From a virus, in the IMG/VR virus record IMGVR_UViG_3300028800_000001, positions 1 through 64,000 of that record: DNA of 64,000 bases, one strand, 5' to 3'. Made by a program: the position numbers and the translations under genes. The notes beneath the pieces are model-generated. The model made no database searches. It saw only the letters and a list, made by a program, of their open reading frames with translations, and was not told the origin of the DNA. Positions 1 to 64,000 of the stretch are shown here, piece by piece. Position 1 is the stretch's first letter. Each line of letters opens with the position of its first letter.

Positions 1-484
1 CGTGCACAAGGCGATGATCTTTTTGCTCCCAACTGTAGTTGCTATGAAACTTTCCATTGGCATGAAAGTACACGTCGTACGTGTAGTTGAGATCATAATT
101 AGGTACAACAAAATCAGGATCAAGCGCACGTAATTGCGTTTCAAAGTAGCCGAGCGCGGCCAGAATAGTGTTGCTGGCACGAGCGTGAGAGTAATTCCAA
201 CGCTCCTTGTCTTTGGGGTGCAGCATTTTGTAGTAGTTCTGCATGAGCTTCCCAAATTGCGTCTCCAGGTAGTTTGAAAACGCATAGGAAAGGTACTCTT
301 CTATGGTTTCTCCGCCAGATTTACCACCTTTGAGCATTAATATTTCTGGATAGTCAGCCATGAATGTTCCCAGGCCGTATTCCTGAATATAGGTCTGTTC
401 TTTTTTGTAGATGATCTTTTGTGAGTCGCGAAAGGTGAGCAGGTATTTGAGCACCATTGGCTCAACTGTGAGTGGTTTCTTCAT
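1..484 (-). CDS. hypothetical protein, 3' part cut off by window edge
   Basis: The N-terminal 161 codons are visible; the gene runs off the left edge. The start ATG at 484 has a GGAGGAAT ribosome site. The protein begins MKKPLTVEPMVLKYLLTF and has no motif I recognise. It is Tyr/Lys-rich and contains two GG turns (KGGKSGGE, about residue 50). It follows the next gene with a 1-nt gap, so it is the last visible member of the 1135-to-1 operon. Confidence 0.8.
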   Translation of the reverse strand, partial: MKKPLTVEPMVLKYLLTFRDSQKIIYKKEQTYIQEYGLGTFMADYPEILMLKGGKSGGETIEEYLSYAFSNYLETQFGKLMQNYYKMLHPKDKERWNYSHARASNTILAALGYFETQLRALDPDFVVPNYDLNYTYDVYFHANGKFHSNYSWEQKDHRLVH

Positions 485-485
485 A

Positions 486-953
486 CTATTCCTCCATCCC
501 CCATTGTGGTCGGTAATCAATGCCAAGCTCGTGCCGTTTGAGCCCAAAGAAAGGGAAATCAAAGAGTGTGAGCTGTAGTTTTGCGATGTCATGATTTTTG
601 CGCATCATGTTTGCGAGCTTCCGTCTGGCCTCGCCATAGCCCAATTGATACTCCTTACTGATATGCCCCTGGCATTTTGTTTCGTTTTCAATGGCGCACG
701 CTGCGCAGTGGGTATAATAGGTTTCGACAAAAAAGTCTCTTTTCCCTGGCATACTTCCACGTTGTATCCAATTGCCAAAAGTCTCGATATAATAGTTGGG
801 AACGGTAATCGTCAGACCGCGCATCCCTGGCGTGTTATCCAGTTCGAACACGCCAAAGCAGGTTTTTTTATCCCACTTGACCAGCCTTGAGGCTCTTGCG
901 TGTTGGAGCGATCCATTCAGCGGAACAACAAGTCCGTCAATACGACTTAACAT
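486..953 (-). CDS. hypothetical protein with Cys/His cluster (155 aa)
   Basis: Not recognised. A run HCAACAIENETKCQGH near residues 83-98 gives three Cys and two His in zinc-ligand spacing, so a small metal-binding site is possible. The start ATG at 953 follows AAAAAGGAGATTTC and overlaps the upstream gene by 7 nt, which suggests coupled translation. Confidence 0.8.
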   Translation of the reverse strand: MLSRIDGLVVPLNGSLQHARASRLVKWDKKTCFGVFELDNTPGMRGLTITVPNYYIETFGNWIQRGSMPGKRDFFVETYYTHCAACAIENETKCQGHISKEYQLGYGEARRKLANMMRKNHDIAKLQLTLFDFPFFGLKRHELGIDYRPQWGMEE

Positions 954-1135
954 GAAATCTCCTTTTTGGAAAACAGAATGCCGGTCGCTTTACTTATTTC
1001 TATCAGCAGGCCGTTAAGTGACACATTACAAAGCTGGAGTGAAGGAAATGCTCCGACAACGGTAGCAAAATAATAGCCAGAAACGTGCTTGAGGGTGATA
1101 AGACAACGCGAAGTGCGAATTGTATATGGGTGCAT
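947..1135 (-). CDS. hypothetical protein (62 aa), first gene after promoter
   Basis: Short hydrophobic protein, unrecognised. It is the first gene downstream of the strong promoter at 1173-1227. GAGGAGAAAACTA lies directly before the ATG. The C terminus overlaps the next gene. Confidence 0.65.
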   Translation of the reverse strand: MHPYTIRTSRCLITLKHVSGYYFATVVGAFPSLQLCNVSLNGLLIEISKATGILFSKKEISC

Positions 1136-1172
1136 TAGTTTTCTCCTCGAATACTATTTTTCTTCTTTAACA

Positions 1173-1227
1173 AGTATACCTGCTCTCCTCTGTTACGTCA
1201 AGAATTAATTCTCTGTATTTTCAGAAA
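1173..1227 (-). promoter_or_regulatory. sigma70-type promoter with conserved upstream element
   Basis: On the minus strand: -35 TTGACG (1201-1196), 17-nt spacer, -10 TATACT (1178-1173). The 26 nt directly upstream of -35 (1227-1202) carry the element TTTCTGAAAATACAGAGAA that recurs at other promoters of this window. It drives the genes from 1135 leftward. Confidence 0.9.
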
Positions 1228-1243
1228 GGAGAGCAAGAAAAAA

Positions 1244-1567
1244 CTACCAGGATACCCAAAAGCGAAATTCGCCAATTCCACCATCATTGGGTGGGAACTC
1301 GTTGACGAAGAGGGTGAGAATTTCTTTTACCCAGGCAGGAGTAACTTCTTCACGGCTCCAGGTATCGAAGTCCATCCTAAAGTAGCAGCCGTTGTGGATT
1401 TCGTTTAATCCAAGTATCCAGTGCCAAAAGTTCTGATATGGACGGCTACGGTCTTCCCACGTCTTGCTATAATTGTCTATATCAATGCTATATTTCTCGT
1501 TTATCCAGGCTTCGCACTCATGATAATCATATGCTGGTTCCTGCTGCTTGGGCTTCGGTTTCTCCAC
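1244..1567 (-). CDS. hypothetical acidic protein (107 aa)
   Basis: Not recognised. Aromatic-rich (many Trp/Tyr), with the pattern FWHWILGLNEIHNG in the middle and FRFWVSW at the C terminus. It overlaps the upstream gene by 41 nt. The recurrent promoter element begins just after its stop codon. Confidence 0.75.
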   Translation of the reverse strand: MEKPKPKQQEPAYDYHECEAWINEKYSIDIDNYSKTWEDRSRPYQNFWHWILGLNEIHNGCYFRMDFDTWSREEVTPAWVKEILTLFVNEFPPNDGGIGEFRFWVSW

Positions 1568-1835
1568 TCGTTTTCTCCTCTCTGTTGCGTAGTACTACTG
1601 CATGCCGATAATCTCCACGTGTGTGAAAGAAACGCTCATGCTCTATCTCAGAATGACGAAACACCATATCGAGCAGATCCCACCAATCGTTCGGGTCGTT
1701 GCTCTCGTATTCTGGCTCTACCTCAACGTACGCGAGCCAATCCAGGTAGTTTGCAATACCATTTTCTATTTCTGGCAGCGAGAAGACGCGTTGGTAATAC
1801 GTGCTCTCGTAGCCAAGTAAGATGTCTCTACTCAT
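1527..1835 (-). CDS. hypothetical protein, tandem paralog of next gene (102 aa)
   Basis: Clearly related to the product of 1836-2117: both have YYxRxFSxPEIxNxIxNYLxW near the N terminus, then a D/E-W segment and (H/Y)xEIE. Function unknown. The long C-terminal overlap with 1244-1567 suggests a read-through extension of the C terminus, since the last ~15 residues (KTSGETEAQAAGTSI) look unstructured. Confidence 0.8.
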   Translation of the reverse strand: MSRDILLGYESTYYQRVFSLPEIENGIANYLDWLAYVEVEPEYESNDPNDWWDLLDMVFRHSEIEHERFFHTRGDYRHAVVLRNREEKTSGETEAQAAGTSI

Positions 1836-2117
1836 CTACAGCTCCTTTGCGCGTGCTTCAATTTGTGTTTCATACTTCTCGGCATTGATCACAACATCGC
1901 GGCTGTAGTTCACTAGCCCCTTGCAGACGATTTGCTGTTCAATTTCAGCGTGGTAGAGGACGGTCTCCAGGTGATATTGCCAGTCTTCTCTGTCGGTTCC
2001 TTCAACTTCAGGCTGCATACCTTCGCGACGATTCCAGGCCAGGTAATTGAGAATAGCGTTATCAATCTCTGGCTCTGAAAATGCTCGTTCGTAGTACTCG
2101 CTATAATAGACGTTCAT
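1836..2117 (-). CDS. hypothetical protein, tandem paralog (93 aa)
   Basis: Paralog of the preceding entry, with shared YYERAFSEPEIDNAILNYLAW and YHAEIEQ patterns. Ends one base before the start of its neighbour. Probably arose by local gene duplication; function unknown. Confidence 0.85.
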   Translation of the reverse strand: MNVYYSEYYERAFSEPEIDNAILNYLAWNRREGMQPEVEGTDREDWQYHLETVLYHAEIEQQIVCKGLVNYSRDVVINAEKYETQIEARAKEL

Positions 2118-2129
2118 GCTGTTCCTTTC

Positions 2130-2348
2130 TTATAAGTAATCTTGTTCCCAGGCAGCGGGTACGCCACCAGATTCGTAGTCTTCTAGTTCTTGTGTTGGAT
2201 CATCGTGTTCATCATCTTGCGCTTCAGAAAACGACCAGGAGATACCTTGCGCCATTCCTTCGTAGATGCCGTTTTGGAGGCACTCGCGTATTTCATCAAG
2301 TGCCTCGTCTATCCCTTGCCAACTCCATCCATCAATAACTAGTTTCAT
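2130..2348 (-). CDS. hypothetical acidic protein (72 aa)
   Basis: Not recognised. Begins MKLVIDGWSWQGIDEALDEI; the C-terminal half is very acidic (DDEHDDPTQELEDYE). AAGGGGAAAGCA precedes the ATG. Confidence 0.75.
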   Translation of the reverse strand: MKLVIDGWSWQGIDEALDEIRECLQNGIYEGMAQGISWSFSEAQDDEHDDPTQELEDYESGGVPAAWEQDYL

Positions 2349-2358
2349 TGCTTTCCCC

Positions 2359-2823
2359 TTATTCGTAGAGATAAAAAGTACAGTCCAGCCGCTTCAGGTT
2401 TCCTGGTTCGGTGAGCAGTTCGCGTATCCCTTGAATGCCTTTACGACTACGCCAGGGCAGACCACCAAGACCGCACCCAAGTTTAGGGAGCGCGACGCTA
2501 GTCAACCCCTCTTGCTTCACAAGTTGCTCTAGTTGCAGAATGCCAGCCATCAGGTATTCATAGGTAGAAGGTTCCTGCCACTCCACTTTGGTTGGAAAGT
2601 TGATCAACCAGGGCTCGCTTTCACGAAACAGAGTCATTGGTAAATTTGGATAAATCCGCATACTGCGGCACTGTTGCCGGTACTCTTCGAACCATGCAGG
2701 ATAGCGTTTGCGCGCCTCGTAGGCCAATCCTGCACCAGCAACACCCCGACAGTTCACCGCAACGGCAATGGCCTGTGCTTCGGTCGTGAAGATGTTTTCT
2801 CCTACTACTTCGATAAAAGGCAT
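2359..2823 (-). CDS. macro domain protein, DarG/TARG1-like ADP-ribosylhydrolase
   Basis: A single macro domain of 154 aa. Seen: VNCRGVAGAGLA at 23-34 (ADP-ribose loop), INFPTKVEW at 74-82 and LPKLGCGLGGLPW at 112-124. NFPTK..W is characteristic of the DarG/TARG1 branch, which removes ADP-ribose from DNA or protein. I start it at the ATG (2823) that overlaps the upstream stop as TAATG, not at an earlier in-frame start. No DarT toxin is visible beside it, so it may act as an orphan antitoxin or a counter-defence enzyme; that role is inferred. Confidence 0.9.
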   Translation of the reverse strand: MPFIEVVGENIFTTEAQAIAVAVNCRGVAGAGLAYEARKRYPAWFEEYRQQCRSMRIYPNLPMTLFRESEPWLINFPTKVEWQEPSTYEYLMAGILQLEQLVKQEGLTSVALPKLGCGLGGLPWRSRKGIQGIRELLTEPGNLKRLDCTFYLYE

Positions 2824-3557
2824 TAAAAATCCTCTTCCTTCCACGCAGCAACCGGCGCGGTGTCTTGTGTGAGCTCTTGCCCACACAGCAGCGCCCAATA
2901 GAGCGCATCTTGCAACAATTTTTCTCCCAGACTTTGTTGGCTATACGCCTTTTTCCAGGCAAGGCTATATTTACCCCTTATTTTTTGTAGGTAAACGTGA
3001 AGATCACCAGACTGAAAATGGTAATTCTTACCGTTAGCAACGTGCGCTGCAAGTTCACGCACATACTGATCGCTAAAGGGCATGGGATATTTTTCTACAG
3101 GGCTCGTTGCGTTACGTGCAATCATGCGCTCTAGCTCTTTGCGGTGTGCGCTCAAAAATTCGTAAAGGGTTGCAATATCAGCAACAGGGAAGAAATCACC
3201 ATCCAGGTATGCCTGATGCTCTCCTTTTTCAAAGAAGAAAGCGATGGCATCTTCGTCACGGCTAAGCACTTTTCCAGGCGGAACAAAGAGCTTACTATCA
3301 CGGGGAAACGCAACGAGAAGCCCAAGAGTGGTTGCCCAGGTGTCCAGGTAGAGTAAGAGCGTTTGCATTTCCTCCAGGCCGTACCAGCAATCTCTGAGCA
3401 TTATCCCATAGCGCAAATCGTCATTGAGCACGAGCGAAACGAAGCCATGTTCTGTAAGGGTAATATCTCCCTGTTCTCCGGCCTGTTTCTCTGCCTGCTC
3501 TTGTGAGAGGCCGTACCAGCGCAACTCTTCTATTCTGGTGAACTTTTCATCCATCAT
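2823..3557 (-). CDS. hypothetical protein (244 aa)
   Basis: Not recognised. Begins MMDEKFTRIEELRWYGLSQEQAEKQ-like; the middle is hydrophobic and aromatic (LLLYLDTWATTLGLLVAFP). It is coupled by TAATG to the macro domain gene and by ATGA to 3554-3748. Constant pairing with the macro gene would be worth testing; DarT motifs are not visible. Confidence 0.85.
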   Translation of the reverse strand: MMDEKFTRIEELRWYGLSQEQAEKQAGEQGDITLTEHGFVSLVLNDDLRYGIMLRDCWYGLEEMQTLLLYLDTWATTLGLLVAFPRDSKLFVPPGKVLSRDEDAIAFFFEKGEHQAYLDGDFFPVADIATLYEFLSAHRKELERMIARNATSPVEKYPMPFSDQYVRELAAHVANGKNYHFQSGDLHVYLQKIRGKYSLAWKKAYSQQSLGEKLLQDALYWALLCGQELTQDTAPVAAWKEEDF

Positions 3558-3748
3558 TCTTTTCCTCCAATGTGTACTACAAGCGTCTCTTCTTGTAGTG
3601 CTTTGTAATTCCAGCAGCGCTCATCTAAAGTGGCGCGTACATACGCGTTTATCTCTTCTTGCGTCATCGGGTGCGGAAGGCGCACAATACAGCGCTGCTC
3701 TAGCGTTGCCTGTACCGTGACACAAATCTCAATTGGGGTAGTCTTCAT
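3554..3748 (-). CDS. hypothetical protein (64 aa)
   Basis: Unrecognised small protein beginning MKTTPIEICVTVQATLEQRC. Start overlaps the upstream stop by 4 nt and its own stop overlaps the next start (ATGA), so it is translated as part of a coupled run. Confidence 0.75.
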   Translation of the reverse strand: MKTTPIEICVTVQATLEQRCIVRLPHPMTQEEINAYVRATLDERCWNYKALQEETLVVHIGGKE

Positions 3749-3933
3749 ACACTTCCTCGCTTTAAGAGCTCTTGAAAGGTTACGCTTCCATCGCTCAGCG
3801 CTTCGAAACGTTCTTGCAAGACTCCAGCGCGTTCCAAAAACACGATTTGATATTCTGAGTCGCTGCCACAGGCACTTTGTAATCGTTCTAAAGCAGTCAA
3901 CAAGGTATAAATCTCTTCTTGTGTGAACTTCAT
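3745..3933 (-). CDS. hypothetical protein (62 aa)
   Basis: Unrecognised, predicted mostly helical (EEIYTLLTALERLQSAC). AAGAAAGAAAAAACT precedes ATG. ATGA overlap with 3554-3748. Confidence 0.75.
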   Translation of the reverse strand: MKFTQEEIYTLLTALERLQSACGSDSEYQIVFLERAGVLQERFEALSDGSVTFQELLKRGSV

Positions 3934-3949
3934 AGTTTTTTCTTTCTTG

Positions 3950-4276
3950 TTATCGATAGCGATAAGTAAATTCTTCAGGATAGTTTTTCATACGGGCCAA
4001 AAATGATTTTGCTTCGCCAAGATCGGTGAAGACCTCTTGCTCACGATGGGCAAATACCAGATAAGCATTCTGCGTATCAAGGTAATCCATGCTGAGATCC
4101 TGTGAGCCAGGAAGCACCTGGGCAAGTTGGAACTCGCTCTGATGAGCGTAAGGATAGGTAACTTCTAAGATGCCGAAGAGACTTTTGCGAATCTTTTTAG
4201 TCAGGCGTACTCTCGCTCGTACAAACTTGAGTCCATAAGCTTCACCGCGTGGATTGTAAAAGGTTTCAAAACGCAT
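3950..4276 (-). CDS. hypothetical protein (108 aa)
   Basis: Unrecognised. Basic N-terminal half (RARVRLTKKIRKS), then a mixed alpha/beta pattern ending YPEEFTYRYR. The start is preceded by AGGAGTAAAC and lies 2 nt after the upstream stop. Confidence 0.8.
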   Translation of the reverse strand: MRFETFYNPRGEAYGLKFVRARVRLTKKIRKSLFGILEVTYPYAHQSEFQLAQVLPGSQDLSMDYLDTQNAYLVFAHREQEVFTDLGEAKSFLARMKNYPEEFTYRYR

Positions 4277-4278
4277 GT

Positions 4279-5046
4279 TTACTCCTCCTGGTATTTTTCG
4301 CTAAGACGTTCAAATTCCTCTGCGGTAAAGTCAAAGGTTTCTTGCCAGTTTGTCAGTAATTCACTGGTGATCTTATGGACGGTTTGTAGCGCCTCCACTT
4401 TGTTAACCGATACTTTTCCCGTTTGATAGGCGCTGGCCTGTATCTCTATGTCACCCCAGTATTCACGGAGCGAAGTACTTGCCAGTGCCTTTTCCTGGTA
4501 TAGTTCGTAACAGGCGCGCTGCTCTTCATCTGCGCTGTGTGCCGCTTCCTCTTGCCACTGTGTTGCCAGCGCATCAAGTAAGGTACGCGTATGCGTCTCT
4601 ATACAATTTTTGCAGGCAAATTGTTTGAACTCGTTTTCTGCTTTGAGAGCAAATTCTCCCGTGAGCGCACGTCCACCGCAAATCCCGCAAGTAATGATGT
4701 AGGGCTCGATAAGCTCTGCGCAACAGGCATCGCAATAGGCTCCATCCTCAAAACTGCCATCATCAAGAAAGACCGAAATGGGTCCGTCATGATCGCGTGG
4801 GACAATGCTTTTAAGGATTTTGACGTTTTCGTCAAAGATGATCTCGTCATCATCATCACGATCATAGTCGTCAAAGTAGGCATATTTCTCTCGACGCGGC
4901 CAGCGCTCCATCATTGGTGCGTTGTCTGAGCCATGATAGTCAGGCCCATTGAGAAGATAGCTAATCTCTTCGGATGTGAGTCCTGTACATGCTGTTTGTG
5001 CGCAGTAGGTACCCGCGCACATAATCAGGCCAGCAATGCTATACAA
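4279..5046 (-). CDS. zinc-ribbon-containing hypothetical protein (255 aa)
   Basis: Two CxxC pairs (CDACC and CGICGG, around residues 127-145) and a third FACKNC near 163 suggest a treble zinc-binding segment in the middle of the protein; the flanks are acidic. Translation probably starts at TTG 5046, with GGAGACACCCA upstream inside the end of the previous gene (8-nt overlap). Function unknown. Confidence 0.8.
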   Translation of the reverse strand: MYSIAGLIMCAGTYCAQTACTGLTSEEISYLLNGPDYHGSDNAPMMERWPRREKYAYFDDYDRDDDDEIIFDENVKILKSIVPRDHDGPISVFLDDGSFEDGAYCDACCAELIEPYIITCGICGGRALTGEFALKAENEFKQFACKNCIETHTRTLLDALATQWQEEAAHSADEEQRACYELYQEKALASTSLREYWGDIEIQASAYQTGKVSVNKVEALQTVHKITSELLTNWQETFDFTAEEFERLSEKYQEE

Positions 5047-5449
5047 TGGGTGTCTCCTTCATGGTGCTCAGCACTCGCTGGTCGGCATAAAACTCGAAGG
5101 GAAACCAGATAGCGCTTTTCATGTTGATCTCGAAGAGGTCATAAAGTTTTTGATTGAGGACACTCAGGTAGCTGCTTGCGGCTTTTAACGCGATTGAACC
5201 TGTTTCTCCGGTACGTATAAAGCAGGCATACCTTGAGTACCCCCTCTCTTCCCGATAGATGAAGGCAACGGTATAAGAATCAAGCATGGTGCAAGCAACG
5301 TTTACTGCACTTTTTCCGAGCGCTACACTCATTGGACTCAAGGGAACGCTTTGTCCCAGGTTTCTTTGTAGAATAGGTAACAGCTTTGCAGGGATTTCAA
5401 TCCCTTCTCGGTAGGCTTCGTCCAGAATAGTCTGGTAAAGGTCACGCAC
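5039..5449 (-). CDS. hypothetical protein, paralog of 6048-6515 (136 aa)
   Basis: Shares a full-length pattern with the product of 6048-6515: LYxxxLxEAxxRGI..P.L..LLQ..L, an Asn/Ala-rich middle, then Y(T/S)(V/L)xFIxxxxGY and a C-terminal WxPxxFxxxxRxL. Function unknown. AGGAGAAAAATC precedes the ATG. Confidence 0.85.
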   Translation of the reverse strand: MRDLYQTILDEAYREGIEIPAKLLPILQRNLGQSVPLSPMSVALGKSAVNVACTMLDSYTVAFIYREERGYSRYACFIRTGETGSIALKAASSYLSVLNQKLYDLFEINMKSAIWFPFEFYADQRVLSTMKETPIV

Positions 5450-5492
5450 GATTTTTCTCCTTTCTAGAGAAATGTAAAAAACTGACGAAATG

Positions 5493-5810
5493 TTACACGG
5501 TTTCCATCAGTTCGTGGATACGCATTGCGATAACATGAATGTGAACAAAAGGAAATTCTTCAACAAAGATTTTGTTGATTTTGGCGTACGCGCCTGCAAC
5601 CGGCCCTTCCGCAGGCATTGGACACGTCATACCAACGATGCCTTGTGCTAAGCGACACTGAATAGAAGTGATTTCGTTCGCATTAGAACTCAGTTGCGCG
5701 ATACGCAACAGAAACCCGACCGCTTCCTCACTCAGGGGATGATAATCTTCATGCCTGGGCAGGTGTTCAGGGGAACCATAGGGGTGTTCACAGGCGATAA
5801 CATAATTCAT
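5493..5810 (-). CDS. hypothetical protein (105 aa)
   Basis: Unrecognised. His/Pro-rich start (CEHPYGSPEHLPRHEDYHP) then a helical segment. AAAGGAGTACAGCT gives a strong ribosome site. Confidence 0.8.
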   Translation of the reverse strand: MNYVIACEHPYGSPEHLPRHEDYHPLSEEAVGFLLRIAQLSSNANEITSIQCRLAQGIVGMTCPMPAEGPVAGAYAKINKIFVEEFPFVHIHVIAMRIHELMETV

Positions 5811-5822
5811 AGCTGTACTCCT

Positions 5823-6035
5823 TTATGCAATTGAGATGAGATAAACCTCGCTCCAAAAGATGATTGCGGCAACAATCCAGACGATAAGTAAGAATATCCA
5901 TTGCCCATCAGCAAAATGGAGTTGGCGAACATCTTTTGAAAAAGCAGCTCCAATACTCGTGAATAAGATACCAACAAAGAAGATGCCTGCGAATGGAAAA
6001 GGGATAATTAAGATTATGCGTAAAAAATCTATCAC
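5823..6035 (-). CDS. small two-pass membrane protein (70 aa)
   Basis: Two hydrophobic segments (about residues 4-30 and 47-68) separated by a short polar loop. GTG start at 6035 with AAGGAACAACACT upstream. Inner-membrane location inferred; role unknown. Confidence 0.8.
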   Translation of the reverse strand: MIDFLRIILIIPFPFAGIFFVGILFTSIGAAFSKDVRQLHFADGQWIFLLIVWIVAAIIFWSEVYLISIA

Positions 6036-6047
6036 AGTGTTGTTCCT

Positions 6048-6515
6048 TTACTCTATCGTGTTGGCACCATAATTGACGGTGTATTTTTGTAAGCGGCGAA
6101 GCAGCCGTTTGTTCTGACAAAAATCGGCTGGATACCAACGCAGAGCATCTTTGCTGGTTTGATAGTATTCTTGCAGTTTTCGCTCGACTACATCTTCGTC
6201 ACGATTGGGAAGTGAAAACTTGAGCGCACCTGCGGCATTGATTCCAAGAACGCTATAGCAGAGCCAGTAGCCTTGATAATCGTCAATGAAGACGAGCGAA
6301 TATTCATTGATTGCGGTATAGGCCATAATAATGTTGCTCTGCGCCAGCGCTTGCGTAAGGGTCAGCGGTGCAAAGTTGGTATGCGTGCTCAGGTATTTTT
6401 GGAGTAATGCATTGAGATCAGGGGTAACCTTTATACCGCGAGCCTCTGCTTCGAGCAAAAAAGCAGTATAAAGCGCGTTATCGCCACCATCCGTTTTGAA
6501 TAGTTTTTCAATCAT
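6048..6515 (-). CDS. hypothetical protein, paralog of 5039-5449 (155 aa)
   Basis: Same architecture as the 5039-5449 product, with an extra N-terminal ~14 residues. The pair flanks two unrelated small genes, so the duplication is local but not strictly tandem. ATGA overlap with the upstream gene. Confidence 0.85.
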   Translation of the reverse strand: MIEKLFKTDGGDNALYTAFLLEAEARGIKVTPDLNALLQKYLSTHTNFAPLTLTQALAQSNIIMAYTAINEYSLVFIDDYQGYWLCYSVLGINAAGALKFSLPNRDEDVVERKLQEYYQTSKDALRWYPADFCQNKRLLRRLQKYTVNYGANTIE

Positions 6516-6868
6516 TCGCTTCCTCCTTGCAGAAGCTTCGTCAGTTCCTCAATTTCTGCGATACAGTCTTGGAGTCCAGAAGCAAGGCTTTGAAAGCGCA
6601 GGTTCACCACATTTGGGAAGCGGGTCATACACGGTGTGCATACGAGATTGACGCCATGATAGCCGAGTGAGCCATCTTCCCAGTGATCTACGGACTCCAC
6701 CACAAAAAGATCGTGCTCTTCACCGCAATAGCAGCAGCAATTTGCAGCGTAGGGAGCCCAACCGGCAAGATAGCGCCCATAAATATGATCGTCTAAACAG
6801 ACAATTCCATGTTTCCAGGCGCGGTAAATTGGTGTTTCAGTGCCACCACGTTTTGAGGTTGCGTTCAT
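6512..6868 (-). CDS. zinc-finger-like hypothetical protein (118 aa)
   Basis: NCCCYCGEEHD near residues 43-53 and CTPCMTRF near 77-84 form a CxxC...CxxC pair, suggesting one zinc-bound module. Otherwise unrecognised. AAGAGGAAAAC precedes the ATG. Confidence 0.8.
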   Translation of the reverse strand: MNATSKRGGTETPIYRAWKHGIVCLDDHIYGRYLAGWAPYAANCCCYCGEEHDLFVVESVDHWEDGSLGYHGVNLVCTPCMTRFPNVVNLRFQSLASGLQDCIAEIEELTKLLQGGSE

Positions 6869-6885
6869 GTTTTCCTCTTTCTTTT

Positions 6886-7230
6886 CTAGATTGCAGTATG
6901 GAGGTAAAGACCATACGACCTATGATAGTTGTCCCATCCAAGAAACCAGCCATGATAGTATTCACGAAGATCTCGTAGAATGTGTTCTTTTTGTCGCTGT
7001 GTGTGACAGCGTAGTAAGCGTTTCCCTAAAGGATCAGCGCATGTTTTTTCTGGCAGAAGACCAAAGCATTTAGAATCTTCTTCGCGTTCAATCTTCCATC
7101 CTGGCAAAAAATCGCGCACAATCCTGCGGATATCCTCAAAGTTGGCTTGGAATGCGGGGTCAGTGTAGAGGCGATAATCGGTTTCTAAGGCTCCGATAAA
7201 AGTTGCCGCGCAGGCAAGTTCTCCCTTCAT
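6886..7230 (-). CDS. hypothetical protein (114 aa)
   Basis: Unrecognised. An earlier GTG at 7257 is in frame but lies upstream of the transcription start expected from the -10 box at 7266-7261, so ATG 7230 (AAAGGA upstream) is preferred. Ends LREYYHGWFLGWDNYHRS-like, aromatic. Confidence 0.75.
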   Translation of the reverse strand: MKGELACAATFIGALETDYRLYTDPAFQANFEDIRRIVRDFLPGWKIEREEDSKCFGLLPEKTCADPLGKRLLRCHTQRQKEHILRDLREYYHGWFLGWDNYHRSYGLYLHTAI

Positions 7231-7260
7231 AAAAGTAAAATTCCTTTCTTGTTTCACCTA

Positions 7261-7315
7261 AGTATAGAGTGACAAGAAAGGAAAGTCAAGAATTATTTCT
7301 CTGTATTTTCAGAAA
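7261..7315 (-). promoter_or_regulatory. sigma70-type promoter with conserved upstream element
   Basis: -35 TTGACT (7289-7284), 17-nt spacer, -10 TATACT (7266-7261). Upstream 26 nt (7315-7290) contain TTTCTGAAAATACAGAGAA, here overlapping the last codons (SENTEK) of the preceding gene. Drives 7230 leftward. Confidence 0.9.
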
Positions 7316-7490
7316 TTGCGCGGTAACAGAGCACGACCGCATAGATGAACAGGGAAGCCATACATACGATTTTCGCTGCCATTTCTGGCAGACCAATCAG
7401 GGCAAGGACGATAAAAAGAAGAAAACAAACAACTACACCAATAACAAGCCTTAAAGCAAAAGTAAACTCTTTCTTATATGCCTGGATCAA
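7293..7490 (-). CDS. small two-pass membrane protein, TTG start (65 aa)
   Basis: I place the start at TTG 7490: GGAGGAACCAAAAC lies directly upstream and the TTG overlaps the previous stop as TTGA. This gives LIQAYKKEF followed by two membrane segments (roughly residues 11-33 and 38-57). The longer ATG version at 7565 would overlap the upstream gene by 79 nt and is unlikely. Confidence 0.75.
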   Translation of the reverse strand: MIQAYKKEFTFALRLVIGVVVCFLLFIVLALIGLPEMAAKIVCMASLFIYAVVLCYRAISENTEK

Positions 7491-7936
7491 AGTTTTGGTT
7501 CCTCCAACTGTATTGTGCGCCGAATGACATCCCAATTGTGCACTTCGCTGTGCTCTAGGAGCCAATCAAGCTGCTTAGAACTCAAAGATGTCCCTTGCAT
7601 GGTTGACTCCACTTTGTTGTCGCCGCTGACACCGGCATAATACTCGTTTTCACGATACGGAAAGCCCTCTTGAAAGAGCTCACCCAACTTGTGTGGGTTT
7701 CCGTTGGCTTCAACGAGCAACAAATAATAGATCTCAAATTCCGCTTTCGGGTTGAAATCTAGGATCACTTCTTTGACCGCATCTTGCAGCTCGTGCATTG
7801 GCTTATTCTTTGCCAGCCGCATACAAGCAAGTAAGATCTTGCCAGGAGAAGTATGGTAGCGTGACGCAAGCGCACGTATTTCGTAAAGTTGTTCCATATC
7901 ACGAAGTGTGAAGCTTATTTCTGGCCGCTGTTCCAC
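7487..7936 (-). CDS. hypothetical protein, shares N-terminal module with 62750-63484 (149 aa)
   Basis: GTG start at 7936 with GAGGTGAC upstream. The N-terminal module LxxxYxxSxGxxLLACxxxxK, followed by an amphipathic region, matches the start of the 244-aa protein at 62750-63484, so the two are paralogs over about 60 residues. Function unknown. Confidence 0.8.
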   Translation of the reverse strand: MEQRPEISFTLRDMEQLYEIRALASRYHTSPGKILLACMRLAKNKPMHELQDAVKEVILDFNPKAEFEIYYLLLVEANGNPHKLGELFQEGFPYRENEYYAGVSGDNKVESTMQGTSLSSKQLDWLLEHSEVHNWDVIRRTIQLEEPKL

Positions 7937-7950
7937 AATGTCACCTCTTC

Positions 7951-8361
7951 TCAGTCATAGAGTCCCATCTCTTGTGAGATGGCAGCGATTTCAGCAAGAC
8001 CTGTTTCACGTTCCTGCGCACGCCGTTGCTGAAACACCAGAACATCTTCTAATAAGACGCGCCTGTGTGTGCCAACACGAATAAAGGGGATAACACCATT
8101 TTCTAACAGTTTCACTAAGTGCGGCCTGGACATACTTAAAAGATCTGCCACTTGTTGTGTGGTCATTTCCTTTTGTCCAGCGATAAGGGCAACGTAATGC
8201 CCACGCGCTAATTGATGTGCGGCTTCCGCAAGTAAAATGCGCAGTGAAATTGGCAGAGAAACGGTTTGTTCTCCTATTTGCATCTGCGCACTTTCTTGTT
8301 GAAGCAATTTGCGTATGCTCTTGAGCACTTCTTGATCTTGTGGGTCGCCTTGAACAATCAT
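7951..8361 (-). CDS. excisionase-type helix-turn-helix DNA-binding protein (136 aa)
   Basis: Residues ~63-115 hold a MerR/excisionase-like motif: MTTQQVADLLSMSRPHLVKLLE followed by a wing with RVGTHRRVLLEDVLVFQQ. The preceding ~60 residues resemble the helical lead-in of HTH antitoxins. Start chosen at ATG 8361 (AAAGGTG upstream), just inside the transcript from the 8390-8418 promoter. It could be a transcription factor, an antitoxin or a recombination directionality factor; no PIN-domain toxin is seen next to it. Confidence 0.85.
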   Translation of the reverse strand: MIVQGDPQDQEVLKSIRKLLQQESAQMQIGEQTVSLPISLRILLAEAAHQLARGHYVALIAGQKEMTTQQVADLLSMSRPHLVKLLENGVIPFIRVGTHRRVLLEDVLVFQQRRAQERETGLAEIAAISQEMGLYD

Positions 8362-8389
8362 ATAAGTACACCTTTCTTTTTCTACGAGA

Positions 8390-8418
8390 AGTATACTATA
8401 TAATCGAAACAAAAGCAA
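8390..8418 (-). promoter_or_regulatory. sigma70-type promoter without the conserved element
   Basis: -35 TTGCTT (8418-8413), 17-nt spacer, -10 TATACT (8395-8390). It drives the HTH gene at 8361. It lacks the TTTCTGAAAATA element, so this gene may be regulated differently from its neighbours. Confidence 0.8.
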
Positions 8419-8426
8419 TAAGCGAA

Positions 8427-9431
8427 CTATTCGCCACGTGCATGCCAGAGCGCCGGAATGGTTTCCTCTTCGCGCTGGTAATAATCATCGCTGTGTGTTG
8501 AAAAGACATTGAAGGTTTTGACAACTGAAAGGGCTCCCAACTCATCTGAAAGCAGGGAAAGCCAGAGGCCAAGATACCAGTCAGCTTCGGGAACCGCCTG
8601 ATTGCGCACAATGCAAAAGTCTTTTGTGTAGTTGCCGTTCTCGAAGACGCGTAAGCGACGCTCTCTGTTTTTACGCGGATAGTCACGACGCAAACGGTAC
8701 ACGCGTCCTTCAAAACTGTAGCTTGGTACATCTAAGAAGTGATTACGTTCTAGTTGGGCGTAGAGCTCTTCTCCCAGGAACATTTGCAGCGTCGCTTCAG
8801 CGCGCTGTTCTGGTCGCAGACCATCGCCAAGATCGGTCTTTTCCGTCATTCTGATAAATGAGGTGAGCCGTTTCTTCGCTTCTTTTGCGCTCTTTGGCAG
8901 CGTAAAGTGTTCTGGCTGTTGACCGGCCATTGGGAAGCCACCATAGCGTGCGATATCGGCTGCATGAGCGTACCCGCACCATCCAGCAATACGGTCGTAG
9001 ACGCGCTCTATATCGGGGCGTCGATTGGCAAAGCCAATAATACAGCGTGAGGTATCGCCAGTGCCAAGCGTGAGGATCGTCTCCACGAAGAGATAGGTAC
9101 TGCTCTTGAGTGACGCATTGCGACTGGTAATAGCCCAGTCTCCAGCGAGACCACCATGCCAGCGCTCATCCATTTTTTCAGTCACGCCGTGAGGGTCAAT
9201 GACTCTATCGGTGCCTAGACGGAGAAAGTCCTGATGTGTATGCGCACTCGCGTAAAATCGGGTATGAGGACAATTTCGCTCTTCATCGCCACGTTTGAAA
9301 ATCCAGGCCGGACAATCACAAGAAAGATCGCCTGTCGTATTTTCCAACAGGCGATACCAGGAGTCAGGTGAACTGGACGATTCAAAGATGGCGACTAAGC
9401 GATATGCCCCTGATTGCAAACTTGCAGGCAT
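8427..9431 (-). CDS. SWIM zinc-finger protein (334 aa)
   Basis: SWIM signature CDCPAWIFKRGDEERNCPH (about residues 38-56; CxC, about 13 residues, CxH), a zinc module that binds DNA or protein. The remaining ~270 residues contain a helical segment with KSAKEAKKRLTSFIRM and a second region around FEGRVYRLRRDYPRK; neither is recognised. Second SWIM protein of the window (see 54225-55163). ATG at 9431 with AGGAGACGCGTT upstream. Confidence 0.85.
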   Translation of the reverse strand: MPASLQSGAYRLVAIFESSSSPDSWYRLLENTTGDLSCDCPAWIFKRGDEERNCPHTRFYASAHTHQDFLRLGTDRVIDPHGVTEKMDERWHGGLAGDWAITSRNASLKSSTYLFVETILTLGTGDTSRCIIGFANRRPDIERVYDRIAGWCGYAHAADIARYGGFPMAGQQPEHFTLPKSAKEAKKRLTSFIRMTEKTDLGDGLRPEQRAEATLQMFLGEELYAQLERNHFLDVPSYSFEGRVYRLRRDYPRKNRERRLRVFENGNYTKDFCIVRNQAVPEADWYLGLWLSLLSDELGALSVVKTFNVFSTHSDDYYQREEETIPALWHARGE

Positions 9432-9443
9432 AACGCGTCTCCT

Positions 9444-9782
9444 TTAGCGACTTCCGCCAACGGTACGTGGAACAATAATTGTATGCGGTGCGGTGGTATC
9501 AAACTCACCTTTGTTGAGACGTTTGAGACCAACGGTCCCACCTTTTTCGGTGATTTCTTTGGCAGTGAAGACGGTGTTGCCGATGCTTTGGGCTTCGCTG
9601 ACCAAGCGCATTGCTTCACGCACCGCAGCCTGTCCTTCATCGTCAAGATAGTGCAGGGATTCGATGTCGTTAATCAGCGGATAGCTCAAACGCGTATCGC
9701 CAGACTTTCCAGTCACACGAAGTTCGGCAGTACCCAGGAGAATTCCCTCTGGAATAACTTTGTTTACTTTCTTACGTGGCAT
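9444..9782 (-). CDS. hypothetical protein (112 aa)
   Basis: Unrecognised. Begins MPRKKVNKVIPEGILLGTAE; the beta-rich C terminus ends TIIVPRTVGGSR. The leader has a 12-bp hairpin (9802-9835) just upstream of the ribosome site GAAAGGACAC. Confidence 0.8.
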   Translation of the reverse strand: MPRKKVNKVIPEGILLGTAELRVTGKSGDTRLSYPLINDIESLHYLDDEGQAAVREAMRLVSEAQSIGNTVFTAKEITEKGGTVGLKRLNKGEFDTTAPHTIIVPRTVGGSR

Positions 9783-9801
9783 TTCTTTGTGTCCTTTCGG
9801 G

Positions 9802-9835
9802 AAGAATAAGAAGTACTCTTTTCCTTCTTATTCTT
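9802..9835 (-). promoter_or_regulatory. perfect 12-bp inverted repeat in 5' leader
   Basis: AAGAATAAGAAG / CTTCTTATTCTT with a 10-nt loop, 20 nt before the start codon of 9444-9782. No U run follows on the minus strand, so it is not a minus-strand terminator. It may be an operator, an RNA stabiliser or a processing site; on the plus strand it would resemble a terminator. Confidence 0.6.
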
Positions 9836-9860
9836 TTTGTCTTCTGAAAAAGCAGTAGTT

Positions 9861-10232
9861 TTACTGGGTGTTTCGGAACATCAAGCTAACATTTTGACCA
9901 GGGAAGAGGGTGCAGCTCAGGATGCGTGTCATCCCAAAACTGGTTGTATGAGAAACAAAACCTCCATGCACGCCATGACGCACCTTGATGTCGCGTGCCT
10001 CTTTGGCGATTTGCATCGTACCAGCAAAATCAGCATAACTCTCTTTGCTGCTGTAGGCATCTGCGATGAGCGAGGAGATATTGTAGGGCTCACCATCAAC
10101 CTCAACAAACACCTGATACTCGGTGTCAAAGATGCCAAACTCGACGCGTTTTGCTCCCATCCGGTGATACGTCAAAACGGTCTTGGAAGTGATCATACAT
10201 TGAAGTTGTTCAAAAGCAGTAGTCGTAATCAT
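9861..10232 (-). CDS. hypothetical protein (123 aa)
   Basis: Unrecognised. Beta-rich middle (VEFGIFDTEYQVFVEVDGEPY) followed by a helical segment with SKESYADFAGTMQIAKEARD. AAGGAAAAGA precedes the ATG. Confidence 0.8.
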   Translation of the reverse strand: MITTTAFEQLQCMITSKTVLTYHRMGAKRVEFGIFDTEYQVFVEVDGEPYNISSLIADAYSSKESYADFAGTMQIAKEARDIKVRHGVHGGFVSHTTSFGMTRILSCTLFPGQNVSLMFRNTQ

Positions 10233-10242
10233 TCTTTTCCTT

Positions 10243-10494
10243 CTATTTGAGTTTCATAGCAACGGCAACGCCGTCAACAGCCCACTCAGGTAAGTGGGTA
10301 TATAAGTCTTGCAGGGTCACCATATCCGGTGTATTGACGACCTTGAGATGTTCAAAACAATGTGGACAAGGCTCTGCAAGATAATGGTGTACCGCAATAA
10401 TCGTGTCGATAACGCGATACAACTCTTCATTCGGACGTAAAAAGACAACGCCAATTGTACGGCACATTTCACATAACCAGACGTATTCTTGCAT
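10243..10494 (-). CDS. zinc-ribbon-like small protein (83 aa)
   Basis: CEMC at residues 8-11 and CPHC at 43-46 give a CxxC...CxxC pair typical of a zinc ribbon. The C terminus is hydrophobic (WAVDGVAVAMKLK). Ribosome site GGAGTTGT overlaps the upstream stop. Confidence 0.8.
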   Translation of the reverse strand: MQEYVWLCEMCRTIGVVFLRPNEELYRVIDTIIAVHHYLAEPCPHCFEHLKVVNTPDMVTLQDLYTHLPEWAVDGVAVAMKLK

Positions 10495-11184
10495 CTACAA
10501 CTCCCGCATCATAGTAAGAAGTGGCGCATATTCCACGTGCATGTATGCTATCTCTTCGCGAATTTGCATAAGCAAACTCTTGCGTGTCAAGCGGCCATGG
10601 AACTCCTTCTCAGGAGCTAATAGCGCCGCTTTCTCAGCGCTTTCTGCGCTATGGTGCATACCGCTGCCAAAGACCGCCTCTCCCGCTTCGTAGTGCGCTT
10701 CCGCGCTGGTATAGACGTAGGAACCATCATTTAAACGCACAATCCAGTGCCAGGAAGGTTCCTTTTCGGTAGCCTCAACTTCTGCCAGGATCGTGTCCAC
10801 GTCTTCCGCACTATACATGCGACCAATAGTATCCAGACAGGAGACCAGTGCATTATCAACAGCAATACGCTTTGCACCGGTTTTGAGCAGGGCAATCTCC
10901 AACTGCAAGGCTTCAACTTCACGCTTATGACGAGAATCATATTCCAAGATTGCGAAGATGTTCTCTGTCATGGCCTTGGAGGCCGCACGTGAGTCTTCGA
11001 TTTGCACGCCCAGATGCTTACTGTTCATGTCGCGCACCACGTGCTCTACTAGGTACCAAAGCGCATTTTCGATATAGCCAGGAAGTTCAAAGTAGGTTGG
11101 CTGATAGGTCTCGATATATTGCATGATTTGCGCCTTCATGCGCAAGACATTGTCTTGATACGGTGAGAGCAAATCGTCTTCCAT
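10495..11184 (-). CDS. hypothetical protein (229 aa)
   Basis: Unrecognised, mostly helical with a long central amphipathic stretch (REVEALQLEIALLKTGAKRI). A segment WHWIVRLNDGSYVYTSAEAHYEAGEA suggests a small beta domain. Start chosen at ATG 11184 with AAGGAGAACACG upstream. Confidence 0.8.
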   Translation of the reverse strand: MEDDLLSPYQDNVLRMKAQIMQYIETYQPTYFELPGYIENALWYLVEHVVRDMNSKHLGVQIEDSRAASKAMTENIFAILEYDSRHKREVEALQLEIALLKTGAKRIAVDNALVSCLDTIGRMYSAEDVDTILAEVEATEKEPSWHWIVRLNDGSYVYTSAEAHYEAGEAVFGSGMHHSAESAEKAALLAPEKEFHGRLTRKSLLMQIREEIAYMHVEYAPLLTMMREL

Positions 11185-11194
11185 CGTGTTCTCC

Positions 11195-11530
11195 TTACAT
11201 AGAAAGTATGCTGTAATCGTGCTGATCAAGCGCACGACCAATCAGCGCAATACGATAATTTGGCTGCTCTTGGAGCGTGAGCGCAATGTGACTTTCTTCC
11301 TGCATGGCGAAGATGCCATCGTAGTAGAGACTTCTTGCGTTTACTATAGCTTCAATCCATTCTAAGAGCTCGCGAGCCAGCGCAATATCTTCTGGTGACC
11401 ATCCAGCCACCGCTTCACTGCCGCTGGGCATTTCTTTGAGCTCTTCGTCAAACTGTGCCAACGTCAGGTGCATCGCCTCATCGAAACTGAGGGTCTGCCC
11501 CTGTTCTAAGAGTTGTGTACTTGGACTCAT
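11195..11530 (-). CDS. hypothetical acidic protein (111 aa)
   Basis: Unrecognised; helical and acidic. Coupled to the upstream gene by an ATGA overlap. AGGAGAACACG is shared with the downstream gene's ribosome site. Confidence 0.75.
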   Translation of the reverse strand: MSPSTQLLEQGQTLSFDEAMHLTLAQFDEELKEMPSGSEAVAGWSPEDIALARELLEWIEAIVNARSLYYDGIFAMQEESHIALTLQEQPNYRIALIGRALDQHDYSILSM

Positions 11531-11841
11531 TCAGCAAAGCTCCAGTCGTGCGTAAAGACAATATAAGCCACGAGCAGCTCCCAATAGACACTTTCCGTCC
11601 AATAGCGCCGCTCATAACGCATGCCGCCCCTATGGTGTTCTGAGAGCCATGTACGTAGCTCCAATACCTTCTCCCAGGCCACGCTCACGGCGTATTCCAG
11701 GCTGGTCTCTAAACAGGAAGAAATAGTGCAGAGCGCATCTTTATAGGCTTCATCGCGTATACTTCTTACTGGACTATTCATCTTCTCTTCTGCAATGAAG
11801 TGATAATACGCAATCACTTCCTCCAGACTGTCATAGTACAT
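11527..11841 (-). CDS. hypothetical protein (104 aa)
   Basis: Unrecognised, helical and Trp/Tyr-rich (RRYWTESVYWELLVAYIVF near the C terminus). Overlaps the 3' end of the thymidylate kinase gene by 11 nt. Confidence 0.75.
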   Translation of the reverse strand: MYYDSLEEVIAYYHFIAEEKMNSPVRSIRDEAYKDALCTISSCLETSLEYAVSVAWEKVLELRTWLSEHHRGGMRYERRYWTESVYWELLVAYIVFTHDWSFAE

Positions 11842-12445
11842 ATCCTTTTTCCTTTAGGTATGAATAAGCAATAACTATGATGATATCGTGCAAGTCTTCT
11901 CTTGAGCGCGTGGCGTCCAGCACAAGTAGTCGTTTTGGGTGCTCTTTGGCGTATTCAAGATAGAGTGCACGTGTTTTCTGGTGCACTTCTAGCTCTCTTG
12001 TTTCGAAGCGGTCACCACTGGTTGTGTAGCGTTTTGCCGGATCTAGATCAAGCAGAAACGTAAGATCGGGTCGGAGACCATCACTTGCGAGCAACGAGAG
12101 CGCTTCAGCAAGACCGGTTCCTATTTTCTGGCCCTGATACACCACACTTGAGTCATAAAAGCGATCTGTAATGACGTGTGTACCGTTTGCAAGCGCAGGT
12201 AAGATCACTTTTTCAACATGCTCTGCACGTGCGGCCTGAAACAAGAAGGACTCAGCCAGTGCCGCAGGCTCATGTGCTTCAAGTAGTACAGTGCGTAGCT
12301 TTTCGCCAAAGGGTGTGCCTCCTGGCTCACGGGTACACAGGCAAGAGAGATGCTGGTGGGTAAACCACGCTTCAAGCAGTGCCACCTGTGTACTCTTGCC
12401 GGTACCATCAATTCCCTCGAAAGAAAAGAATACTCCCCTTTTCAC
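11831..12445 (-). CDS. tmk: thymidylate kinase (dTMP kinase)
   Basis: Phosphorylates dTMP to dTDP. P-loop GIDGTGKS at residues 11-18, the TMP-binding REPGGTPFGE segment and the DR(Y/F) motif in ITDRFYDSSVVYQG are all present. At 204 aa it is of normal family length and looks intact. An ATG at 12451 is 1 nt after AAAGGAG, too close; GTG 12445 has correct spacing and gives MKRGVFFSFEGIDG. A nucleotide-metabolism gene among small unknown genes fits a large phage or megaplasmid that supplies its own dNTP synthesis. Confidence 0.95.
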   Translation of the reverse strand: MKRGVFFSFEGIDGTGKSTQVALLEAWFTHQHLSCLCTREPGGTPFGEKLRTVLLEAHEPAALAESFLFQAARAEHVEKVILPALANGTHVITDRFYDSSVVYQGQKIGTGLAEALSLLASDGLRPDLTFLLDLDPAKRYTTSGDRFETRELEVHQKTRALYLEYAKEHPKRLLVLDATRSREDLHDIIIVIAYSYLKEKGYVL

Positions 12446-12456
12446 AGTCATCTCCT

Positions 12457-12912
12457 TTAGCTATCAAACCAGACAACAAGCCGACAATAGCAGGGGCGCA
12501 CGATAGGATCGTAATAGGCGTCACGGCCTTCGTCTTCAAAAACCGAAGTATCAGGCGTAAAGTGCCCGTTGAGATAAAACATCATCAAGATGAGTAACTT
12601 CCAACCCTGCGGATACTCGATATCATTTTGCGTGGCGAGAATCTCTTTGAAACTAATCCAGGTAGGATCATCTCCAATTTCACGTTTGGCGTAGTCTCCA
12701 TGTTCGTAGCGAAAGAGAGAAATGTCTGCGTCATCAGGAATGCCACGGTCTGCCGCAACAGGCACATAGTGCTCATAGTTGCGCACACCAAAGAGCCGCG
12801 CAAACACATCATAGTTACGACCGGCAAGCGGTGAAATGTCCATGATTTTCTGCCAGCGTGTTGACCAGGGGTAGGGCACAATTTCAATGTGCCCATGAAT
12901 ATCAGTACCCAT
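12457..12912 (-). CDS. phage-conserved MGxDIHxxIE family protein (151 aa)
   Basis: Starts MGTDIHGHIEIVPYPW and has NYDVFARLFGVRNYE about residue 35, a pattern I know from uncharacterised proteins of actinophages and other large phages. A second copy sits at 56721-57224. Function unknown; the conserved N-terminal DIHxxIE could bind metal. Confidence 0.85.
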   Translation of the reverse strand: MGTDIHGHIEIVPYPWSTRWQKIMDISPLAGRNYDVFARLFGVRNYEHYVPVAADRGIPDDADISLFRYEHGDYAKREIGDDPTWISFKEILATQNDIEYPQGWKLLILMMFYLNGHFTPDTSVFEDEGRDAYYDPIVRPCYCRLVVWFDS

Positions 12913-13177
12913 AGGTTGTACCCTCTCTGTTGAGCGGAGACAGCGTTGTTGTCCACTGCGGGTTGGTGAGGAAATTGTAGAGGTCTTGGTACTGTGGCTC
13001 TTCAGGGAAAGTTAGAAAGGGCTCCTTGCCACAACCAACGAACCAGACCGCGATAGCGTCTTTGATCTCGTCGTACTCTTCGTCCTCATCTTTTTGGTAG
13101 TGCACATCAAAGTGTGCGATCTGATGCGGCGCATAGCCTTCGCCGTTAAACAATAGAAAGAAATGCTGCGGGAGCAT
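12902..13177 (-). CDS. hypothetical protein (91 aa)
   Basis: Unrecognised. Start chosen at ATG 13177 (AAGGAGAAAAAACCT upstream); the longer frame to 13306 would overlap the upstream gene almost entirely. Acidic cluster KDEDEEYDEIKDA in the middle. Confidence 0.75.
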   Translation of the reverse strand: MLPQHFFLLFNGEGYAPHQIAHFDVHYQKDEDEEYDEIKDAIAVWFVGCGKEPFLTFPEEPQYQDLYNFLTNPQWTTTLSPLNREGTTYGY

Positions 13178-13376
13178 AGGTTTTTTCTCCTTGCTGTAGC
13201 TGTAGATAGATGGCGTATGCCACCTGATGAAAATCAGAGAGTGTTTTAGTGTACGCTTCCTGGGCAGTGACGCCAAGTGAAGATTTATAAAAGCGGTACA
13301 TACCAAGCACCGCTCGCTGCTGTAAATCGCTCAGGCCACAGGTAAGAATAATCGTATAAATCGTCGCTTCGTCCAT
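13146..13376 (-). CDS. hypothetical helical protein (76 aa)
   Basis: Unrecognised. Reads MDEATIYTIILTCGLSDLQQ at the N terminus. The C terminus overlaps the next gene by 32 nt. Confidence 0.7.
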   Translation of the reverse strand: MDEATIYTIILTCGLSDLQQRAVLGMYRFYKSSLGVTAQEAYTKTLSDFHQVAYAIYLQLQQGEKTYAPAAFLSIV

Positions 13377-13378
13377 TA

Positions 13379-13687
13379 CTAGAATTTTTTAACTACCTTT
13401 CCATGCTCGCCCAAACGCTTATAGAGCTCCATGTCGTAATCTTCTTCGCTGTGCTCTCTTTGTTCCACCATCGCAATTATTTTGGCCCATCCAGGTTGCG
13501 TGGGGATAGCGGTAAAAGAGAGCACACGCTTGATATAACAGGTGTGCTTGTTGACCATACCGGAGCCCCAGGCTTGTGTATAGGTGACCGTTGAGGTGTT
13601 CGGCAGGCTTCCCAGCCAGTGTGCTGCGACTTCTGCATTAAAATCACTGGAGACGAGACACACTATTTCGTATTCTTCTTCTGCCAT
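13379..13687 (-). CDS. hypothetical protein (102 aa)
   Basis: Unrecognised. Alternating beta pattern in the N-terminal half (YEIVCLVSSDFNAEV) and an acidic C-terminal helix. Overlaps the 3' end of 13663-14172. Confidence 0.75.
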   Translation of the reverse strand: MAEEEYEIVCLVSSDFNAEVAAHWLGSLPNTSTVTYTQAWGSGMVNKHTCYIKRVLSFTAIPTQPGWAKIIAMVEQREHSEEDYDMELYKRLGEHGKVVKKF

Positions 13688-14172
13688 AGTTTATTCTCTT
13701 TTCTTTGCATGTATAACTTGTATTCTGAAAGCAGCGCAAGCACTTCACGGTAAATGGGACTTATTTCTGCGCAATAGCGTAGCCAAAAGCGCAGCGTTTC
13801 CTCTGTTGTGTATTTCTCAAGCGCCTCCAAAATAGTTCTATAAATGCCCTGTTCAGGCGTACCATAGGTGTTCTTTATTTCCTCATAACCATACCAGACG
13901 ATGAGCCAGTGTTTAAAAACACTCCACTCCGGTAGCATCAAGCGGTACAACCATTGTGGAAGAAAGGGTGCATCACGGCGTACACTAGAAGGAATCTGCT
14001 CATAAAAATCAGCCAGGATTTCGTTTATCTCTTGGCGATTAAGTAGCCGATCATAGGGACGCCAGCCTTGCTGAGCATGATACTTCTGTACGGCGTATTC
14101 ATCCTCGCCTTTGGCTCTGATCAGAATATCTTCTTGGTAGCTATATAGCGCTTTGCGCATGTCTTCAAACAC
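13663..14172 (-). CDS. hypothetical protein (169 aa)
   Basis: Unrecognised, helical and rich in Tyr/Trp (LPQWLYRLMLPEWSVFKHW). GTG start at 14172 with AAGGAAACC upstream; an ATG four codons later is an alternative. Lysine-rich tail KENKLWQKKNTK. Confidence 0.75.
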   Translation of the reverse strand: MFEDMRKALYSYQEDILIRAKGEDEYAVQKYHAQQGWRPYDRLLNRQEINEILADFYEQIPSSVRRDAPFLPQWLYRLMLPEWSVFKHWLIVWYGYEEIKNTYGTPEQGIYRTILEALEKYTTEETLRFWLRYCAEISPIYREVLALLSEYKLYMQRKENKLWQKKNTK

Positions 14173-14563
14173 ACTCGGTTTCCTTTGCTGGCCGCGCTAC
14201 AATATGTGTGAGATGCAGCGTTGGGTGCTGTTTTTGAAATGCTCTTTTTGCAGCTTCTCTATTGGGAGCGCTGATAATTTCTGGCACAACCGCTTTGCCG
14301 CCTCGTTTGGCTTTGGCTTGCGCCAGACTCATACAGGCCCAACGCCGCTGACCATCAACGCCAATGTTGTCGAGCGCGTACAGACGGATTGCTCGGATCT
14401 GGCTGATCGTGAGATATTCGTCGTCGTAATACTTATCGCCAAGCGCCTTAAAACGCATGACGCGCCACTCGTCTTCAAAATCTTCGTAAAATTTGAGCCC
14501 CGCGTCGCTGTATGCGTCGTTGAGCTCTTTTTTAACTTGTTTGAGCAGATCCGCTTTTTTCAT
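14165..14563 (-). CDS. hypothetical protein (132 aa)
   Basis: Unrecognised. Helical N terminus (KKADLLKQVKKELNDAYSDA) and a basic middle with AQAKAKRGGKAVVP. A 1-nt shared base with the upstream gene's stop suggests coupling. Confidence 0.75.
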   Translation of the reverse strand: MKKADLLKQVKKELNDAYSDAGLKFYEDFEDEWRVMRFKALGDKYYDDEYLTISQIRAIRLYALDNIGVDGQRRWACMSLAQAKAKRGGKAVVPEIISAPNREAAKRAFQKQHPTLHLTHIVARPAKETECV

Positions 14564-14862
14564 TATTTTACGCCTGCAATCTTTTTGGCCTGCGCAAGAA
14601 GCAACTGAAGGTCGAGCATTGAAGCGGTCTTGCCTTCGATTTTTTCGCCCACCTTGAAGTCAATCCAGAGATTTGGGGTGGAACGTCCATATGGATCGTA
14701 ATCCATACCGATGTAGGTGATAGGACAGAAAACAACCGCGCCGTCAATCGTGCGTGCCAGCGTTAACTCTTTGCCGTCGCGCAGCATCAACGTAATTCCT
14801 AAATAGAATTTAATCATCGGATGATTTTTGGTAACTCTGCCGTCTCTCGTATAACCCTTCAT
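14563..14862 (-). CDS. hypothetical protein (99 aa), first gene of operon
   Basis: Unrecognised. Start at ATG 14862 with AAGGAGAAAAGCA, downstream of the promoter at 14904-14958. Contains GKELTLARTIDGAVVF and a helical C terminus. Confidence 0.8.
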   Translation of the reverse strand: MKGYTRDGRVTKNHPMIKFYLGITLMLRDGKELTLARTIDGAVVFCPITYIGMDYDPYGRSTPNLWIDFKVGEKIEGKTASMLDLQLLLAQAKKIAGVK

Positions 14863-14903
14863 TGCTTTTCTCCTTGAATTATTTTTTCTCTTCAACACTC
14901 CTA

Positions 14904-14958
14904 AGTATACGGCAGCTCTTACCAAAAGACAAGCGTTTCTTCTATGAATATTCAGAAA
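14904..14958 (-). promoter_or_regulatory. sigma70-type promoter with conserved upstream element
   Basis: -35 TTGTCT (14932-14927), 17-nt spacer, -10 TATACT (14909-14904). The upstream element reads TTTCTGAATATTCATAGAA, the variant with a palindromic core GAATATTC. Confidence 0.9.
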
Positions 14959-15061
14959 TAAAAAAGACAACGCGAAGACGGGAAGGAGGGAATGTGGAAT
15001 TAATTATTTTTTCGTGATGCGGGGGAAATTATTTTTTAAAATTAATTAATTATTTGGAGGC
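14959..15061. other. AT-rich intergenic segment
   Basis: About 100 nt without a gene. It holds two ATTATTTTTT tracts and AATTAATT repeats in partly inverted arrangement (14999-15054), around a short GC island (GTGATGCGGGGG). Very similar AT tracts form the perfect inverted repeat at 33659-33714. Could be a protein-binding or melting site; no function shown. Confidence 0.5.
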
Positions 15062-15090
15062 AAAAGAAAAACGGGTACATCCCGTTTTCC
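15062..15090 (-). terminator. rho-independent terminator
   Basis: AAAACGGG / CCCGTTTT stem with a 5-nt loop followed by TCTTTTG on the minus strand, directly after the stop of 15101-15490. Confidence 0.8.
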
Positions 15091-15100
15091 TGTGCTGTGA

Positions 15101-15490
15101 TTAGACAAACACTTGTGTGGTCGCATCCTTTGCGGTGATCGCAAGTGGATGATCCAATTGTGCTGCGGTTTCTTTTGTGGTAAGAGTGACAGGGCGTTTG
15201 AGGCGATCTAGCACGCGCTGTGCGCGACTGGTTCCGTTTACCCGATTGTAGTTGTCAGTCCGTACCCATTCGCCTTCGGAGAAGTCCAGGTACAACTTTC
15301 TGCCACACCATTCTCCAACGTACCCCTTGCCGGTTTGCAGCAAGTCTTTGGCCTGCTCAATCGACATTCGGTCGCACTCTTTGCAAAAGCGCTCATGGGG
15401 CGTCTTGCAATGATGCTCTGCGGCTTCAAACAAAGCGCTGAGAACCACCGCTTGCTTCATGAGGTCTTGTTCCACACGAATACTACTCAT
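15101..15490 (-). CDS. hypothetical protein with Cys/His cluster (129 aa)
   Basis: HHCKTPHERFCKECD near residues 27-41 supplies a possible zinc site; the C-terminal half is Thr-rich. Start chosen at ATG 15490 (AAGGAGCTTTTTTCT upstream). It has its own promoter (15587-15615) and terminator, so it is monocistronic. Confidence 0.75.
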   Translation of the reverse strand: MSSIRVEQDLMKQAVVLSALFEAAEHHCKTPHERFCKECDRMSIEQAKDLLQTGKGYVGEWCGRKLYLDFSEGEWVRTDNYNRVNGTSRAQRVLDRLKRPVTLTTKETAAQLDHPLAITAKDATTQVFV

Positions 15491-15586
15491 AGAAAAAAGC
15501 TCCTTAGATACCATAGAGGGTGCTCCCAGACTCATTCCAGGCGCACCCTTACAACGTTTGCCAAATTATTTATTACTTCTGCGTTA

Positions 15587-15615
15587 ATCATACCTTGTAT
15601 ATGGAAAAAAATCAA
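15587..15615 (-). promoter_or_regulatory. sigma70-type promoter
   Basis: -35 TTGATT (15615-15610), 17-nt spacer, -10 TATGAT (15592-15587). No TTTCTGAAAATA element. Drives 15490 leftward. Confidence 0.7.
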
Positions 15616-15623
15616 CCAACCAA

Positions 15624-15779
15624 CTAGTCAAACGGCATCGTTTCTTCAATTTTCTTCCAAAGCTTGAAGCGCTCTTGTTTTTCTTCCTGGTGTGCGCGGT
15701 CTCGATCTCGTTGTTCATGTACCTCAATCCAGATGGTTCCAAGAAAAAATAGAAAGCAAAGAATAATAAATGCGTACAG
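15624..15779 (-). CDS. single-pass membrane protein, probable CTG start (51 aa)
   Basis: The open frame begins after a TGA and contains no ATG, GTG or TTG at its 5' end. AGGAGG lies 9 nt before a CTG at 15779, which is the likely start. The product has a membrane segment (YAFIILCFLFFLGTIWI, residues 2-18), then a charged coiled tail rich in Arg/Glu/Lys. Codons are coherent to the TAG stop. Easily missed by gene finders. Confidence 0.6.
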   Translation of the reverse strand: MYAFIILCFLFFLGTIWIEVHEQRDRDRAHQEEKQERFKLWKKIEETMPFD

Positions 15780-15797
15780 GTGGAATTCCCTCCTCTC

Positions 15798-15822
15798 GTT
15801 TCAAGTTCCCAGTACTTGAAAC
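15798..15822. repeat. 9-bp inverted repeat
   Basis: GTTTCAAGT / ACTTGAAAC with a 7-nt loop, between the stop of 15850-16512 and the ribosome site of 15624-15779. No long U run; could separate or stabilise the two messages. Confidence 0.5.
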
Positions 15823-15849
15823 GAAGAAAGGTGGAAAAAAGTACCGTGC

Positions 15850-16512
15850 TTAGCGTCTTTGGATGTGATCTTCGATATATTGAGCCAGGAAGGCGAAGTT
15901 TTCTTCGACCGATCCATCGCGGTAGAGTTGTTCCATAGGACGATCAAAGAGCGCAGAGGTTGCAATGAAACTATATCCAGCCTTATTGTAATATTCTCCT
16001 TTTCCATGTTCTACAGTAAGGAAAGCGACCAATAGCCCAAAACGTTCTGGCGATTCTGCGCGGGTAATAAAGAGGCCGAATCCAGTTTGATACCCTTCAT
16101 CGTTGGTGTACTCCACTTCTTGCCCACGCAAGATATAGGTTTCATTGTTACTCAGGGTAATGCTTGTCATTTTCTTTTCCTCTTTCACTTCTTTGGTGCC
16201 ATAATATCGCTCTGTTTTTATTGCGACGTTAAAAACTGCATAACTCAAATCCCACAATCCAGTGCCACTGATGTTCTCGTCCATAAGAGAGTGAATGGTG
16301 ACGACCGCATTCTCCCAGGAAGGGCCATAGTCATTTTTGTCTCCATGATAGCAAGTAAACAAGGCGACAACCTCACCTTTTTCTTTTCCTGGCGTGCAGC
16401 GTTCAACTGTGTAGCCAGAGCCAAAGACATCGCCGCATTCATCAATACTGGTCACGGGGGTGCCGACGAGCTGGTAGAAGACGCCATGCGCGAATTCAAT
16501 TTTCGTAATCAT
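15850..16512 (-). CDS. hypothetical protein with internal duplication (220 aa)
   Basis: The two halves align: FYQLVGTPV..GDVFGSG..L/VALFTCYHGKNDYG..SLMD against TYILRGQEV..GYQTGFG..LLVAFLTVEHGKGEYY..ALFD. A methionine follows AAAGAGGAAAAGAAA between them (about residue 110), so this may be a fusion of two paralogous genes or still start internally. Start at ATG 16512 (AAAGGAGAAAAAT). Function unknown. Confidence 0.8.
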   Translation of the reverse strand: MITKIEFAHGVFYQLVGTPVTSIDECGDVFGSGYTVERCTPGKEKGEVVALFTCYHGDKNDYGPSWENAVVTIHSLMDENISGTGLWDLSYAVFNVAIKTERYYGTKEVKEEKKMTSITLSNNETYILRGQEVEYTNDEGYQTGFGLFITRAESPERFGLLVAFLTVEHGKGEYYNKAGYSFIATSALFDRPMEQLYRDGSVEENFAFLAQYIEDHIQRR

Positions 16513-16526
16513 ATTTTTCTCCTTTC

Positions 16527-16814
16527 TTATTCGCCAAGTGGCAAAACATAGACACATTCAAACGCATGCATAAAGCAGAGACAGACCGTGTCAATGCCAG
16601 GGTAGTCTTCGTCTTCGCTATGAATGAAGTCGTAACGCACGACGCATTCCGCCACGTAGTCTTCAAGTGGCGAATGGGTCTGCCCATCTGGGATAATGCT
16701 CGAAAGCAGGCCATCGCCGTATTTGCTATAACGACGAAGATGTTGAAAGTAAATACGTTTTGCCACCAGGACTGCCTCTGAGGTGGCGTGCATAAGTCCA
16801 TAATCAGTTGCCAT
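16527..16814 (-). CDS. hypothetical protein (95 aa)
   Basis: Unrecognised. Begins MATDYGLMHATSEAVLVAKR; the acidic middle contains HSEDEDYPG and the Cys-rich C terminus CLCFMHAFEC. Overlaps the upstream gene by 11 nt. Confidence 0.75.
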   Translation of the reverse strand: MATDYGLMHATSEAVLVAKRIYFQHLRRYSKYGDGLLSSIIPDGQTHSPLEDYVAECVVRYDFIHSEDEDYPGIDTVCLCFMHAFECVYVLPLGE

Positions 16815-17007
16815 TGCCTACTCCTATTCCGCAAATCGGTTGATACATCAGTTCATTATCAATCTGGTAAATCTCTCGAAACACAATGCTTCCGCTACAT
16901 TTCTCGCTTGCCAGCGTGATCGCCTTCCCTTCATTTTCAGCACAGAACTTATACAAAAGTAGATGTTTCTTTTTTCGATCTTCCAAGATGATCAGGTACG
17001 TATTCAT
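16804..17007 (-). CDS. small protein of the MKxYLxxxxD family (67 aa)
   Basis: Begins MNTYLIILEDRKKKHLLLYKF, then AENEGKAITLA. The pattern of a beta hairpin followed by (A)ENEGxA recurs in 17427-17651 and more loosely in four other small proteins of this window. Function unknown. Confidence 0.75.
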   Translation of the reverse strand: MNTYLIILEDRKKKHLLLYKFCAENEGKAITLASEKCSGSIVFREIYQIDNELMYQPICGIGVGNGN

Positions 17008-17027
17008 AAAATCTCCCTAAATTTTCT

Positions 17028-17288
17028 TCATGATGCAAGTTTCCTTTTGTTGTGAAAGACGCTCGCACGCAGTTGCGCATCTTTGAGCGAAACACTACAA
17101 ATAGCATCGATAGTCTCGTTTGCGTTGACGCCGTATACCGTGTCTCCAGGCCGCAGCGCAGGGTTACTTGACTCTGCGATAAGTTTCTTGAGTTCCAGGC
17201 GTGCTTCAGTCACATTCCTGGCATTTTTTATGAACACAATCTCCATCGTGCCATTGGCGTCGTCAAATGCGAAAGCAAGATACTTCAT
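17028..17288 (-). CDS. small protein of the MKxYLxxxxD family (86 aa)
   Basis: Begins MKYLAFAFDDANGTMEIVF followed by KNARNVTEARLEL, matching the hairpin-then-helix layout of its neighbours. ATGA overlap with 17285-17416. Confidence 0.75.
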   Translation of the reverse strand: MKYLAFAFDDANGTMEIVFIKNARNVTEARLELKKLIAESSNPALRPGDTVYGVNANETIDAICSVSLKDAQLRASVFHNKRKLAS

Positions 17289-17416
17289 TCGTGTTCTCCT
17301 CTGAGTACTTCAACGACCTTCCCTGTGGTAAGGGTAAAGAGTGCCCGTTGCAGGCGTGCTTTGATGTCTTTTTTCTGCTCGAAAACTGCTGAGCGAAAGG
17401 CGTGGAAGTCCAGCAT
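17285..17416 (-). CDS. hypothetical protein (43 aa)
   Basis: Short helical basic protein MLDFHAFRSAVFEQKKDIKA. Start at ATG 17416 with AGGAGAAAAACT; longer upstream frames would overlap 17427-17651. Confidence 0.65.
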   Translation of the reverse strand: MLDFHAFRSAVFEQKKDIKARLQRALFTLTTGKVVEVLRGEHE

Positions 17417-17426
17417 AGTTTTTCTC

Positions 17427-17651
17427 CTATCTGACAGTGACAATTTCTTGCAGAATGTTGTCGTCCTCGACGGCGACAATGTTGCGGATAGCAATCTGTA
17501 CTCGTTTTTCTCGGTAGGTTTTCATGACGAGCCCAAGTGCCGCGCCTTCATTTTCAGCGCGCACATAGATGACCATCATAGGAGTATGCGAGAAGAGGGA
17601 AGTTGTCGTTACGCCTTCCTCTTTATTCACGAGAACGATATAAATGTGCAT
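17427..17651 (-). CDS. small protein of the MKxYLxxxxD family (74 aa)
   Basis: Begins MHIYIVLVNKEEGVTTTSLF and carries VRAENEGAALGLV, closely like the AENEGKAITLA segment of 16804-17007. Function unknown. Confidence 0.75.
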   Translation of the reverse strand: MHIYIVLVNKEEGVTTTSLFSHTPMMVIYVRAENEGAALGLVMKTYREKRVQIAIRNIVAVEDDNILQEIVTVR

Positions 17652-17666
17652 TGTTTTTCTTCTTTC

Positions 17667-18272
17667 TTAGTAAAAATTCTTCTTACAAAAGCGACAGGTG
17701 TATGTTCCATCGCTGGTCTGATCCTGAGTGATATACCAACTAAAGCCGTCTTCACCCATATCTAATTGATTGATTTTGCCCATATGTGCTTTGCAGTAGA
17801 TGTAGTCTTGTCCATTAATATGCGCTATGGCTCCGATAATCGCTGCAACCGGCTCGTTTACGTACCCTTCTGCCATCGACTCCTCGACTGGCTCCACGTG
17901 TACTGCGGGTGGATGCGAGGTATCTCTTGGCGCATAGTTCTCATCTGGGCCATCCAGTCGTAACAGGTCGGTCGGCTTCTCCCTGTAACATTCAATATCA
18001 ACAATATCGGGGTCGTTACCAGGAATAAGCTCACCCTCCGGTGTCTCCAGAGAAATGCGCACCGCGTCATTCCAGAAGCGCAGTTCTTCTTTGTTGCGTA
18101 CACGCACGCGCAGCTTGACGGTATGCACCTGTGTAAGTTCATAAATGAACTCTTTCTTCGGGCGTTCTAAGACGCCTGCGTAGGCCGGTGCTTGGATTTG
18201 CCGTTGGTCTTGCCCTTCTAATCTTTCCACCTGCCAGTGTCGAAACTCTTTCCACATTTTAAATGGATTCAT
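17667..18272 (-). CDS. hypothetical protein with C-terminal zinc ribbon (201 aa)
   Basis: C-terminal CRFCKKNF (CxxC) with an upstream YCKAH suggests one zinc site; the rest is beta-rich and acidic (EGELIPGNDPDIVDIE). Starts MNPFKMWKEFRHWQVER. Function unknown. Confidence 0.8.
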   Translation of the reverse strand: MNPFKMWKEFRHWQVERLEGQDQRQIQAPAYAGVLERPKKEFIYELTQVHTVKLRVRVRNKEELRFWNDAVRISLETPEGELIPGNDPDIVDIECYREKPTDLLRLDGPDENYAPRDTSHPPAVHVEPVEESMAEGYVNEPVAAIIGAIAHINGQDYIYCKAHMGKINQLDMGEDGFSWYITQDQTSDGTYTCRFCKKNFY

Positions 18273-18312
18273 AGTAGTCCTTATTTTTTAGCTAAAAAAT
18301 GATTGAGAAAAT

Positions 18313-18358
18313 AAAGGTGAGAAGAAACGCACTGGCGACAACGTTTCTTCTCACGCGT
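18313..18358 (-). terminator. rho-independent terminator
   Basis: Perfect 13-bp stem GTGAGAAGAAACG / CGTTTCTTCTCAC (18317-18329 with 18342-18354) followed on the minus strand by CTTTATTTTCTC, right after the stop of 18363-18659. Confidence 0.8.
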
Positions 18359-18362
18359 GGAC

Positions 18363-18659
18363 TTAGGCAACCGCAGCCGTTTTATTGGCCGCGTGAATAC
18401 CTTGTACCACGAGATCAACGGCAAAGATGCGCGTGCGAAGCTGTGCGTTTGTCCAGCCCTCTTTGTTCATGTTCTCTAACCAAGCGCGGTGGTGGACAAA
18501 TAAGTAGTCCATGACCAAACCCCAGGCAACGGTTCTGTGCTGGTTGGTGACGCTATGCGTAGAGGCATAGGTTTGTCCGAGTAGAATGAAAGTCTGCGAA
18601 AATCTCTTGATCTGTCCAATAGTGAAAGTGTTGAGCGTCTTTTCTGCTTTGGTTCTCAT
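18363..18659 (-). CDS. hypothetical protein (98 aa)
   Basis: Unrecognised. Start at ATG 18659 (AGGAGAAAAATAC). Basic N terminus (RTKAEKTLNTFTIGQIKRF), several His/Trp residues. Monocistronic between the promoter at 18702-18756 and the 18313-18358 terminator. Confidence 0.75.
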   Translation of the reverse strand: MRTKAEKTLNTFTIGQIKRFSQTFILLGQTYASTHSVTNQHRTVAWGLVMDYLFVHHRAWLENMNKEGWTNAQLRTRIFAVDLVVQGIHAANKTAAVA

Positions 18660-18701
18660 GTATTTTTCTCCTCTTTCTTTGGTGAAACATCCTATGCAAC
18701 A

Positions 18702-18756
18702 ATCATAGGCCATTTTCTGAAAAACGTCAAGACTTTTTTCTGTGAATATTCAGAAA
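18702..18756 (-). promoter_or_regulatory. sigma70-type promoter with conserved upstream element
   Basis: -35 TTGACG (18730-18725), 17-nt spacer, -10 TATGAT (18707-18702). Element TTTCTGAATATTCACAGAAA contains the inverted pair TTTCTG...CAGAAA. Confidence 0.9.
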
Positions 18757-18760
18757 GGAG

Positions 18761-18801
18761 AAAAATAAAAAAAGAGAAGAGGTGTGATGCCCCTTCTCTC
18801 C
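18761..18801 (-). terminator. rho-independent terminator of a short RNA
   Basis: AGAGAAG / CTTCTCT stem with extra GG-CC pairs, followed on the minus strand by TTTTTTTATTTTT. Confidence 0.75.
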
Positions 18802-18857
18802 TGAAAAGAACCGATGCGCTCCGACTTACAAGAAGTCGAAAGAAACTGCATGAACGA
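18761..18857 (-). ncRNA. candidate ~95-nt noncoding RNA diverging from the array
   Basis: A -10 TATACT lies at 18868-18863 on the minus strand; its -35 is poor, but TTTCTGAAAAAT sits 37 nt before it. The predicted RNA contains the hairpin CGACTT..AAGTCG (18818-18834) and ends in a strong terminator. No ORF. It shares the promoter region with the 35-nt repeat array, so it may be linked to it. Confidence 0.5.
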
Positions 18858-18898
18858 AAGCTAGTATAGCAGAAAATTCGGAAGAAGTCTCTCATTTT

Positions 18899-18918
18899 TC
18901 AGAAAAATATGCTATACT
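18899..18918 (+). promoter_or_regulatory. probable promoter of the repeat array
   Basis: TATACT at 18913-18918 preceded by the palindrome TTTTTCAGAAAAA (18895-18907). The -35 region is weak. Transcription would begin near 18925, at the first array unit. The same palindrome faces the divergent short-RNA promoter. Confidence 0.55.
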
Positions 18919-18955
18919 GCGTGCAACGAAATATCTGCGTCTTCCCAAGAGAAGC

Positions 18956-19980
18956 GTTTGAATCAGTTTATACGTAAGGCAATACAGCGGTATGAACCAA
19001 TTGTGAGGTTAGTCTAAAGAAATATGGGTGAGTAAATCTATTTGTAAGAGCATAAGATGAGAGCGAGACACCAAATTACTTGTTTCACATGACATGTTCG
19101 AGTCATTAATAGTGTTGCTTCGGTATGAGCGTACGAACCAATAAACTTGTATATCTACATCAGCGTGTGAGTCATGATGTTCGCGTTTCCTACACTCAGT
19201 ACGACTCCAATAATGTGTCCGTTCCTTATCATAGTAGGAATCTCGGTGCGTGTTTGCTCAATAGATTAGTATGAACACTTAGTACATGTTGTTTCAATTG
19301 ACAGGTGCGATCCGGTTCAGCAGCGCATCAATACTTTTGCGAGAGTCATTCTTTCTGTGAAGTGTCTTGAGAAAGGTATGAGCCCAATAGGTAGTCAAGA
19401 GCAATCTAGAAGTACGAATTCTTGAAAACGTGTTTCCATGATATATGTGTGAACCATTGTGTAGGCAATTCATCTGATTTGTCTGAGTCGCTAACAACGT
19501 TTCTCTCATTACATTTGCACGATCCAACAAAGCAGTAAGAATACCATAGAAGTGAGAATCAATATGTAGGTCTTTTCGTTCAATTCGTATGAACCATCAG
19601 GGCAGTAGTTTTTATACAAGGTGTGAGTCGCAATAATAGTTGCTTCAGGTTTGAGGATCGAGTCACCAACGCAGTATTATCAGCAACACTGAACGATTGT
19701 AAAATGATAGTTTTACCATATCGTGAGTAAGAGCCAACCTAGCCGTTGCGTCGCATAAAGGGAGCGAACGAATAGAGCAGTCAATTCGATATTGAAGTTT
19801 GAGTCTACCAGGAGTTTGTATCATGGCTGGGGCGTGAGCGTTTGAATTACTGATACTGTATAATCAAACAACAAGTATGAGGCGTGATTTTATAAAAGAC
19901 GTTCGAGCTGTTCAAAGGAGATCTTTCGAAGCTTGGGAGCGAATCGTTTTAAATGTCATTTCAATAAGCGCGTATGAAAT
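18956..19980 (+). repeat. array of ~30 degenerate 35-nt dual-box units, TIGR-like
   Basis: Unit starts fall at 18956, 18990, 19026, 19061, 19096, 19131, 19165, 19199, 19234, 19269, 19305, 19339, 19376, 19412, 19447, 19481, 19517, 19552, 19587, 19621, 19656, 19691, 19727, 19762, 19797, 19832, (19866), 19901, 19937 and 19972. Spacing is 34-37 nt, mean 35.0. Box A is GTNYGARYC, with GA at positions 5-6 in all aligned units except the decayed 19866 one. Box B starts at position 19 (GT in about 22 of 29 units, often followed by N4 TTC and A or G). Between the boxes lie about 9 and about 8 variable nt. The A core YGAR and the B core YTCR can pair. The layout of two short boxes and two ~9-nt variable segments per ~36 nt is that of TIGR guide arrays; a CRISPR would have a long exact repeat. 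No Tas/Nop protein was found in the window. Confidence 0.85.
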
Positions 19981-20011
19981 AAGAGAGAAGCAGGGGGTTT
20001 GCTTCTCTCTT
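19981..20011. terminator. bidirectional hairpin terminator
   Basis: Perfect 11-bp stem AAGAGAGAAGC / GCTTCTCTCTT with a 9-nt loop. It closes the plus-strand array and, from the other side, follows the stop of the peptidase gene at 20011. T runs are short on both sides. Confidence 0.8.
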
Positions 20012-20889
20012 TATGCAGGGGTAACAATATCGCCTTGTCCACCCCAATACTTTTCAAAGGTGGCGTAAGTCATCCACTGCATGTTGAGTCGAGAGCTGTC
20101 GGCCAGATGTACGTACTGGATGCCGCTGATTGTTTTTCCACCGATTACCACTAAGATATGTCCTCCGGTCCACTTGTAGGGCGGAAAACCAATGATGACA
20201 GGTGTCCCATTATTACCAGCGTTGACCACATCGTCAATTGTGGGATTGTTCATTTCCTGTGTCTTAAAACCAAAGTGCGAAGTGGTGTAGTCAATCCCTT
20301 GCCACTCCATGAGTCCCTGGTCGGTCGTGATTTCGTGAATACTACTTTCGTAGTTGATCACATCCGTGAGACTGAGCTTTTTTCCGTAGGCATCCATGAC
20401 CTCTTTCATGGAAGAAGCAGAACAGTCAGACGGCCACCAGTTATTATACTGATCAGTGGAGCTATAGTTGGCTGCGTTCGTCTGATCAATACGTACAAGT
20501 GCCTGGGAAGCATTGGCTGCTTTCGCAGGAGCCGCAACTGGCATCTTGACTTGTTTGGTGGTCACCACTGGCGTTGCTTTGGGCGAATTTTGTGTGACTA
20601 CCACCACGTTTTGCATCACGCCGCCATCCCAGCCAGTGATCACGCCAACCGGCCCAACTGGTCGTTGTGTCCAGGCAATAAATCCAAGAAATGTAATGCC
20701 AAAGACGATGACAAGTGCGCCATTTACCAGAAACTTCTTCAGGCGTGATGGACGGCGCAAGACGGGAAGTGGATCGGTCCTACGAACCGCAGTGCTGCGT
20801 GCAGGAACAACAGAGATAGCGCGAGACGGTGGTTCCTCAAGAATTGATTCGACCACCATCACACGCCGCGAGAGACTCGATTCTCTCAT
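20011..20889 (-). CDS. membrane-anchored C39-like cysteine peptidase (292 aa)
   Basis: Basic cytoplasmic N terminus, one membrane segment (residues ~53-73), a Thr/Pro-rich linker (100-130), then a C39-like (papain fold) domain. Catalytic Cys156 in WWPSDCSASSMKEV, His244 in WTGGHILVVIGG and Asp264 in HLADSSR are all present. The topology puts the catalytic domain outside the membrane. Such proteins cleave peptides or remodel the wall; the substrate here is unknown. It converges on the repeat array and shares its terminator, so the array does not lie in its operon. Confidence 0.85.
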   Translation of the reverse strand: MRESSLSRRVMVVESILEEPPSRAISVVPARSTAVRRTDPLPVLRRPSRLKKFLVNGALVIVFGITFLGFIAWTQRPVGPVGVITGWDGGVMQNVVVVTQNSPKATPVVTTKQVKMPVAAPAKAANASQALVRIDQTNAANYSSTDQYNNWWPSDCSASSMKEVMDAYGKKLSLTDVINYESSIHEITTDQGLMEWQGIDYTTSHFGFKTQEMNNPTIDDVVNAGNNGTPVIIGFPPYKWTGGHILVVIGGKTISGIQYVHLADSSRLNMQWMTYATFEKYWGGQGDIVTPA

Positions 20890-21128
20890 GAGTACCTTCC
20901 TTTCCTTCTATGCACGCCTCTACGATATGTGCGTGGCACAGGAGAACGTCGCGAGCTTTTATGATAGCTGCGCGAAAGAATAGAAGCCATCATCCCCAAA
21001 AGAAGAACGATGACAATAGGGACGATCAGCCAGAGCGCAGGGATTATTTTCCCTAGAAGCAGCCCGACCAGCAGGCCAAGACAGGCAGTTTCGCTATGCT
21101 TGACGCGGTAGTACAGCGGATTTTTCAT
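20886..21128 (-). CDS. small two-pass membrane protein (80 aa)
   Basis: Membrane segments at about residues 15-35 and 36-53, then a very basic tail (SYHKSSRRSPVPRTYRRGVHRRKGR). Start at ATG 21128, which overlaps the upstream stop as ATGA. Coupled by 4 nt to the peptidase gene, so possibly a partner protein. Confidence 0.8.
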   Translation of the reverse strand: MKNPLYYRVKHSETACLGLLVGLLLGKIIPALWLIVPIVIVLLLGMMASILSRSYHKSSRRSPVPRTYRRGVHRRKGRYS

Positions 21129-21289
21129 AGGAGCGCTCCAACCAGCAGGATACAAAGAACAAGGAGCACCAATGTGAAAAAAACGATCACCAGATCTGCG
21201 TAGAAGAGGGATCGTTCATTGCGCCAGTATTTGAGAGCCGCACCTTCAGAGGTGCTCAGGCCCGTGTAAATGGTGTGTACTCGTTTCAC
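21125..21289 (-). CDS. small single-pass membrane protein, GTG start (54 aa)
   Basis: GTG start at 21289 overlapping the upstream stop as GTGA; AGGAAAAAATT is upstream. Product MKRVHTIYTGLSTSEGAALK-like, then a C-terminal membrane segment (LVIVFFTLVLLVLCILLVGALL). It fills a gap that would otherwise be unexplained between two coupled genes. Confidence 0.75.
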   Translation of the reverse strand: MKRVHTIYTGLSTSEGAALKYWRNERSLFYADLVIVFFTLVLLVLCILLVGALL

Positions 21290-21597
21290 AATTTTTTCCT
21301 AAAAAGAATGTAGAGCAGCAGGAAAATACTCACTGCTGCCCCAATAATAATGGCACAAAGTGCAAAGAACATGCCAAACACGCCGGTACCAATTGCGCCA
21401 GTACACGCTCCAACCAGGAGCAGGAAAATTGCCGCTCCAAGTCGTCTGGCTAATTGGTGATCCTCTTGCTTTCTTCGCTCTCTTCTCAGTTCTTCACGAA
21501 AAAAGTACTGATCGGTATCAGAGAGTGGGCGATACACGCTGACAGGATGGTCAGTAGTATGCACGTCGGCAATGTGTTGGCGTTGGTAGTGTTTCAT
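21286..21597 (-). CDS. two-pass membrane protein (103 aa)
   Basis: Polar N-terminal ~50 residues rich in Arg/Glu, then membrane segments at about 52-72 and 75-98 and the tail FRKKL. Part of the four-gene membrane cluster with the C39-like peptidase. Confidence 0.8.
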   Translation of the reverse strand: MKHYQRQHIADVHTTDHPVSVYRPLSDTDQYFFREELRRERRKQEDHQLARRLGAAIFLLLVGACTGAIGTGVFGMFFALCAIIIGAAVSIFLLLYILFRKKL

Positions 21598-21606
21598 AAA
21601 TTTCCT

Positions 21607-21828
21607 TTACGCAGCAGGAGACATTTTTTCTACGACCGCATACAATCCATCATTGCGCGTCTTTGCGTCAATGACGTTCCAACTGAGCAGGCTACTTTCC
21701 GTGAGCTGTTTGCCATCAATGCGTTCTCTCACGAATGCCAGAAGATCAATTGTATCCTCTGGTGTCCAACCCAGGCGCTCCAAATTCTCAAGATGAAGCT
21801 CAAACAAAGAAACATCAAGGGGGTCCAT
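21607..21828 (-). CDS. hypothetical helical protein (73 aa)
   Basis: Unrecognised. Start at ATG 21828 (AAAGGATTTTGC). Reads MDPLDVSLFELHLENLERLG, acidic and helical. Confidence 0.75.
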   Translation of the reverse strand: MDPLDVSLFELHLENLERLGWTPEDTIDLLAFVRERIDGKQLTESSLLSWNVIDAKTRNDGLYAVVEKMSPAA

Positions 21829-21844
21829 GCAAAATCCTTTCTCT

Positions 21845-22036
21845 TTAAAACGCCACTCCAACGGCGATGTACGTCCAAACGACTGTGAGTGCTCCTATCA
21901 GGAGCCAGATATACCAGGGCGTGTGTTTAGCAAAAATGAAACCATAGCGCCGTAAACGGCTGTACTTTTTGATACAAAAGAAGCCCACTACAAAGAGCGC
22001 TCCCAGCGAGAGTAGTAAAAGTGCTACTTTGATCAA
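21845..22036 (-). CDS. two-pass membrane protein, TTG start (63 aa)
   Basis: AGGAGG lies 7 nt before TTG 22036, and that AGGAGG would be internal if the longer start at 22057 were used. The product LIKVALLLLSLGALFVVGF has membrane segments at ~3-20 and ~41-62. Confidence 0.7.
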   Translation of the reverse strand: MIKVALLLLSLGALFVVGFFCIKKYSRLRRYGFIFAKHTPWYIWLLIGALTVVWTYIAVGVAF

Positions 22037-22055
22037 CGCTTTCCTCCTTTTTTCC

Positions 22056-22084
22056 AAAAATAAAATGAGGCAGAAAACTGCCTC
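22056..22084 (-). terminator. rho-independent terminator in leader
   Basis: GAGGCAG / CTGCCTC stem, 4-nt loop, then ATTTTATTTTT on the minus strand. It lies between promoter 22173-22228 and the start at 22036, so it either ends an ~100-nt leader RNA or works as an attenuator. Confidence 0.75.
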
Positions 22085-22172
22085 GCTCGTGCTTTGTTAC
22101 TACCTGTATGCGGATTACATAGTCTACCCTCCAGCTTTGGGACAATTAGAACATTCGTTTTTCTCTTCCTCA

Positions 22173-22228
22173 AGTATATGCGAAAGAAAAGCTTTTTGTC
22201 AATAGTTTCTTCTATTTATTTTCAGAAA
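22173..22228 (-). promoter_or_regulatory. sigma70-type promoter with conserved upstream element
   Basis: -35 TTGACA (22202-22197), 18-nt spacer, -10 TATACT (22178-22173). Element TTTCTGAAAATAAATAGAAG; it covers the last codons (SENK) and stop of 22212-22679. Confidence 0.85.
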
Positions 22229-22679
22229 GCAAAGTGATCGCATGTCGCACAACGGTTTGTCGCGTTGAGTCGAAATTCAACCGATAATGCTCTTTGGCGC
22301 GCTCAAGAATGGGAAGCGGGTCAACACCCCAACGGTCAAGCCGATCAAGCATGAGCGAAAGCGCAAGGTATTCTTCGGCTGCGGCCATGTGAATACCCTC
22401 TTGCTCGTCACCATCATTGCTGCGACGAAGATACGAACGCGAATATTCAAAGAGTTGTTGTGCAACCACACTCTTTTCTTTTTCTTCACGCGCTTCTTCG
22501 TCAGGGATGGAAGAGATTTTTCTTGCCATCAGCTCGTCGGTATATTGCTTCAGGAGTGGTCTTGCACTATCGGTGACTGCGAGGCGGAATTCTTCGCCTT
22601 CGCTGGTTTTGAAGATAGCTTCTTGTTCACCTTCCCGATTCGTTTTTACGGTATATTGGACAAATTGGACTTGTTTCAT
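22212..22679 (-). CDS. hypothetical protein (155 aa)
   Basis: Unrecognised. Beta N terminus (VQFVQYTVKTNREGEQEAIF), then a charged helical region (EEAREEKEKSVVAQQLF). It follows the tRNA-like RNA and its terminator, so expression may depend on read-through. Confidence 0.8.
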   Translation of the reverse strand: MKQVQFVQYTVKTNREGEQEAIFKTSEGEEFRLAVTDSARPLLKQYTDELMARKISSIPDEEAREEKEKSVVAQQLFEYSRSYLRRSNDGDEQEGIHMAAAEEYLALSLMLDRLDRWGVDPLPILERAKEHYRLNFDSTRQTVVRHAITLLSENK

Positions 22680-22702
22680 AATTTCTCCTTGGTGTTTAGA
22701 AT

Positions 22703-22736
22703 AAAAAAAAGCGCCCCCCAGATGTATGAGGAGCGC
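22703..22736 (-). terminator. rho-independent terminator of the tRNA-like RNA
   Basis: GCGCTCC / GGGGCGC stem with 12-nt loop followed by TTTTTTTTATT on the minus strand. Confidence 0.85.
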
Positions 22737-22936
22737 TAACTCGGCTAGCGCGGAATTGAACCGCGCATAAGAAGTCTTACCGTTAGACCATAGCCGAACC
22801 AGAACAGATGTACATGTACCAGAATACCCGCCAAAGAAGTTCTCAAAGTAGCTTTTTCGAGGAGTCTACTCGTCAACGAATACTTCTTTGTGTGTAAAAC
22901 AATGGTTACAGGAGCCGACTGTGTACGTTCGGCTCA
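22706..22936 (-). ncRNA. candidate structured RNA ending in the tRNA-like domain
   Basis: Promoter 22942-22997 to terminator 22703-22736 bounds ~230 nt without an ORF. 5' to 3' it shows the hairpin GAGCCGA..TCGGCTC, a larger stem closed by AAGAAGT..ACTTCTT with smaller internal stems, then the tRNA-like domain and the terminator. The order (structured body, then a tRNA-like 3' domain) is unusual; tmRNA pairing or a tag frame is not visible. Confidence 0.55.
22740..22798 (-). tRNA. tRNA-like domain lacking an anticodon arm (59 nt)
   Basis: Minus strand: acceptor arms TTCGGCT and AGCCGAG pair over 7 bp; a canonical D arm GGTC-TAACGGTAA-GAC follows; a T arm CGCGG-TTCAATT-CCGCG is perfect with the TTCAA loop. 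Only about 8 nt (TTCTTATG) separate the D and T arms, so there is no anticodon stem. No CCA is encoded. Either a decayed tRNA or a tRNA mimic; it cannot decode normally. Confidence 0.7.
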
Positions 22937-22941
22937 TCACT

Positions 22942-22997
22942 ACTATAGCAGAAACCTTCGCTCCCTGTCAAGAGTTTCTTCTATTTATTTTCTGAAC
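22942..22997 (-). promoter_or_regulatory. sigma70-type promoter with variant upstream element
   Basis: -35 TTGACA (22971-22966), 18-nt spacer, -10 TATAGT (22947-22942). Element GTTCAGAAAATAAATAGAAG, a variant with CAG in place of CTG. Confidence 0.85.
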
Positions 22998-23080
22998 TAG
23001 CGTGAAACTTTCTGGCCGATGTAGATGCCGGATGCGAGTGCATACAAAGTGACCACAGCCACAAGCATTTTCTTGTTCAT
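22997..23080 (-). CDS. 27-aa single-pass membrane peptide
   Basis: MNKKMLVAVVTLYALASGIY plus seven residues: a basic N terminus and one membrane segment. ATG 23080 overlaps the upstream stop as ATGA, with AAAGGAGAAGGAAC before it, so initiation looks strong. Could be a small regulator or a toxin-like peptide. Confidence 0.65.
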   Translation of the reverse strand: MNKKMLVAVVTLYALASGIYIGQKVSR

Positions 23081-23382
23081 GTTCCTTCTCCTTTCTTTGC
23101 AAAAACGTAGTCCTCTTCGATTAACCAGATATGCCCATCAATGATCACAGGTACATGCTTTTCGTGTGGATCAGCGCGTTCCTCTTGCTCGATCCAGCGC
23201 TGTATATCAGGAAGATCAGAGCGCAGGTAGGTGCCAACGGTGACCGATACATAGCGCCCGATACCTGGGCACAAGGGATGCAAAAAGATGATGCGTGGAT
23301 CAATCCAGACCATCATCCCTGGCCGAAAGAGCCGGTGCGTGTATGGTATTTTATGGAGAGCGCGTTCGAATGCGTCGCTCAT
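23077..23382 (-). CDS. hypothetical protein (101 aa)
   Basis: Unrecognised. ATG 23382 overlaps the upstream stop (ATGA), which sets the start. Contains RPGMMVWIDPRIIFLHPLCPG and a beta C terminus VPVIIDGHIWLIEEDYVF. Confidence 0.8.
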   Translation of the reverse strand: MSDAFERALHKIPYTHRLFRPGMMVWIDPRIIFLHPLCPGIGRYVSVTVGTYLRSDLPDIQRWIEQEERADPHEKHVPVIIDGHIWLIEEDYVFAKKGEGT

Positions 23383-23906
23383 GCATAAAACAGGTGGACG
23401 AAGAGCGCCCACTTCCCTTTAGAGGTAACTTCGACACTATAATGGTGTTCGGTTAACTCAACATTCTTTACAAATCCTTGATTTGTAAACCAGAGCATCG
23501 TTCCTCTTGTTGGCTCGCCGGTATAAACGCCGGTTGGCTCTTCGAAGAGCATCTTGAGCAGCTTTGCATCAACTCTGTGCAGCAAATTGGCACGCGAGAG
23601 ATTGTGTCTGCGCATCGCATATTCTGTTGCTTTGTAGAGCAGGCCAAAGTCAGGCTCAAGCTCTTTTTCTCCTATCAGGAGCCGATCACGGTAATCCACG
23701 GCCATTTGCGCATAATCAATAAGATCTACACTGCGTAATGCCTCCCAACCGGTGTTCTTCGCATAGAGGAGAAAATCCCGATTGGTGAGTATTTTGTCAG
23801 GGTAGAGCAGGCGCATACCTTCGCACCAGCGATCAATCGTTTCAAAAGCAACGCCGTAGGCATCAACGAGCGCCATTGGGTCAAGCGCACTATCGAGATG
23901 TTCCAT
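23379..23906 (-). CDS. hypothetical protein (175 aa)
   Basis: Unrecognised, mostly helical in the first 120 residues with a short beta C terminus. Start at ATG 23906 (AGAGGAGTAACT). Coupled to 23077-23382. Confidence 0.8.
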   Translation of the reverse strand: MEHLDSALDPMALVDAYGVAFETIDRWCEGMRLLYPDKILTNRDFLLYAKNTGWEALRSVDLIDYAQMAVDYRDRLLIGEKELEPDFGLLYKATEYAMRRHNLSRANLLHRVDAKLLKMLFEEPTGVYTGEPTRGTMLWFTNQGFVKNVELTEHHYSVEVTSKGKWALFVHLFYA

Positions 23907-23908
23907 AG

Positions 23909-24127
23909 TTACTCCTCTATGAACTGTACCGCGTTGGCGGTCGCAAAGCAATAGTGCATTGTACCAGGAAGAGTGGTAAGTGTTACGTCAATAAGGGCAT
24001 CGGCTCCAAGCGAGCCTGCTTCGTTTTCCAGGGTTTCGATCACGGCATCGCAGCGATACGTTCCGGCAAGCACACGAATAGGCGTAACTGCTTTTCCTGG
24101 GATAAACGAGTGGGAAGTAGAAACCAT
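23909..24127 (-). CDS. YbjQ/UPF0145-like protein (72 aa)
   Basis: Contains IETLENEAGSLGADALIDVTL and a C-terminal FATANAVQF strand, the layout of the UPF0145 (YbjQ) fold: helix, LGAxAxIxV strand, terminal strand. Function of the family is poorly known. Shorter than usual (about 100). Tandem paralog of 24142-24384. Confidence 0.7.
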   Translation of the reverse strand: MVSTSHSFIPGKAVTPIRVLAGTYRCDAVIETLENEAGSLGADALIDVTLTTLPGTMHYCFATANAVQFIEE

Positions 24128-24141
24128 GAGAATACTCCTTT

Positions 24142-24384
24142 CTAGCAATATTGCTGTTCGTTCGGATCAGAAATCACGACGGCGGTGCCGATGAGGATTG
24201 CTGACCAGATATCTTCTCCGGTCATATGGAGCTTGATATCGATTAGTCCATTGGCTCCCAATTTTTCTGCACTGCGCTGCGCTTTTTCTTTCACTTTGTA
24301 ATACGGCCCTTCTTCAATGATCATTCCAAGGATACGAAACGCCTTCCCAGGAACGTCTGGGAGTGTTGAGGTAAGAAAATTCAT
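24142..24384 (-). CDS. YbjQ/UPF0145-like protein (80 aa)
   Basis: Same layout as its neighbour: AQRSAEKLGANGLIDIKL then ILIGTAVVIS. Start at ATG 24384 preceded by GGAGG; ATGA overlap with the following 24381-24548. Tandem duplication of a small fold. Confidence 0.75.
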   Translation of the reverse strand: MNFLTSTLPDVPGKAFRILGMIIEEGPYYKVKEKAQRSAEKLGANGLIDIKLHMTGEDIWSAILIGTAVVISDPNEQQYC

Positions 24385-24548
24385 GCGAACCTCCAGGCCA
24401 TGCCAAGACAACCAATCGTGATAAGCGCAAGCGCACACGCGGTTTCTCGTAGCAGGCGATGTTCAGGACGCGCATAATCTTGTCGATAGATACGAATACT
24501 CCAGGCGCATCCAATAGTCCAGAGTACCACGAAAACGGCAATAAACAT
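24381..24548 (-). CDS. two-pass membrane protein (55 aa)
   Basis: Start at ATG 24548 (AGAGGAAGTTTT). Membrane segments MFIAVFVVLWTIGCAW and ETACALALITIGCLGMAW around a basic loop. Unknown role. Confidence 0.75.
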   Translation of the reverse strand: MFIAVFVVLWTIGCAWSIRIYRQDYARPEHRLLRETACALALITIGCLGMAWRFA

Positions 24549-24576
24549 AAAACTTCCTCTACTTCTGTTCATTCTT

Positions 24577-24606
24577 AGAAAAAATATGGATGGGGCATGA
24601 AGCCCC
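24577..24606 (-). terminator. weak terminator-like hairpin
   Basis: GGGGC / GCCCC with a 5-nt loop, then ATCCATATTTTTTC on the minus strand after the stop of 24607-24786. Confidence 0.5.
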
Positions 24607-24786
24607 TTAGTGTGCAGCCACCGCAAGGATAATAGCCGCGAACACGAGAATAACAAACGAATAGGTTGAGCCTTTTGCGGCCCTTTTTGTGCCTCCACTG
24701 TCATCGTGTAAGTTATTTCCAAGCAGACTTACGGAAAGCTTTGAGAGGCCAATAATAACAGCGAGAATTCCCAAAAAAATGAGCAT
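24607..24786 (-). CDS. two-pass membrane protein (59 aa)
   Basis: ATG 24786 has AAAGGA 6 nt upstream; the earlier ATG 24813 does not. Membrane segments at ~2-20 and ~41-58, separated by a polar loop with DDSGGTKRAAKG. Confidence 0.75.
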   Translation of the reverse strand: MLIFLGILAVIIGLSKLSVSLLGNNLHDDSGGTKRAAKGSTYSFVILVFAAIILAVAAH

Positions 24787-24879
24787 AAGAATCCTTTCAT
24801 TTTTTGTTTTCATGAATATTTTGCGAAGTGTCACAAAAATATGAGGAGGGGCTGAAGCAAAGGACTCCAACCCCCACGA

Positions 24880-25143
24880 TTACGGTTCTGAGATGTGTAT
24901 TGGCGGCTCTTCTGGCATTGTATGCGGTGGCTCTTCAGGAGGAGAAACATGCTCTTGCGGAGCAGTACTCGGCTCTTCTGGTGCAGCAGGGTGCTGTTGA
25001 AACAATACATGCCAGAGCGTAGGTTGCGGTTGTGTTACCGTTCCGCCACCACTGGCAGGAACATTGAGCAGCAGCACAAGAAGTAACGCGCAAACAACCA
25101 AAGCGCTTAGAATAATAACTAACGGCGTCCAATCTCTTTTCAA
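24880..25143 (-). CDS. membrane-anchored Pro/Glu-rich protein (87 aa)
   Basis: Probable TTG start at 25143. One membrane segment (residues 8-28), then a tail rich in PEEP and PPEEPP motifs. Type II membrane topology inferred. First gene after the promoter at 25181-25235. Confidence 0.75.
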   Translation of the reverse strand: MKRDWTPLVIILSALVVCALLLVLLLNVPASGGGTVTQPQPTLWHVLFQQHPAAPEEPSTAPQEHVSPPEEPPHTMPEEPPIHISEP

Positions 25144-25180
25144 TAGGTTTTTGCCTACCTTTCTTTGTCTTTCTCTAGGA

Positions 25181-25235
25181 AGTATAGGCTTTTTTCACAA
25201 GCGCGTCAAGACTTTTTTCTAGTTATTTTCAGAAA
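25181..25235 (-). promoter_or_regulatory. sigma70-type promoter with conserved upstream element
   Basis: -35 TTGACG (25209-25204), 17-nt spacer, -10 TATACT (25186-25181). Element TTTCTGAAAATAACTAGAAA overlaps the SENN codons and stop of the HNH gene. Confidence 0.9.
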
Positions 25236-26061
25236 GGAAACGTTTGAGGCGATGAAATACGCCAGGGGAAACAGTCATGTTGTAGTCGGCAGGAAGGTCG
25301 TGCTGGTAGGCACGTTCCTGATATAGCAGGCGCGCAAGAGCATTGTAAACGAAAGCCGCTTCCTCGAAGGTCTCGTAGCTTCCACCGCTAAAAGTGCCAC
25401 CATCAATATGCAGTGCGACGCCGTATTTGGCACCCAGGCGACGAATGCCAGGAGGGAGAATGCGCAGATTGGCGCGGTGGTTATTGAGCTTGTTGCCATC
25501 AATATGACGCACACGCTGATTAAGCCAGAGTGCTTTGCCGCTCATGTGTTCTGCCACTTCGTGATGTAAATAGACATTCCCGTTATCGTTGCCAAGAGCA
25601 CGTGCACCACCATGACGTACACCGCTATACTCTTCGCTGCGAAAAACGAAGCCACGCTTATCCAGATTCCAGTGGTGCAGCGCAAAGATATCGAAGTCTT
25701 GTGCGTCAAGAAGCACTTTCTTGCCGTTATCTAAATAAATACCACTACGATCTGTTTGAAATTCAATCGCGTTTAGTTTAATGACGCCTTTGCGTTTGAG
25801 CGTATGTTGTGGTTTTGAGAGGAGCAAGTTGTCGCGTTCGCAGTTAAGCTGATCGTCATCCAGGTGCAGCACATGATAGTGCTTTCTGCGCAGCAGGCCG
25901 CTACGTTTGGCAATCTCTCTACGCAGCAAGACGTTACGACCTTGAATAGAGGCGACCACATCACCCCTGGTATTTCTCCGCCAGGGGTATGTTTCTATCA
26001 ACGCTGCGTCTTCTTCGCTCACACGCAGCACGCTTTCGTCAGGCAGCAAGAACTCGACCAT
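25219..26061 (-). CDS. protein with two HNH-type endonuclease modules (280 aa)
   Basis: Two copies of an HNH_3-like motif: HVLHLDDDQLNCERDNLLLL near 63-82 and RVRHIDGNKLNNHRANLRI in the C-terminal half. The second keeps the usual H, N and N residues; in the first the central Asn-Asn is changed, so it may be inactive. An AP2-like C-terminal region (YGVALHIDGGTFSGGSYETF) suggests a homing-endonuclease relative. ATG 26061 with AAAGGATACTG. Confidence 0.85.
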   Translation of the reverse strand: MVEFLLPDESVLRVSEEDAALIETYPWRRNTRGDVVASIQGRNVLLRREIAKRSGLLRRKHYHVLHLDDDQLNCERDNLLLSKPQHTLKRKGVIKLNAIEFQTDRSGIYLDNGKKVLLDAQDFDIFALHHWNLDKRGFVFRSEEYSGVRHGGARALGNDNGNVYLHHEVAEHMSGKALWLNQRVRHIDGNKLNNHRANLRILPPGIRRLGAKYGVALHIDGGTFSGGSYETFEEAAFVYNALARLLYQERAYQHDLPADYNMTVSPGVFHRLKRFLSENN

Positions 26062-26332
26062 CAGTATCCTTTTCCTGCATCTGGTAATAGAGTAATTGTT
26101 TCTCTATCTGGCTATAAAAATCGTGAAAGCGTGTAAAGGTCAAAACGCTATATCCTGCGTTATGGGTGCTGCCCACAATGACATGATACACGCCATCACG
26201 ATAAAGAATACGTTGTAAGTGACCGGTGGCATAGCTATACTCCGTAAGTAGGACAAAAATGTAGTAGGTCTGAAAACGCCGGTTCGTGCGCAGCGTCGTA
26301 TTGATTTGTGCAAGCACCGTATCCCTACTCAA
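26039..26332 (-). CDS. hypothetical protein, TTG start (97 aa)
   Basis: TTG 26332 overlaps the upstream stop as TTGA, with AGGAGCAGACTT before it. Contains RFQTYYIFVLLTEYSYATGH; unrecognised. Overlaps the HNH gene start by 23 nt. Confidence 0.7.
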   Translation of the reverse strand: MSRDTVLAQINTTLRTNRRFQTYYIFVLLTEYSYATGHLQRILYRDGVYHVIVGSTHNAGYSVLTFTRFHDFYSQIEKQLLYYQMQEKDTDGRVLAA

Positions 26333-26592
26333 AAGTCTGCTCCTGTGAATGCTTCACAGAGAACATGAAGCCATCCAGTTGAGAAGTTTCCAAGAGGCAA
26401 GAGCGTGCTTGTCGCAGGAGCCTCTGCGACGACGATACTCCAAGCTTCCGGCTCTTCTGCGTACACTTGCGCGTCAAATGCTTTCCAGGCGACCTTTGCG
26501 GCCTCCTTTGGGCTTTCGTCACTATAGGTATACCACATATTGTATTTTTCACTGGCCTGGGAATTATGAATGTAGATAATATAGGGTGTCAT
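26329..26592 (-). CDS. hypothetical protein (87 aa)
   Basis: Unrecognised. TAATG overlap with the upstream gene. Pattern YIIYIHNSQASEKYNMWYTY then SPKEAAKVAWKAFD, a strand-helix layout similar to the window's small-protein family. Confidence 0.75.
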   Translation of the reverse strand: MTPYIIYIHNSQASEKYNMWYTYSDESPKEAAKVAWKAFDAQVYAEEPEAWSIVVAEAPATSTLLPLGNFSTGWLHVLCEAFTGADF

Positions 26593-26882
26593 TATTCTTT
26601 TCCTTGTTCTATTAAGCGGATGACCATGTAGGGCATCCAGAGGTGTTCAAAGCGCGCAAGGGTGCGCACCGCGTCATAAAATCGATACCAATAATCAGAG
26701 AGTTTTCGTTGTACAGGGAGCATAATCAGTATTCCATCGATGCTGCTATAGAGCTCAAAACGGTTATCGTTTTGCTTTCGCAATTCCCACTGGTGCGTGA
26801 GAAGATAGGTGCGCATTGTCTCCAGTGGAATTTTCCGTAGCTCACACTCAAGAAGTTCCCATTCCTCAGTATCAATGCGCAT
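26592..26882 (-). CDS. hypothetical protein (96 aa)
   Basis: Unrecognised. Helical N terminus, then FELYSSIDGILIMLPVQRK strand region. AGAGGAAGAAC before ATG. Confidence 0.75.
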   Translation of the reverse strand: MRIDTEEWELLECELRKIPLETMRTYLLTHQWELRKQNDNRFELYSSIDGILIMLPVQRKLSDYWYRFYDAVRTLARFEHLWMPYMVIRLIEQGKE

Positions 26883-26896
26883 GTTCTTCCTCTTTT

Positions 26897-27424
26897 CTAA
26901 AATTCAGTAAACCAATCGACACTTCTCCAGCTTGGCAACTTCCAAAGATTTGTGTCCTCGTCCCAATAGGCATTCGTTTTGATAATGCGTGGCATGCGTC
27001 CAGTAAGTCGTACGTAGGGCGCAATAGCGTTACGCAGTGCTTGCGGCTCAGTTCCGTCGCATACAAAAACCACATAAGTATACAGTTCGTTCTGCGTTTT
27101 GTATAGGGCTGATTCTGGAATAAGAGTCTTTGTTTCATATGGCCCAAACGCCGTATACGGCTTGCCAAGAAGTGTTTTGAGCCCCACCCGAAGATTAACC
27201 AAATCCCACGTTTGCAGGACGAGAATCTCTTCTCCTGTGTCCTCCGGTGCCTGGAGTGCTTTAATGAAGCCATCAGAAAACGTCAGAATGTCATCGACCG
27301 GTTGACTCCCTTTAGAAGTGAAGGCCATAATCATATCAGTCATCGCCTTCGTGTTTTCAGGCCCGACCAAGCGTAATCTACGAATGCGTTCACCGTAAAC
27401 CTCGCCCATTTTATACCAATCCAT
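26897..27424 (-). CDS. hypothetical protein (175 aa)
   Basis: Unrecognised. Mixed alpha/beta; contains ELYTYVVFVCDGTEP and a Trp-rich C terminus (LWKLPSWRSVDWF). ATG at 27424 lies 3 nt after the upstream stop; no motif for a known enzyme. Confidence 0.8.
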   Translation of the reverse strand: MDWYKMGEVYGERIRRLRLVGPENTKAMTDMIMAFTSKGSQPVDDILTFSDGFIKALQAPEDTGEEILVLQTWDLVNLRVGLKTLLGKPYTAFGPYETKTLIPESALYKTQNELYTYVVFVCDGTEPQALRNAIAPYVRLTGRMPRIIKTNAYWDEDTNLWKLPSWRSVDWFTEF

Positions 27425-27427
27425 TGT

Positions 27428-27964
27428 TTAAAAATCCTTTGCAAAATGTTGCCCATTTGTGAGCAATCCTGGGATAAAAAGAAAGACGGTTGCGGGACCG
27501 TCACTATATTTGCGCGCTGCCTCAAGTGGCGAACTGGCACGCACTGCGTACCGCTTCTCTCCAACTTCTACCAGATAATTATATTGGCGTTTTCTTCCGC
27601 GCTTGCGGTGCAGAGTCAACTCCTCAGAAAGCTGTTGAAAGTCAACATACCATCCTTTACCAATACGGTAGGCACTGATGTTGCCGCGTCTACGATGATC
27701 ATGAAGTGCCTGTGGCGAAAGAGAAAGGGCTCTTGCCGCGTCCGTCAGGCGAATTTTATCGCCAATAGAGCGCACTCTCTTCTGCCCCTTCTCTTGTTGA
27801 TAGGTCTCAACCCACTGTGGGAGGACATACTTTTTGCGCAACCAGCGATACGGGGTAATCTCTTTTCTCCGCAGCCAGCGCGCAAAGGTGCTTGGTGCAA
27901 TGGCGTACTGCTCTTTTAATGCCGAAAAGGCGATTGCCTCTTTTGGCGGGTACCGTTGTTCCAT
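27428..27964 (-). CDS. helix-turn-helix DNA-binding protein (178 aa)
   Basis: Two HTH-like segments: ALKEQYAIAPSTFARWLRRKEI near 12-34 and LTDAARALSLSPQALHDHRRRGNISAYRIGKGW near 69-101, both of the excisionase/MerR type, then a basic stretch HRKRGRKRQ and an unassigned C terminus with YLVEVGEKRYAVRASSPLEAA. Probably a regulator. Start at ATG 27964. Confidence 0.8.
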   Translation of the reverse strand: MEQRYPPKEAIAFSALKEQYAIAPSTFARWLRRKEITPYRWLRKKYVLPQWVETYQQEKGQKRVRSIGDKIRLTDAARALSLSPQALHDHRRRGNISAYRIGKGWYVDFQQLSEELTLHRKRGRKRQYNYLVEVGEKRYAVRASSPLEAARKYSDGPATVFLFIPGLLTNGQHFAKDF

Positions 27965-27975
27965 TTTTCTTTTTC

Positions 27976-28290
27976 CTACCAACCAATAGTAATCAGATAA
28001 TTTCCTTCAGGTACTTCGCCACGTCTGGCAAGTTCAGCCAGTAACGTACTCCAATGCGGCGAAGACTTCCATTTCTTGCCTTCAGCAAGAAAATCTTGTA
28101 TTTCCTGGTGCCCATAGGAGCCCTGCACAGCAACTTCTGACGCATGCACTGTATTGCTATGCTCGGTATCGTTACTCCATTCGTAGGCTGCAATTGAACA
28201 ATAATCAGGTTTGCCAAAGTGCGTTTGAATAAGGGTATCCAGTTCATCAGACGTGAGAAGATAGTAGCATTTCTGTTCTAGTTGTAGCAT
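27976..28290 (-). CDS. hypothetical protein (104 aa)
   Basis: Unrecognised. Ser/His-rich middle (DTEHSNTVHASEVAVQGSYG), helical elsewhere. AGGAGTCTGTC precedes the ATG. Confidence 0.75.
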   Translation of the reverse strand: MLQLEQKCYYLLTSDELDTLIQTHFGKPDYCSIAAYEWSNDTEHSNTVHASEVAVQGSYGHQEIQDFLAEGKKWKSSPHWSTLLAELARRGEVPEGNYLITIGW

Positions 28291-28299
28291 GACAGACTC

Positions 28300-28512
28300 C
28301 TAGCGATAGACATAAAATCCAAGGACAATAATCGCAATACCGAGACTGGTGGCGATAGTCGGTTTTCGATAGACACGGTCAAACAACTCTTTATTCGAAG
28401 AACAATATTTTACGATGACCGGAACCATATACACGGTTGCATAGACGCACCAGAGTGCGCCAATAGCCAAAAGAAAGCTGCCAACGGTAAAACAAATTGC
28501 GCCAAAGACCAT
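28300..28512 (-). CDS. two-pass membrane protein (70 aa)
   Basis: Membrane segments at ~3-33 and ~52-69. TAATG overlap with the upstream gene; GGAGAAAAAATA upstream. Confidence 0.8.
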   Translation of the reverse strand: MVFGAICFTVGSFLLAIGALWCVYATVYMVPVIVKYCSSNKELFDRVYRKPTIATSLGIAIIVLGFYVYR

Positions 28513-28706
28513 TATTTTTTCTCCTCTCCTAGTTTTTTCAGTGCGGCCTCAGTGAAAAGCGCCGCAAAAGTATCCATCGCTTCTTCTAAGCGCTCACGAT
28601 TGTGATCATGAAACTGGACGACAATGGAAGGTGGGGAATCTTCGCGCAGAATAAATTTCCCCCACCACCAGCCGTTGCTTGACTGATGAATACGCTTTTC
28701 CACCAT
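28512..28706 (-). CDS. hypothetical protein (64 aa)
   Basis: Unrecognised. N terminus MVEKRIHQSSNGWWWGKFIL then a strand and an amphipathic helix (RLEEAMDTFAALFTEAALKKL). Confidence 0.75.
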   Translation of the reverse strand: MVEKRIHQSSNGWWWGKFILREDSPPSIVVQFHDHNRERLEEAMDTFAALFTEAALKKLGEEKK

Positions 28707-28715
28707 CAGACTCCT

Positions 28716-29156
28716 TTACTTTTTCACCGAAAAGGTAATTAGTTTTTGTGAGGGAAGTAGCTTGCAATGATAAAGCATTGCTGCTTCCACCTCTTCGGTA
28801 TTCAAGAGAGTAATCGTCTCGCCATCAAGGTAGAGCGTGATGTTGTTTTCGAGCACGCGCAACAGTTCTGCGTTCATACGTGCGTAGCGCTCGTCATCAA
28901 ACATAATCTTGCAATGATACGCGTCAACATCTGAGAGCAGCCCTGGTATAATGCTGTGCTCTTCTTCAAAGATGCGTACCCGTTCGTAGCCATGATCGCT
29001 GAGCACGTATGGCTTTGCTTCAAGCGCCGCCAATTGCTCACCAATATCAAGCAAGTTTTCACGCACCAGCAGGGCTTCAACAAACCAGCGTGCCTGCGCG
29101 TAGAGATGATCGCCACGATCACGCACACCTGCAAAGCGGAAAAAGACTTTCTTCAT
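28716..29156 (-). CDS. hypothetical protein (146 aa)
   Basis: Unrecognised. Helical N-terminal half (WFVEALLVRENLLDIGEQLAAL); strands with NNITLYLDGETITLLN and YHCKLLPSQKLITF in the C-terminal half. Confidence 0.8.
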   Translation of the reverse strand: MKKVFFRFAGVRDRGDHLYAQARWFVEALLVRENLLDIGEQLAALEAKPYVLSDHGYERVRIFEEEHSIIPGLLSDVDAYHCKIMFDDERYARMNAELLRVLENNITLYLDGETITLLNTEEVEAAMLYHCKLLPSQKLITFSVKK

Positions 29157-29165
29157 GTTTTCTCC

Positions 29166-29534
29166 TTAGTATTCGTAGAGTAAATTTGGGGCACCATGAT
29201 AATAAAGTGCCTCGTGGACGGCCTCAAGCGTTTCATAGTCGCAGCTTGTCCAATCCACCAGCGCGAGTGTCTCTGCGTAGCCGCGTTTAGAAAGAATCTC
29301 CAAAACGGCCTCTTCCGCATCTGCGTCTTCCCGAATTGGAAACTTTTTCAGTGCACGCGCCAAAATGCGCGTGAGTGCTGCTTTCGTTTCTTCGGGGGAA
29401 ACAGGAAAGTCCAACTTGTTTTTTGCGAAGGCAAAGATAGCATCAGGACTCTTGTCTGCGCCATCGTACTCCAGCATTTCGCTCAGTGTTTTACGAATCA
29501 TCGAATCGATATAGGTATCAAGTTTTTTGGTCAT
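29166..29534 (-). CDS. hypothetical protein (122 aa)
   Basis: Unrecognised, helical throughout (DTYIDSMIRKTLSEMLEY; PEETKAALTRILARALKKF). Overlaps the upstream gene by 17 nt. Confidence 0.8.
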   Translation of the reverse strand: MTKKLDTYIDSMIRKTLSEMLEYDGADKSPDAIFAFAKNKLDFPVSPEETKAALTRILARALKKFPIREDADAEEAVLEILSKRGYAETLALVDWTSCDYETLEAVHEALYYHGAPNLLYEY

Positions 29535-29946
29535 CTAACCTCCCAATTATGTTATCGAGGTACTGCCGTTGATGGGCAAGGAACACTTCAGTTGAACGGA
29601 TCATTTCAAGCGTATCTTTATAGCGATCACGGTCATCTGGTGTAAGCTTGCGCAGATTTTCAAAAGCGTTAACATTGCTGATCATCTCAGTCAATGTGTT
29701 CACCCAACGATTGATGATCTGCCCAATGAGATCCAAATTGCGTTTCTCCAGGTGTTCAGCAACCGTTCGGTAGCTCTCAATTAAGTGCCAGTTTTCAATT
29801 TGTTCTGCCCAGATCACGTCAAGAGATTGCCATCCTTTTTTGGTAATAGGGACTTCTTGTTTGCAGAGCTCTTCAGCCGCGCCAAGGATCAGAAGCCGAT
29901 TTTCCAGGCGTTCTATCTCCTCATGCAAAAGCATTTGTAGGTACAT
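29518..29946 (-). CDS. hypothetical helical protein (142 aa)
   Basis: Unrecognised, all-helical, likely coiled. ATG 29946 is only 11 nt after the -10 box, so the message is almost leaderless; AGGAGAGAGG lies between them. Confidence 0.8.
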   Translation of the reverse strand: MYLQMLLHEEIERLENRLLILGAAEELCKQEVPITKKGWQSLDVIWAEQIENWHLIESYRTVAEHLEKRNLDLIGQIINRWVNTLTEMISNVNAFENLRKLTPDDRDRYKDTLEMIRSTEVFLAHQRQYLDNIIGRLDDQKT

Positions 29947-29957
29947 ACCTCTCTCCT

Positions 29958-30010
29958 AGTATAGCGTTTTTCTTCTCAAGAGTCAAAAATCTTCATGGTA
30001 TTTTCTGAAA
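29958..30010 (-). promoter_or_regulatory. sigma70-type promoter with variant upstream element
   Basis: -35 TTGACT (29986-29981), 17-nt spacer, -10 TATACT (29963-29958). Upstream TTTCAGAAAATACCATGAAG is the CAG variant, placed 2 nt closer to -35 than usual. Confidence 0.8.
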
Positions 30011-30076
30011 AATAAAGTGTGACCTGATCGTGACACAAGCAGCACAAAATGTGAGTTGCGCACCATATATCTCAGG

Positions 30077-30082
30077 TATACT
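30077..30082 (+). promoter_or_regulatory. -10 box for 30103-30390
   Basis: TATACT with an upstream GG; a TTGCGC lies 15 nt before it. It diverges from the 29958-30010 promoter. Confidence 0.6.
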
Positions 30083-30102
30083 TTGGTCAGAGGTAAGAGA
30101 AG

Positions 30103-30390
30103 ATGAAAAAAGAACCGTCCAAAACTGCGCGTATGCGCCTCTTCTCTTTGTTCCTTCTTGGCGTTGTTTTCTTCCTATGCACAGGACTGCCGAGCGTCTT
30201 CTACGCTAAGACGCATAGTGAAACGCTCTTGCAGTTTCTTGCAGAAGGAAATAACGCCACACAACTCCTGGCGTATCTGCTCAGCGTTGGTGTGACCATT
30301 GTCTTTTTCCTTCTTGCCGCATTTCTTACCTCATTCTTACGTGTTGAACAGCCTCACAATCTGGATGATGATATCTTCGAGCCATCATGA
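30103..30390 (+). CDS. two-pass membrane protein (95 aa)
   Basis: Basic N terminus, membrane segments at ~12-33 and ~54-80, acidic tail NLDDDIFEPS. ATG has GAGGTAAGAGAAG upstream. A lone plus-strand gene in a minus-strand block; its 3' end overlaps the convergent gene by 6 nt. Confidence 0.8.
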   Translation: MKKEPSKTARMRLFSLFLLGVVFFLCTGLPSVFYAKTHSETLLQFLAEGNNATQLLAYLLSVGVTIVFFLLAAFLTSFLRVEQPHNLDDDIFEPS

Positions 30391-30855
30391 GCGGGTATAG
30401 GTGCTCTCAAAGATGTCGTACTCAATGACGCGCATATCCAGCTCTTTGCCTTGTTTGCCATTCCAGGTGATAAAACCTCTCTCCTTACAAAGCCAGATCC
30501 CTTTTTCTCCGATAAGTCCAAACCGATGAGGAATGGCGAAACAGAGGACAGGATTGGGGCGCACCATATAATGCAGTTGATACCCCTGCGCATCTGGCTC
30601 TCCGACTGCGTAGCGATCACGTTCTACTGAGGCAAGCGAAGATGACCAGCGCTCTCCGTTTACACCCCTACAGATACAGCGGCCAATGACAACCTGATGT
30701 TCTCTGCCCTCCAAATCAAAGAATGAGGTCTCATCAACGCTGTCCACATCTTCTTGTGTAAGTAACTTCTTAATCCAGGTGCCACTTGTCTTAGTAGCAT
30801 AGAAGCGTTCATAGCTGCCCTCTAGTACGTCTTTTGGTTGAAGCATGTGGATCAT
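30385..30855 (-). CDS. hypothetical protein (156 aa)
   Basis: Unrecognised. Beta-rich middle with EHQVVIGRCICRGVNGERW. ATG 30855 overlaps the stop of a 23-codon ORF (ATGA). Confidence 0.8.
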   Translation of the reverse strand: MIHMLQPKDVLEGSYERFYATKTSGTWIKKLLTQEDVDSVDETSFFDLEGREHQVVIGRCICRGVNGERWSSSLASVERDRYAVGEPDAQGYQLHYMVRPNPVLCFAIPHRFGLIGEKGIWLCKERGFITWNGKQGKELDMRVIEYDIFESTYTRS

Positions 30856-30923
30856 CGTTGTACCAGCGCTTTCAGGCGTTGTCGAAATGCTGGATGATAC
30901 TGTTGTGTTGGAAGTTTTGCCAT
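30852..30923 (-). CDS. 23-aa basic leader peptide
   Basis: ATG 30923 with GGAGATAATACA upstream encodes MAKLPTQQYHPAFRQRLKAL plus three residues, then stops as ATGA with the next gene. Size and coupling suggest a leader or small basic protein. Confidence 0.55.
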   Translation of the reverse strand: MAKLPTQQYHPAFRQRLKALVQR

Positions 30924-30927
30924 TGTA

Positions 30928-31323
30928 TTATCTCCAGTCTTGTTTTGCTTGAACAGTAAAATTGAATTCCTCGCCACAATCTGCGCATTCAAAGAAGTAT
31001 TCTTCGGCCTCACTTTTTATAAAGTGCAAAGAGTGCTCTCCAAAGGTGATTTCGCTTGCTGACACCAAGAAGTGCATCACTGAAGAGATTCTCCCCTCAG
31101 ATTCGCGGTCAAACATGATCTGGCAAACGCCTGGATCGCTGTGATATTTTCCCGCCTCTTGTTCGTAGGCGCGAATGACTTCGTACTCTTCTGCGTTGAG
31201 ACGATAGATATGATATGTATCCACCTGATCCAGATGTAAGCGGTTGCGTAAAAAATCTTCTGCTTTTTCACGATAGGTGCTATTTTGTACGCGGTCAAAA
31301 TGAAAAATGATATGATGTTCCAT
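30928..31323 (-). CDS. hypothetical protein with C-terminal zinc ribbon half (131 aa)
   Basis: N terminus MEHHIIFHFDRVQNSTYREK; C-terminal FECADCGEEF gives one CxxC knuckle. Function unknown. Confidence 0.75.
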   Translation of the reverse strand: MEHHIIFHFDRVQNSTYREKAEDFLRNRLHLDQVDTYHIYRLNAEEYEVIRAYEQEAGKYHSDPGVCQIMFDRESEGRISSVMHFLVSASEITFGEHSLHFIKSEAEEYFFECADCGEEFNFTVQAKQDWR

Positions 31324-31334
31324 AAAAATCCTTA

Positions 31335-31544
31335 TTAAAGAGGTTCTTCAGCAGCAGTGGTTTCGCCTTCCGGTTTGCGCCAATGATGCTTTACCCAATG
31401 ACCATTATACTTGAGCATACTGATATTAAACTCCAATTTTGCAGCAACATGCTTTTTGCTATACGGCCCCTCTGGCGGAAAAAGTGTGCCATCACGATGT
31501 CGTTGGTAGAGATACCAACCTTTTCAGGGGAAGATTCTCTTCAC
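31335..31544 (-). pseudogene. hypothetical gene with in-frame TGA at codon 7
   Basis: GTG 31544 with TTGGAGATTAAA upstream begins MKRIFP, then TGA, then an open frame of 62 codons to TAA 31335 (KGWYLYQRHRDGTLFPPEGP and onward, ending TTAAEEPL). The downstream frame has ordinary composition and no alternative start with a ribosome site. A nonsense mutation, a sequencing error or recoding could explain it; position between coupled neighbours shows it was once a gene. Confidence 0.6.
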
Positions 31545-31545
31545 T

Positions 31546-31842
31546 TTAATCTCCAATATCGCGAAGGAGGCGTTTGAACCGATCACCAAGTGTGAGATTG
31601 GCCTCGATCTTTGCGAGAATTACCTGATCAAACTCTTCGGTATCAATACCATCCAAAACACAACTTCCACCGTCTGCTTGCTGAAAAGCGATACTGTACG
31701 TTGCGTTGGATTCGAAGAGTATATGCTCCAGATAGCCACAGTAAAGCGCGCCTTTGCATTGAAAGGTGAAGAGTTGAGCACGTAGATGTGGCGTTGTGCT
31801 CAGCATGTAATTGATTTTTTGAGCGTGTAAATCGCGTCGCAT
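31546..31842 (-). CDS. hypothetical protein (98 aa)
   Basis: Unrecognised. Start at ATG 31842, 1 nt after the upstream stop (AGGCAGGGATTGTAGT upstream). Contains LFTFQCKGALYCGYLEHILF. Confidence 0.75.
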   Translation of the reverse strand: MRRDLHAQKINYMLSTTPHLRAQLFTFQCKGALYCGYLEHILFESNATYSIAFQQADGGSCVLDGIDTEEFDQVILAKIEANLTLGDRFKRLLRDIGD

Positions 31843-31843
31843 A

Positions 31844-32179
31844 CTACAATCCCTGCCTTTTGCGCTCGACATTTTCGCATTTTTCATAAAAATCTTCAGC
31901 AAAAACGCGAAGATAGGTTGTTTTAGAAACAATCCTGGTCACGGGTGTTTTGCTTTTAACATCGAAGAGCGACAGCTCCACTTGCTCATTTTCAAGTGGA
32001 GTTACGACGCAAAGTTGATAATAGCGCTCTTTGTAACACACTTCTTCGGTAAAATCGAGTGGGTTTTCCTTTGGCTCAGGTTCCTGGTCGCGAAGCCAAA
32101 ACGTAAAACTTTGACATCCATACTCATTTGCTTTGAGCATACGATTTGTTTCTGACATATTGAATGTTGATCGATACAT
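31844..32179 (-). CDS. hypothetical protein, paralog of 32510-32764 (111 aa)
   Basis: Shares GCQ(S/K)F(T/A)(F/Y)xL, a Y(Y/x)QL strand, (Q)V(E/D)L(S/V)L and a C-terminal FxxxF(x)xxYEK/EFQ pattern with the 84-aa protein at 32510-32764. Function unknown. AAGGAAATTGCT before the ATG. Confidence 0.8.
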   Translation of the reverse strand: MYRSTFNMSETNRMLKANEYGCQSFTFWLRDQEPEPKENPLDFTEEVCYKERYYQLCVVTPLENEQVELSLFDVKSKTPVTRIVSKTTYLRVFAEDFYEKCENVERKRQGL

Positions 32180-32193
32180 AGCAATTTCCTTTC

Positions 32194-32412
32194 TTATCGT
32201 TCAAAATGCGCTAGCAGCGCATAGCCATAACTACCTTCGTTTGCCACAGGAAGCTCTCGTGAGAAGATGATCCTCGAAGCCTCGCCTGCGTGTAGCAGCG
32301 TGTGCATCAAGTATCTCTCTGCAAGTTCCTTACTTTCGTGATGTGCATGGTAGATATTAATTTCTTTTGTGCCGGAGAGCTCTCGCTCCACCAGAATGAG
32401 AAAATATTTCAT
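32194..32412 (-). CDS. small protein of the MKxYLxxxxD family (72 aa)
   Basis: MKYFLILVERELSGTKEINI then HHESKELAERYL: the hairpin-helix layout of the 17 kb family. First gene after the 32452-32506 promoter. Confidence 0.75.
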   Translation of the reverse strand: MKYFLILVERELSGTKEINIYHAHHESKELAERYLMHTLLHAGEASRIIFSRELPVANEGSYGYALLAHFER

Positions 32413-32451
32413 TGTTTTTCTCGCTTTCGCATAAAAAATGGGATATACCGA

Positions 32452-32506
32452 AGTATACCCCGCATCTTGTCTTTTATCAATACTTTCTTCTTTGTATTTT
32501 CAGAAG
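32452..32506 (-). promoter_or_regulatory. sigma70-type promoter with conserved upstream element
   Basis: -35 TTGATA (32480-32475), 17-nt spacer, -10 TATACT (32457-32452). Element CTTCTGAAAATACAAAGAAG, next to the stop of 32510-32764. Confidence 0.9.
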
Positions 32507-32509
32507 AGA

Positions 32510-32764
32510 TTAACGTGCTCGGCTGTACTGTGCTTGAAACTCTTGTTCGAACACGGCACTGTAGACTTCCTGTGGAACGGTTACAACTGCGACGCGCATC
32601 GAAAGTTCTGTTAAGACAAGGTCAACCTGTCCATCGGCACCCGTGGTTGCGGAACGCAGTTGATAGAGAGAATTTCCAAGGCGATACGCAAATTTTTGAC
32701 ATCCACGGTCATTGTTTTCTATCAATACAGTGATCTCTTCTGGCGTTCGAATAACTCTGGTCAT
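32510..32764 (-). CDS. hypothetical protein, paralog of 31844-32179 (84 aa)
   Basis: See the paralog. Start at ATG 32764 (AAGGAGAAAAAAG). Monocistronic between two element-type promoters. Confidence 0.8.
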   Translation of the reverse strand: MTRVIRTPEEITVLIENNDRGCQKFAYRLGNSLYQLRSATTGADGQVDLVLTELSMRVAVVTVPQEVYSAVFEQEFQAQYSRAR

Positions 32765-32809
32765 CTTTTTTCTCCTTGAATTTTGTTTTCGTTTATTTCT
32801 TATACAGGA

Positions 32810-32864
32810 ATGATACCTCATTTGGAAGAAAGCGTCAAGCGTTTTCGCTGTGTATTTTCAGAAA
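32810..32864 (-). promoter_or_regulatory. sigma70-type promoter with conserved upstream element
   Basis: -35 TTGACG (32838-32833), 17-nt spacer, -10 TATCAT (32815-32810). Element TTTCTGAAAATACACAGCGA; the stop of the XRE gene lies in it. Confidence 0.85.
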
Positions 32865-33274
32865 TCAAGTGTACTTTCAATACTGGTTAAATCAATAATG
32901 CGTTGTGTCAAATGGTCTTGCGTTTGTTCAAGAGTGCGCAGTAAGATAGTGCGATGCGGCTGCTCAGGAAGATCACGCATGGTTTCCATCACTTCGCGCA
33001 GTTCTTTTTCCAGAGCTTCTCGTTGCAATTGTACGCCACACAGGATATCGCCTTTGGCGCGCCCATAATAGAGTACACTCTTTGGCTCTCTTGAGGTGGT
33101 AAACGACTCCAGTTCAACGCCTAGCACCTGCTCGTAGCCCCTGAGCACTTTCTCCGAAGGCGTTTCTTTGCCGTTCTCGATACCAGAAAGATAGCCTTTG
33201 GTAAATCCTATGCGCCGCGCCATCTCGGTGAGGGAAATCTTTGCGGCTAGCCGCGCTGCACGTAAGTCAATCAT
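32858..33274 (-). CDS. XRE-family transcriptional regulator (138 aa)
   Basis: N-terminal HTH_3: ARLAAKISLTEMARRIGFTKGYLSGIENG then PSEKVLRGYEQVLGV (residues ~5-55). The C-terminal ~70 residues are a coiled region (ALEKELREVMETMRDL) probably for dimerisation. Tandem paralog of 33271-33645; together they may control the nearby AT-rich inverted repeat. Confidence 0.9.
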   Translation of the reverse strand: MIDLRAARLAAKISLTEMARRIGFTKGYLSGIENGKETPSEKVLRGYEQVLGVELESFTTSREPKSVLYYGRAKGDILCGVQLQREALEKELREVMETMRDLPEQPHRTILLRTLEQTQDHLTQRIIDLTSIESTLDF

Positions 33275-33645
33275 AGCAAACTGTCCTCTACAATGAGCAG
33301 GTTACTAATACGTAGCTCCAGCGCTCTGCGCTCGGCAGCAACCGCTTCTTCTGCTGTCAGCACACCATCAAGCTTTACCTCTAGCCGCTCACGGTAAACC
33401 GTAATAGCTGCAAGCATATCTTTGCGTGTTTGCAGATCATAGAAAGGAACGGTTTCTTTGGGAGCCGGAAGCGTTGCTTCGAGAATGATCTCGTACTGCC
33501 GGACAACTTTCTCCGTTACCGGTTTGTGCCCGTTCTCAATACCAGAAAGATGTCCTTTGGAGACACCCATACGTTTTGCCATCTCGCTCAGAGAAACATT
33601 CTTTGCCAAGCGCGCCTCACGTAGACTGCTCTTTGTTTCTTTCAT
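33271..33645 (-). CDS. XRE-family transcriptional regulator (124 aa)
   Basis: HTH_3 at residues ~8-58: ARLAKNVSLSEMAKRMGVSK then LSGIENGHKPVTEKVVRQYEI. C-terminal coiled region with EEAVAAERRALELRI. ATGA overlap with the downstream paralog. Confidence 0.9.
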   Translation of the reverse strand: MKETKSSLREARLAKNVSLSEMAKRMGVSKGHLSGIENGHKPVTEKVVRQYEIILEATLPAPKETVPFYDLQTRKDMLAAITVYRERLEVKLDGVLTAEEAVAAERRALELRISNLLIVEDSLL

Positions 33646-33658
33646 CTTTTTCTCAATG

Positions 33659-33714
33659 GAATTAATTATTTTTTATTTGTCTCTCAGAAAAAGAAAATAA
33701 AAAATAATTAATTC
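33659..33714. repeat. perfect 20-bp AT-rich inverted repeat
   Basis: GAATTAATTATTTTTTATTT (33659-33678) and its exact complement at 33695-33714, 16 nt apart, just upstream of two XRE genes and after 33723-34010. Can act as a U-rich terminator on either strand or as an operator for the XRE pair. Confidence 0.75.
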
Positions 33715-33722
33715 TCCTCTCG

Positions 33723-34010
33723 TTACCTCTTGTAGTGCCGCTCATATGCGGCCTCGATTGTTTCAAGTGTCTCGATATCTTCGAGCCCCATGAGAAGTGC
33801 TGCTTCATCCTTTGGAAAGATGGCAACTTCCCAGTCGTAACTCCAGTCTGAGTTGTCGCGAAGCGTTTCGAAAAGACTTTCCCAGACATCTTCCGATGCA
33901 CTCAAAAAGCGCAGCTTTGCATGTTCGTAGATGAGACACATACCTGCACTGATGTTCTTGCGATCAATGAGATCGTTTTCGAAAAAATCGCGCACCGTAA
34001 AGAGCCGCAT
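33723..34010 (-). CDS. hypothetical acidic protein (95 aa)
   Basis: Unrecognised. Reads MRLFTVRDFFENDLIDRKNI; helical C terminus rich in Glu. TA-coupled by one base to the upstream gene. Confidence 0.75.
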   Translation of the reverse strand: MRLFTVRDFFENDLIDRKNISAGMCLIYEHAKLRFLSASEDVWESLFETLRDNSDWSYDWEVAIFPKDEAALLMGLEDIETLETIEAAYERHYKR

Positions 34011-34267
34011 TACGCTTTTTCTCCCTTGAGATGAGCAAGTGTTGCCTTGAGATGAACAAGGGCACTGGCAAGGACATTACGCTCTGCATAGAGGGGAGCC
34101 AACTGCGCATCGACTCCTTTTGCCCAGGCTTCCGCTGTCCAGGCGCTCTGATTAAAGCGTGAACGTTCCGCACTCGCCAAGAGAAGCATCGTGCCATCCA
34201 GATCTGCCTGTACTTGTGCGCTCTCGCGTTCTAAAAATGCGATACAAATTTCTTTTTCTTCCATCAT
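34010..34267 (-). CDS. hypothetical helical protein (85 aa)
   Basis: Unrecognised, all-helical and Ala/Leu-rich (NVLASALVHLKATLAHLKGEK). Possible coiled coil. Confidence 0.75.
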   Translation of the reverse strand: MMEEKEICIAFLERESAQVQADLDGTMLLLASAERSRFNQSAWTAEAWAKGVDAQLAPLYAERNVLASALVHLKATLAHLKGEKA

Positions 34268-34277
34268 TTTTCTCCTT

Positions 34278-34766
34278 TTATTCTAACTCTACAAGAATCG
34301 TATGTTGATGTTTTTCTTCAAACGCTTCAGCTCGCGATTCAGTTGTTGGTATACCTTGCACGTGATCTAGGTAGTGACGTAGTTCATGCAGAAGCACTCG
34401 ATTAAGATACCTGCTCACGCGTTTACGTTCTTTTGTCTGAACAAGTGGCATCGGCTGGCGATAAAAACCACCCATGCGCAGCAGCGAAAACAGGAAGAGT
34501 AGCAACCAATGTGGCATGGTATGCGCTGCCTGAAATCGCTTCCAATAATAGTCTTCTATAATCCAGTTGGTATAGAGAGAAATGTGTTTCTTATAGTGTT
34601 CGCCATCAGGAAGCCGTAAGACGTTCCAGAAATGTTCATTATGGTGTGTGACCGTGATTGAGAGAGCAATTTCCGTATCTTTCTCGCTATGCGCTCGTAA
34701 AAACGTTTCTATGCGGTTCTGATGAAACAGTATAGGATAACTCTGATCCTCTACATGGATGTTCAT
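34278..34766 (-). CDS. putative HExxH metallopeptidase-like protein (162 aa)
   Basis: LLHELRHYLDHVQG at 125-138 contains HELRH (His127, Glu128, His131), with acidic residues downstream (Glu143, Glu147) as possible third ligands. A membrane-like stretch WLLLFLFSLLRMGG precedes it. The motif also occurs by chance, so peptidase activity is only inferred. Coupled to 34763-35620. Confidence 0.75.
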   Translation of the reverse strand: MNIHVEDQSYPILFHQNRIETFLRAHSEKDTEIALSITVTHHNEHFWNVLRLPDGEHYKKHISLYTNWIIEDYYWKRFQAAHTMPHWLLLFLFSLLRMGGFYRQPMPLVQTKERKRVSRYLNRVLLHELRHYLDHVQGIPTTESRAEAFEEKHQHTILVELE

Positions 34767-35620
34767 GCGTCAGTCATTGTGAGCACAAGATGCTCTTGCG
34801 AGAGGTCGCCAACAAATTTACTGGTGACGCCTTCAACGATATAATCATGTGCGGGTGTCGGATAGTGCCAATCCCAATGATCCTGGCAAAGCGCAAACGG
34901 GACAAAGAGGTCGTTTTCATCGCGTATCCAGATCACGGCCTCATTTTGACAGCGCCCCTCTTCGTCGGCAGGAGCGTGTCCACCATCATGTTCTGAAATG
35001 TGCAGCATACAGCGCTCATCAAACACCTCTAGTTCCGAAGGTTCTATTTCCACGTTTGGAAGCATGTAGCTGTACCAAAAGCCATCAATAGTATTATCGG
35101 AAAACCAATAGTAAGAGGTGAACACCCCTTGTGTATTGATGCCGTAGCATTGGCTTACTTCATAGCGGTCACTGATCTTGCCAAGAGTACGCTTCGCGAA
35201 ATCTCGCACAATGCCGAGCGTCTCAGGTGAGCGTGCCATAGTTTCGCGCCAACGATTTTCAACAAGAGGTCTCAAACCCTCTTGCGGCCAAACGGAACGC
35301 CGTGGAATAACAACCTCTTCGGCAACATCATCAAGCGTAGAGTCAGGGTGCAAGAGCATTTGCTCAATGCAGTCTTCCAGACCGTAACCAACAATCTTCC
35401 ATTTCGTAGACTGTGGGTAGTACTTGACAAAGAGTTCAGAAAGCTCGCTATCCGTTGCCGTGAGTTCTCGCTCAAGATATTCAACAAAGAAGTTGTCTAC
35501 ACTCTCCACATGAATAATGCGCGAGTCCTCGTCGTAGATCACGATCAGTGCGCCTTCCTCGTGATCATCAGGAACGATTTTGTGTGAAAGCAGTTCGTCT
35601 GCGGTAAAGCTAAGTATCAT
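34763..35620 (-). CDS. hypothetical protein (285 aa)
   Basis: Unrecognised. Acidic N-terminal domain with EEGALIVIYDEDSRIIHVES, helical middle, then Cys/His residues (CMLHISEHDGGH; CQNEAVIW; LCQDHWDWHYP) that could bind zinc. Start at ATG 35620 (GAGGAGAAAGAAC). Confidence 0.8.
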   Translation of the reverse strand: MILSFTADELLSHKIVPDDHEEGALIVIYDEDSRIIHVESVDNFFVEYLERELTATDSELSELFVKYYPQSTKWKIVGYGLEDCIEQMLLHPDSTLDDVAEEVVIPRRSVWPQEGLRPLVENRWRETMARSPETLGIVRDFAKRTLGKISDRYEVSQCYGINTQGVFTSYYWFSDNTIDGFWYSYMLPNVEIEPSELEVFDERCMLHISEHDGGHAPADEEGRCQNEAVIWIRDENDLFVPFALCQDHWDWHYPTPAHDYIVEGVTSKFVGDLSQEHLVLTMTDA

Positions 35621-35903
35621 GTTCTTTCTCCTCAAGTAGATCGTTCACGTACATTGCACGAAAGTCTTTGCCAATCAAAGCTTCAAACCGTTCTGGCTCA
35701 AACTCTTTGATGTAGATATTATGTGTGCCGCAGTCCTCGACGGCTACACAAACGGTACCATTATGAAGGCTTGTCACATGTCGCAAAAAGAATGCGCTCT
35801 GTGTTTTCTCGCCATCTTTCCCGCGCACTGGCAGGAGGAATTTATGCGATTGTTTGAATCGCTCGCTGGTTTTCAGTATTTCGCTCATTTCCTCAGTGTC
35901 CAC
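35610..35903 (-). CDS. hypothetical protein, GTG start (97 aa)
   Basis: GTG 35903 preceded by AAAGGAAAACC is better placed than the ATG at 35966, which lies in the leader. Beta-rich (HNGTVCVAVEDCGTHNIYIK), distantly like the 31844/32510 pair. Unknown function. Confidence 0.7.
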   Translation of the reverse strand: MDTEEMSEILKTSERFKQSHKFLLPVRGKDGEKTQSAFFLRHVTSLHNGTVCVAVEDCGTHNIYIKEFEPERFEALIGKDFRAMYVNDLLEEKEHDT

Positions 35904-35983
35904 GGTTTTCCTTTCTTTCTTGTAGCATACCTGGATGTGCGAGCGCTGAAAAGTCAAAACTCGCACAAATTACCCAGTGTTGT

Positions 35984-36015
35984 AAAAAATGGAGCTATAC
36001 TTAGAAATAGCTCCA
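35984..36015 (-). terminator. rho-independent terminator
   Basis: TGGAGCTAT / ATAGCTCCA (36015-36007 with 35998-35990) followed by TTTTTTACA. It lies directly behind an upstream element (CTTCTGAAAATACATTGAAG, 36042-36017) where a promoter core would be expected. Confidence 0.85.
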
Positions 36016-36048
36016 TCAAACGCTTTCTTCAATGTATTTTCAGAAGAG

Positions 36049-36300
36049 CTAGAGAGGTTTTCCCGTTTGAAAGTCGTAGACGGTTTCGTGGTCTTGCTCT
36101 TCAAAACATCTTTGGCAGAGGTGGCAAAAATCAAAGATGACGGCATATGCGGTAAGCATGCCAGTTCCGTTCTCAGTCTCATCATAGATGGTAAACGGAT
36201 CACCATCACGAATGCCGCAGTGCTGGCAATAATAACGCAAGCGAAACACTCTGCTCTTTGCTAGCTGATCTCTTTTTGTTTGTGGCGAAAAGTCCATCAT
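36049..36300 (-). CDS. zinc-ribbon-like protein (83 aa)
   Basis: CQHCG near 25-29 and CHLCQRCFEEQ near 56-66 form a CxxC...CxxC(xxC) set. Distantly like 37009-37266, which has the same first knuckle (FCTQCGVR). Function unknown. Confidence 0.8.
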   Translation of the reverse strand: MMDFSPQTKRDQLAKSRVFRLRYYCQHCGIRDGDPFTIYDETENGTGMLTAYAVIFDFCHLCQRCFEEQDHETVYDFQTGKPL

Positions 36301-36533
36301 TTCTTCTCCTTGATGCGTAGTGTGTAAAGCTTCCCATCAGGGGCTTCTAGTGTCAGGCCATCTTCGAGCGAATAGCTAGAGGTAGCGATATTGCGGCTCC
36401 CAGGATGTTGTCGTAGGAATGCAGCCGTTGCCAAGTCTACCGCATCCTGCGTTTCCTCTGCCATATAGAAGTCAGCATGAAATTCAAAGTGGTTATCAAG
36501 ATAGCCCTGTATAGCTAACACATGGAGTTTCAT
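36297..36533 (-). CDS. small protein of the MKxYLxxxxD family (78 aa)
   Basis: MKLHVLAIQGYLDNHFEFHA then AEETQDAVDLATAAFL; same hairpin-then-helix plan. ATGA overlaps at both ends. Confidence 0.75.
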   Translation of the reverse strand: MKLHVLAIQGYLDNHFEFHADFYMAEETQDAVDLATAAFLRQHPGSRNIATSSYSLEDGLTLEAPDGKLYTLRIKEKK

Positions 36534-37006
36534 TTCAAGATCGCTTTCTTCATTCTCGCAAAGATCCCTTGTTTTGGTTCCCTTTTCATAGGCGTCTCTT
36601 CAGGGAGTGCTGAAAGCCATAGATCTTTCGGAAGCAGCCAGACGCTTGAGCCATCGCTGGTCTTGCCATCTGGAATTGTTTCTAGTAGCGTGTGGGTAAG
36701 TGGCTTCCAATTGGATTCGATTTGCTTACCGACTTGCTGATAGTTTTCATCGACGCGAATTAAGAGCGCGCCGCTAAAGGTCAACTTCACTGCAAGTCGT
36801 GAGGTGACAGGTGTTGCTGAAAACACGTCGTCTTTGTACTCATCGTTGATGTAGGGGTCTTTCTCCATCAGGCCGTGAGCTAAGCCACGCATGCCAATCA
36901 CATGCTTGTATTCGCTCTCGCTCATAGTATCCAGCTCTTCTAAACCAATGCCAGCGGAGCCTTCGTAATACGCCATAATTTGATTTATCTCTTCTTGCGT
37001 GTACAT
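36530..37006 (-). CDS. hypothetical protein (158 aa)
   Basis: Unrecognised. Begins MYTQEEINQIMAYYEGSAGI; strands around SRLAVKLTFSGALLIRVDEN; basic C-terminal helix KQGIFARMKKAILK. Confidence 0.8.
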   Translation of the reverse strand: MYTQEEINQIMAYYEGSAGIGLEELDTMSESEYKHVIGMRGLAHGLMEKDPYINDEYKDDVFSATPVTSRLAVKLTFSGALLIRVDENYQQVGKQIESNWKPLTHTLLETIPDGKTSDGSSVWLLPKDLWLSALPEETPMKREPKQGIFARMKKAILK

Positions 37007-37008
37007 CT

Positions 37009-37266
37009 TTACTCAGCTTTCTGTGGCATTCCCGTACTAGAGGAGAAGAATACCGGATGTCTTTCTTTTACACTACAACCTTCGCATAAATGTGTCTCTG
37101 CATCAACGTGATAGCGTCTCATCGTTGGTTTCCTTCGAAGAAAGCCATCATAATAAGAGCAACGCATGCTATACTCAATCTCGCTTTCGTTGTTGCGTAC
37201 GCCACACTGTGTGCAAAAGTGCCCACGAGGCACTCCAGAAAGATGACCATGAATGTTATAAGACAC
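37009..37266 (-). CDS. zinc-ribbon-like protein (85 aa)
   Basis: FCTQCGVRNN near 17-26 and HLCEGCSVKERHP near 64-76 give CxxC...CxxC. Function unknown. Confidence 0.8.
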   Translation of the reverse strand: MSYNIHGHLSGVPRGHFCTQCGVRNNESEIEYSMRCSYYDGFLRRKPTMRRYHVDAETHLCEGCSVKERHPVFFSSSTGMPQKAE

Positions 37267-37281
37267 GCTTTTCTTCCTTTC

Positions 37282-37584
37282 TTAGAGTAAGCCGTAGCTA
37301 AATGCGACGCGGTTGTTATACAAGAATGTGCCCAGGCGTTCCGCAACTTCTTGCGCTGCGTTATAGCCGGTGCCACCAAGCTCAATGCGCTCATCATTGC
37401 TCAGAGTTGCTAAGCCTAGTTGGCGCATCTGTTTGTTGAGCCAGTGCGAAGTGACCGCGCCATCTTTGCAGGTAAAGGTGTAGGCATCTACGAGCCGATC
37501 ACCGGACACGTCCTTTTGTTTAATCACGGTAAAAATGGTGCTACCCTCTGGCAGCAAGGCTTGTAATCGTTCTTTTGTGGTCAT
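37282..37584 (-). CDS. hypothetical protein (100 aa)
   Basis: Unrecognised. Strand region STIFTVIKQKDVSGDRLVDA then helices; GGTGYNAAQEVAERLG resembles a short helical cap. AAGGAAAGAAACGC before ATG. Confidence 0.8.
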   Translation of the reverse strand: MTTKERLQALLPEGSTIFTVIKQKDVSGDRLVDAYTFTCKDGAVTSHWLNKQMRQLGLATLSNDERIELGGTGYNAAQEVAERLGTFLYNNRVAFSYGLL

Positions 37585-37613
37585 GCGTTTCTTTCCTTCT
37601 TGTAGCCATTTGC

Positions 37614-38060
37614 CTATACGTTTTTTACGATCCAGACATTGACGAATATCCTCTCGGTTGCCACTGCCCAGGCTTCTGCCTCTTTTTCTGATCTATGCGC
37701 ACCCTCAAGGGTTTGAATAAGGTAGTTGCTGGCGTCAAAGAGCGCAACACGCGCCCACCACGTCTGTTCATCAAGCCAGCAAACGTGGCTACTTTGATGC
37801 ACCTGCTTTGCTACTTCCTGTTTGACCTCTTGTTTGAGCTTCATTTTCTCAACTTCTGCTTTCATAGCGTGAAGTCGTTCCATCGCTGCGATATCTTTCA
37901 TTATTTTATTTTGGCGGTCGATCTCAGCTTGCGGTGGGAAGGTATAGTCAGGAATATGGTTGATTTCGACTCTACGATTTCGAGCTTCGTCTTCACGCCG
38001 CTTCTGAGTAGCTGCTCTGCGTCGCTCGTTGACCGCGTCTTTATTTTTTCCGTTATACAT
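37614..38060 (-). CDS. coiled-coil protein with C-terminal module shared with 55528-55755 (148 aa)
   Basis: Residues ~10-85 are a charged coil (RRRAATQKRREDEARNRR; EVEKMKLKQEVKQEVAK). Residues ~90-148 (SSHVCWLDEQTWWARVALFD then EAWAVATERIFVNVWIV) match almost the whole 75-aa protein at 55528-55755. Function unknown. Confidence 0.8.
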   Translation of the reverse strand: MYNGKNKDAVNERRRAATQKRREDEARNRRVEINHIPDYTFPPQAEIDRQNKIMKDIAAMERLHAMKAEVEKMKLKQEVKQEVAKQVHQSSHVCWLDEQTWWARVALFDASNYLIQTLEGAHRSEKEAEAWAVATERIFVNVWIVKNV

Positions 38061-38268
38061 CGCGCTGTTCTCTCGCCCAGGTGCCAGAAGGATAAATGGC
38101 TCTATCCATATAAGAGGTGACGCGCTCGTAACCTTTAGTTTTCAGCTCACGAATGGCAGCGTTGAAGAGGAATTTACTTTCTCCTCTGTATTTGCAATAC
38201 CATGCACGAAGCGTGTAAAACTTGACGTAATATTTGTAGTGATACTGTTCGTTGTCTGGTGCTGCCAT
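38053..38268 (-). CDS. hypothetical basic protein (71 aa)
   Basis: Start at ATG 38268 (GTGGAGGTAAAC). Tyr-rich (YHYKYYVKFYTLRAWYCKY). Overlaps the next gene by 8 nt. Unrecognised. Confidence 0.75.
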   Translation of the reverse strand: MAAPDNEQYHYKYYVKFYTLRAWYCKYRGESKFLFNAAIRELKTKGYERVTSYMDRAIYPSGTWAREQRDV

Positions 38269-38270
38269 GT

Positions 38271-38564
38271 TTACCTCCACTGATCGGGCCATCGATCAAG
38301 ATCCTCATGTCGTTGCTGCTCTGGACAATAACCATCAGGCATTGCTTGCCCACAATAGTCGCAGGCTTCGTCGCCGCCCAGGCGATAGGCTGTAAAGAGG
38401 TTGCGCACGTCTTCAAACCCACTGTCCTCACCATCCAGCGTAAGCGTAATGCTCTCAGGAGTATTATGAAGATGCTCCACTTCTGTTGAGCAGGTTGCCA
38501 AGAGTTGTAGAAACTCTGTGTAAGTCGGGTGACCGTCTTCTTTGTAGATGATAATACTTGCCAT
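38271..38564 (-). CDS. hypothetical protein with Cys cluster (97 aa)
   Basis: ACDYCGQAMPDGYCPEQQRHED near residues 71-92 (CxxC...C..H) could hold zinc. N terminus MASIIIYKEDGHPTYTEF. Confidence 0.75.
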   Translation of the reverse strand: MASIIIYKEDGHPTYTEFLQLLATCSTEVEHLHNTPESITLTLDGEDSGFEDVRNLFTAYRLGGDEACDYCGQAMPDGYCPEQQRHEDLDRWPDQWR

Positions 38565-38565
38565 G

Positions 38566-38784
38566 TTATGCTTCTCCTTTTTCGTTAGCGGCTTCCGCGT
38601 CTAAGCAATCCTGGCACCATGACGATGTTGGATGTTTTGCAACGATAGGTTCGCGCAGCACATCTTTGCGATATTCAAGGTGACGTGGACAGAGCGTGAT
38701 CGACGTAAAACGATGAATATCTTGCTCATCGATGCCGCGATCAATAGACGCTTCAACATTTTTGTCTTGCTGATAATTAACCAT
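38566..38784 (-). CDS. hypothetical protein with Cys pairs (72 aa)
   Basis: CPRH near 32 and WCQDC near 58 suggest a small zinc module. Acidic otherwise. Unrecognised. Confidence 0.7.
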   Translation of the reverse strand: MVNYQQDKNVEASIDRGIDEQDIHRFTSITLCPRHLEYRKDVLREPIVAKHPTSSWCQDCLDAEAANEKGEA

Positions 38785-38813
38785 GCTTTGTGTTCTTTCT
38801 TGTAGCTATTGAA

Positions 38814-39068
38814 CTACTTACTTTTGATGTTCGTAATATAGGTTCCTAGCTGCGCGAGTGCTTCATCGTTTAAAACGATATGTTGACTCACAAAAACCAG
38901 GATATAATAGCTTTGTTCAGGTTTACCAATTTCTTGAAAATGTGTTGTCGTCACATGAGCAATCCAGGCGATCTGCTCTTCATCAAGTACCTGAAAGGTA
39001 TCTTCATCGATGATATATTTGGTGTTGCTTAGAATATAGTTGCGCGACCGCTCAATTTTCGGGTTCAT
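38814..39068 (-). CDS. hypothetical protein (84 aa)
   Basis: Unrecognised. Helix with FQVLDEEQIAWIAHVTTTHF then strand YYILVFVSQHIVL. Starts after AAGGAAAAACA. Confidence 0.75.
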   Translation of the reverse strand: MNPKIERSRNYILSNTKYIIDEDTFQVLDEEQIAWIAHVTTTHFQEIGKPEQSYYILVFVSQHIVLNDEALAQLGTYITNIKSK

Positions 39069-39094
39069 TGTTTTTCCTTCCTGTAGCCATTGGA

Positions 39095-39532
39095 CTACAA
39101 AGTTTTCTTTCGATTAAGTTTGACACCTTCGTTTGCAATGGGTCTTTTATTGTATCTTTCTGGCAAGTGTGACCCATTTTTATTCACTATCGCGTTTAAG
39201 CAAGGCCCAAGACGATAGATAAGCTCTTCCTCGCATGTTTGGATAAAAACATCGTGCATTGCTATTTGCTCATACTCTTTTGCCGTAATTAATTCTTTAA
39301 GTTCCCATATCTCCATCGTCCAATTAAGAGATTCTGGCATATTGTCAAGAATAATTTGACCAACCCTGTCGGGCCAGGGAAGGCGAGCGCCTTTTCCCAG
39401 GTGTTCAAGTAGTCTGGTATAAGGATGAATAGAGCGCCCAACATAGAAGATAGTATCTTCATCTCTGTAGACATAGAGGCATTGCTCCTCCTCGAATGTT
39501 TCCATTGCTTTGCCAATAGTAGTTTGTATCAT
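39095..39532 (-). CDS. GIY-YIG nuclease family protein (145 aa)
   Basis: CLYVYRDEDTIFYVGRSIHP (residues ~18-37) is the GIY-YIG start (here LYV-YVG) with the catalytic Arg after it; RLLEHLGKG follows. A conserved Glu near 110 (CEEELIYRLGPCLN) completes the usual triad. It overlaps the recombinase gene as ATGA, so a joint role in DNA rearrangement is plausible. Confidence 0.85.
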   Translation of the reverse strand: MIQTTIGKAMETFEEEQCLYVYRDEDTIFYVGRSIHPYTRLLEHLGKGARLPWPDRVGQIILDNMPESLNWTMEIWELKELITAKEYEQIAMHDVFIQTCEEELIYRLGPCLNAIVNKNGSHLPERYNKRPIANEGVKLNRKKTL

Positions 39533-40638
39533 TCGTCATCTTCCTCGCTAATAATAACCCCATCGTTTGCGATAGAGCCGCGCTTTGCATAGTAAAGGGG
39601 CATGTGCGGAGTTTTCCAGCCTCCACCACTTTGCACTTTATCAAGCGGCGTGCCATTTTTGAGTGCGTCATAGACCCAAAAGTGTCTGGCATCGTGAGGT
39701 GAGAGATTTTTTACCCCAATTGTTTCTCCAAGAGTACGAACACGGGCATTGATAGCGCGTCTCGTAATGCGTTTGTTTTCGTAGCCCAGGAAAAGTGGCC
39801 CTGCCGTTCTTGGTATTCCAGCGACGCCTTCCTTGAGCATTCCTATATAATTCTCAGCCGCAATACGCGTATGCTTTTTAAGTTTTTGTTTATCGTGAAG
39901 ATTTGTCTTTTCATGATAGATATGCACATTGCCGGTCTGAAGGGAAAAATCTTCAATATTAAGATTGGCAACTTCGCCACAGCGTAATGCATGCTCAAAA
40001 AGCAATCCCGTAAGTAAGGCATCTCTCGCGGCCATTAATTCCTGCTGTTCCTTACTTTGTTTCTTCGGCTGCGTCGTCGCTCTCTTGATTTTAAAAACTT
40101 TTGACGTTTCTATTTCGACCGCATTTTCTTTTTTATTTCCAATGCGTGTTGGCACACCATCAGCGATTCGCTCATGATCACGATTTACTGCGAGCTTTCC
40201 ACTTTTGCCTCGCACCAATTGAATGAGATGTAATTCTTCGAGAGAAAGGAGTCCGGCCTGTTCAACAAGGTTACAATACTTCTTGATCGTGGTGAGGTAG
40301 ACGCAGATCGATCCCATTGCATACCCTTTGTTTTCCAACCAGACCTGAAAGCCAGAAACCAGGGCATCATTTATACCTTCCCAACTTTCAGGAATTTCGT
40401 AGAGTTCTTCTGATGCTCTGCCAACGCCAACAGCATAGAGGTAATTGCTGAAATGAGTCAGATCATTTTTCTGCCGCCTGCGGGTGTTTTCGGTGAGTCC
40501 TTTATGGTATTCGAGAAAGATATTGCTTGCCCTTGCTTTTCTGGCAGCGTTTCCAGCGCGATACAAATCGTCAGGATACAGTTGATCTGAAACACTGGTA
40601 TCCGTGACAAAGATAGTGATCGCCTTTTCTTCTTCCAT
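39529..40638 (-). CDS. tyrosine recombinase / phage integrase (369 aa)
   Basis: N-terminal SAM-like core-binding region (about 35-140), catalytic domain with Arg I in HALRCGEVANLNIEDF, HxxR in LSPHDARHFW and a C-terminal GGGWKTPHMPLYYAK that supplies the nucleophile Tyr; the second His/Trp position is W. The C terminus is acidic (ISEEDDE). Likely integration, resolution or site-specific inversion. No attachment repeats were seen next to it. Driven by the element-type promoter at 40707-40761. Confidence 0.9.
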   Translation of the reverse strand: MEEEKAITIFVTDTSVSDQLYPDDLYRAGNAARKARASNIFLEYHKGLTENTRRRQKNDLTHFSNYLYAVGVGRASEELYEIPESWEGINDALVSGFQVWLENKGYAMGSICVYLTTIKKYCNLVEQAGLLSLEELHLIQLVRGKSGKLAVNRDHERIADGVPTRIGNKKENAVEIETSKVFKIKRATTQPKKQSKEQQELMAARDALLTGLLFEHALRCGEVANLNIEDFSLQTGNVHIYHEKTNLHDKQKLKKHTRIAAENYIGMLKEGVAGIPRTAGPLFLGYENKRITRRAINARVRTLGETIGVKNLSPHDARHFWVYDALKNGTPLDKVQSGGGWKTPHMPLYYAKRGSIANDGVIISEEDDE

Positions 40639-40706
40639 TAAGTTTGTTTCCTTTGAAATTTTCTATTTCCGATTTGTATCCATAATCGGCACTGGTTTAT
40701 ACGACC

Positions 40707-40761
40707 ATTATAGAACATTCTTTCTTTGCCGTCAAGGGTTATTTCTTGGTATATTCAGAAG
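40707..40761 (-). promoter_or_regulatory. sigma70-type promoter with conserved upstream element
   Basis: -35 TTGACG (40735-40730), 17-nt spacer, -10 TATAAT (40712-40707), the only perfect -10 of the set. Element CTTCTGAATATACCAAGAAA. Drives the recombinase operon. Confidence 0.9.
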
Positions 40762-40785
40762 ATGGCTGCGCAGGCCGATGTATGA

Positions 40786-40791
40786 TATACT
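40786..40791 (+). promoter_or_regulatory. -10 box for the plus-strand gene at 40825
   Basis: TATACT 34 nt before the ATG; -35 region not clear. Confidence 0.5.
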
Positions 40792-40824
40792 GGTCGCTAC
40801 TTTATTGAATTGAAAGGGAAAATT

Positions 40825-41187
40825 ATGAACACGCCTGATATCATTGCCCTTTGCCAACTCATATTATCTGCTCTTGTTGCTCTTATTGGTGGAACTCTAG
40901 CAATAGCTGCTTATCTCAGAGTTCTCAAAACCACAGACGAAAATACCAGGGCTAGAAAAGAAGAGATAGGAAAAGACATTGAAATAAGAAAGAACGAATT
41001 AAAACAGGCCGGTGATCAACTACAACAATTAATGACTTCCAGTGGACAGCAATGGGAAGCTAGTATTAAAAGAGATAAATACGCTGTCGCCGGACTTATG
41101 ATTTTAGCGATCTGCTTTTTACTAATATCAGAAAACAAAATATCCAAAATATCAAACGAAATTCGAGGTCAAAAACGTGGAGAATGA
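40825..41187 (+). CDS. two-pass membrane protein with coiled middle (120 aa)
   Basis: Membrane segments at ~5-31 and ~88-106 flanking a charged helical middle (RARKEEIGKDIEIRKNELKQA). ATG 40825 with AAAGGGAAAATT. Codon use is AT-richer than in the minus-strand operons. Confidence 0.8.
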   Translation: MNTPDIIALCQLILSALVALIGGTLAIAAYLRVLKTTDENTRARKEEIGKDIEIRKNELKQAGDQLQQLMTSSGQQWEASIKRDKYAVAGLMILAICFLLISENKISKISNEIRGQKRGE

Positions 41188-41205
41188 TTTTTCATTCTTT
41201 TGACG

Positions 41206-41367
41206 ATGGACTTGGCACCGCAAGTGTTTTTCTATGCATATTCAGAAGGCAAGGTCAAAGGCCAGCCGGAACATATGTTCGATAGCCAAAAATATTTTGG
41301 GGCTTCTGCATCTGCCGTCAACGAGTTAGAATGCAGGAGCATCATTGTAGAACCTAGTCTGTTTTAG
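41206..41367 (+). CDS. possible 53-aa protein (weak)
   Basis: An open frame MDLAPQVFFYAYSEGKVKGQ and onward to TAG has no clear ribosome site. It spans a reversed upstream-element copy (41222-41246), so it may instead be remains of an old promoter. Low confidence. Confidence 0.3.
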   Translation: MDLAPQVFFYAYSEGKVKGQPEHMFDSQKYFGASASAVNELECRSIIVEPSLF

Positions 41368-41379
41368 AAGGAGTCGCTC

Positions 41380-41685
41380 ATGATAAATGAGTACGCCCTG
41401 TTTTTTCGCGATAAAAATGGTAACATCTGTGGTGGTCAAAGCCACGACAAAGCGAATTTTTTAACCTCTGGAATAGTTGATGACAAGGCAGTCTTAGCCA
41501 TAGAACTATCCGTTCTAAAAAGATATCTTGAAGGAAATATCCCAAATGGCGCTCATAGCGTAGAGATACATAAGATGCTTCCTGAAGAAACGCTCTCTCA
41601 ACTAATTGAGAGAATTAATGTTGACCATTTAAAACCAATCACTTCGATCAATAAAAGCGATCTAAATTTGGAGGAAGCAAAATGA
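41380..41685 (+). CDS. hypothetical protein (101 aa)
   Basis: ATG has AGAAGGAGTCGCTC upstream. Begins MINEYALFFRDKNGNICGGQ; unrecognised. ATGA overlap with 41682-42146. Confidence 0.8.
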   Translation: MINEYALFFRDKNGNICGGQSHDKANFLTSGIVDDKAVLAIELSVLKRYLEGNIPNGAHSVEIHKMLPEETLSQLIERINVDHLKPITSINKSDLNLEEAK

Positions 41686-42146
41686 AGAGACTTTGCTATA
41701 TAAAGCACGAAGGCATAATTCATATAGGTGTAGATACAAAACATCCCAACCCATTTTGGTCTTACGGAGATGGGACAAAAAAATGTTGCGATACCAAGAT
41801 TATCGGCGCTTACGAGCATGGACTACTATCTCTTGATAGGATTTTCTCTTCGAGAGAACTTTGCCAAGATTGCAACAAAAGTTGGAACGATGTGGATTTC
41901 TTAATAGAGTGCGAGCCCACGCCTGTTTTTGAACTATGGCGCGGCGACAAGCACCTAGTTGATTTCTCTACTGAAGAATTAAAAGAGATGATCAATAAAG
42001 ATACTGATTTACCAATGGAGCTGGTAACGCATGGATATCATCAACAAGTTCCCTTCATTGGCAGGCATATTGTTTTTGAAACTCTTGCAGAAACAATAGA
42101 AGGAATTAAAACAGAGATTGCCAATAGAGAGCAAGCGAAAAGTTAA
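41682..42146 (+). CDS. hypothetical protein with CxxC (154 aa)
   Basis: CC at ~35 and LCQDCNKSW near 59-67 could form a zinc knuckle. The C-terminal half is helical. Unrecognised. Confidence 0.8.
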   Translation: MKRLCYIKHEGIIHIGVDTKHPNPFWSYGDGTKKCCDTKIIGAYEHGLLSLDRIFSSRELCQDCNKSWNDVDFLIECEPTPVFELWRGDKHLVDFSTEELKEMINKDTDLPMELVTHGYHQQVPFIGRHIVFETLAETIEGIKTEIANREQAKS

Positions 42147-42212
42147 GCTTGACAGACGTGATATGCTCCAGATTATCACAAGGTCGAAAATTTTCAGAAA
42201 GGATAAAAGCCA

Positions 42213-42311
42213 ATGGAACTTTTCGCCCGAATAATCGGCACCACAATTGGTGGCATTGTTGGTACTTGGATTACCAACGAGATCATTAAAAATTGGAGAA
42301 AGAATAAATAA
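42213..42311 (+). CDS. 32-aa membrane peptide with glycine zipper
   Basis: ATG 42213 after AAAGGATAAAAGCCA. MELFARIIGTTIGGIVGTWI then TNEIIKNWRKNK: a hydrophobic GxxxGGxxG helix with a basic tail, like small pore-forming or type I toxin-like peptides. Ends just before a terminator. Confidence 0.6.
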   Translation: MELFARIIGTTIGGIVGTWITNEIIKNWRKNK

Positions 42312-42332
42312 CGCTCCAATTCTAAAGGCAAT

Positions 42333-42370
42333 AAAAGCACCTTGAATTTTGATCAAGGTGCTTTTATTTT
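42333..42370 (+). terminator. rho-independent terminator
   Basis: AAAAGCACCTTGA / TCAAGGTGCTTTT stem, 7-nt loop, then ATTTTT. Perfect 13 bp. Confidence 0.9.
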
Positions 42371-42382
42371 TGGAGGAATTTT

Positions 42383-42904
42383 ATGAAAAAATCTTTCTTT
42401 TTGTTTATGCTGTTATTTTTGTCAGCTTGCGGTTCAGCCGCTCCTTCTAATAGCGCCGCTACCAAAATAGCGCCCACTGCAACGCCGCAAGTTGTCTTTT
42501 ATGGCACTGTCGGAAAGCCAATTATTATGATCCCTTGGAAGATATCGCTCGAATCAGTAAAAATAATTGATCCGGCAACCATTCCGCAACACGATCAAAT
42601 ATTTCCATCCGTTACTGCCAATCAGCATTTTCTTCTTCTGAATGAGCATATAGAAAATATCTCAAATTCTTCTGCAAATGTTGGAGGGATGCAGTTTGCG
42701 TTGCAAAATACGAATGGAGATAGTTTTTCTGAGCAATTGGGGCTTCCTGGCATTGACTCGTCAGGTCTTGGAGGAACAATGGCACCTTCGATACAGCAGG
42801 CCGGACAGCAAGTTTACATTGTGCCAACCAGCGAGCATTCTTTTCTCTGGATCTATACCGCAGACGATAACTTGCATCAAATCATTTGGAAGTTTAGTGC
42901 GTAG
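42383..42904 (+). CDS. secreted lipoprotein (173 aa)
   Basis: Signal MKKSFFLFMLLFLSACG with lipobox LSAC (Cys16), a Ser/Ala/Thr linker, then a beta-sandwich-like domain (QHFLLLNEHIENISNSSANV) of the DUF4352 kind. Outer-face lipoprotein, role unknown. GGAGGAATTTT before ATG. Confidence 0.8.
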   Translation: MKKSFFLFMLLFLSACGSAAPSNSAATKIAPTATPQVVFYGTVGKPIIMIPWKISLESVKIIDPATIPQHDQIFPSVTANQHFLLLNEHIENISNSSANVGGMQFALQNTNGDSFSEQLGLPGIDSSGLGGTMAPSIQQAGQQVYIVPTSEHSFLWIYTADDNLHQIIWKFSA

Positions 42905-42910
42905 TGCAAC

Positions 42911-42946
42911 AAAAAAGAGAGACGCTATGCTGTGGCGTCTCTCTTT
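42911..42946. terminator. bidirectional rho-independent terminator
   Basis: AAAGAGAGACGC / GCGTCTCTCTTT with 9-nt loop and A/T runs on both sides. It ends the lipoprotein message and, on the minus strand, a very short RNA from promoter 42970-43012. Confidence 0.9.
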
Positions 42947-42969
42947 AGGCAATGCGGTATGACTCGCTT

Positions 42970-43012
42970 ATTCTAGCACGCCCCTGCCGTAGCAGTCAAG
43001 CATTTTCAGAAG
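42970..43012 (-). promoter_or_regulatory. promoter with upstream element at 13-nt distance
   Basis: -35 TTGACT (42999-42994), 18-nt spacer, -10 TAGAAT (42975-42970). CTTCTGAAAATGC directly abuts -35, so the element sits 13 nt, not 26, upstream. Only a terminator, no gene, lies downstream. Confidence 0.75.
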
Positions 43013-43346
43013 AAACTTGGTATCCCAGCGTAAAGGGAAAAACTGCTTCTTGAATATCAACCTGAGCATCATCCGTCTTAGACTCAACGACAGGAGTAAG
43101 GCCATCTAACCGAAGGGTACACGTGAAATCTCTTGCCTCGTAGAGCACATGAACTCTTTCGTAACGGCCAAACACGAATACTGAGATATACGTTCCGTCT
43201 TCCTGGCTCGTAACTGCTGGCGTTGCCATGACGCCAGTTGTCGAAAGACACATGACTTTAAAGTAGTCATCCGACTCAACTAGACAAATGCAATATGATG
43301 TTAACTTCCCCTGAGTGTTATTGGTATATTTTATGCTGTATCGCAT
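42996..43346 (-). CDS. hypothetical protein (116 aa)
   Basis: Unrecognised, beta-rich (SYCICLVESDDYFKVMCLST). Ends SSENA, where the promoter element begins. AAAGGGAATAGCT before ATG. Confidence 0.8.
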   Translation of the reverse strand: MRYSIKYTNNTQGKLTSYCICLVESDDYFKVMCLSTTGVMATPAVTSQEDGTYISVFVFGRYERVHVLYEARDFTCTLRLDGLTPVVESKTDDAQVDIQEAVFPFTLGYQVSSENA

Positions 43347-43390
43347 AGCTATTCCCTTTCTTTTGTTTACTATTAAATTTTAAGATAACA

Positions 43391-43430
43391 GAAAAGCGAG
43401 ATACCGTACCCCGAATATCTCGCTTTTCCT
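43391..43430 (-). terminator. hairpin terminator/attenuator in leader
   Basis: AAAAGCGAGATA / TATCTCGCTTTT, 12-nt loop, T run on both strands. It lies between promoter 43460-43501 and the start at 43346, so it may attenuate that gene. Confidence 0.8.
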
Positions 43431-43459
43431 TGTGTTCACCGAAACACTACAACGTTATT

Positions 43460-43501
43460 ATTCTAGCACGTGCTCTCAAAACAGTCAAGTATTTTCAGAA
43501 G
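43460..43501 (-). promoter_or_regulatory. promoter with upstream element at 13-nt distance
   Basis: -35 TTGACT (43488-43483), 17-nt spacer, -10 TAGAAT (43465-43460). CTTCTGAAAATAC abuts -35, as at 42970-43012. Confidence 0.75.
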
Positions 43502-43898
43502 ACGGCCAAACGTAGGGAAGATTTGGGTCAACCCCCCAGCCATATTGCCCGTACCACTCTGGATTTTTACGCAATAAGTTGGACTGATGTGAAGCGTGAA
43601 AATAGTAATTTCCCAACCAGGGCGGGAGTGTATACTTAGTAATTTCTGGATAGAGCACCATCGTATTCTTATACCGCTCTTTGCTTATCCACTCTTTTAT
43701 CATCGCATTGACATACTGGCTGAGCGCTTCCTCGTACCCTTTCCACATCTTGACCGCAGGATGATGTTGCCACCCTGTACTCTTGCCTGTAAGCGTGTTT
43801 AAAATTTGCATTCCCTCAACACGTTGCTTCCCAAGTCGTTTCGAGTCCAGGCAATGAGCAGACTCCGTAAAGCTTGCATAGGGCAAAAATGTTTGCAT
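43485..43898 (-). CDS. MSMEG_6728/Pyr_excise-like protein (137 aa)
   Basis: MQTFLPYASFTESAHCLDSK then RLGKQRVEGMQILNTL and HHPAVKMWKGYE: the conserved pattern of a family related to pyrimidine dimer DNA glycosylase (T4 EndoV fold). Residues HHPA and WKGYE are the family's signature. A DNA repair or base-excision role is inferred by family only. Confidence 0.85.
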   Translation of the reverse strand: MQTFLPYASFTESAHCLDSKRLGKQRVEGMQILNTLTGKSTGWQHHPAVKMWKGYEEALSQYVNAMIKEWISKERYKNTMVLYPEITKYTLPPWLGNYYFHASHQSNLLRKNPEWYGQYGWGVDPNLPYVWPSSENT

Positions 43899-44128
43899 TA
43901 CACATTCCGCCAGAGAATAGGCAGCGCTGCAATAAATTCTTCGCTGTACTCAGGGGCAAACTCGGCTCGCAGGTGAACTGGAAGCTCGTTGGCACAGATC
44001 AGGCCATCAAACCAGAGCCCAACAATGATGATATCTGCGTCTTCCTGGTTCATCGGGGTACCGTCTGAATTCAGAATATAGGTAATTCCCTGTGCGTCGT
44101 TATGAATGGTGTATTTTTCGTCTATCAT
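43898..44128 (-). CDS. hypothetical acidic protein (76 aa)
   Basis: Unrecognised. Reads MIDEKYTIHNDAQGITYILN. Shares one base with the next start. First gene after the 44161-44215 promoter. Confidence 0.75.
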   Translation of the reverse strand: MIDEKYTIHNDAQGITYILNSDGTPMNQEDADIIIVGLWFDGLICANELPVHLRAEFAPEYSEEFIAALPILWRNV

Positions 44129-44160
44129 TTTCTTTTCTCCTTGAAATATTTTCTACCCTA

Positions 44161-44215
44161 ATTGTGCCTCAATCGCACCGTTCCGTCAAGCCTTTTTTCA
44201 CTGTATATTCAGAAA
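44161..44215 (-). promoter_or_regulatory. promoter with conserved upstream element
   Basis: -35 TTGACG (44189-44184), 17-nt spacer, -10 CACAAT (44166-44161). Element TTTCTGAATATACAGTGAAA. Diverges from the 44249 gene. Confidence 0.8.
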
Positions 44216-44236
44216 GATTGTCGCCATCCCCTGCTT

Positions 44237-44242
44237 TATACT
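44237..44242 (+). promoter_or_regulatory. -10 box of a leaderless message
   Basis: TATACT lies 6 nt before ATG 44249, so transcription should begin at or next to the start codon. Confidence 0.65.
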
Positions 44243-44248
44243 ATCCTC

Positions 44249-44629
44249 ATGAATACACACGAAGCAATTGTAGTCAGTGGCTACACGAAATCTCATCTCT
44301 GCCGTCTCTGCGAAACTGGCCGCATTCAAGCCACCAAGAGAAAGGGTGAATGGGAGATTGATCCTGTCTCCCTGGCTTCCTACAAGCCGTCACCTCCTGC
44401 TGGTAATCTTCCACGTCCCAACGGTCGGCTCACTCCAATCGACACCATCATCGTCTGTGAAAGCGAAGCGCACGCCTGGGCACTAGAAGGAAATATTGCG
44501 CGCTTCATTCTTATTCTCAAGTTACACAAGGAGATCACCATCAGGCGTTCAGGGCTGGAGGTCTCTGTACAGGGAAAGGCGACTGAGGAATTTGTGGCGC
44601 GTTTGGAGAAGAGTTCTTGGAAAACGTAA
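44249..44629 (+). CDS. excisionase-type helix-turn-helix protein (126 aa)
   Basis: EAIVVSGYTKSHLCRLCETG then RIQATKRKGEWEIDPVSLASY (residues ~5-44) is a MerR/excisionase HTH with wing. The C-terminal ~75 residues are a separate domain (TIIVCESEAHAWALEGN). Leaderless start. Could be an operon regulator or a recombination factor. Confidence 0.8.
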   Translation: MNTHEAIVVSGYTKSHLCRLCETGRIQATKRKGEWEIDPVSLASYKPSPPAGNLPRPNGRLTPIDTIIVCESEAHAWALEGNIARFILILKLHKEITIRRSGLEVSVQGKATEEFVARLEKSSWKT

Positions 44630-44704
44630 GAGAGAACGCTCTCCTTTATGTTAAAATAAAGAGACGAAGTTCGTCAAGAAGTCTTCTTACAAGGAGTACC
44701 CACA

Positions 44705-44806
44705 ATGGCAATCTTTGCCAACAAGTTTTTCACTGCGTCAAGTAGTAAAAAACACCCTCTCAAAATCTCGTTGAAATCGTCAAAAAAGCAGAAGAGAAAG
44801 AAGTAG
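44705..44806 (+). CDS. 33-aa strongly basic peptide
   Basis: ATG after AAGGAGTACCCACA: MAIFANKFFTASSSKKHPLK then ISLKSSKKQKRKK. Net charge about +12. Own terminator downstream. Possibly nucleic-acid binding or ribosome-associated; not recognised. Confidence 0.65.
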   Translation: MAIFANKFFTASSSKKHPLKISLKSSKKQKRKK

Positions 44807-44826
44807 TTTTCTTTCAAAAGTGAGGG

Positions 44827-44854
44827 GCAGGAACAATGGCGTTCCTGCTTTTTT
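44827..44854 (+). terminator. rho-independent terminator
   Basis: GCAGGAAC / GTTCCTGC stem, 6-nt loop, then TTTTTT. Confidence 0.9.
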
Positions 44855-44911
44855 ATATGCTCGTTACAAAAAAGCAGAGCAATTCGTCATGGTAGATAAA
44901 GGAGCTTTTGT

Positions 44912-45511
44912 ATGCAAAATTATCCGCCACCACCGCCCTATGGCGGTCAACCGTTTCAACCCGCGCCACAACCAAAGCAAAACTTCTGGAAACGCCAGAG
45001 TAGAGCTGGAAAAATTGGCATTATCGCGGCGTGTATCATCCTTCCATTGTCGCTGTGCATTTGTGTAAACGTAGTCAACAGCTCAGGTGGTAAGTCTCCT
45101 GCTGCGGTTATTACCGATACCCCTGCTGCAACTTCTCAGCAGCAAACAACGCCAGCGCCAACGGAAAAGCCCACTGCTATCCCTCCAACGGCTACGCCAA
45201 CACCTGTGCCAACCTGGAAAACAATACAGTCATTTAGTGGGGATGGCAATCAAAATACAGCTATCTTTTCTGCTCCCGATGATTGGAAGATTAGTTATAC
45301 CTGTACCGCTAGTGATGGAATGGGTATTGGAGGTCTTTTTTATGTGACTGTTTACGGTTCCGATAATTCTTTGATCGATGATCCTGTAAGTGCAGATTGT
45401 AAAGACGGTCAAACAACCAATGGAGTTTCTGAAGAGCATCAGTCAGGCCAAGTATATCTCAAAATAATCTCCGGTATTCCTTGGACTGTTCAAATTCAAG
45501 CCTTGCAATAG
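44912..45511 (+). CDS. membrane-anchored proline-rich protein (199 aa)
   Basis: Proline-rich N terminus (PPPPPYGGQPFQP), a membrane segment (GKIGIIAACIILPLSLCICV, ~33-52), a Thr/Pro linker (TAIPPTATPTPVPTW), then an extracellular beta domain. This layout is common in Ktedonobacteria-type Chloroflexota. Role unknown. AAAGGAGCTTTTGT before ATG. Confidence 0.8.
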   Translation: MQNYPPPPPYGGQPFQPAPQPKQNFWKRQSRAGKIGIIAACIILPLSLCICVNVVNSSGGKSPAAVITDTPAATSQQQTTPAPTEKPTAIPPTATPTPVPTWKTIQSFSGDGNQNTAIFSAPDDWKISYTCTASDGMGIGGLFYVTVYGSDNSLIDDPVSADCKDGQTTNGVSEEHQSGQVYLKIISGIPWTVQIQALQ

Positions 45512-45514
45512 CGC

Positions 45515-45554
45515 AAAAAAGAGAGGATACTTTTGAGTGAGTATCCTCTCTTTT
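45515..45554. terminator. rho-independent terminator
   Basis: AAAAAAGAGAGGATAC / GTATCCTCTCTTTT, 10-nt loop, T run. Confidence 0.9.
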
Positions 45555-45777
45555 CCTGTCCTTCGTTTGCACCGGTAGACAGTACCAGTATACCCTCCTC
45601 ATTGTGCCGAAACAACAGAGAGATCGCTTAGCTTCTTTATAGTACATCCATCAGCCGCTCACTACAATAGCGTTTCCTATCGCTTTAAAAGAAGAGAGAA
45701 AAGATAGGAGTCGTGCTACCTTTTCCCCCATCTATCTAACGCACAAAACGTGTTGAATATTACAGAAAAGAAGTGTA
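45555..45777. other. intergenic region without visible gene
   Basis: About 220 nt, no ORF with a ribosome site on either strand. A TATACT at 45778-45783 lies at its right end and serves the next gene. Nothing else seen. Confidence 0.5.
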
Positions 45778-45787
45778 CTATACTGAC

Positions 45788-46105
45788 ATGACACCAAAAG
45801 AAATTGCACAACACCCGATCTTACGCGAGCTTGTTCAGCGAAAAGACGCCTGGACGTTCCTACGCGCCTGCACCCTCTACAACAATACATTCTCCTGTAG
45901 AGAGTGCCACAAGGACTCCTGTCCTGTGGTCGCAACGCCCTACCGTGTAGATTTGTGTTTACTCTGTCTCGTAAAAGAAATCAGAGAAGGAAGCCCGTAT
46001 CCTGGCGGAAGGTTGCGTGATCCACGCTCTGCCGACTACGACGAAGAGTATGCTATCGTGTGTCAAGCCTGGGAACACCAAAGCGAAGGCATAGAATGGG
46101 CATAA
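45788..46105 (+). CDS. zinc-ribbon-like protein (105 aa)
   Basis: FSCRECHKDSCPVV near 37-50 and LCLLCLVKE near 59-67: two to three CxxC pairs. ATG lies 5 nt after TATACT (leaderless or nearly so); an in-frame GTG at 45773 is the alternative. Confidence 0.75.
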   Translation: MTPKEIAQHPILRELVQRKDAWTFLRACTLYNNTFSCRECHKDSCPVVATPYRVDLCLLCLVKEIREGSPYPGGRLRDPRSADYDEEYAIVCQAWEHQSEGIEWA

Positions 46106-46133
46106 AAAGAGACGCCCGTAAGCGTCTCTCATT
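46105..46133 (+). terminator. rho-independent terminator
   Basis: GAGACGC / GCGTCTC, 6-nt loop, A-rich before and CATTTC after, following 45788-46105. Confidence 0.7.
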
Positions 46134-46150
46134 TCTATGCTGTTACCGTA

Positions 46151-46558
46151 TTATTCCGATCCAGAGAGAAAATGCTCCGCTTTATTTTGATCATAATAGA
46201 CGCGGATATCGCGCTGTTTGAACCAACGATCCACCGCATCCAGGCGTTTCATGCACAGGCGAAACTGCTCTGAAGAATGACTATACGCGGCTGCTTCGCA
46301 AGCTCTCCATGCTTCGTTGAATTCTGCCAATGCATTGCTTACTACTTTTTCATTTTCTTCTTGTATCTTAGTTAACTCCACTTCTTCCACCAGCGTCTTA
46401 TTGCCAGCAGGGAAATGGGCGTATTCTCCGCTTTCCAGTAGTATGCATTGGAATTGTGGGTTGGTGTTGTTATAACGATATTCTGATTTGACTGCGTAGA
46501 CGCCATCCTCTGTCACAAAGATGGCCCCAGGTCGTAGTTCATAGAGCATTACTTTCAT
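46151..46558 (-). CDS. hypothetical protein (135 aa)
   Basis: Beta N terminus (GAIFVTEDGVYAVKSEYRY) then helical. Unrecognised. ATGA overlap with the upstream gene. Confidence 0.8.
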   Translation of the reverse strand: MKVMLYELRPGAIFVTEDGVYAVKSEYRYNNTNPQFQCILLESGEYAHFPAGNKTLVEEVELTKIQEENEKVVSNALAEFNEAWRACEAAAYSHSSEQFRLCMKRLDAVDRWFKQRDIRVYYDQNKAEHFLSGSE

Positions 46559-46914
46559 ACTAGATACTCCTGTCCAAGATACAGGATGCGATCCTGATCC
46601 TCTTCAGTACGAAACTGAAGATAGTTGGTAATTCCGATAGCCGCGTTTTCAAAGCATTGACTTGCCGTGTATAAACGGGTACGCTTATACAATTGTATAA
46701 GCGTCCAGAGTGCCAAATCAGTATCGAGAAGCTCTTGCAGGTACTCTGCGTGTTTCTCCAACTGAATTCTACCACCGCCGTAGAGAGTCAACCTTGCTCG
46801 CATTGCGCGCTCACCAAGTTCCTGCTCTCGCGGATAGATGATGCTATCGAGCGCTTCAATCTCTTTTGCGACGCGTGTGCGTTCTTTTGAGAGCCTTGCT
46901 AGTATTTCTTCCAT
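46555..46914 (-). CDS. hypothetical helical protein, paralog of 55181-55528 (119 aa)
   Basis: MEEILARLSKERTRVAKEIE start, and C-terminal LQFRTEEDQDRILYLGQE, both match MEEIIERLRAEHKR and KFRTEQEEDLLLGQ of the 55181-55528 protein. Start at ATG 46914 (AAGGGAAAAAATT). Confidence 0.8.
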   Translation of the reverse strand: MEEILARLSKERTRVAKEIEALDSIIYPREQELGERAMRARLTLYGGGRIQLEKHAEYLQELLDTDLALWTLIQLYKRTRLYTASQCFENAAIGITNYLQFRTEEDQDRILYLGQEYLV

Positions 46915-46925
46915 AATTTTTTCCC

Positions 46926-47183
46926 TTATTTCCAGAATAGCTTTCCGCATCCATTAAAGCGGCGATGCTCAGGAAGCGTAATGCGTTGTACAATCATGCC
47001 CCAGGCCCGACCATCAATTTCTCCCTGGCATACCAGTTTGTGCCGAGAGTAAAAGATATCACGGACTCGTTGCCCATGCTCTTTACAGTATGCCTCGTAC
47101 AGCCAGAAGGTTTGCCGGATTGTCAGGCCACCGCCATTGGGTTTCTTCTTGAAGAAGAGCGTAGCTATTTGATTCGTGGTCAT
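46926..47183 (-). CDS. hypothetical basic protein (85 aa)
   Basis: Unrecognised. Gly/Lys-rich start (KKKPNGGGLTIRQTFWLY); C terminus RRFNGCGKLFWK. Confidence 0.75.
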   Translation of the reverse strand: MTTNQIATLFFKKKPNGGGLTIRQTFWLYEAYCKEHGQRVRDIFYSRHKLVCQGEIDGRAWGMIVQRITLPEHRRFNGCGKLFWK

Positions 47184-47186
47184 CGC

Positions 47187-47489
47187 TTAATCCGTATCTA
47201 AATTTGCAATGAGCACAACGTCATTATTCTCAGTGAAAGTTGGCATCTCAAAGAGTTGCGCCGCCCACACGTTGCCGTTGTGACGATCATCCTGTTCTAA
47301 TTCGTAAAGAGAAAGAGCACGCAGCCGTATCAACTCTGCTTCGTACTTTTCCTCTTCGTCAATACCCAGGTCTTCGTACTGCATACAATTAATAATTGCG
47401 CCCTGTCGGTCTTCGGCTTCCGTCAGGTATGCGGTCGCTGAGATGTAGTCCTGATTGTGAGCACGCGTCACAATATAAAGTTGTTTCAT
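47187..47489 (-). CDS. small protein of the MKxYLxxxxD family (100 aa)
   Basis: Start ATG 47489 (AGAGGAAAAAAGA). MKQLYIVTRAHNQDYISATA then TEAEDRQGAIINC, the hairpin-helix layout seen at 17 kb, with a longer C terminus. ATGA with MazG gene. Confidence 0.8.
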   Translation of the reverse strand: MKQLYIVTRAHNQDYISATAYLTEAEDRQGAIINCMQYEDLGIDEEEKYEAELIRLRALSLYELEQDDRHNGNVWAAQLFEMPTFTENNDVVLIANLDTD

Positions 47490-47809
47490 TCTTTTTTCCT
47501 CTTTATTTTTTCTAGCGATTGCGTATGCTTGCAAATGGTACTGACTATGAGCTCTTCAAGTGTGATCCCTGACTCTATTGCGAGAGCCGTGAGATGATAT
47601 AATACGTCGCAGAGCTCATCTTGAAGATGTTGAAACTTTTCTGCTTTTTCACACTCTGGCAACGGATAATAGACAAGTTTTTTCACAACATTACCAGCCT
47701 CACCTGCTTCGGAGCAAAGAGCTAGCGCCTGAAATTGAAGACGATCAAGCTCATTCGTTGCTCCCTGAATAGCCAGGATGAGCGCGTGTAAATCTCTTAT
47801 TTCTTGCAT
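47486..47809 (-). CDS. MazG-type NTP pyrophosphohydrolase (107 aa)
   Basis: Helical all-alpha fold with metal-binding EAGEAGNVVKKL (~32-43) and QDELCDVLYHLTALA (~63-77), the ExxE...ExxD set of MazG/dUTPase-like all-alpha enzymes. Cleaves non-canonical or excess NTPs to NMP and PPi. One-domain, as in phage versions. Start at ATG 47809 (AAGGAAAACCC). Confidence 0.85.
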   Translation of the reverse strand: MQEIRDLHALILAIQGATNELDRLQFQALALCSEAGEAGNVVKKLVYYPLPECEKAEKFQHLQDELCDVLYHLTALAIESGITLEELIVSTICKHTQSLEKIKRKKE

Positions 47810-48096
47810 GGGTTTTCCTTCAACAGTTTCTCTAGGTGCGCTTTGAACTCTGTTCCGGTCATGCTTGGTATGTTCACAGGTCTTGACCATGCATACTCCA
47901 CGATATGTTTCTCTTCAAGCAAACGCTGCATAAGATCGACACCGCTATCTTCATCGTTTGTCTCGTGCGTCTCCAGCGCAAAGATGCTAAAGAACGCACT
48001 CTGCGCAATCAGCTTTGCAGGAACACCATAGTGCTTCAAGATTTCCTCTGGCAACCGGTGCTCATAGGTAATTATTTCAAGGCGACTTGTTTCCAA
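47797..48096 (-). CDS. hypothetical protein, TTG start (99 aa)
   Basis: TTG 48096 with AGAGGAAAAAACAA is the best start; the earlier ATG 48126 would overlap the upstream gene by 50 nt. Unrecognised, contains LRPEEILKHYGVPAKLI-like helix. Confidence 0.65.
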   Translation of the reverse strand: METSRLEIITYEHRLPEEILKHYGVPAKLIAQSAFFSIFALETHETNDEDSGVDLMQRLLEEKHIVEYAWSRPVNIPSMTGTEFKAHLEKLLKENPCKK

Positions 48097-48388
48097 TTGT
48101 TTTTTCCTCTCTGCGTTGTATCTCAAGCGAGATGGCGCTGTCTCTTTTTGCCATCTCTTTATCGCGCCGCCACTGTTCTACATAGCCAAGCATCTTTACA
48201 AATGGGTCACTATTCTCAGGCTCACTTCCTATCTTTGTGACCTCTTTCCTGGTATGCAGGTACCAACCATCATTGGTGTTATAGTAGTAAACGCTGCTCT
48301 GATACAGCATCCAGGTACTCACCCCCTGAAGCCGCTCAGGCCGGTTGGCATAGAGAAATGACTCCATCGCAATGACGTAGTACAGCAT
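48077..48388 (-). CDS. hypothetical protein (103 aa)
   Basis: Unrecognised, Tyr-rich N terminus (YQSSVYYYNTNDGWYLHTRK), charged helical tail. One-base overlap with the upstream gene. Confidence 0.75.
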   Translation of the reverse strand: MLYYVIAMESFLYANRPERLQGVSTWMLYQSSVYYYNTNDGWYLHTRKEVTKIGSEPENSDPFVKMLGYVEQWRRDKEMAKRDSAISLEIQRREEKTIGNKSP

Positions 48389-48891
48389 TATTCTTCGTCC
48401 TCATCGTCGTCTTCTCTGCTGATGCGTTCTTTGGCCTGCCTCTGGTATTTCTCATAGTTGGCGTGAGAGACTTTCCAACCAGCAAGAAATCCATCGCACC
48501 ATTCACAGGCAATGACCACTTCTTTTTGCTCTGCCAGCTTTCTACGGATGCATTGAAGCAGTTCTTCATAGTTGTCTGCCTCTAGCCTCGTTCTATAGGA
48601 CGCGTTTGATTCTCCGAAGAAATGATAGCCTGCCTGCACACCACGCACAAAGCTTTTTGTTTCAATGGTGCTGCGCTCCCGTGGCGCTGGTATCTGGTCA
48701 GCCTCTTTCCAGCCACGTACAAAGCCATCACACCAATCAACAGGGCTGTAGGGGGTGTCTGTTTTCTCAAAGAGAAACTGTGCGTAGCCTTTGGTACGCG
48801 CATAATCATATTCTCGAAACCACGAACGAAAGGCAACGCTGTGCCGATAACACGTGCGTCCCTCACTATACCCATCTTCATAACTGCTCAT
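48388..48891 (-). CDS. hypothetical protein with repeated WCDGF motif (167 aa)
   Basis: WCDGFVRGWKEAD near 52-64 and WCDGFLAGWKVSH near 132-144 mark two copies of a helical repeat, with a third related FVRGVQAGYHFF between. The same GVxxGYHFF occurs in 59990-60286. Function unknown. Confidence 0.8.
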   Translation of the reverse strand: MSSYEDGYSEGRTCYRHSVAFRSWFREYDYARTKGYAQFLFEKTDTPYSPVDWCDGFVRGWKEADQIPAPRERSTIETKSFVRGVQAGYHFFGESNASYRTRLEADNYEELLQCIRRKLAEQKEVVIACEWCDGFLAGWKVSHANYEKYQRQAKERISREDDDEDEE

Positions 48892-49229
48892 TACGGCCTC
48901 TCAATCATAAAGAACGCCTCAAGCGTTTGCCAGAACGTCTTTGACAAATTAGCTTGAATGCCATCAACACGCGATAGGTTTTCCTCGCACACTTCGAAGG
49001 TCGTAGCATCCTTCTTGAGGAGTAAGACGCTGCCAATAATCTCTTCGTCAATCCAGTCCTGTAGCAGAAGAACGCATTGCTGCTGAGCAACGACCTCATC
49101 GCGTAGCAGACGTATGACTTCATCGATATCAAGCAGGGTGCGTGTGACCGATGGACTCTCCAGCCCAAACATCAGTGCGCCCATGAAGGTTACATTGGCA
49201 TTCACTACGATGATTTCTTCTCTGTTCAT
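48891..49229 (-). CDS. hypothetical protein (112 aa)
   Basis: Unrecognised. Hydrophobic N terminus (VVNANVTFMGALMFGLE), helical rest. One-base overlap with the downstream start. Confidence 0.75.
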   Translation of the reverse strand: MNREEIIVVNANVTFMGALMFGLESPSVTRTLLDIDEVIRLLRDEVVAQQQCVLLLQDWIDEEIIGSVLLLKKDATTFEVCEENLSRVDGIQANLSKTFWQTLEAFFMIERP

Positions 49230-49240
49230 CTCTTCTCTCC

Positions 49241-49615
49241 TTAATAGAGCATATCGGTTTGGCGCTGAACACCGCTATAAGAATAGCGACCAAGTTCTAA
49301 CACATCAAGCCCACAGGCGGTGAGGAGCGTCTCAATCTCTGCCTTTGGATACTCTCTATCCAAGATATGATAAATGAGATCAGACTTGGTTCTGCTGCCC
49401 TCCACGCGCCAATATTTTGAGGTTGGCAGGCCATACTTCTCATCCAACTTTAATACACAGTAGATTTCCAATACGTCTTCCCAATAGTCGCGCTGAAGCT
49501 CTTCGTAGCGTTCGCTGCGCTGCTGCATGACACGAACATAGTAACAGGCAAGCTCAGTTACCGCTTGCAAACCGTGGTCGCCATCAGCAACACGCAGGAC
49601 TGCTTTGTGTTGCAT
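49241..49615 (-). CDS. hypothetical protein (124 aa)
   Basis: Start ATG 49615 (GGGGTGATTAGC) preferred; GTG 49624 possible. Helical, with LLTACGLDVLELGRYSYSG at the C terminus. Unrecognised. Confidence 0.75.
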   Translation of the reverse strand: MQHKAVLRVADGDHGLQAVTELACYYVRVMQQRSERYEELQRDYWEDVLEIYCVLKLDEKYGLPTSKYWRVEGSRTKSDLIYHILDREYPKAEIETLLTACGLDVLELGRYSYSGVQRQTDMLY

Positions 49616-49616
49616 G

Positions 49617-49868
49617 CTAATCACCCCATCCTCTCGCGGCCTCTGAGACCGTTGTTATTCTATAGGGGATCGTCTCCAAGAGTACCAGGGCTGACTCTAA
49701 GACGACCTCCCACTTTTGATACTGCACTGAGAGCGAAAGCTCCATGCCATTCCTGGTACTCTTTCCGCAGACAGGAACCTCTGGGCACTCAAAATGCCAG
49801 AGCAAAAACCAGAATGATTTGGTGACCATGTCATAGTCGCCTGTTGCAATTTGAAAGTACTTCGTCAT
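49617..49868 (-). CDS. hypothetical protein (83 aa)
   Basis: Unrecognised. Begins MTKYFQIATGDYDMVTKSFW. One-base overlap with upstream stop. Confidence 0.75.
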   Translation of the reverse strand: MTKYFQIATGDYDMVTKSFWFLLWHFECPEVPVCGKSTRNGMELSLSVQYQKWEVVLESALVLLETIPYRITTVSEAARGWGD

Positions 49869-50080
49869 TATTCTTGTTCTCTCTTTATACCAAAGAATTC
49901 GCGCACCGCATCCGCATTCTCATAGGCGTAGTAGTATTTCCTTTCCGTTGTACGAATGCGCACACTATTGTCGCAGCCACCATTGGGGGCTTCCCAATCA
50001 ATATCGAGAATCAGATCAACGGGGATGCTTTCATCCAGAATGCGGAGAAACTGGCGATTACCGATCATGTGGTAGTGCAT
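49868..50080 (-). CDS. hypothetical protein (70 aa)
   Basis: Start ATG 50080 (AAAGGATGATGGTATCT). Strand-rich with DLILDIDWEAPNGGCDNSVR; unrecognised. Confidence 0.65.
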   Translation of the reverse strand: MHYHMIGNRQFLRILDESIPVDLILDIDWEAPNGGCDNSVRIRTTERKYYYAYENADAVREFFGIKREQE

Positions 50081-50453
50081 AGATACCATCATCCTTTCTG
50101 GTTGCAGCCATAATAATTTCTTTCTTGAATTGAAAGAGAGTACGCAGAGGAACACAAATCGTGTGCCCACGAGTCGCATTCAGACGATACGAAACGATGG
50201 CCCGTGTCTCAGGTGTGAAGGTTGCCTTTTGCTTATCGTTACTCAGCATAATTACCCCGCCTTCAAGCTCATCGACCTTTGTCATCGTCCAGACGTAGAC
50301 AGGGGCATACTTTTCCAATTCTTTGTTGCGTTCACCAGGATAGCCATTGTTGTCGCGAATAATCTCCATGATCGGACGCGGAAGCCATTCTGGATCGCCC
50401 AGGAGCTTACGCATAGATATAATTACACACGCATTATGAAGTACTTCTGCCAT
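50058..50453 (-). CDS. hypothetical protein (131 aa)
   Basis: Unrecognised. Strand/helix mix with VYVWTMTKVDELEGGVIML. AAGGAGACAAAG before ATG. Diverges from 50501. Confidence 0.8.
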   Translation of the reverse strand: MAEVLHNACVIISMRKLLGDPEWLPRPIMEIIRDNNGYPGERNKELEKYAPVYVWTMTKVDELEGGVIMLSNDKQKATFTPETRAIVSYRLNATRGHTICVPLRTLFQFKKEIIMAATRKDDGIYALPHDR

Positions 50454-50500
50454 CTTTGTCTCCTTGTGATAGAATAAAGGAAACCCGTAAAGGAGTCCCT

Positions 50501-50719
50501 ATGATCGAATATCTTGTTGCGCAATACACGAGAAAAACCAAACATATCGTTGCTGAAAGCGGCAATGCTGAAAAAGAACTCCAAGAAACTCTTTCCCTGC
50601 ACGACTTTTTAGAGCAGGCCGGAAAACTTGGTTGGGGTCTCGCCTCCACCACTGAATGCGTGGAAAGTGGTTACATCGACCCGATGCTGGAAACCTGGAT
50701 TTTTCAGCGTATAAAATAA
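50501..50719 (+). CDS. hypothetical protein (72 aa)
   Basis: ATG after AAAGGAGTCCCT. Unrecognised (MIEYLVAQYTRKTKHIVAES). A single plus-strand gene with its own terminator. Confidence 0.75.
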   Translation: MIEYLVAQYTRKTKHIVAESGNAEKELQETLSLHDFLEQAGKLGWGLASTTECVESGYIDPMLETWIFQRIK

Positions 50720-50721
50720 AG

Positions 50722-50750
50722 GTGGAGCCCCGTAAAAAGGGCTCCTAAAA
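50722..50750 (+). terminator. rho-independent terminator
   Basis: GGAGCCC / GGGCTCC, 8-nt loop, then TAAAAAC; also positioned after the stop of 50752-51708 on the minus strand. Confidence 0.75.
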
Positions 50751-50751
50751 A

Positions 50752-51708
50752 CTACTCCCCGTAAGGCAACCCGTTGGTAATCACCCAGTGATGATCAATA
50801 CCACTCGCCTGAAAATCAACGAGCAGTGTGTCACCAGAAAAGTGCAGCGCCGTCTTGCCATCAGCTTTGATGTTCCAAGAACCATACGTATCATTGATCG
50901 TGATGTAATCATCGCTGGTTTCCACAGAGCGCAGCGTCTCAGCACTGCGCGACGTTCTTCCGTCATAGAGCGTACACGCTCCAATCGAGAGGAACACTTG
51001 AAGCTTCATTGCGAGCGCCTGCTGGTTACGCTTATTGGCGTAGCCAATCCAGTAATCTTCAATGAGCTCCATCGTCTCTTCTTCGCTGTGCGTGGCCCCT
51101 GCAATCTTGATGTAGGGCATAACACGCCTCTCAATGTAACTTGCGTAGTCCTGACACACTTCTTCAACAACGTAGTGCTCTTTGTCTCCAGGCAAAAGAT
51201 CATACTGGCGACCAAGATCGCTGTCATGCAGCAAGTAGGTACGTACAGTATGCTCGTACGTGTAACGCTCTGTCTTTGAAGCACTGCCACTATAGCGTAG
51301 GTAGGTGCGTGGCTCTTTGTTCATCTTGGGATGCACATGCCACCCATCAAAGAACTCCTGCTTTTCACGTTCCCAGTTGTGCCCAACGTAGACGTAAAAA
51401 CTTGGCCCACTGTGATCACTGTAAAGCGTTAGGATTTGCTGAGGCATTTTGAGCTCGGAGATAGCCGCACAGTTGTAGCGATTCGTATCAATGAAGCCCT
51501 GGCTCCGACCAAACTTTGCGGTAAAGTCCAGCGCCGGAACAATGATCTTGTCCACATTTCTGTAGCTGCCTTTATGGTTGCTGTAGGTGTCAAACGTGAT
51601 CTCCACACCTTCAACAGCAAAATGGCGGTCCTCTAGAAGCTTCACAAGATCAGCGCAAGGACCATCCACAGGATACTCACGAACGGTCGGATGTAGGAAT
51701 ATTGTCAT
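50752..51708 (-). CDS. hypothetical protein (318 aa)
   Basis: One of the largest products; not recognised. N terminus MTIFLHPTVREYPVDGPCAD; contains SFYVYVGHNWEREKQ, and a C-terminal beta region. No Nop, RuvC or HNH motif is visible, so it is not an obvious Tas protein. Confidence 0.85.
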   Translation of the reverse strand: MTIFLHPTVREYPVDGPCADLVKLLEDRHFAVEGVEITFDTYSNHKGSYRNVDKIIVPALDFTAKFGRSQGFIDTNRYNCAAISELKMPQQILTLYSDHSGPSFYVYVGHNWEREKQEFFDGWHVHPKMNKEPRTYLRYSGSASKTERYTYEHTVRTYLLHDSDLGRQYDLLPGDKEHYVVEEVCQDYASYIERRVMPYIKIAGATHSEEETMELIEDYWIGYANKRNQQALAMKLQVFLSIGACTLYDGRTSRSAETLRSVETSDDYITINDTYGSWNIKADGKTALHFSGDTLLVDFQASGIDHHWVITNGLPYGE

Positions 51709-52316
51709 AAATTTGTCCCTTCTGCGTATGCCTGGAGTCCTGCGAGATAGGCATTATGTTCTCTCAGATACTCTTCAATCCAGGCAATCGTTTGTCTATT
51801 TGCCTCTTCTGTTTCTTCGTTGTCCAGACCGAAAAGCCAACACACGCCGTACTTCATGGCCTCTTCATCATCGTCAGAGAGATTGTCGGTGAAGCGGTTG
51901 CCGCAACTAAAAAAGTGGTAACCGCCCTTTCCGTCAGGTTCTCCATCGAGATAGCAGAAGAGAATACTTGGCCCAACGACCAGACCGGTCACCGTGTGCA
52001 GTGCGTCGTAGCCCATATGATTGTTTTTAATTGTGCGCACCAGTGCGTTCGCAACCTCTGTGCCAACTTTGTCCAGAGTGACGAACAAAGAGGCGCGTAT
52101 CTCTTCTAGTGCCCCATCATCCATATCGGTACCGCCTGTGCCATACCACTCACCGTGTTCAGAAAAGAAGAGGTGGCGATGATTATAGGCAGATTCGATG
52201 TACAACTGTTCCTGGCAGATCGCACAATATACGTAGTTTTCTGCCTCACAGGTGGCACACAGGCCACCTTGTACATCATCGTCACCGCCGCAATCGCGAC
52301 AGAGTTCTTCCGTCAT
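51705..52316 (-). CDS. multi-zinc-knuckle protein (203 aa)
   Basis: CRDCGGDDD, CATCEAE and YCAICQEQ in the first 40 residues form three CxxC knuckles. The rest is acidic with a strand region. ATG 52316 (AAAGAGGTGAGT). ATGA-type coupling with 50752-51708. Confidence 0.8.
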   Translation of the reverse strand: MTEELCRDCGGDDDVQGGLCATCEAENYVYCAICQEQLYIESAYNHRHLFFSEHGEWYGTGGTDMDDGALEEIRASLFVTLDKVGTEVANALVRTIKNNHMGYDALHTVTGLVVGPSILFCYLDGEPDGKGGYHFFSCGNRFTDNLSDDDEEAMKYGVCWLFGLDNEETEEANRQTIAWIEEYLREHNAYLAGLQAYAEGTNL

Positions 52317-52318
52317 AC

Positions 52319-52669
52319 TCACCTCTTTTTGTAGACAACGTGACTTGGCGTCTCGCAGTCTTCTAACTCGACAAGCGCTTCGTAACTGCTCGCTGCCTCA
52401 ACTGCACTTTGCGTGGTCAGCATCTTCTCCACCTCTGAGAGATGAAAAGAAATGAGATAGTACGCGTCACACGTATGACACTGCACTGGCATTACGGCCT
52501 CCTTGAAAGCGGTCAACATCATCGGATAGTAGTAGGTATGACCGCAGGAAAGCGTGCCTACGCCACACAGGCGAATAATGAGGCGCGCAATCGTCGCTCG
52601 AAATCCTGTTTTATGAGCGCGCTCGTCTGCCAACGCAAGCTTTCGTTGATAGTCTTGATTAAAATTCAT
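52319..52669 (-). CDS. zinc-ribbon-like protein (116 aa)
   Basis: CGVGTLSCGHTYYY then CHTCDAYY around residues 36-66 supply C..CGH..CxxC. Helical flanks. Unrecognised. Confidence 0.8.
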   Translation of the reverse strand: MNFNQDYQRKLALADERAHKTGFRATIARLIIRLCGVGTLSCGHTYYYPMMLTAFKEAVMPVQCHTCDAYYLISFHLSEVEKMLTTQSAVEAASSYEALVELEDCETPSHVVYKKR

Positions 52670-52696
52670 GTCATTTCTTTCTTCTGTAGTTGGTGT

Positions 52697-53041
52697 TTAA
52701 AAGTAAAGACAGACGAGATGCCATCCAGGCACCTGATCGGTTACATCCAGACCAAATTGTTTGGAGGCTTCACGGAGCGTGATATCCCAGGAAGGACGAA
52801 TTGCCAGTTGTACCGGCTCAAGAGTGGTTACTTCGTCCCACTCTGACTCATGTAGCGACTCTTTGACAGCCAGGAAGAAGCAAAGATTTTCATCATAGCC
52901 GTAAATCTCACCAGTGCAGCCATAGGCTTCTTTACAATGCGTTGCTTCCCACGGTGACTCATCTTCCTTGTAGTCTTTTTCTCTGTCGGACTCTGGCTGA
53001 AGATAGCCGTAAAACAATTTTGCGGTTGGTCGATCACTCAT
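52697..53041 (-). CDS. hypothetical protein (114 aa)
   Basis: Unrecognised. Acidic N-terminal half (ESDREKDYKEDESPWEATHC), beta C terminus. AGAAGAAAGAAATGACATG region precedes. Confidence 0.8.
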   Translation of the reverse strand: MSDRPTAKLFYGYLQPESDREKDYKEDESPWEATHCKEAYGCTGEIYGYDENLCFFLAVKESLHESEWDEVTTLEPVQLAIRPSWDITLREASKQFGLDVTDQVPGWHLVCLYF

Positions 53042-53043
53042 GT

Positions 53044-53454
53044 TTACCCCCAGGTGGCTTTGTCATATTCAGGCGAACTGGTCACAATAGTATCGGCCAG
53101 AATGCGCCCAACTTCTTCAATAAATTTATAGAGGGGTGTTTCAGGATACTTTCCCTCGCAGCACTGATACAGGTAACAGTGGATATATTTAACGAGCTGG
53201 ACTTTATCCACCTCTTTAGGATGATAGGTCAGTTTCACGTCCTCGTGCTCTCCATCGTAGCGGAAAGCCACAGAGTCATGATTCATCTGAAGCAGCGCCG
53301 TTGCCAGCTTGTTTTCCCAAAGCTCGCTGGTAAGATCAATCTCGTAGCGCTTCACGGGATCTTTGATTGGGGTATAGGGATTGCCCAGATGCTCTTGCGC
53401 AATCCAGGTAACGATAGCCTGAATAACGCGGTCTTTGACCACCCATGCACTCAT
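53044..53454 (-). CDS. hypothetical protein (136 aa)
   Basis: Unrecognised, helical with Cys near residue 95. Starts just after the upstream stop with AAGGAGCAATAAGA. Confidence 0.8.
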   Translation of the reverse strand: MSAWVVKDRVIQAIVTWIAQEHLGNPYTPIKDPVKRYEIDLTSELWENKLATALLQMNHDSVAFRYDGEHEDVKLTYHPKEVDKVQLVKYIHCYLYQCCEGKYPETPLYKFIEEVGRILADTIVTSSPEYDKATWG

Positions 53455-53456
53455 TC

Positions 53457-54041
53457 TTATTGCTCCTTATACACAGTGACGTATTCGCGGTCACCATACA
53501 TTCTTGAGGAGATGCCGTTTTGCAGCGTAAACATGATCACGCGTGAAGAGATATTCACGACCATGCCCTTTGCGCGCTTTGTGCGAAACTCTCCTTGTTT
53601 TTGTTCGTGGTATTGAATGGCAACGTGGTTGCCAGTGCGTACCTCTCTTGCAAGCACACGGAACTGATTTGGCTGCATACCAGGATCAAGATACTCTTCC
53701 CATTGTTGGTATCCAAAATTACGGCTCATCTCATCGGAAAACTGCCCAAAGAATAAACCGGTGATGCGCTCCATAGAACCATAATTGAGCGCGCTATCTA
53801 TCGCTCTGGCCTGCTTCTCAGTGATGCGTATCCAACCAGGAGAGACCTTCTCGTAGATTTGTAGCTCTGCAACCAGACTCCCAGCCATATGCCTGCGCAT
53901 CGTTAATGCCTCAAAGTACAAGGTCTCTTGCGAGAAATTGGCGTATACCCTCTTTATCGGCTTCCCTTGTTCGTCCACTTCGAGCGCTATGGGTTGCATA
54001 CCACGCGGCCCGTGTTCCATATAAAATTTAATCTTTTTCAA
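53457..54041 (-). CDS. hypothetical protein (194 aa)
   Basis: Unrecognised, beta-rich (GNHVAIQYHEQKQGEF; VVNISSRVIMFTLQNGI). First gene after promoter 54075-54129. AAGGAGAAATGT before ATG. Confidence 0.8.
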   Translation of the reverse strand: MKKIKFYMEHGPRGMQPIALEVDEQGKPIKRVYANFSQETLYFEALTMRRHMAGSLVAELQIYEKVSPGWIRITEKQARAIDSALNYGSMERITGLFFGQFSDEMSRNFGYQQWEEYLDPGMQPNQFRVLAREVRTGNHVAIQYHEQKQGEFRTKRAKGMVVNISSRVIMFTLQNGISSRMYGDREYVTVYKEQ

Positions 54042-54074
54042 TACATTTCTCCTTAAATTATTTATTTCTTCCCA

Positions 54075-54129
54075 AGTATAGCCGAGAATGAGGAAGAAGA
54101 CAAGTATTTCTTCTCTGTATTTTCAGAAA
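54075..54129 (-). promoter_or_regulatory. sigma70-type promoter with conserved upstream element
   Basis: -35 TTGTCT (54103-54098), 17-nt spacer, -10 TATACT (54080-54075). Element TTTCTGAAAATACAGAGAAG. Confidence 0.9.
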
Positions 54130-54151
54130 ATAAAGCCATTTGGGCCAGAAG

Positions 54152-54181
54152 TTGCAAGAATAAGCGCAACCGCGTTATACT
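54152..54181 (+). promoter_or_regulatory. promoter for 54225-55163
   Basis: -35 TTGCAA (54152-54157), 18-nt spacer, -10 TATACT (54176-54181). Diverges from 54075-54129. Confidence 0.75.
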
Positions 54182-54224
54182 AAGACACACAAATTTTCAT
54201 GTTAATTTAAGAAAGGATGCCCAC

Positions 54225-55163
54225 ATGATTTCACTGCCTCTTGAGCGACAAAAAATCTTTCTTCGCGACATCCGTTTTTACCTGTACGTAGCCCTTGGAC
54301 TGATCACCTTGCTTACTTTTGCCTCTCTTGGCCTGACGTGGTTTGGTACCAACGCACAAATCAACATTTCGACTACCCTCACCTATGCTGGTCGTGAACG
54401 CAGTCTCACACAGAAACTTCTCGCTGAAACACTCCAGGTTGTCTATGTGAAAGATCCGAAGGCGCTGCACAACTTGAAGGTTGATGAAGCTGACTGGACA
54501 GCGCGCCATGACGCGATCTGGCGTGGTGATAACGGGCTTCATGTCCTCTCTATTTCCAGCTTTCCTGACATCCAGCCAGCTATCAATAAATCAGAAGCGT
54601 TCTACCTCAACCTGCATATTGCTGTTGATGACGTTTTGGCAAAGAAAAATGATGGCATTGCAGACGCGGCAATCGTGAGTGCTGATGCTCCGCCGTTCTA
54701 TAACACAATGGAGGAGTACAACACCTATCTGCGTAACCTCACGACGCGCTATCAAAATAGCATTCTGCTTTATGCTATCTGTTCCACCATCGCAATACTT
54801 CTGGTGTTGGGCTTTGGCAGCGTTGTCATCTTTCGTCCTATGTTTAGAAAGCTCAACGGCAATATCACTGCGATTGCGCAGGCCAACGAGCAGCTCCAAA
54901 CACAAAAGAAAGAGACAGAAGCTTTGCTCGAAGAAGTGCGCCGTAATGACCATGAGACGCGTGTGCCGGTGATAAAAATAGCAGATGGGAAATATGCGGT
55001 GCAAAATGGCACCAATGGCTATTACAGCGTCAATAAAGTGAATGGCCTCTATCAGTGCCCCTGTCCTATCTATGCCCATAATCGCTTCTGCAACCACATT
55101 AAATATGTGCAGTACGCAGAGCGTTCGCAACCCTATTCAGTATCGCAAAATTTACTCCATTGA
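54225..55163 (+). CDS. membrane PilJ-like sensor fused to a SWIM zinc finger (312 aa)
   Basis: Membrane segment 17-39, an extracytoplasmic helical domain with TLTYAGRERSLTQKLLAETL (PilJ/type IV pili MCP N-terminal pattern), second membrane segment 180-203, a coiled segment 212-242, then a C-terminal SWIM zinc finger CPC(278-280)...CNH(289-291). Sensors of this type normally end in an MCP or kinase domain; a SWIM end is unusual and suggests an external signal coupled to a nucleic-acid or protein-binding module. Start ATG with GAAAGGATGCCCAC. Confidence 0.8.
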   Translation: MISLPLERQKIFLRDIRFYLYVALGLITLLTFASLGLTWFGTNAQINISTTLTYAGRERSLTQKLLAETLQVVYVKDPKALHNLKVDEADWTARHDAIWRGDNGLHVLSISSFPDIQPAINKSEAFYLNLHIAVDDVLAKKNDGIADAAIVSADAPPFYNTMEEYNTYLRNLTTRYQNSILLYAICSTIAILLVLGFGSVVIFRPMFRKLNGNITAIAQANEQLQTQKKETEALLEEVRRNDHETRVPVIKIADGKYAVQNGTNGYYSVNKVNGLYQCPCPIYAHNRFCNHIKYVQYAERSQPYSVSQNLLH

Positions 55164-55180
55164 TAGGCCAGGGAACCTTC

Positions 55181-55528
55181 TTAATCTTGTCCGAGCAGGA
55201 GGTCTTCTTCCTGCTCAGTACGGAACTTTTGATACGCAAGAGTTGCTTCGATTGCTCGCGAAAGATTGTAGCGAGCAGCAATCAGCCCCTCGTATTGCTT
55301 CCAAAGTAGGATAATTTGCCACAGAAACGGATCACGATCCTGAACTTCTGCAAGATACTCAGGATCGATCTCTAAGCCGCCCTGGTTGTTATAGAGCAAG
55401 CGTCTGGCAGCAACAACTGCCTCTCTTCCGCGCTCTTCTTCTTTCTGCCGCCTTGTTTCCCATATTGTATCGACTTCTTGGTCAGTACGTTTGTGCTCAG
55501 CACGTAAACGTTCAATAATTTCTTCCAT
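55181..55528 (-). CDS. hypothetical helical protein, paralog of 46555-46914 (115 aa)
   Basis: MEEIIERLRAEHKRTDQEVD start and KFRTEQEEDLLLGQD end match the 46555-46914 protein. Function unknown. Confidence 0.8.
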   Translation of the reverse strand: MEEIIERLRAEHKRTDQEVDTIWETRRQKEEERGREAVVAARRLLYNNQGGLEIDPEYLAEVQDRDPFLWQIILLWKQYEGLIAARYNLSRAIEATLAYQKFRTEQEEDLLLGQD

Positions 55529-55755
55529 TATTTTTCCTCAACAATCCAGACATTGACTAATATTCTTTCCGTTGCTTCTGCCCAGGCATTCGCATTTGGC
55601 TCTGTATCGTGCGCCCCTTCAAACACCTGAATGAGACGATGGTTGCTATCGAAAACTTGGACTCGTGCCCACCATGATCCTTGCGCATACCAACAGGTAT
55701 GCGAGGACTCTTGCACTTGCATTGCTTCTTCTTCTCTCGTTATCTTTTTAGGCAT
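55528..55755 (-). CDS. paralog of the C-terminal module of 37614-38060 (75 aa)
   Basis: VQESSHTCWYAQGSWWARVQ and AWAEATERILVNVWIVEEK match the end of the 37614-38060 protein; here the coiled N-terminal part is missing. Start at ATG 55755 (GAGGAGTGAG). Confidence 0.8.
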   Translation of the reverse strand: MPKKITREEEAMQVQESSHTCWYAQGSWWARVQVFDSNHRLIQVFEGAHDTEPNANAWAEATERILVNVWIVEEK

Positions 55756-55756
55756 C

Positions 55757-56200
55757 TCACTCCTCGCGTAAAATGGTCGCTTGGAGTGCCTGCGCGATGG
55801 CAATTGCATTCACCTGCGCTTGTTCATAGGTCTGGTGCCAGGGCGAAAGAATGGTCACAATTGGACGCAAATCTTGATCTTTCATCGTGACTTCCGCCGC
55901 AAAAATTTCGTGACGTTCAATAATGTTCGTGGTCGTGACTGCCAGGAAGTGTTCCTTCTCGTTGGTATTGTCTGGTATGACCAACGCTTCAAGGGCAAGC
56001 ATGGCCTGCCGTGTGGCGCTTACTGCAAGCTGACAGCGTGCTTGCGCCGCAAGCGCTTCGGTATAGAGTCGCTTATCCGTCAGAGGCGCGGCAAAGGCCA
56101 CACGCTCTGCTTCGGTATGCGCCAGGATAGCGCGGTCATACGCCCGTTTGGCATCCAGGTGCGCTTGAAGCGCAAGGGATTGAAAGCTCTCGTTGCTCAT
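55757..56200 (-). CDS. hypothetical helical protein (147 aa)
   Basis: Ala-rich helices (ALAAQARCQLAVSATRQAML). Unrecognised. ATGA overlap with the upstream gene. Confidence 0.8.
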   Translation of the reverse strand: MSNESFQSLALQAHLDAKRAYDRAILAHTEAERVAFAAPLTDKRLYTEALAAQARCQLAVSATRQAMLALEALVIPDNTNEKEHFLAVTTTNIIERHEIFAAEVTMKDQDLRPIVTILSPWHQTYEQAQVNAIAIAQALQATILREE

Positions 56201-56712
56201 GCCATATCCCCCATACTTTCAACCTTCGGATCATCATAGCAGTGCTGCTCTCGTAACGCTAAGCGCTCTTGTTCAGCCATCTCATAGGCATGCGTCAGTA
56301 CTCGATAAATGGCCTGATCAAGCGCATCCTCGCTGATACGTGCTGCGCTCAAAAGAATAGTGCGCACACCAGGAAACGCCTTAACTGTTGGCGCGCCCTC
56401 TTCCATAAACTGTCCAAGTGGCATTTCTAAATGCTCATCAAACCACTGCCACACCTCCGTACGCTCTGTGCCACGCGGCCAGATGAGAAAATCTTCATCC
56501 AGACTGTCATCCTCCATACCTTCGGTTGAAAGATCATAGTCGCCATTTTCGATCATCTCTTTCACTGCATCGCTGTCGTACACAGGGGTATCACCGAAGT
56601 ACTCCCAGAGCTCTTGAATTTGTTCTTGTGTGAGATTTTCCAGCCACGCACGCGCTTGCTGTGTATTGCCCTCTTTGTCCCATTGGCGATACTCTTCATA
56701 AAACGTCTTCAT
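56197..56712 (-). CDS. hypothetical acidic protein (171 aa)
   Basis: Unrecognised; helical and acidic with LTQEQIQELWEYFGDTPVYD. AAGGAGTATTATGAAG region before start. Confidence 0.8.
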   Translation of the reverse strand: MKTFYEEYRQWDKEGNTQQARAWLENLTQEQIQELWEYFGDTPVYDSDAVKEMIENGDYDLSTEGMEDDSLDEDFLIWPRGTERTEVWQWFDEHLEMPLGQFMEEGAPTVKAFPGVRTILLSAARISEDALDQAIYRVLTHAYEMAEQERLALREQHCYDDPKVESMGDMA

Positions 56713-56720
56713 AATACTCC

Positions 56721-57224
56721 TTAATTATCAAACCAGACGATGAGCCGAACAGTGCTGCCGTCATCCTCTGGCGCTGTTTTTTCTTGCCCATTTTGTTGAA
56801 TATACAGGTTGTAGCATTCCATCATGTCAAAGACAAAGAGCCAGCGCGCACTGTCACCAATGCATTTCTCTAAGGGCTCCTGGTGTTTGTTGACCTCTCT
56901 AATCGTCAGATAGCTGACACTGTGATAGTCCTGGCACTTCTGACAGTATCCAGTATCCTTGCGGTAACTCAACCACTTTTTGCGGAGCGCTTCAGCGGCT
57001 TGAGGATGCCCCGCACCATCACAGTCTTCGCAAAATGTACCCTTCGTTCCCCAACTGATGCCGTCAGGAAAGCCGCGATCTTTATAAGGCAACAAGTTAG
57101 GCCCACGCACTCCAAAGAAGTTGGAAAAGAGGGTATAATTGCGTGGACTAAAATCGGTGATATTCAGCGCGCAAAGCCACCTTCCCATATACACCTCTAT
57201 CGTGCCATGAATGTCACAGCCCAT
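56721..57224 (-). CDS. phage-conserved MGxDIHxxIE family protein (167 aa)
   Basis: MGCDIHGTIEVYMGRW and NYTLFSNFFGVRG match 12457-12912 and phage relatives; this copy has extra CDGAGHP and CQKCQDYHS cysteines (possible zinc). ATG 57224 (AGGAGAAATCG). Confidence 0.85.
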   Translation of the reverse strand: MGCDIHGTIEVYMGRWLCALNITDFSPRNYTLFSNFFGVRGPNLLPYKDRGFPDGISWGTKGTFCEDCDGAGHPQAAEALRKKWLSYRKDTGYCQKCQDYHSVSYLTIREVNKHQEPLEKCIGDSARWLFVFDMMECYNLYIQQNGQEKTAPEDDGSTVRLIVWFDN

Positions 57225-57396
57225 TCGATTTCTCCTGTAGAAGCGCTTCATGTTTTTTGAGAAGTGCGAGCAGTTTCAATGCTTCGTCAGGCTCCAGCCA
57301 AAGGCGATCCGTATGCCCCTCACGTAGGAAAAGACATCCATCATCCTTGATTTCAGCATTCAGCCAATACTTTTTATCCAAGAACTCAAAGTTCAT
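57214..57396 (-). CDS. hypothetical protein, tandem paralog (60 aa)
   Basis: Aligned with 57386-57592: short strands then EALKLLALLKKHEALLQE against EAQTILDFLQAHMRFLQE. Unknown. Confidence 0.75.
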   Translation of the reverse strand: MNFEFLDKKYWLNAEIKDDGCLFLREGHTDRLWLEPDEALKLLALLKKHEALLQEKSNGL

Positions 57397-57592
57397 CTTC
57401 TTTGCTCCCCTTTTGCGCGGCCTCTTGCAAGAACCTCATATGCGCTTGAAGGAAATCAAGAATGGTTTGTGCTTCTTCCACGCTGTAGCTGGTGTAGTTT
57501 TGGGCTCCATCATAGATGATAAACACACCGTTATTCCAATCGTTGACTTCTAGCTGAAAGCGACCATTGCTCATCTCTCGTGTAAATTCCAT
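57386..57592 (-). CDS. hypothetical protein, tandem paralog (68 aa)
   Basis: See 57214-57396. ATG 57592 overlaps the upstream stop as TAATG; AAAGGATTTGGTA before it. Confidence 0.75.
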   Translation of the reverse strand: MEFTREMSNGRFQLEVNDWNNGVFIIYDGAQNYTSYSVEEAQTILDFLQAHMRFLQEAAQKGSKEDEL

Positions 57593-57954
57593 TACCAAAT
57601 CCTTTCCCAGTTTTCATTTTTTACCCAATCCTCATCGAAACAGGTGGCGAATGCGTGATAATAAGACGCAAGACAGCGTGCCACCTGTATTGCCTTCGTC
57701 TGGTTCGCAATGTTCAAGTGAACCACTTGCCTTGCGTTCCATAAGTTCACCGGAAGATACGGCCCCCAATAGCTTTCTGCAAGCTCAATATCAAAATGAA
57801 CGTCAGCACACCAACGCGTGAGCGCCGTTTCGTTATCTATCTCAATGCGTTCTGCACCTTTTCGGTGCGTCCATATCCAGGGTGTCTCAAATAATGGCGA
57901 AAGAGTGGCTCGTGGCAGCGCACCCTTTCGCATACAAAACAGTTGAATATCCAC
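57592..57954 (-). CDS. hypothetical protein (120 aa)
   Basis: Unrecognised, Trp-rich (LFETPWIWTHRKG). One-base overlap with upstream stop. Confidence 0.75.
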   Translation of the reverse strand: MDIQLFCMRKGALPRATLSPLFETPWIWTHRKGAERIEIDNETALTRWCADVHFDIELAESYWGPYLPVNLWNARQVVHLNIANQTKAIQVARCLASYYHAFATCFDEDWVKNENWERIW

Positions 57955-58319
57955 TAGTCTGCCTCTTCGTCCTCATCATCCCAACGGTCATCATCTTCTT
58001 CCTCTTCTTCATCCGCGCCCATCAGAAAGTCAATTTTGATCGAGGTGATTGTGCCGCCTTCAATTGTGGCGTACACTGGATACGTCCCATCACCACAGCC
58101 GGTCTGTGCAACCACGCCGTACTGGTTGTAGTCTTTATACTGTGGATATGGGACACCGTCTAGACTATTACAGAAATCCACCCACTCTGGCCCAATCTCT
58201 TTTTCTACAGGGGTTAACTTCTCATCGCGCCGCTTGTCGCGATAAAAGTAACAGGGATCACCGATGTATACCATGCCGCTATCGACACAAAAGTCTCCAA
58301 TTTTTACTATTTTCTCCAT
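57954..58319 (-). CDS. hypothetical protein with acidic tail (121 aa)
   Basis: MEKIVKIGDFCVDSGMVYIG then DPCYFYRDKRRDEK and a Gly-rich strand; C-terminal ~20 residues almost all Asp/Glu. ATG 58319 overlaps the HNH gene end. Its first ~20 codons are repeated, diverged, at 58991 across the HNH gene. Confidence 0.8.
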   Translation of the reverse strand: MEKIVKIGDFCVDSGMVYIGDPCYFYRDKRRDEKLTPVEKEIGPEWVDFCNSLDGVPYPQYKDYNQYGVVAQTGCGDGTYPVYATIEGGTITSIKIDFLMGADEEEEEDDDRWDDEDEEAD

Positions 58320-58930
58320 TGATAATCTTCCTCTTTCCATATTTTGTGATTAACTATTTCGCTGACGATGTCGCCTCCGACACCGTATTTCTCGCCAATT
58401 TGCTTTTGGGTAACTCCTCCACCAGCGTAAATCTTTCTGATCTCTTGAGCCATTTCAAAATTCAACTTTGCTGTCCTATGTGTTCCCGAAACTACTGAAT
58501 CTAGCGTATTTTGACTATTCGTTCCTGCATAGAGATGGTCAGGATTGACACATGAAGGATTGTTACATTTGTGACATACATATAATCCATCTGGCACAGC
58601 TCCTTTCACAAGTTCATACGAATATTTATGGGCAGCTATGGTTTTATTTTTCAAACTGAATTTTCCGTATCCACGGCGGTTTTTCTGCTTAATCCAAATC
58701 CAGCAATAATTTGTTTTTTCTACGCTCTTCCAAAAACGTGCTTCAGAAGATACTCCAAATCTTGTAGCTTTTGATCTTCCTAATTCTCTTCGGCGTAAGA
58801 GATAGTAAACAACACCCTGAGTTACACCATACTCTTCTCCAAGTTTTCTCTGGCTTATGCCGCCTTCCGCATATCTTTTTCTAATGGCTATTATTTGTTC
58901 ATCAGATAACGGATATTCTTTACCTTGCAT
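58307..58930 (-). CDS. HNH homing-endonuclease-like protein with two HTH segments (207 aa)
   Basis: HTH near the N terminus (IIAIRKRYAEGGISQRKLGE), an HNH core GLYVCHKCNNPSCVNPDHLY near residues 121-140, and a second HTH near the C terminus (VTQKQIGEKYGVGGDIVSE). The layout is that of free-standing phage HNH endonucleases. AT-richer than neighbours, consistent with recent arrival. It sits exactly at a gene start. Confidence 0.9.
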   Translation of the reverse strand: MQGKEYPLSDEQIIAIRKRYAEGGISQRKLGEEYGVTQGVVYYLLRRRELGRSKATRFGVSSEARFWKSVEKTNYCWIWIKQKNRRGYGKFSLKNKTIAAHKYSYELVKGAVPDGLYVCHKCNNPSCVNPDHLYAGTNSQNTLDSVVSGTHRTAKLNFEMAQEIRKIYAGGGVTQKQIGEKYGVGGDIVSEIVNHKIWKEEDYQWRK

Positions 58931-58991
58931 ATGCAGTCCACACTAATCCCGCGTCCACACAAAACTCACCTATTTTTACTATTTTTTCCAT
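58920..58991 (-). pseudogene. truncated copy of the 57954-58319 gene start
   Basis: ATG 58991 encodes MEKIVKIGEFCVDAGLVWTA then YAR and stops at 58920, inside the HNH gene start. The first 15 residues match MEKIVKIGDFCVDSG of 57954-58319. Probably a paralogous gene cut by the HNH insertion; it may now serve as a coupled leader for HNH. Confidence 0.7.
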
Positions 58992-59382
58992 TGCTCTGTA
59001 CTCCTTTTTGTTTTATCTGATAATAGACTGATAACTCTCGTAATTGTTCTTCAGCTTTTTGCATCGTTTCGCGCTTGGTGGTATAGGGCATTTCTCCGCC
59101 CCGTATCTTCTGCTCCATCTTGCCATCGCTTGCCCATACATCGTAGTACCAAACGCCGCCTTTGCTCCATGACGGCCTGTACACGGTTGCGTAGAGGAAC
59201 AGGCGTAAGTTCATGCCAAGAATGCGCCGTACTTCTCGAATGCGTTCTAAGAGCACATCTTTGGCGTCCTCTGAATACTCCAGACTCGCAAGATCTTCCC
59301 TACTAAGATAATCGGCTGGCTCCTCAACGCTCGCCAGATCAAGATCAACATACTCAATATAGCGATGAAGATTGCTGTTCAT
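58966..59382 (-). CDS. hypothetical protein (138 aa)
   Basis: Helical and acidic N-terminal half, then strands (MNLRLFLYATVYRPSW). The C terminus overlaps the truncated gene copy. Unrecognised. Confidence 0.8.
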   Translation of the reverse strand: MNSNLHRYIEYVDLDLASVEEPADYLSREDLASLEYSEDAKDVLLERIREVRRILGMNLRLFLYATVYRPSWSKGGVWYYDVWASDGKMEQKIRGGEMPYTTKRETMQKAEEQLRELSVYYQIKQKGVQSNGKNSKNR

Positions 59383-59699
59383 AGTCGCACCCGCGTTTTG
59401 AGGTCTTCGAACTCCTCTTGTGTGAGCTTCCAGAATTCTTTTACTGAAATTTCTCCAGTGAGCGCATATTGCGCTTCTAACCGCTCAACGAGCGTCCCTT
59501 GTGGCGCATCATCCATAAGCAGAATTGCAACAAAGTTCTTCGCCTCTTCAAGAAGACCATTGCGCAGCGCATCATCTTCTTGTGAATTTATGTATTTTTC
59601 ACGATAGGCTGTTGCCATGCGAAAGAACTGCATCGCTCGAAACTGGCTTTTCTCTGGTAGCGATTTTATCGTTCTGTAGACGCTCAGGTAATTATCCAT
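59379..59699 (-). CDS. hypothetical protein (106 aa)
   Basis: Helical; start ATG 59699 (TGGGAGCATCACA). MDNYLSVYRTIKSLPEKSQF. ATGA with next gene. Unrecognised. Confidence 0.75.
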   Translation of the reverse strand: MDNYLSVYRTIKSLPEKSQFRAMQFFRMATAYREKYINSQEDDALRNGLLEEAKNFVAILLMDDAPQGTLVERLEAQYALTGEISVKEFWKLTQEEFEDLKTRVRL

Positions 59700-59997
59700 T
59701 GTGATGCTCCCAGGTTGGTTCATCGGTACTGCCGATTTGTGCTTCGGCATGATTGTATACGTCACGTGCAAAGTGGAGGCAGCCAAGTTGTGCAAGCGTT
59801 GCTTCCAAGACAGAAGCGCTTTGCGCAAAGTACCCACTCGTGAAGCGGCTCGTTTTACTGGCCTCTTCGCCTGTTGGGTCTTGTTTTAGTGACTCTCTCA
59901 GTGACTTGAGGCGCTCTTCTAATGCGTTAATACTGCCGAGCAGCGTATGATTGGCTTGATCGAGATTGCGATCAAGATCGTTATTGGGATCAAACAT
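59692..59997 (-). CDS. hypothetical helical protein (101 aa)
   Basis: Asn/Asp-rich start then coiled (NALEERLKSLRESLKQD). Unrecognised. 8-nt overlaps at both ends. Confidence 0.75.
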   Translation of the reverse strand: MFDPNNDLDRNLDQANHTLLGSINALEERLKSLRESLKQDPTGEEASKTSRFTSGYFAQSASVLEATLAQLGCLHFARDVYNHAEAQIGSTDEPTWEHHNG

Positions 59998-60286
59998 GTT
60001 CTTTGTCTCTTTCTATAACTGACTGCATATTGGAGAGATAGCCGCCACAAAAACCAAGCAGGGCGACCTCAGAGGCGTCTGGCTGGCTTTCTGCTCTGGC
60101 GCACGCCATCAAGGCTTCCTGATCGAAAATCCAGGCGTGATCTTTGGCGTATTCATTGGCGAAGAAGTGATAGCCGTTAATAACGCCCCATATAAACTCC
60201 TCGTTTTCCTCTTCGCTGCGAGCGCACGCGGCCTCTGTGAGTCCAATCCTTGCCAGAAACGCTGGCACCCATTTTGGAGTGTTCAT
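59990..60286 (-). CDS. hypothetical protein with GYHFF motif (98 aa)
   Basis: ATG 60286 overlaps the upstream stop (ATGA). FIWGVINGYHFFANEY resembles FVRGVQAGYHFFGES of 48388-48891, suggesting a related helical repeat. Confidence 0.75.
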   Translation of the reverse strand: MNTPKWVPAFLARIGLTEAACARSEEENEEFIWGVINGYHFFANEYAKDHAWIFDQEALMACARAESQPDASEVALLGFCGGYLSNMQSVIERDKEHV

Positions 60287-60591
60287 GCGCGCACCCACAT
60301 TCCCTGCTCGTCGGTACTCCAACCAGCAGTCTGTACTACTTCGCAGGCTTCTTGTAGAAAGCGTTGCTGCTCCTGGCGTACGACGCTGTCGTACTGCGCA
60401 GGCGTAATCTTTTTGATGTATTGTTTCCCACCGTTATAGCCGTAGGTTACTGTATGCTCTTCGCTGCGCATGGTCGTTAAAACCGCACGAAAACGGTTGT
60501 CACCGATGCTCTCCAGGGAAAACTGAAATAGAGCGTGGCGTGTCTCTTCGGAAAGACGAGGCTTTTGCGGGGTAAAATTAGCATAATCCAT
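60283..60591 (-). CDS. hypothetical protein (102 aa)
   Basis: ATG 60591 preferred over GTG 60609; both lie after the 60628 promoter. Strand then helical; unrecognised. Confidence 0.75.
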   Translation of the reverse strand: MDYANFTPQKPRLSEETRHALFQFSLESIGDNRFRAVLTTMRSEEHTVTYGYNGGKQYIKKITPAQYDSVVRQEQQRFLQEACEVVQTAGWSTDEQGMWVRA

Positions 60592-60627
60592 TGACGTTCT
60601 CACTTTCACTTTTTTGTCTACAAACGA

Positions 60628-60682
60628 AGTATAGCGCAGGAACGTGAGAACGTCAACGATTTTTTCACTGTATTTTCAGAAC
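60628..60682 (-). promoter_or_regulatory. sigma70-type promoter with conserved upstream element
   Basis: -35 TTGACG (60656-60651), 17-nt spacer, -10 TATACT (60633-60628). Element GTTCTGAAAATACAGTGAAA; its TGA is the stop of 60676-61020. Confidence 0.9.
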
Positions 60683-61020
60683 TCAGTAGGAAGCTTCTGA
60701 CTATATTTTTCTAACCAGAGGATAATGGAGGCCAGAGTACGTTGTTTCTCAGAGATGGCATCCGCGCCTTTTGTATGGAACTTATAGAGCATCAAGGTGC
60801 GCTTGCCGCGCTGTACTACTGGTGGCTCTTGCGCGGTTTCTGCTAAGGTTTCGGCTGAAAAAATTTCACTGCACTCTTTAACAAATGCTTTGTCATCCAT
60901 GCCGTAGATTTCTTCCATGAGCGTTTCGATTTCACGCATTCTCCCACGTTGATAGCGTTCTAACCACGCAAGTTCTTCGTGCAGGGCTTCAACGGCCTGA
61001 TGTAACGCTCTCATCTCCAT
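60676..61020 (-). CDS. hypothetical coiled protein (114 aa)
   Basis: Helical with EELAWLERYQRGRMREIETL; C terminus LWLEKYSQKLPTEF. ATG 61020 chosen. Unrecognised. Confidence 0.75.
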   Translation of the reverse strand: MEMRALHQAVEALHEELAWLERYQRGRMREIETLMEEIYGMDDKAFVKECSEIFSAETLAETAQEPPVVQRGKRTLMLYKFHTKGADAISEKQRTLASIILWLEKYSQKLPTEF

Positions 61021-61357
61021 AGTATTCTTTCCCGTATCGCTCTGCACGCTCTCGTATAGCGCAGAGCGTTTCTAGTTGTTTCTCTAACGTCTCAATGCAC
61101 TCCTGTGTGCGGATTGTTTCAAAAGCGAGAATAAACGCACGCGTTTCACGGCTGCTCTTGTTTTCGGTATTAAGAAGCATATCGATGCGCGAATCACCCT
61201 TTTTGAGCAATTCGTTGGTAACGTAGCCGACCTTATTCTCGATCTGTTCAAATGCTTCCAAACGTGCGTTGAAACGACTATACGCTTGCTCGTATGCTAC
61301 TACTAACGAAATTTCTTCCATACGTAACAGATTGAGAATACCTTCCCATTTGTTCAT
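60989..61357 (-). CDS. hypothetical coiled protein (122 aa)
   Basis: Helical (YSRFNARLEAFEQIENKVGY). ATGA overlap with upstream gene; 32-nt overlap with downstream. Unrecognised. Confidence 0.75.
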   Translation of the reverse strand: MNKWEGILNLLRMEEISLVVAYEQAYSRFNARLEAFEQIENKVGYVTNELLKKGDSRIDMLLNTENKSSRETRAFILAFETIRTQECIETLEKQLETLCAIRERAERYGKEYYGDESVTSGR

Positions 61358-61632
61358 AGCACTACTCCTACTAGGTAGACTAAAAGCCAGCCAAGAATTC
61401 CGCAGGCGGTAAGAAGCACGATCACGATAAACATGCCCAAAAACTTTCTCATTTTGATATACGTAATCGCAATACTACTGGTGCTTCCGCCAAAGCCAGC
61501 TATTACTGGCAAGGCAAGGACACTATGCGCTCTGCCAAGAAGGACGATACCGAGAATGGAGAGCAACGCACCACCAAGAATATAGATACCCATGCAGAGA
61601 AGAATGCGCCGCTGTGTGCTGTCCAGGCTCAT
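61354..61632 (-). CDS. three-pass membrane protein (92 aa)
   Basis: Membrane segments at ~10-30, ~35-55 and ~66-91. Coupled at both ends (ATGA). Unknown role. Confidence 0.8.
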   Translation of the reverse strand: MSLDSTQRRILLCMGIYILGGALLSILGIVLLGRAHSVLALPVIAGFGGSTSSIAITYIKMRKFLGMFIVIVLLTACGILGWLLVYLVGVVL

Positions 61633-62099
61633 TTGTCGTCTCCAAGGTCTTCGCCAAGATAGCGCACTTCGTCAATTTTAAACACCAGATGCGCAGGCGT
61701 GGTTCCCTCTTCGTCCAGCTCTATGCCACATTGTTTACAGTTGCCAATTTCTTGCAGTTTCGTCACCCCCTGCTCATAGGGTAAATCAAAGTAGAGAGTT
61801 TCATCTGAGATGAGCAGTTTTCCACAGTTCATGCACACAAACAAAAGATAGGGATTCATTGGAATTTCTTCTTTCTGAATACAGTGTGCCGTCCAGTAAA
61901 GCAGGGCATCGCACCATGCGCGCTTCCCCTGGCGTACTTGCGCGGCTGCAAAGTTTCGATTAAAACGTAATATACACAAAAAATCTTCGTCAAAGAGATG
62001 ACGAAGGATCGCACGCATTTGTAAAAGATAGGGCGGTATAACGCGGCATGCAGTGATAGTTACCTCAAGGTCTGTGACCTGTTCTGCGCGACTCTTCAT
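61629..62099 (-). CDS. zinc-knuckle protein (156 aa)
   Basis: CMNCGKLL near 89-96 and GNCKQCGIEL near 120-129: CxxC pairs. N-terminal half helical. Unrecognised. Confidence 0.8.
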   Translation of the reverse strand: MKSRAEQVTDLEVTITACRVIPPYLLQMRAILRHLFDEDFLCILRFNRNFAAAQVRQGKRAWCDALLYWTAHCIQKEEIPMNPYLLFVCMNCGKLLISDETLYFDLPYEQGVTKLQEIGNCKQCGIELDEEGTTPAHLVFKIDEVRYLGEDLGDDK

Positions 62100-62566
62100 C
62101 TGTTACTCAGCGTGTAAAGTTTGTGAAAAAGCGCACCCTGTGCAAAGCCCATGAGATACTGCAACTCTTTGCGTGTGAGCCGCGCCGTTGGCTGATAAGG
62201 AATATCCCATGCACCAAAAAGTTTCATTGCGGCTGCGAAAAAACACTCTGCCTGTTCTTGTTTACAATGAAACGCCAGCATATCGTAAGGAGCCAGATCG
62301 CGCATTACTGTTGCTTTGCGCCGCTCTTCTGCCCCTGTTGTAATGGCGCACTCAATAAGTTCTTCTGCTTGCAACAAGGTTAGCTTGTTGTACTCAGGAA
62401 AACTAAGATGCGCGTGTCCCTTGACGCTTGCGCGTGGCAAGAAGAAACTGAGCGCTGCATGTCCCTCGTTTAAACAATACTCTTGCCAACGCCAGTGAAG
62501 TTGTCTATCTCCAGTGCCACGAAAGATGGCGTAGCCTCGCTGTATTGATGCCTCAAGCGGTTCCAT
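62096..62566 (-). CDS. hypothetical protein (156 aa)
   Basis: Helical with AEELIECAITTGAEERRKAT. Unrecognised. Diverges from 62596. Confidence 0.8.
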   Translation of the reverse strand: MEPLEASIQRGYAIFRGTGDRQLHWRWQEYCLNEGHAALSFFLPRASVKGHAHLSFPEYNKLTLLQAEELIECAITTGAEERRKATVMRDLAPYDMLAFHCKQEQAECFFAAAMKLFGAWDIPYQPTARLTRKELQYLMGFAQGALFHKLYTLSNR

Positions 62567-62583
62567 TTTTCTACTTTCTATGC

Positions 62584-62589
62584 TATACT
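62584..62589 (+). promoter_or_regulatory. -10 box of a leaderless message
   Basis: TATACT, then 6 nt, then ATG 62596. Confidence 0.65.
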
Positions 62590-62595
62590 TTAAAT

Positions 62596-62793
62596 ATGAA
62601 AAGAAAAGATGCCCTGGTAAGTCGCCTGGAGGCCAACCCTAAAATGGATTGGGCACTCCGAGCATATATATTACACAATCAAGGATATACCAACAGGGGA
62701 GGCAATTGGCATCCAGGCCCAGGCGCTCCCAGTTGGACGCCAAAGCCAACTAAGCCTCATCATAAGCAGAATACATCGCACGCAGACGCGTAA
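62596..62793 (+). CDS. hypothetical basic Pro/Gly-rich protein (65 aa)
   Basis: MKRKDALVSRLEANPKMDWA then a low-complexity GNWHPGPGAPSWTPKPTKPH tail. Leaderless. Its 3' end overlaps the convergent gene by 44 nt. Confidence 0.65.
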   Translation: MKRKDALVSRLEANPKMDWALRAYILHNQGYTNRGGNWHPGPGAPSWTPKPTKPHHKQNTSHADA

Positions 62794-63484
62794 ACTGCTC
62801 TGCCTTTTTCTCTTCTTGCGCTTTGGTCACGGCCTCTAACATATATTCAGCATAATACGGATGCTCCCGATCAAGGTGTCGTACATAGTATCCATAGCCA
62901 CCTCTCTCCTCACATATAGCCGTCACGACACCGTAGGTGCCTTCATCATCCACATAGACAATTTGCCCCTCTTGAAACTTCGCAACAGGCTTGAGTATTT
63001 CTTTGGTACGCAGCCTTTTGATGCATTCTTTCCACTCATCGGTCAGCGCCTCCCACAAGATGTCCTCATCAAAGAGTGCCTCCGGCAGGTACAACCCTTT
63101 CTTTGTCTTGCTCTCGTTGGATTGCAGCGAAAACTCTGCATTGCCTTCATAGACGTAGGCCAGTGGATTTGTCCAGACGCCACGTACATTCAAATGCTCT
63201 AAATCCATTTGTGCTAGCCACCATACATGTTGAAATTTCTCATCAAGATAGCGAATACCTTCGGACACCCGCGCTGGAATACTCTCCAGAAATTCCATCT
63301 TGGCATACGCATACTCTAACTCTTTCATCAGCCCTACTGCCTCACCAAGCGCAGGCGACACTTTTCCAAAGGCAAAACAGGCAAGTAATACCTCACCCTT
63401 TGACGCATCATACTTTTCTGCTAGCTGCGTTATCTCGTCAAACGTCTTTTCGTCAGGGACATCAATTTCAATTCTTTTCATCAT
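62750..63484 (-). CDS. hypothetical protein, paralog module with 7487-7936 (244 aa)
   Basis: N-terminal TFDEITQLAEKYDASKGEVL then LACFAFGKVSP matches the 7487-7936 protein; the C-terminal ~80 residues have a small beta domain (FQEGQIVYVDDEGTYGVVT) of SH3-like type. Function unknown. Confidence 0.8.
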   Translation of the reverse strand: MMKRIEIDVPDEKTFDEITQLAEKYDASKGEVLLACFAFGKVSPALGEAVGLMKELEYAYAKMEFLESIPARVSEGIRYLDEKFQHVWWLAQMDLEHLNVRGVWTNPLAYVYEGNAEFSLQSNESKTKKGLYLPEALFDEDILWEALTDEWKECIKRLRTKEILKPVAKFQEGQIVYVDDEGTYGVVTAICEERGGYGYYVRHLDREHPYYAEYMLEAVTKAQEEKKAEQFTRLRAMYSAYDEA

Positions 63485-64000
63485 TTTCCTTCAAAAAATT
63501 ATTCCAATGCCAGTAATCAGTAAATTGACCAATGGCTACGGGAAACGGTACGACAAGGTTGAGGGTATAACGATCATGCAGTGGTGAACTATATTCCGGT
63601 AGCGCATACCCATCAAGCGGAGTGAGTATCTTCTGCCAACGCGCCTGCTCTTCGCTGAAGTGCTCGTATTCGGTCACATCGTTGCAGTCTTCAAACTCGT
63701 ATTCAATGGTGGCGCACAGCCATTTCTTGTCCTGCCAGAGCACGCTATAACCCAGGCGAAGAATGCCGTTCTTTATTGTTCTAAAGCCGTTGGCCGCAAT
63801 GAGGCGTTCCTCTTGCTGTGTGAGTGGATACGGTCCGTACGGACCATCTTTTTGATACGAGAGTCCCAGGCGTTCAAACTGAAGCGGTGTCCAGTGTTCA
63901 GTACTCTCACACAGCCCATTGGTGAGGAACCAGAGCGGCCCCTGTTCGGTCACAACAAAGGGATCATGATCCACAAGCAGATAGCCCTGATTTTTTGCTG
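63468..64000 (-). CDS. hypothetical protein, 5' part cut off by window edge
   Basis: The frame stays open to the right edge (…AKNQGYLLVDHDPF); GTG 63974 is a possible start but has no clear ribosome site, so the real start is likely outside. Beta-rich, unrecognised. Overlaps 62750-63484 by 17 nt. Confidence 0.75.
   Translation of the reverse strand, partial: AKNQGYLLVDHDPFVVTEQGPLWFLTNGLCESTEHWTPLQFERLGLSYQKDGPYGPYPLTQQEERLIAANGFRTIKNGILRLGYSVLWQDKKWLCATIEYEFEDCNDVTEYEHFSEEQARWQKILTPLDGYALPEYSSPLHDRYTLNLVVPFPVAIGQFTDYWHWNNFLKENDEKN

Follow-up and report, generated by a model that had tools for sequence, protein, structure and literature searches.

Introduction

The TIGR-Tas systems were described in 2025 (Faure et al. 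2025, PMC12045711). According to the main text of that report, TIGR arrays lie upstream and/or downstream of a tas gene, and the C and D boxes of an array match between its edge and loop repeats. Tas-dependent processing of the arrays has been published for other Tas proteins, with a host RNase suggested as a participant (PMC12045711).

Here we analyse a stretch of 64,000 nucleotides of viral DNA (hereafter the window), which corresponds to positions 1-64000 of a virus record of 327,295 bp. A first-pass annotation, made from the letters alone, had read about 1 kb of the window as a degenerate array resembling a TIGR array, of a new or orphan kind. We found that this array is one of three in the record which share the same boxes and unit plan, that the other two flank the only tas gene, and that adjacent edges covary, an observation which bears on guide maturation.

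Results

A degenerate array with a 35-nt period

The array and its immediate surroundings comprise the following features, in window coordinates:

18363..18713, minus strand, flanking gene, no match in Pfam or NCBIfam
18910..18918, plus strand, extended -10 promoter-like element TGCTATACT, read directly, without a good -35
18956..19981, plus strand, predicted TIGR array of ~30 units (unit chain; cross-array matrix scan; neighbour-edge covariation)
19982..20010, plus strand, intrinsic-terminator-like hairpin (fold -19.7 kcal/mol, z -5.0)
20011..20889, minus strand, flanking gene with a weak C39-like peptidase match (Pfam 22.2 bits, cut-off 24)

The true extent of the array is from 18956 to about 19981, between the minus-strand genes. 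Its unit starts, from 18956 to 19972, follow one another at 33-37 nt with a mean of 35.03 nt, and the recurrence of ~35-nt units over 1 kb, as originally described, is real. The autocorrelation summed at lags 35, 70 and 105 was 0.953 (z = 6.8), a sum that no dinucleotide shuffle out of 1000 reached (0.785 ± 0.025); the best single lag, taken alone, was within the largest maximum of these shuffles. The strongest test that the array is real came from an independent matrix, built only from the 70-unit array found elsewhere in the record (see below), which scored above 9 bits at 20 sites of the window array, against 0.23 expected, and recovered the array almost unit for unit.

Each unit is composed of an edge, GTRYGARYCA (10 nt), a spacer A of 8 nt, a loop, GTNNNTTCA, which is 8-10 nt long, and a spacer B of 8 nt (10 + 8 + 9 + 8 nt). 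The edge is laid out as GT-RY-GA-RY-CA, with an almost invariant GA, and both edge and loop start with GT and end with CA, giving them shared C/D-like boxes. The two boxes and two variable segments per unit that had been proposed initially are present, with some corrections: the first box, given as GTNYGARYC, is the 10-nt edge; the second begins 18 nt after it in 22 of the 30 units and 17-20 nt after it in the rest, rather than at exactly 18 nt; and the variable segments are of about 8 + 8 nt, not 9 + 8. Some units have weak loops, the boxes are less uniform than those of most relatives, and the last edge is truncated at its 3' end (GTATGA).

The array is not a CRISPR array, as its repeats are only 9-10 nt long and degenerate, compared with long near-exact repeats and ~30-nt spacers. 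It is not a coding repeat either, since no ORF runs across it, the longest in the region being one of 78 aa on the minus strand. Both exclusions had already been made in the first-pass annotation. Searches of Rfam returned no match, and TRF called no array at this locus.

Directly 3' of the truncated last edge, the hairpin at 19982-20010 has a 12-bp stem and a short T tract. On the other side, TGCTATACT was absent from a consensus promoter scan because the scan needs a -35; the array upstream of tasA has a similar TGCTATAGT plus a TTGCAA -35. The two neighbouring genes (20011..20889 and 18363..18713) are not part of the TIGR system, and no relatives of either were found among viral contigs.

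A single tas gene is flanked by two arrays with the same boxes

The start of the record is repeated exactly at its end, as a 127-bp direct (terminal) repeat, and the record is therefore probably a complete, circularly closed phage genome of 327 kb. It contains genes for the large terminase, the portal and the head protease, and G+C in the window is mostly 0.42-0.49. The portal gene carries an intein (record 199486-202368), and near it, outside the window, lies a gene for a TROVE/Ro60-like protein (record 202750-204648; Pfam TROVE and Ro60 vWA). Also outside the window, record 236270-237000 is an AT-rich region of ~0.7 kb, dense in AATTAATTA-like palindromes without obvious period, possibly a replication or partition site. 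Within the window, a gene for an HNH endonuclease (25219-26061, minus strand) and one for a tyrosine integrase (39529-40638, minus strand) were noted, the latter a hint of a temperate life style.

No Tas gene had been seen in the window, which is correct, as tasA lies outside it, at record 320277-321161 (an ORF of 294 aa), ~25 kb from the window array on the circle. The array is thus an orphan locally, and not in the genome as a whole. The search of the full replicon that had been recommended yielded one TasA, which scored 184 bits with the NCBIfam model NF052498 TIGR_Tas_endo (cut-off 100) and is single-copy in the whole phage genome. Sequence searches of the PDB matched it to TasR (9MTY, 1.1e-13) and TasH (1.7e-10), and an AlphaFold model built from five sequences (pLDDT 76, pTM 0.77) had only TasH or TasR chains among its ten best fold matches. 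The protein was classed as TasA because no HNH or RuvC domain match was found. A search of the genome with Pfam Nop (PF01798) gave no match, a blank which on its own would suggest that there is no Tas; it is the NCBIfam and PDB comparisons which reveal the Tas family instead. An IS110 bridge-RNA transposon was also considered and ruled out, as the IS110 model scored 24.6 bits (cut-off 140), IS110 entries in the PDB search were at 0.24 or weaker (E at least 0.24), and there was no DEDD match.

When the remainder of the genome was scanned for the period seen in the window array, a second and larger array of ~70 units came to light downstream of tasA (record about 321200-323690), and a third, small array of ~10 units lies upstream (record about 319970-320259). 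All three share the same boxes, for a total of about 110 guides. Each array leads into a coding sequence, the upstream one at the start of tasA and the downstream one at the start of the following gene (record 323701-324621, 306 aa), which overlaps the last unit; judging from this order and spacing, upstream array, tasA and downstream array look like one transcript. The gene following the 70-unit array was checked as a candidate TasParB, but it matched no family or relative and could be modelled only poorly.

At record 322387-322600 near-duplicate units are interleaved with others. Their spacer A reads agaagcca in two units and gcaagcca in one, and their spacer B reads cgattgac, taattgac and cggttaac; either the array grew as units were duplicated and then diverged, or the units represent variants of a single target.

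Neighbouring edges are complementary

In the three arrays taken together, position 6 of an edge forms a standard pair with position 3 of the next edge in 98% of cases, compared with 67% after shuffling, and position 7 with position 2 of the next edge in 85%, compared with 61%. The window array alone behaves in the same way, with 26 of 27 standard pairs at 6-3 (96%; 15.6, or 58%, in shuffles; p about 5e-5) and 23 of 27 at 7-2 (85%; 17.4, or 64%, in shuffles; p about 1e-4). All four Watson-Crick combinations (A-T, T-A, G-C and C-G) are found at 6-3, which also accepts G-T, and A-C is hardly seen. When complementarity was scored over 256 left-right position pairs, only 6-3 and 7-2 stood out (z 10.4 and 7.3), and the same two ranked highest in mutual information among all column pairs (z 31.7 and 18.0). 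The signal was absent inside the same edge and at offsets -2, -1, 2 and 3; within an edge both pairs were Watson-Crick in 7% of cases, fewer than the 17% expected (p 0.005).

Since the variable positions are kept complementary to the next edge, the degeneracy of the edges is not decay. Edge variation within an array may instead report the structure of the mature RNA: as described for the cryo-EM structure of TasR, pairs of the same kind join both ends of one processed tigRNA. Both partners of a pair would be needed in one molecule, which would put the cut at the GA, downstream of edge position 3 and upstream of position 6. Drawn from more than 1000 neighbouring edge pairs, the covariation is natural evidence for guides that are closed RNAs with their two ends paired, and placing the cut within the GA makes guide maturation directly testable by compensatory mutation.

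Related arrays follow the same rule

A search with an alignment of five TasA proteins found TasA relatives in 265 viral stretches and at eight loci in bacterial assemblies. Chains of at least 6 units were present in 82 of the 94 relative loci scanned, while chains of at least 5 units occurred in none of 40 shuffled loci. The neighbour-edge rule held in 76 distinct related arrays, with z of 11-15 and |z| below 2.4 at other offsets. Most relatives have nearly uniform edges, for example GCGAGCCA. Within the sample of relatives, edge variety was highest in the present phage (4.7 and 4.5 bits; the next had 3.8), and so was array size (~70 units; the next had 41).

Of four further TasA phage records that were read completely or almost completely, two carry multiple distal arrays, which show the same neighbour-edge pairing and in some cases lie over 10 kb away from tasA. 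The remote position of the window array is therefore recurrent and not a freak. A survey confined to tas neighbourhoods misses arrays, as the window array shows.

In Microcystis phage Mvi-JY20 (L020:4685-5010) we observed a TasA-like gene, XAI95461.1, annotated as hypothetical, together with a TIGR-like array of ~9 units. A lag-36 signal at 10181 of another locus (L024) was judged not to be an array.

Spacers and candidate targets

The spacers are poor in G+C, at 36% for the three arrays together, against 0.42-0.49 for most of the window. Among 70 related arrays, 97% have spacers that are lower in G+C than their own locus, and in related arrays spacer G+C correlates with that of the phage's own sequence (r 0.77). 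Matching the spacers to phage and plasmid sequences had been proposed in the first-pass annotation. We used the published tandem rule, spacer A followed by 0-2 nt and the reverse complement of spacer B, in which we deduced the order of the spacers from the 8-nt 3' overhangs that have been reported. Neither this rule nor three other arrangements gave an excess over re-paired spacers in the phage's own genome. In related phage sequence (~2 Mb), the spacers of this phage had one exact match where 1.0 was expected, and the spacers of the relatives had 4 in related phage loci where 5 were expected. The search in related phages has little power, as hosts and competitors are outside the set. The size of the guide set, about 110 in this phage and further ones in its relatives, provides real statistical power for target finding.

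Discussion

The TIGR interpretation put forward in the first-pass annotation is well supported: we found nearly every dual-repeat feature that can be looked for in sequence, and a Tas gene in the same genome, beside arrays of the same kind. The reading that we favour, with a probability of roughly 0.88, is that the window region is a plus-strand TIGR array, encoding a non-coding precursor which is cut into ~35-nt guides for TasA acting in trans. The array would be transcribed as a single non-coding RNA, TasA would bind this precursor, and a host RNase would cut in each edge, inside the invariant GA, to release ~35-nt tigRNAs. Each guide would be closed by R6-Y7 of one edge pairing with R2-Y3 of the next, and its conserved GT and CA boxes would be contacted by both halves of a TasA dimer supplied from 25 kb away. 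We infer from the matching boxes that TasA uses the window array in trans; contacts of TasA with G0/T1 and C8/A9 are suggested by the TasR structure, and these positions are conserved. In each guide, the two 8-nt spacers, A and B, would pair with opposite strands of the DNA, and TasA would bind, unwind and bend the target DNA. As it is without a nuclease domain, TasA probably binds and bends DNA rather than cutting it, and interference with other mobile elements is its most likely predicted role.

Could the array be a disused TIGR array which is now drifting, hence its degenerate boxes? Its boxes are indeed less uniform than those of most relatives, a few of its loops are poor and it lies far from tasA. 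However, drift would destroy the pairing between neighbouring edges, which the window array retains at its variable positions (26/27 and 23/27) together with an almost invariant GA, and distal arrays with the same pairing exist in two other phages. A decaying relic is thus largely refuted and we regard it as very unlikely. Distance from tasA has also to be weighed with regard to the partner of the array, which might be a different Tas, encoded by the host or by a helper, and TasA relatives do occur on contigs assigned to bacteria. We consider this very unlikely, as the edge and loop matrices are the same as in the arrays flanking the phage's own tasA, which is the only tas gene in its genome.

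Short spaced repeats in an intergenic region of a phage would also suit a DNA element, either iterons or a partition/centromere site for a ParB-like or replication protein, and the main text of PMC12045711 reports ParB-like genes in the vicinity of some tasA genes. Complementarity of the 3' half of an edge to the 5' half of its successor, however, suits a processed RNA and not a DNA-binding site; moreover, matching boxes flank tasA, and the window array is preceded by an extended -10 and followed by a terminator-like hairpin. A DNA element therefore seems highly improbable.

Under our preferred reading of a TIGR array serving TasA, the two variable base pairs may do more than close the guide. 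We tentatively suggest, as a possibility that is more doubtful than the array assignment itself, that in large TIGR arrays they act as a unit-specific 'key' which also directs folding and cutting, so that more than 100 nuclease-free, DNA-binding guides, part of them in remote arrays, would amount to programmable silencing. By pairing poorly within its own edge, the key would then steer each guide towards the right fold and cut, even where an array has ~70 guides.

Comparison with known systems

The closest relatives are the TIGR-TasA dual-repeat systems, as presented in the main text of PMC12045711. They have in common with the present locus a solo-Nop Tas, a phage location and a unit of ~36 nt, an alternation of edge and loop repeats, of 8-12 nt, with two short spacers and shared C/D-like boxes, and a truncated last edge followed by a terminator. 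They differ in size, since the published TIGR-TasA arrays usually have 5-15 units and here there are about 110 in three arrays, and in position, the published arrays lying beside tasA while one of those described here is ~25 kb away. We took the tas-adjacent position as the location reported in PMC12045711 and not as a condition for membership. A further difference concerns the repeats, which in the published main text are conserved within a locus, with covariation reported between arrays, whereas here the edges vary from unit to unit and keep their pairing to the next edge. The novelty of the remote array and of the unit-to-unit pairing was judged against that main text and one review.

The boxes had been thought to be unlike known ones, which is true for the loop and for the first two bases of the edge, but the core YGARYCA is as in Salicola phage CGphi29 (AGCGAGCCA). 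In the TIGR-TasH system of that phage (NC_020844) the edge core, NGCGAGCCA, fits YGARYCA and the spacers are of 8 + 8 nt; in contrast to the present system, its Tas is a TasH with an HNH domain, and a single array of ~11 nearly uniform units, with the loop AAGACAACCA, adjoins tasH. The IMG/VR phage records with distal arrays, G003 (88 kb) and G005 (82 kb), share with our phage a TasA, a distal location of arrays (several in each record) and the neighbour-edge pairing, but are smaller phages with 36-nt units and edges mostly starting with GA rather than GT. Stem-loop TIGR arrays, of which the locus of Gordonia phage Morrissey gp42 appears to be an example, resemble it in the unit-specific pairing of ends around dual spacers; their stems, as seen by eye, are long and palindromic, while here the closing helix supported by covariation has only 2 bp. 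We would classify the present locus as a TIGR-TasA system in which one array is remote, the edges vary to an extreme degree and the guides number about 110.
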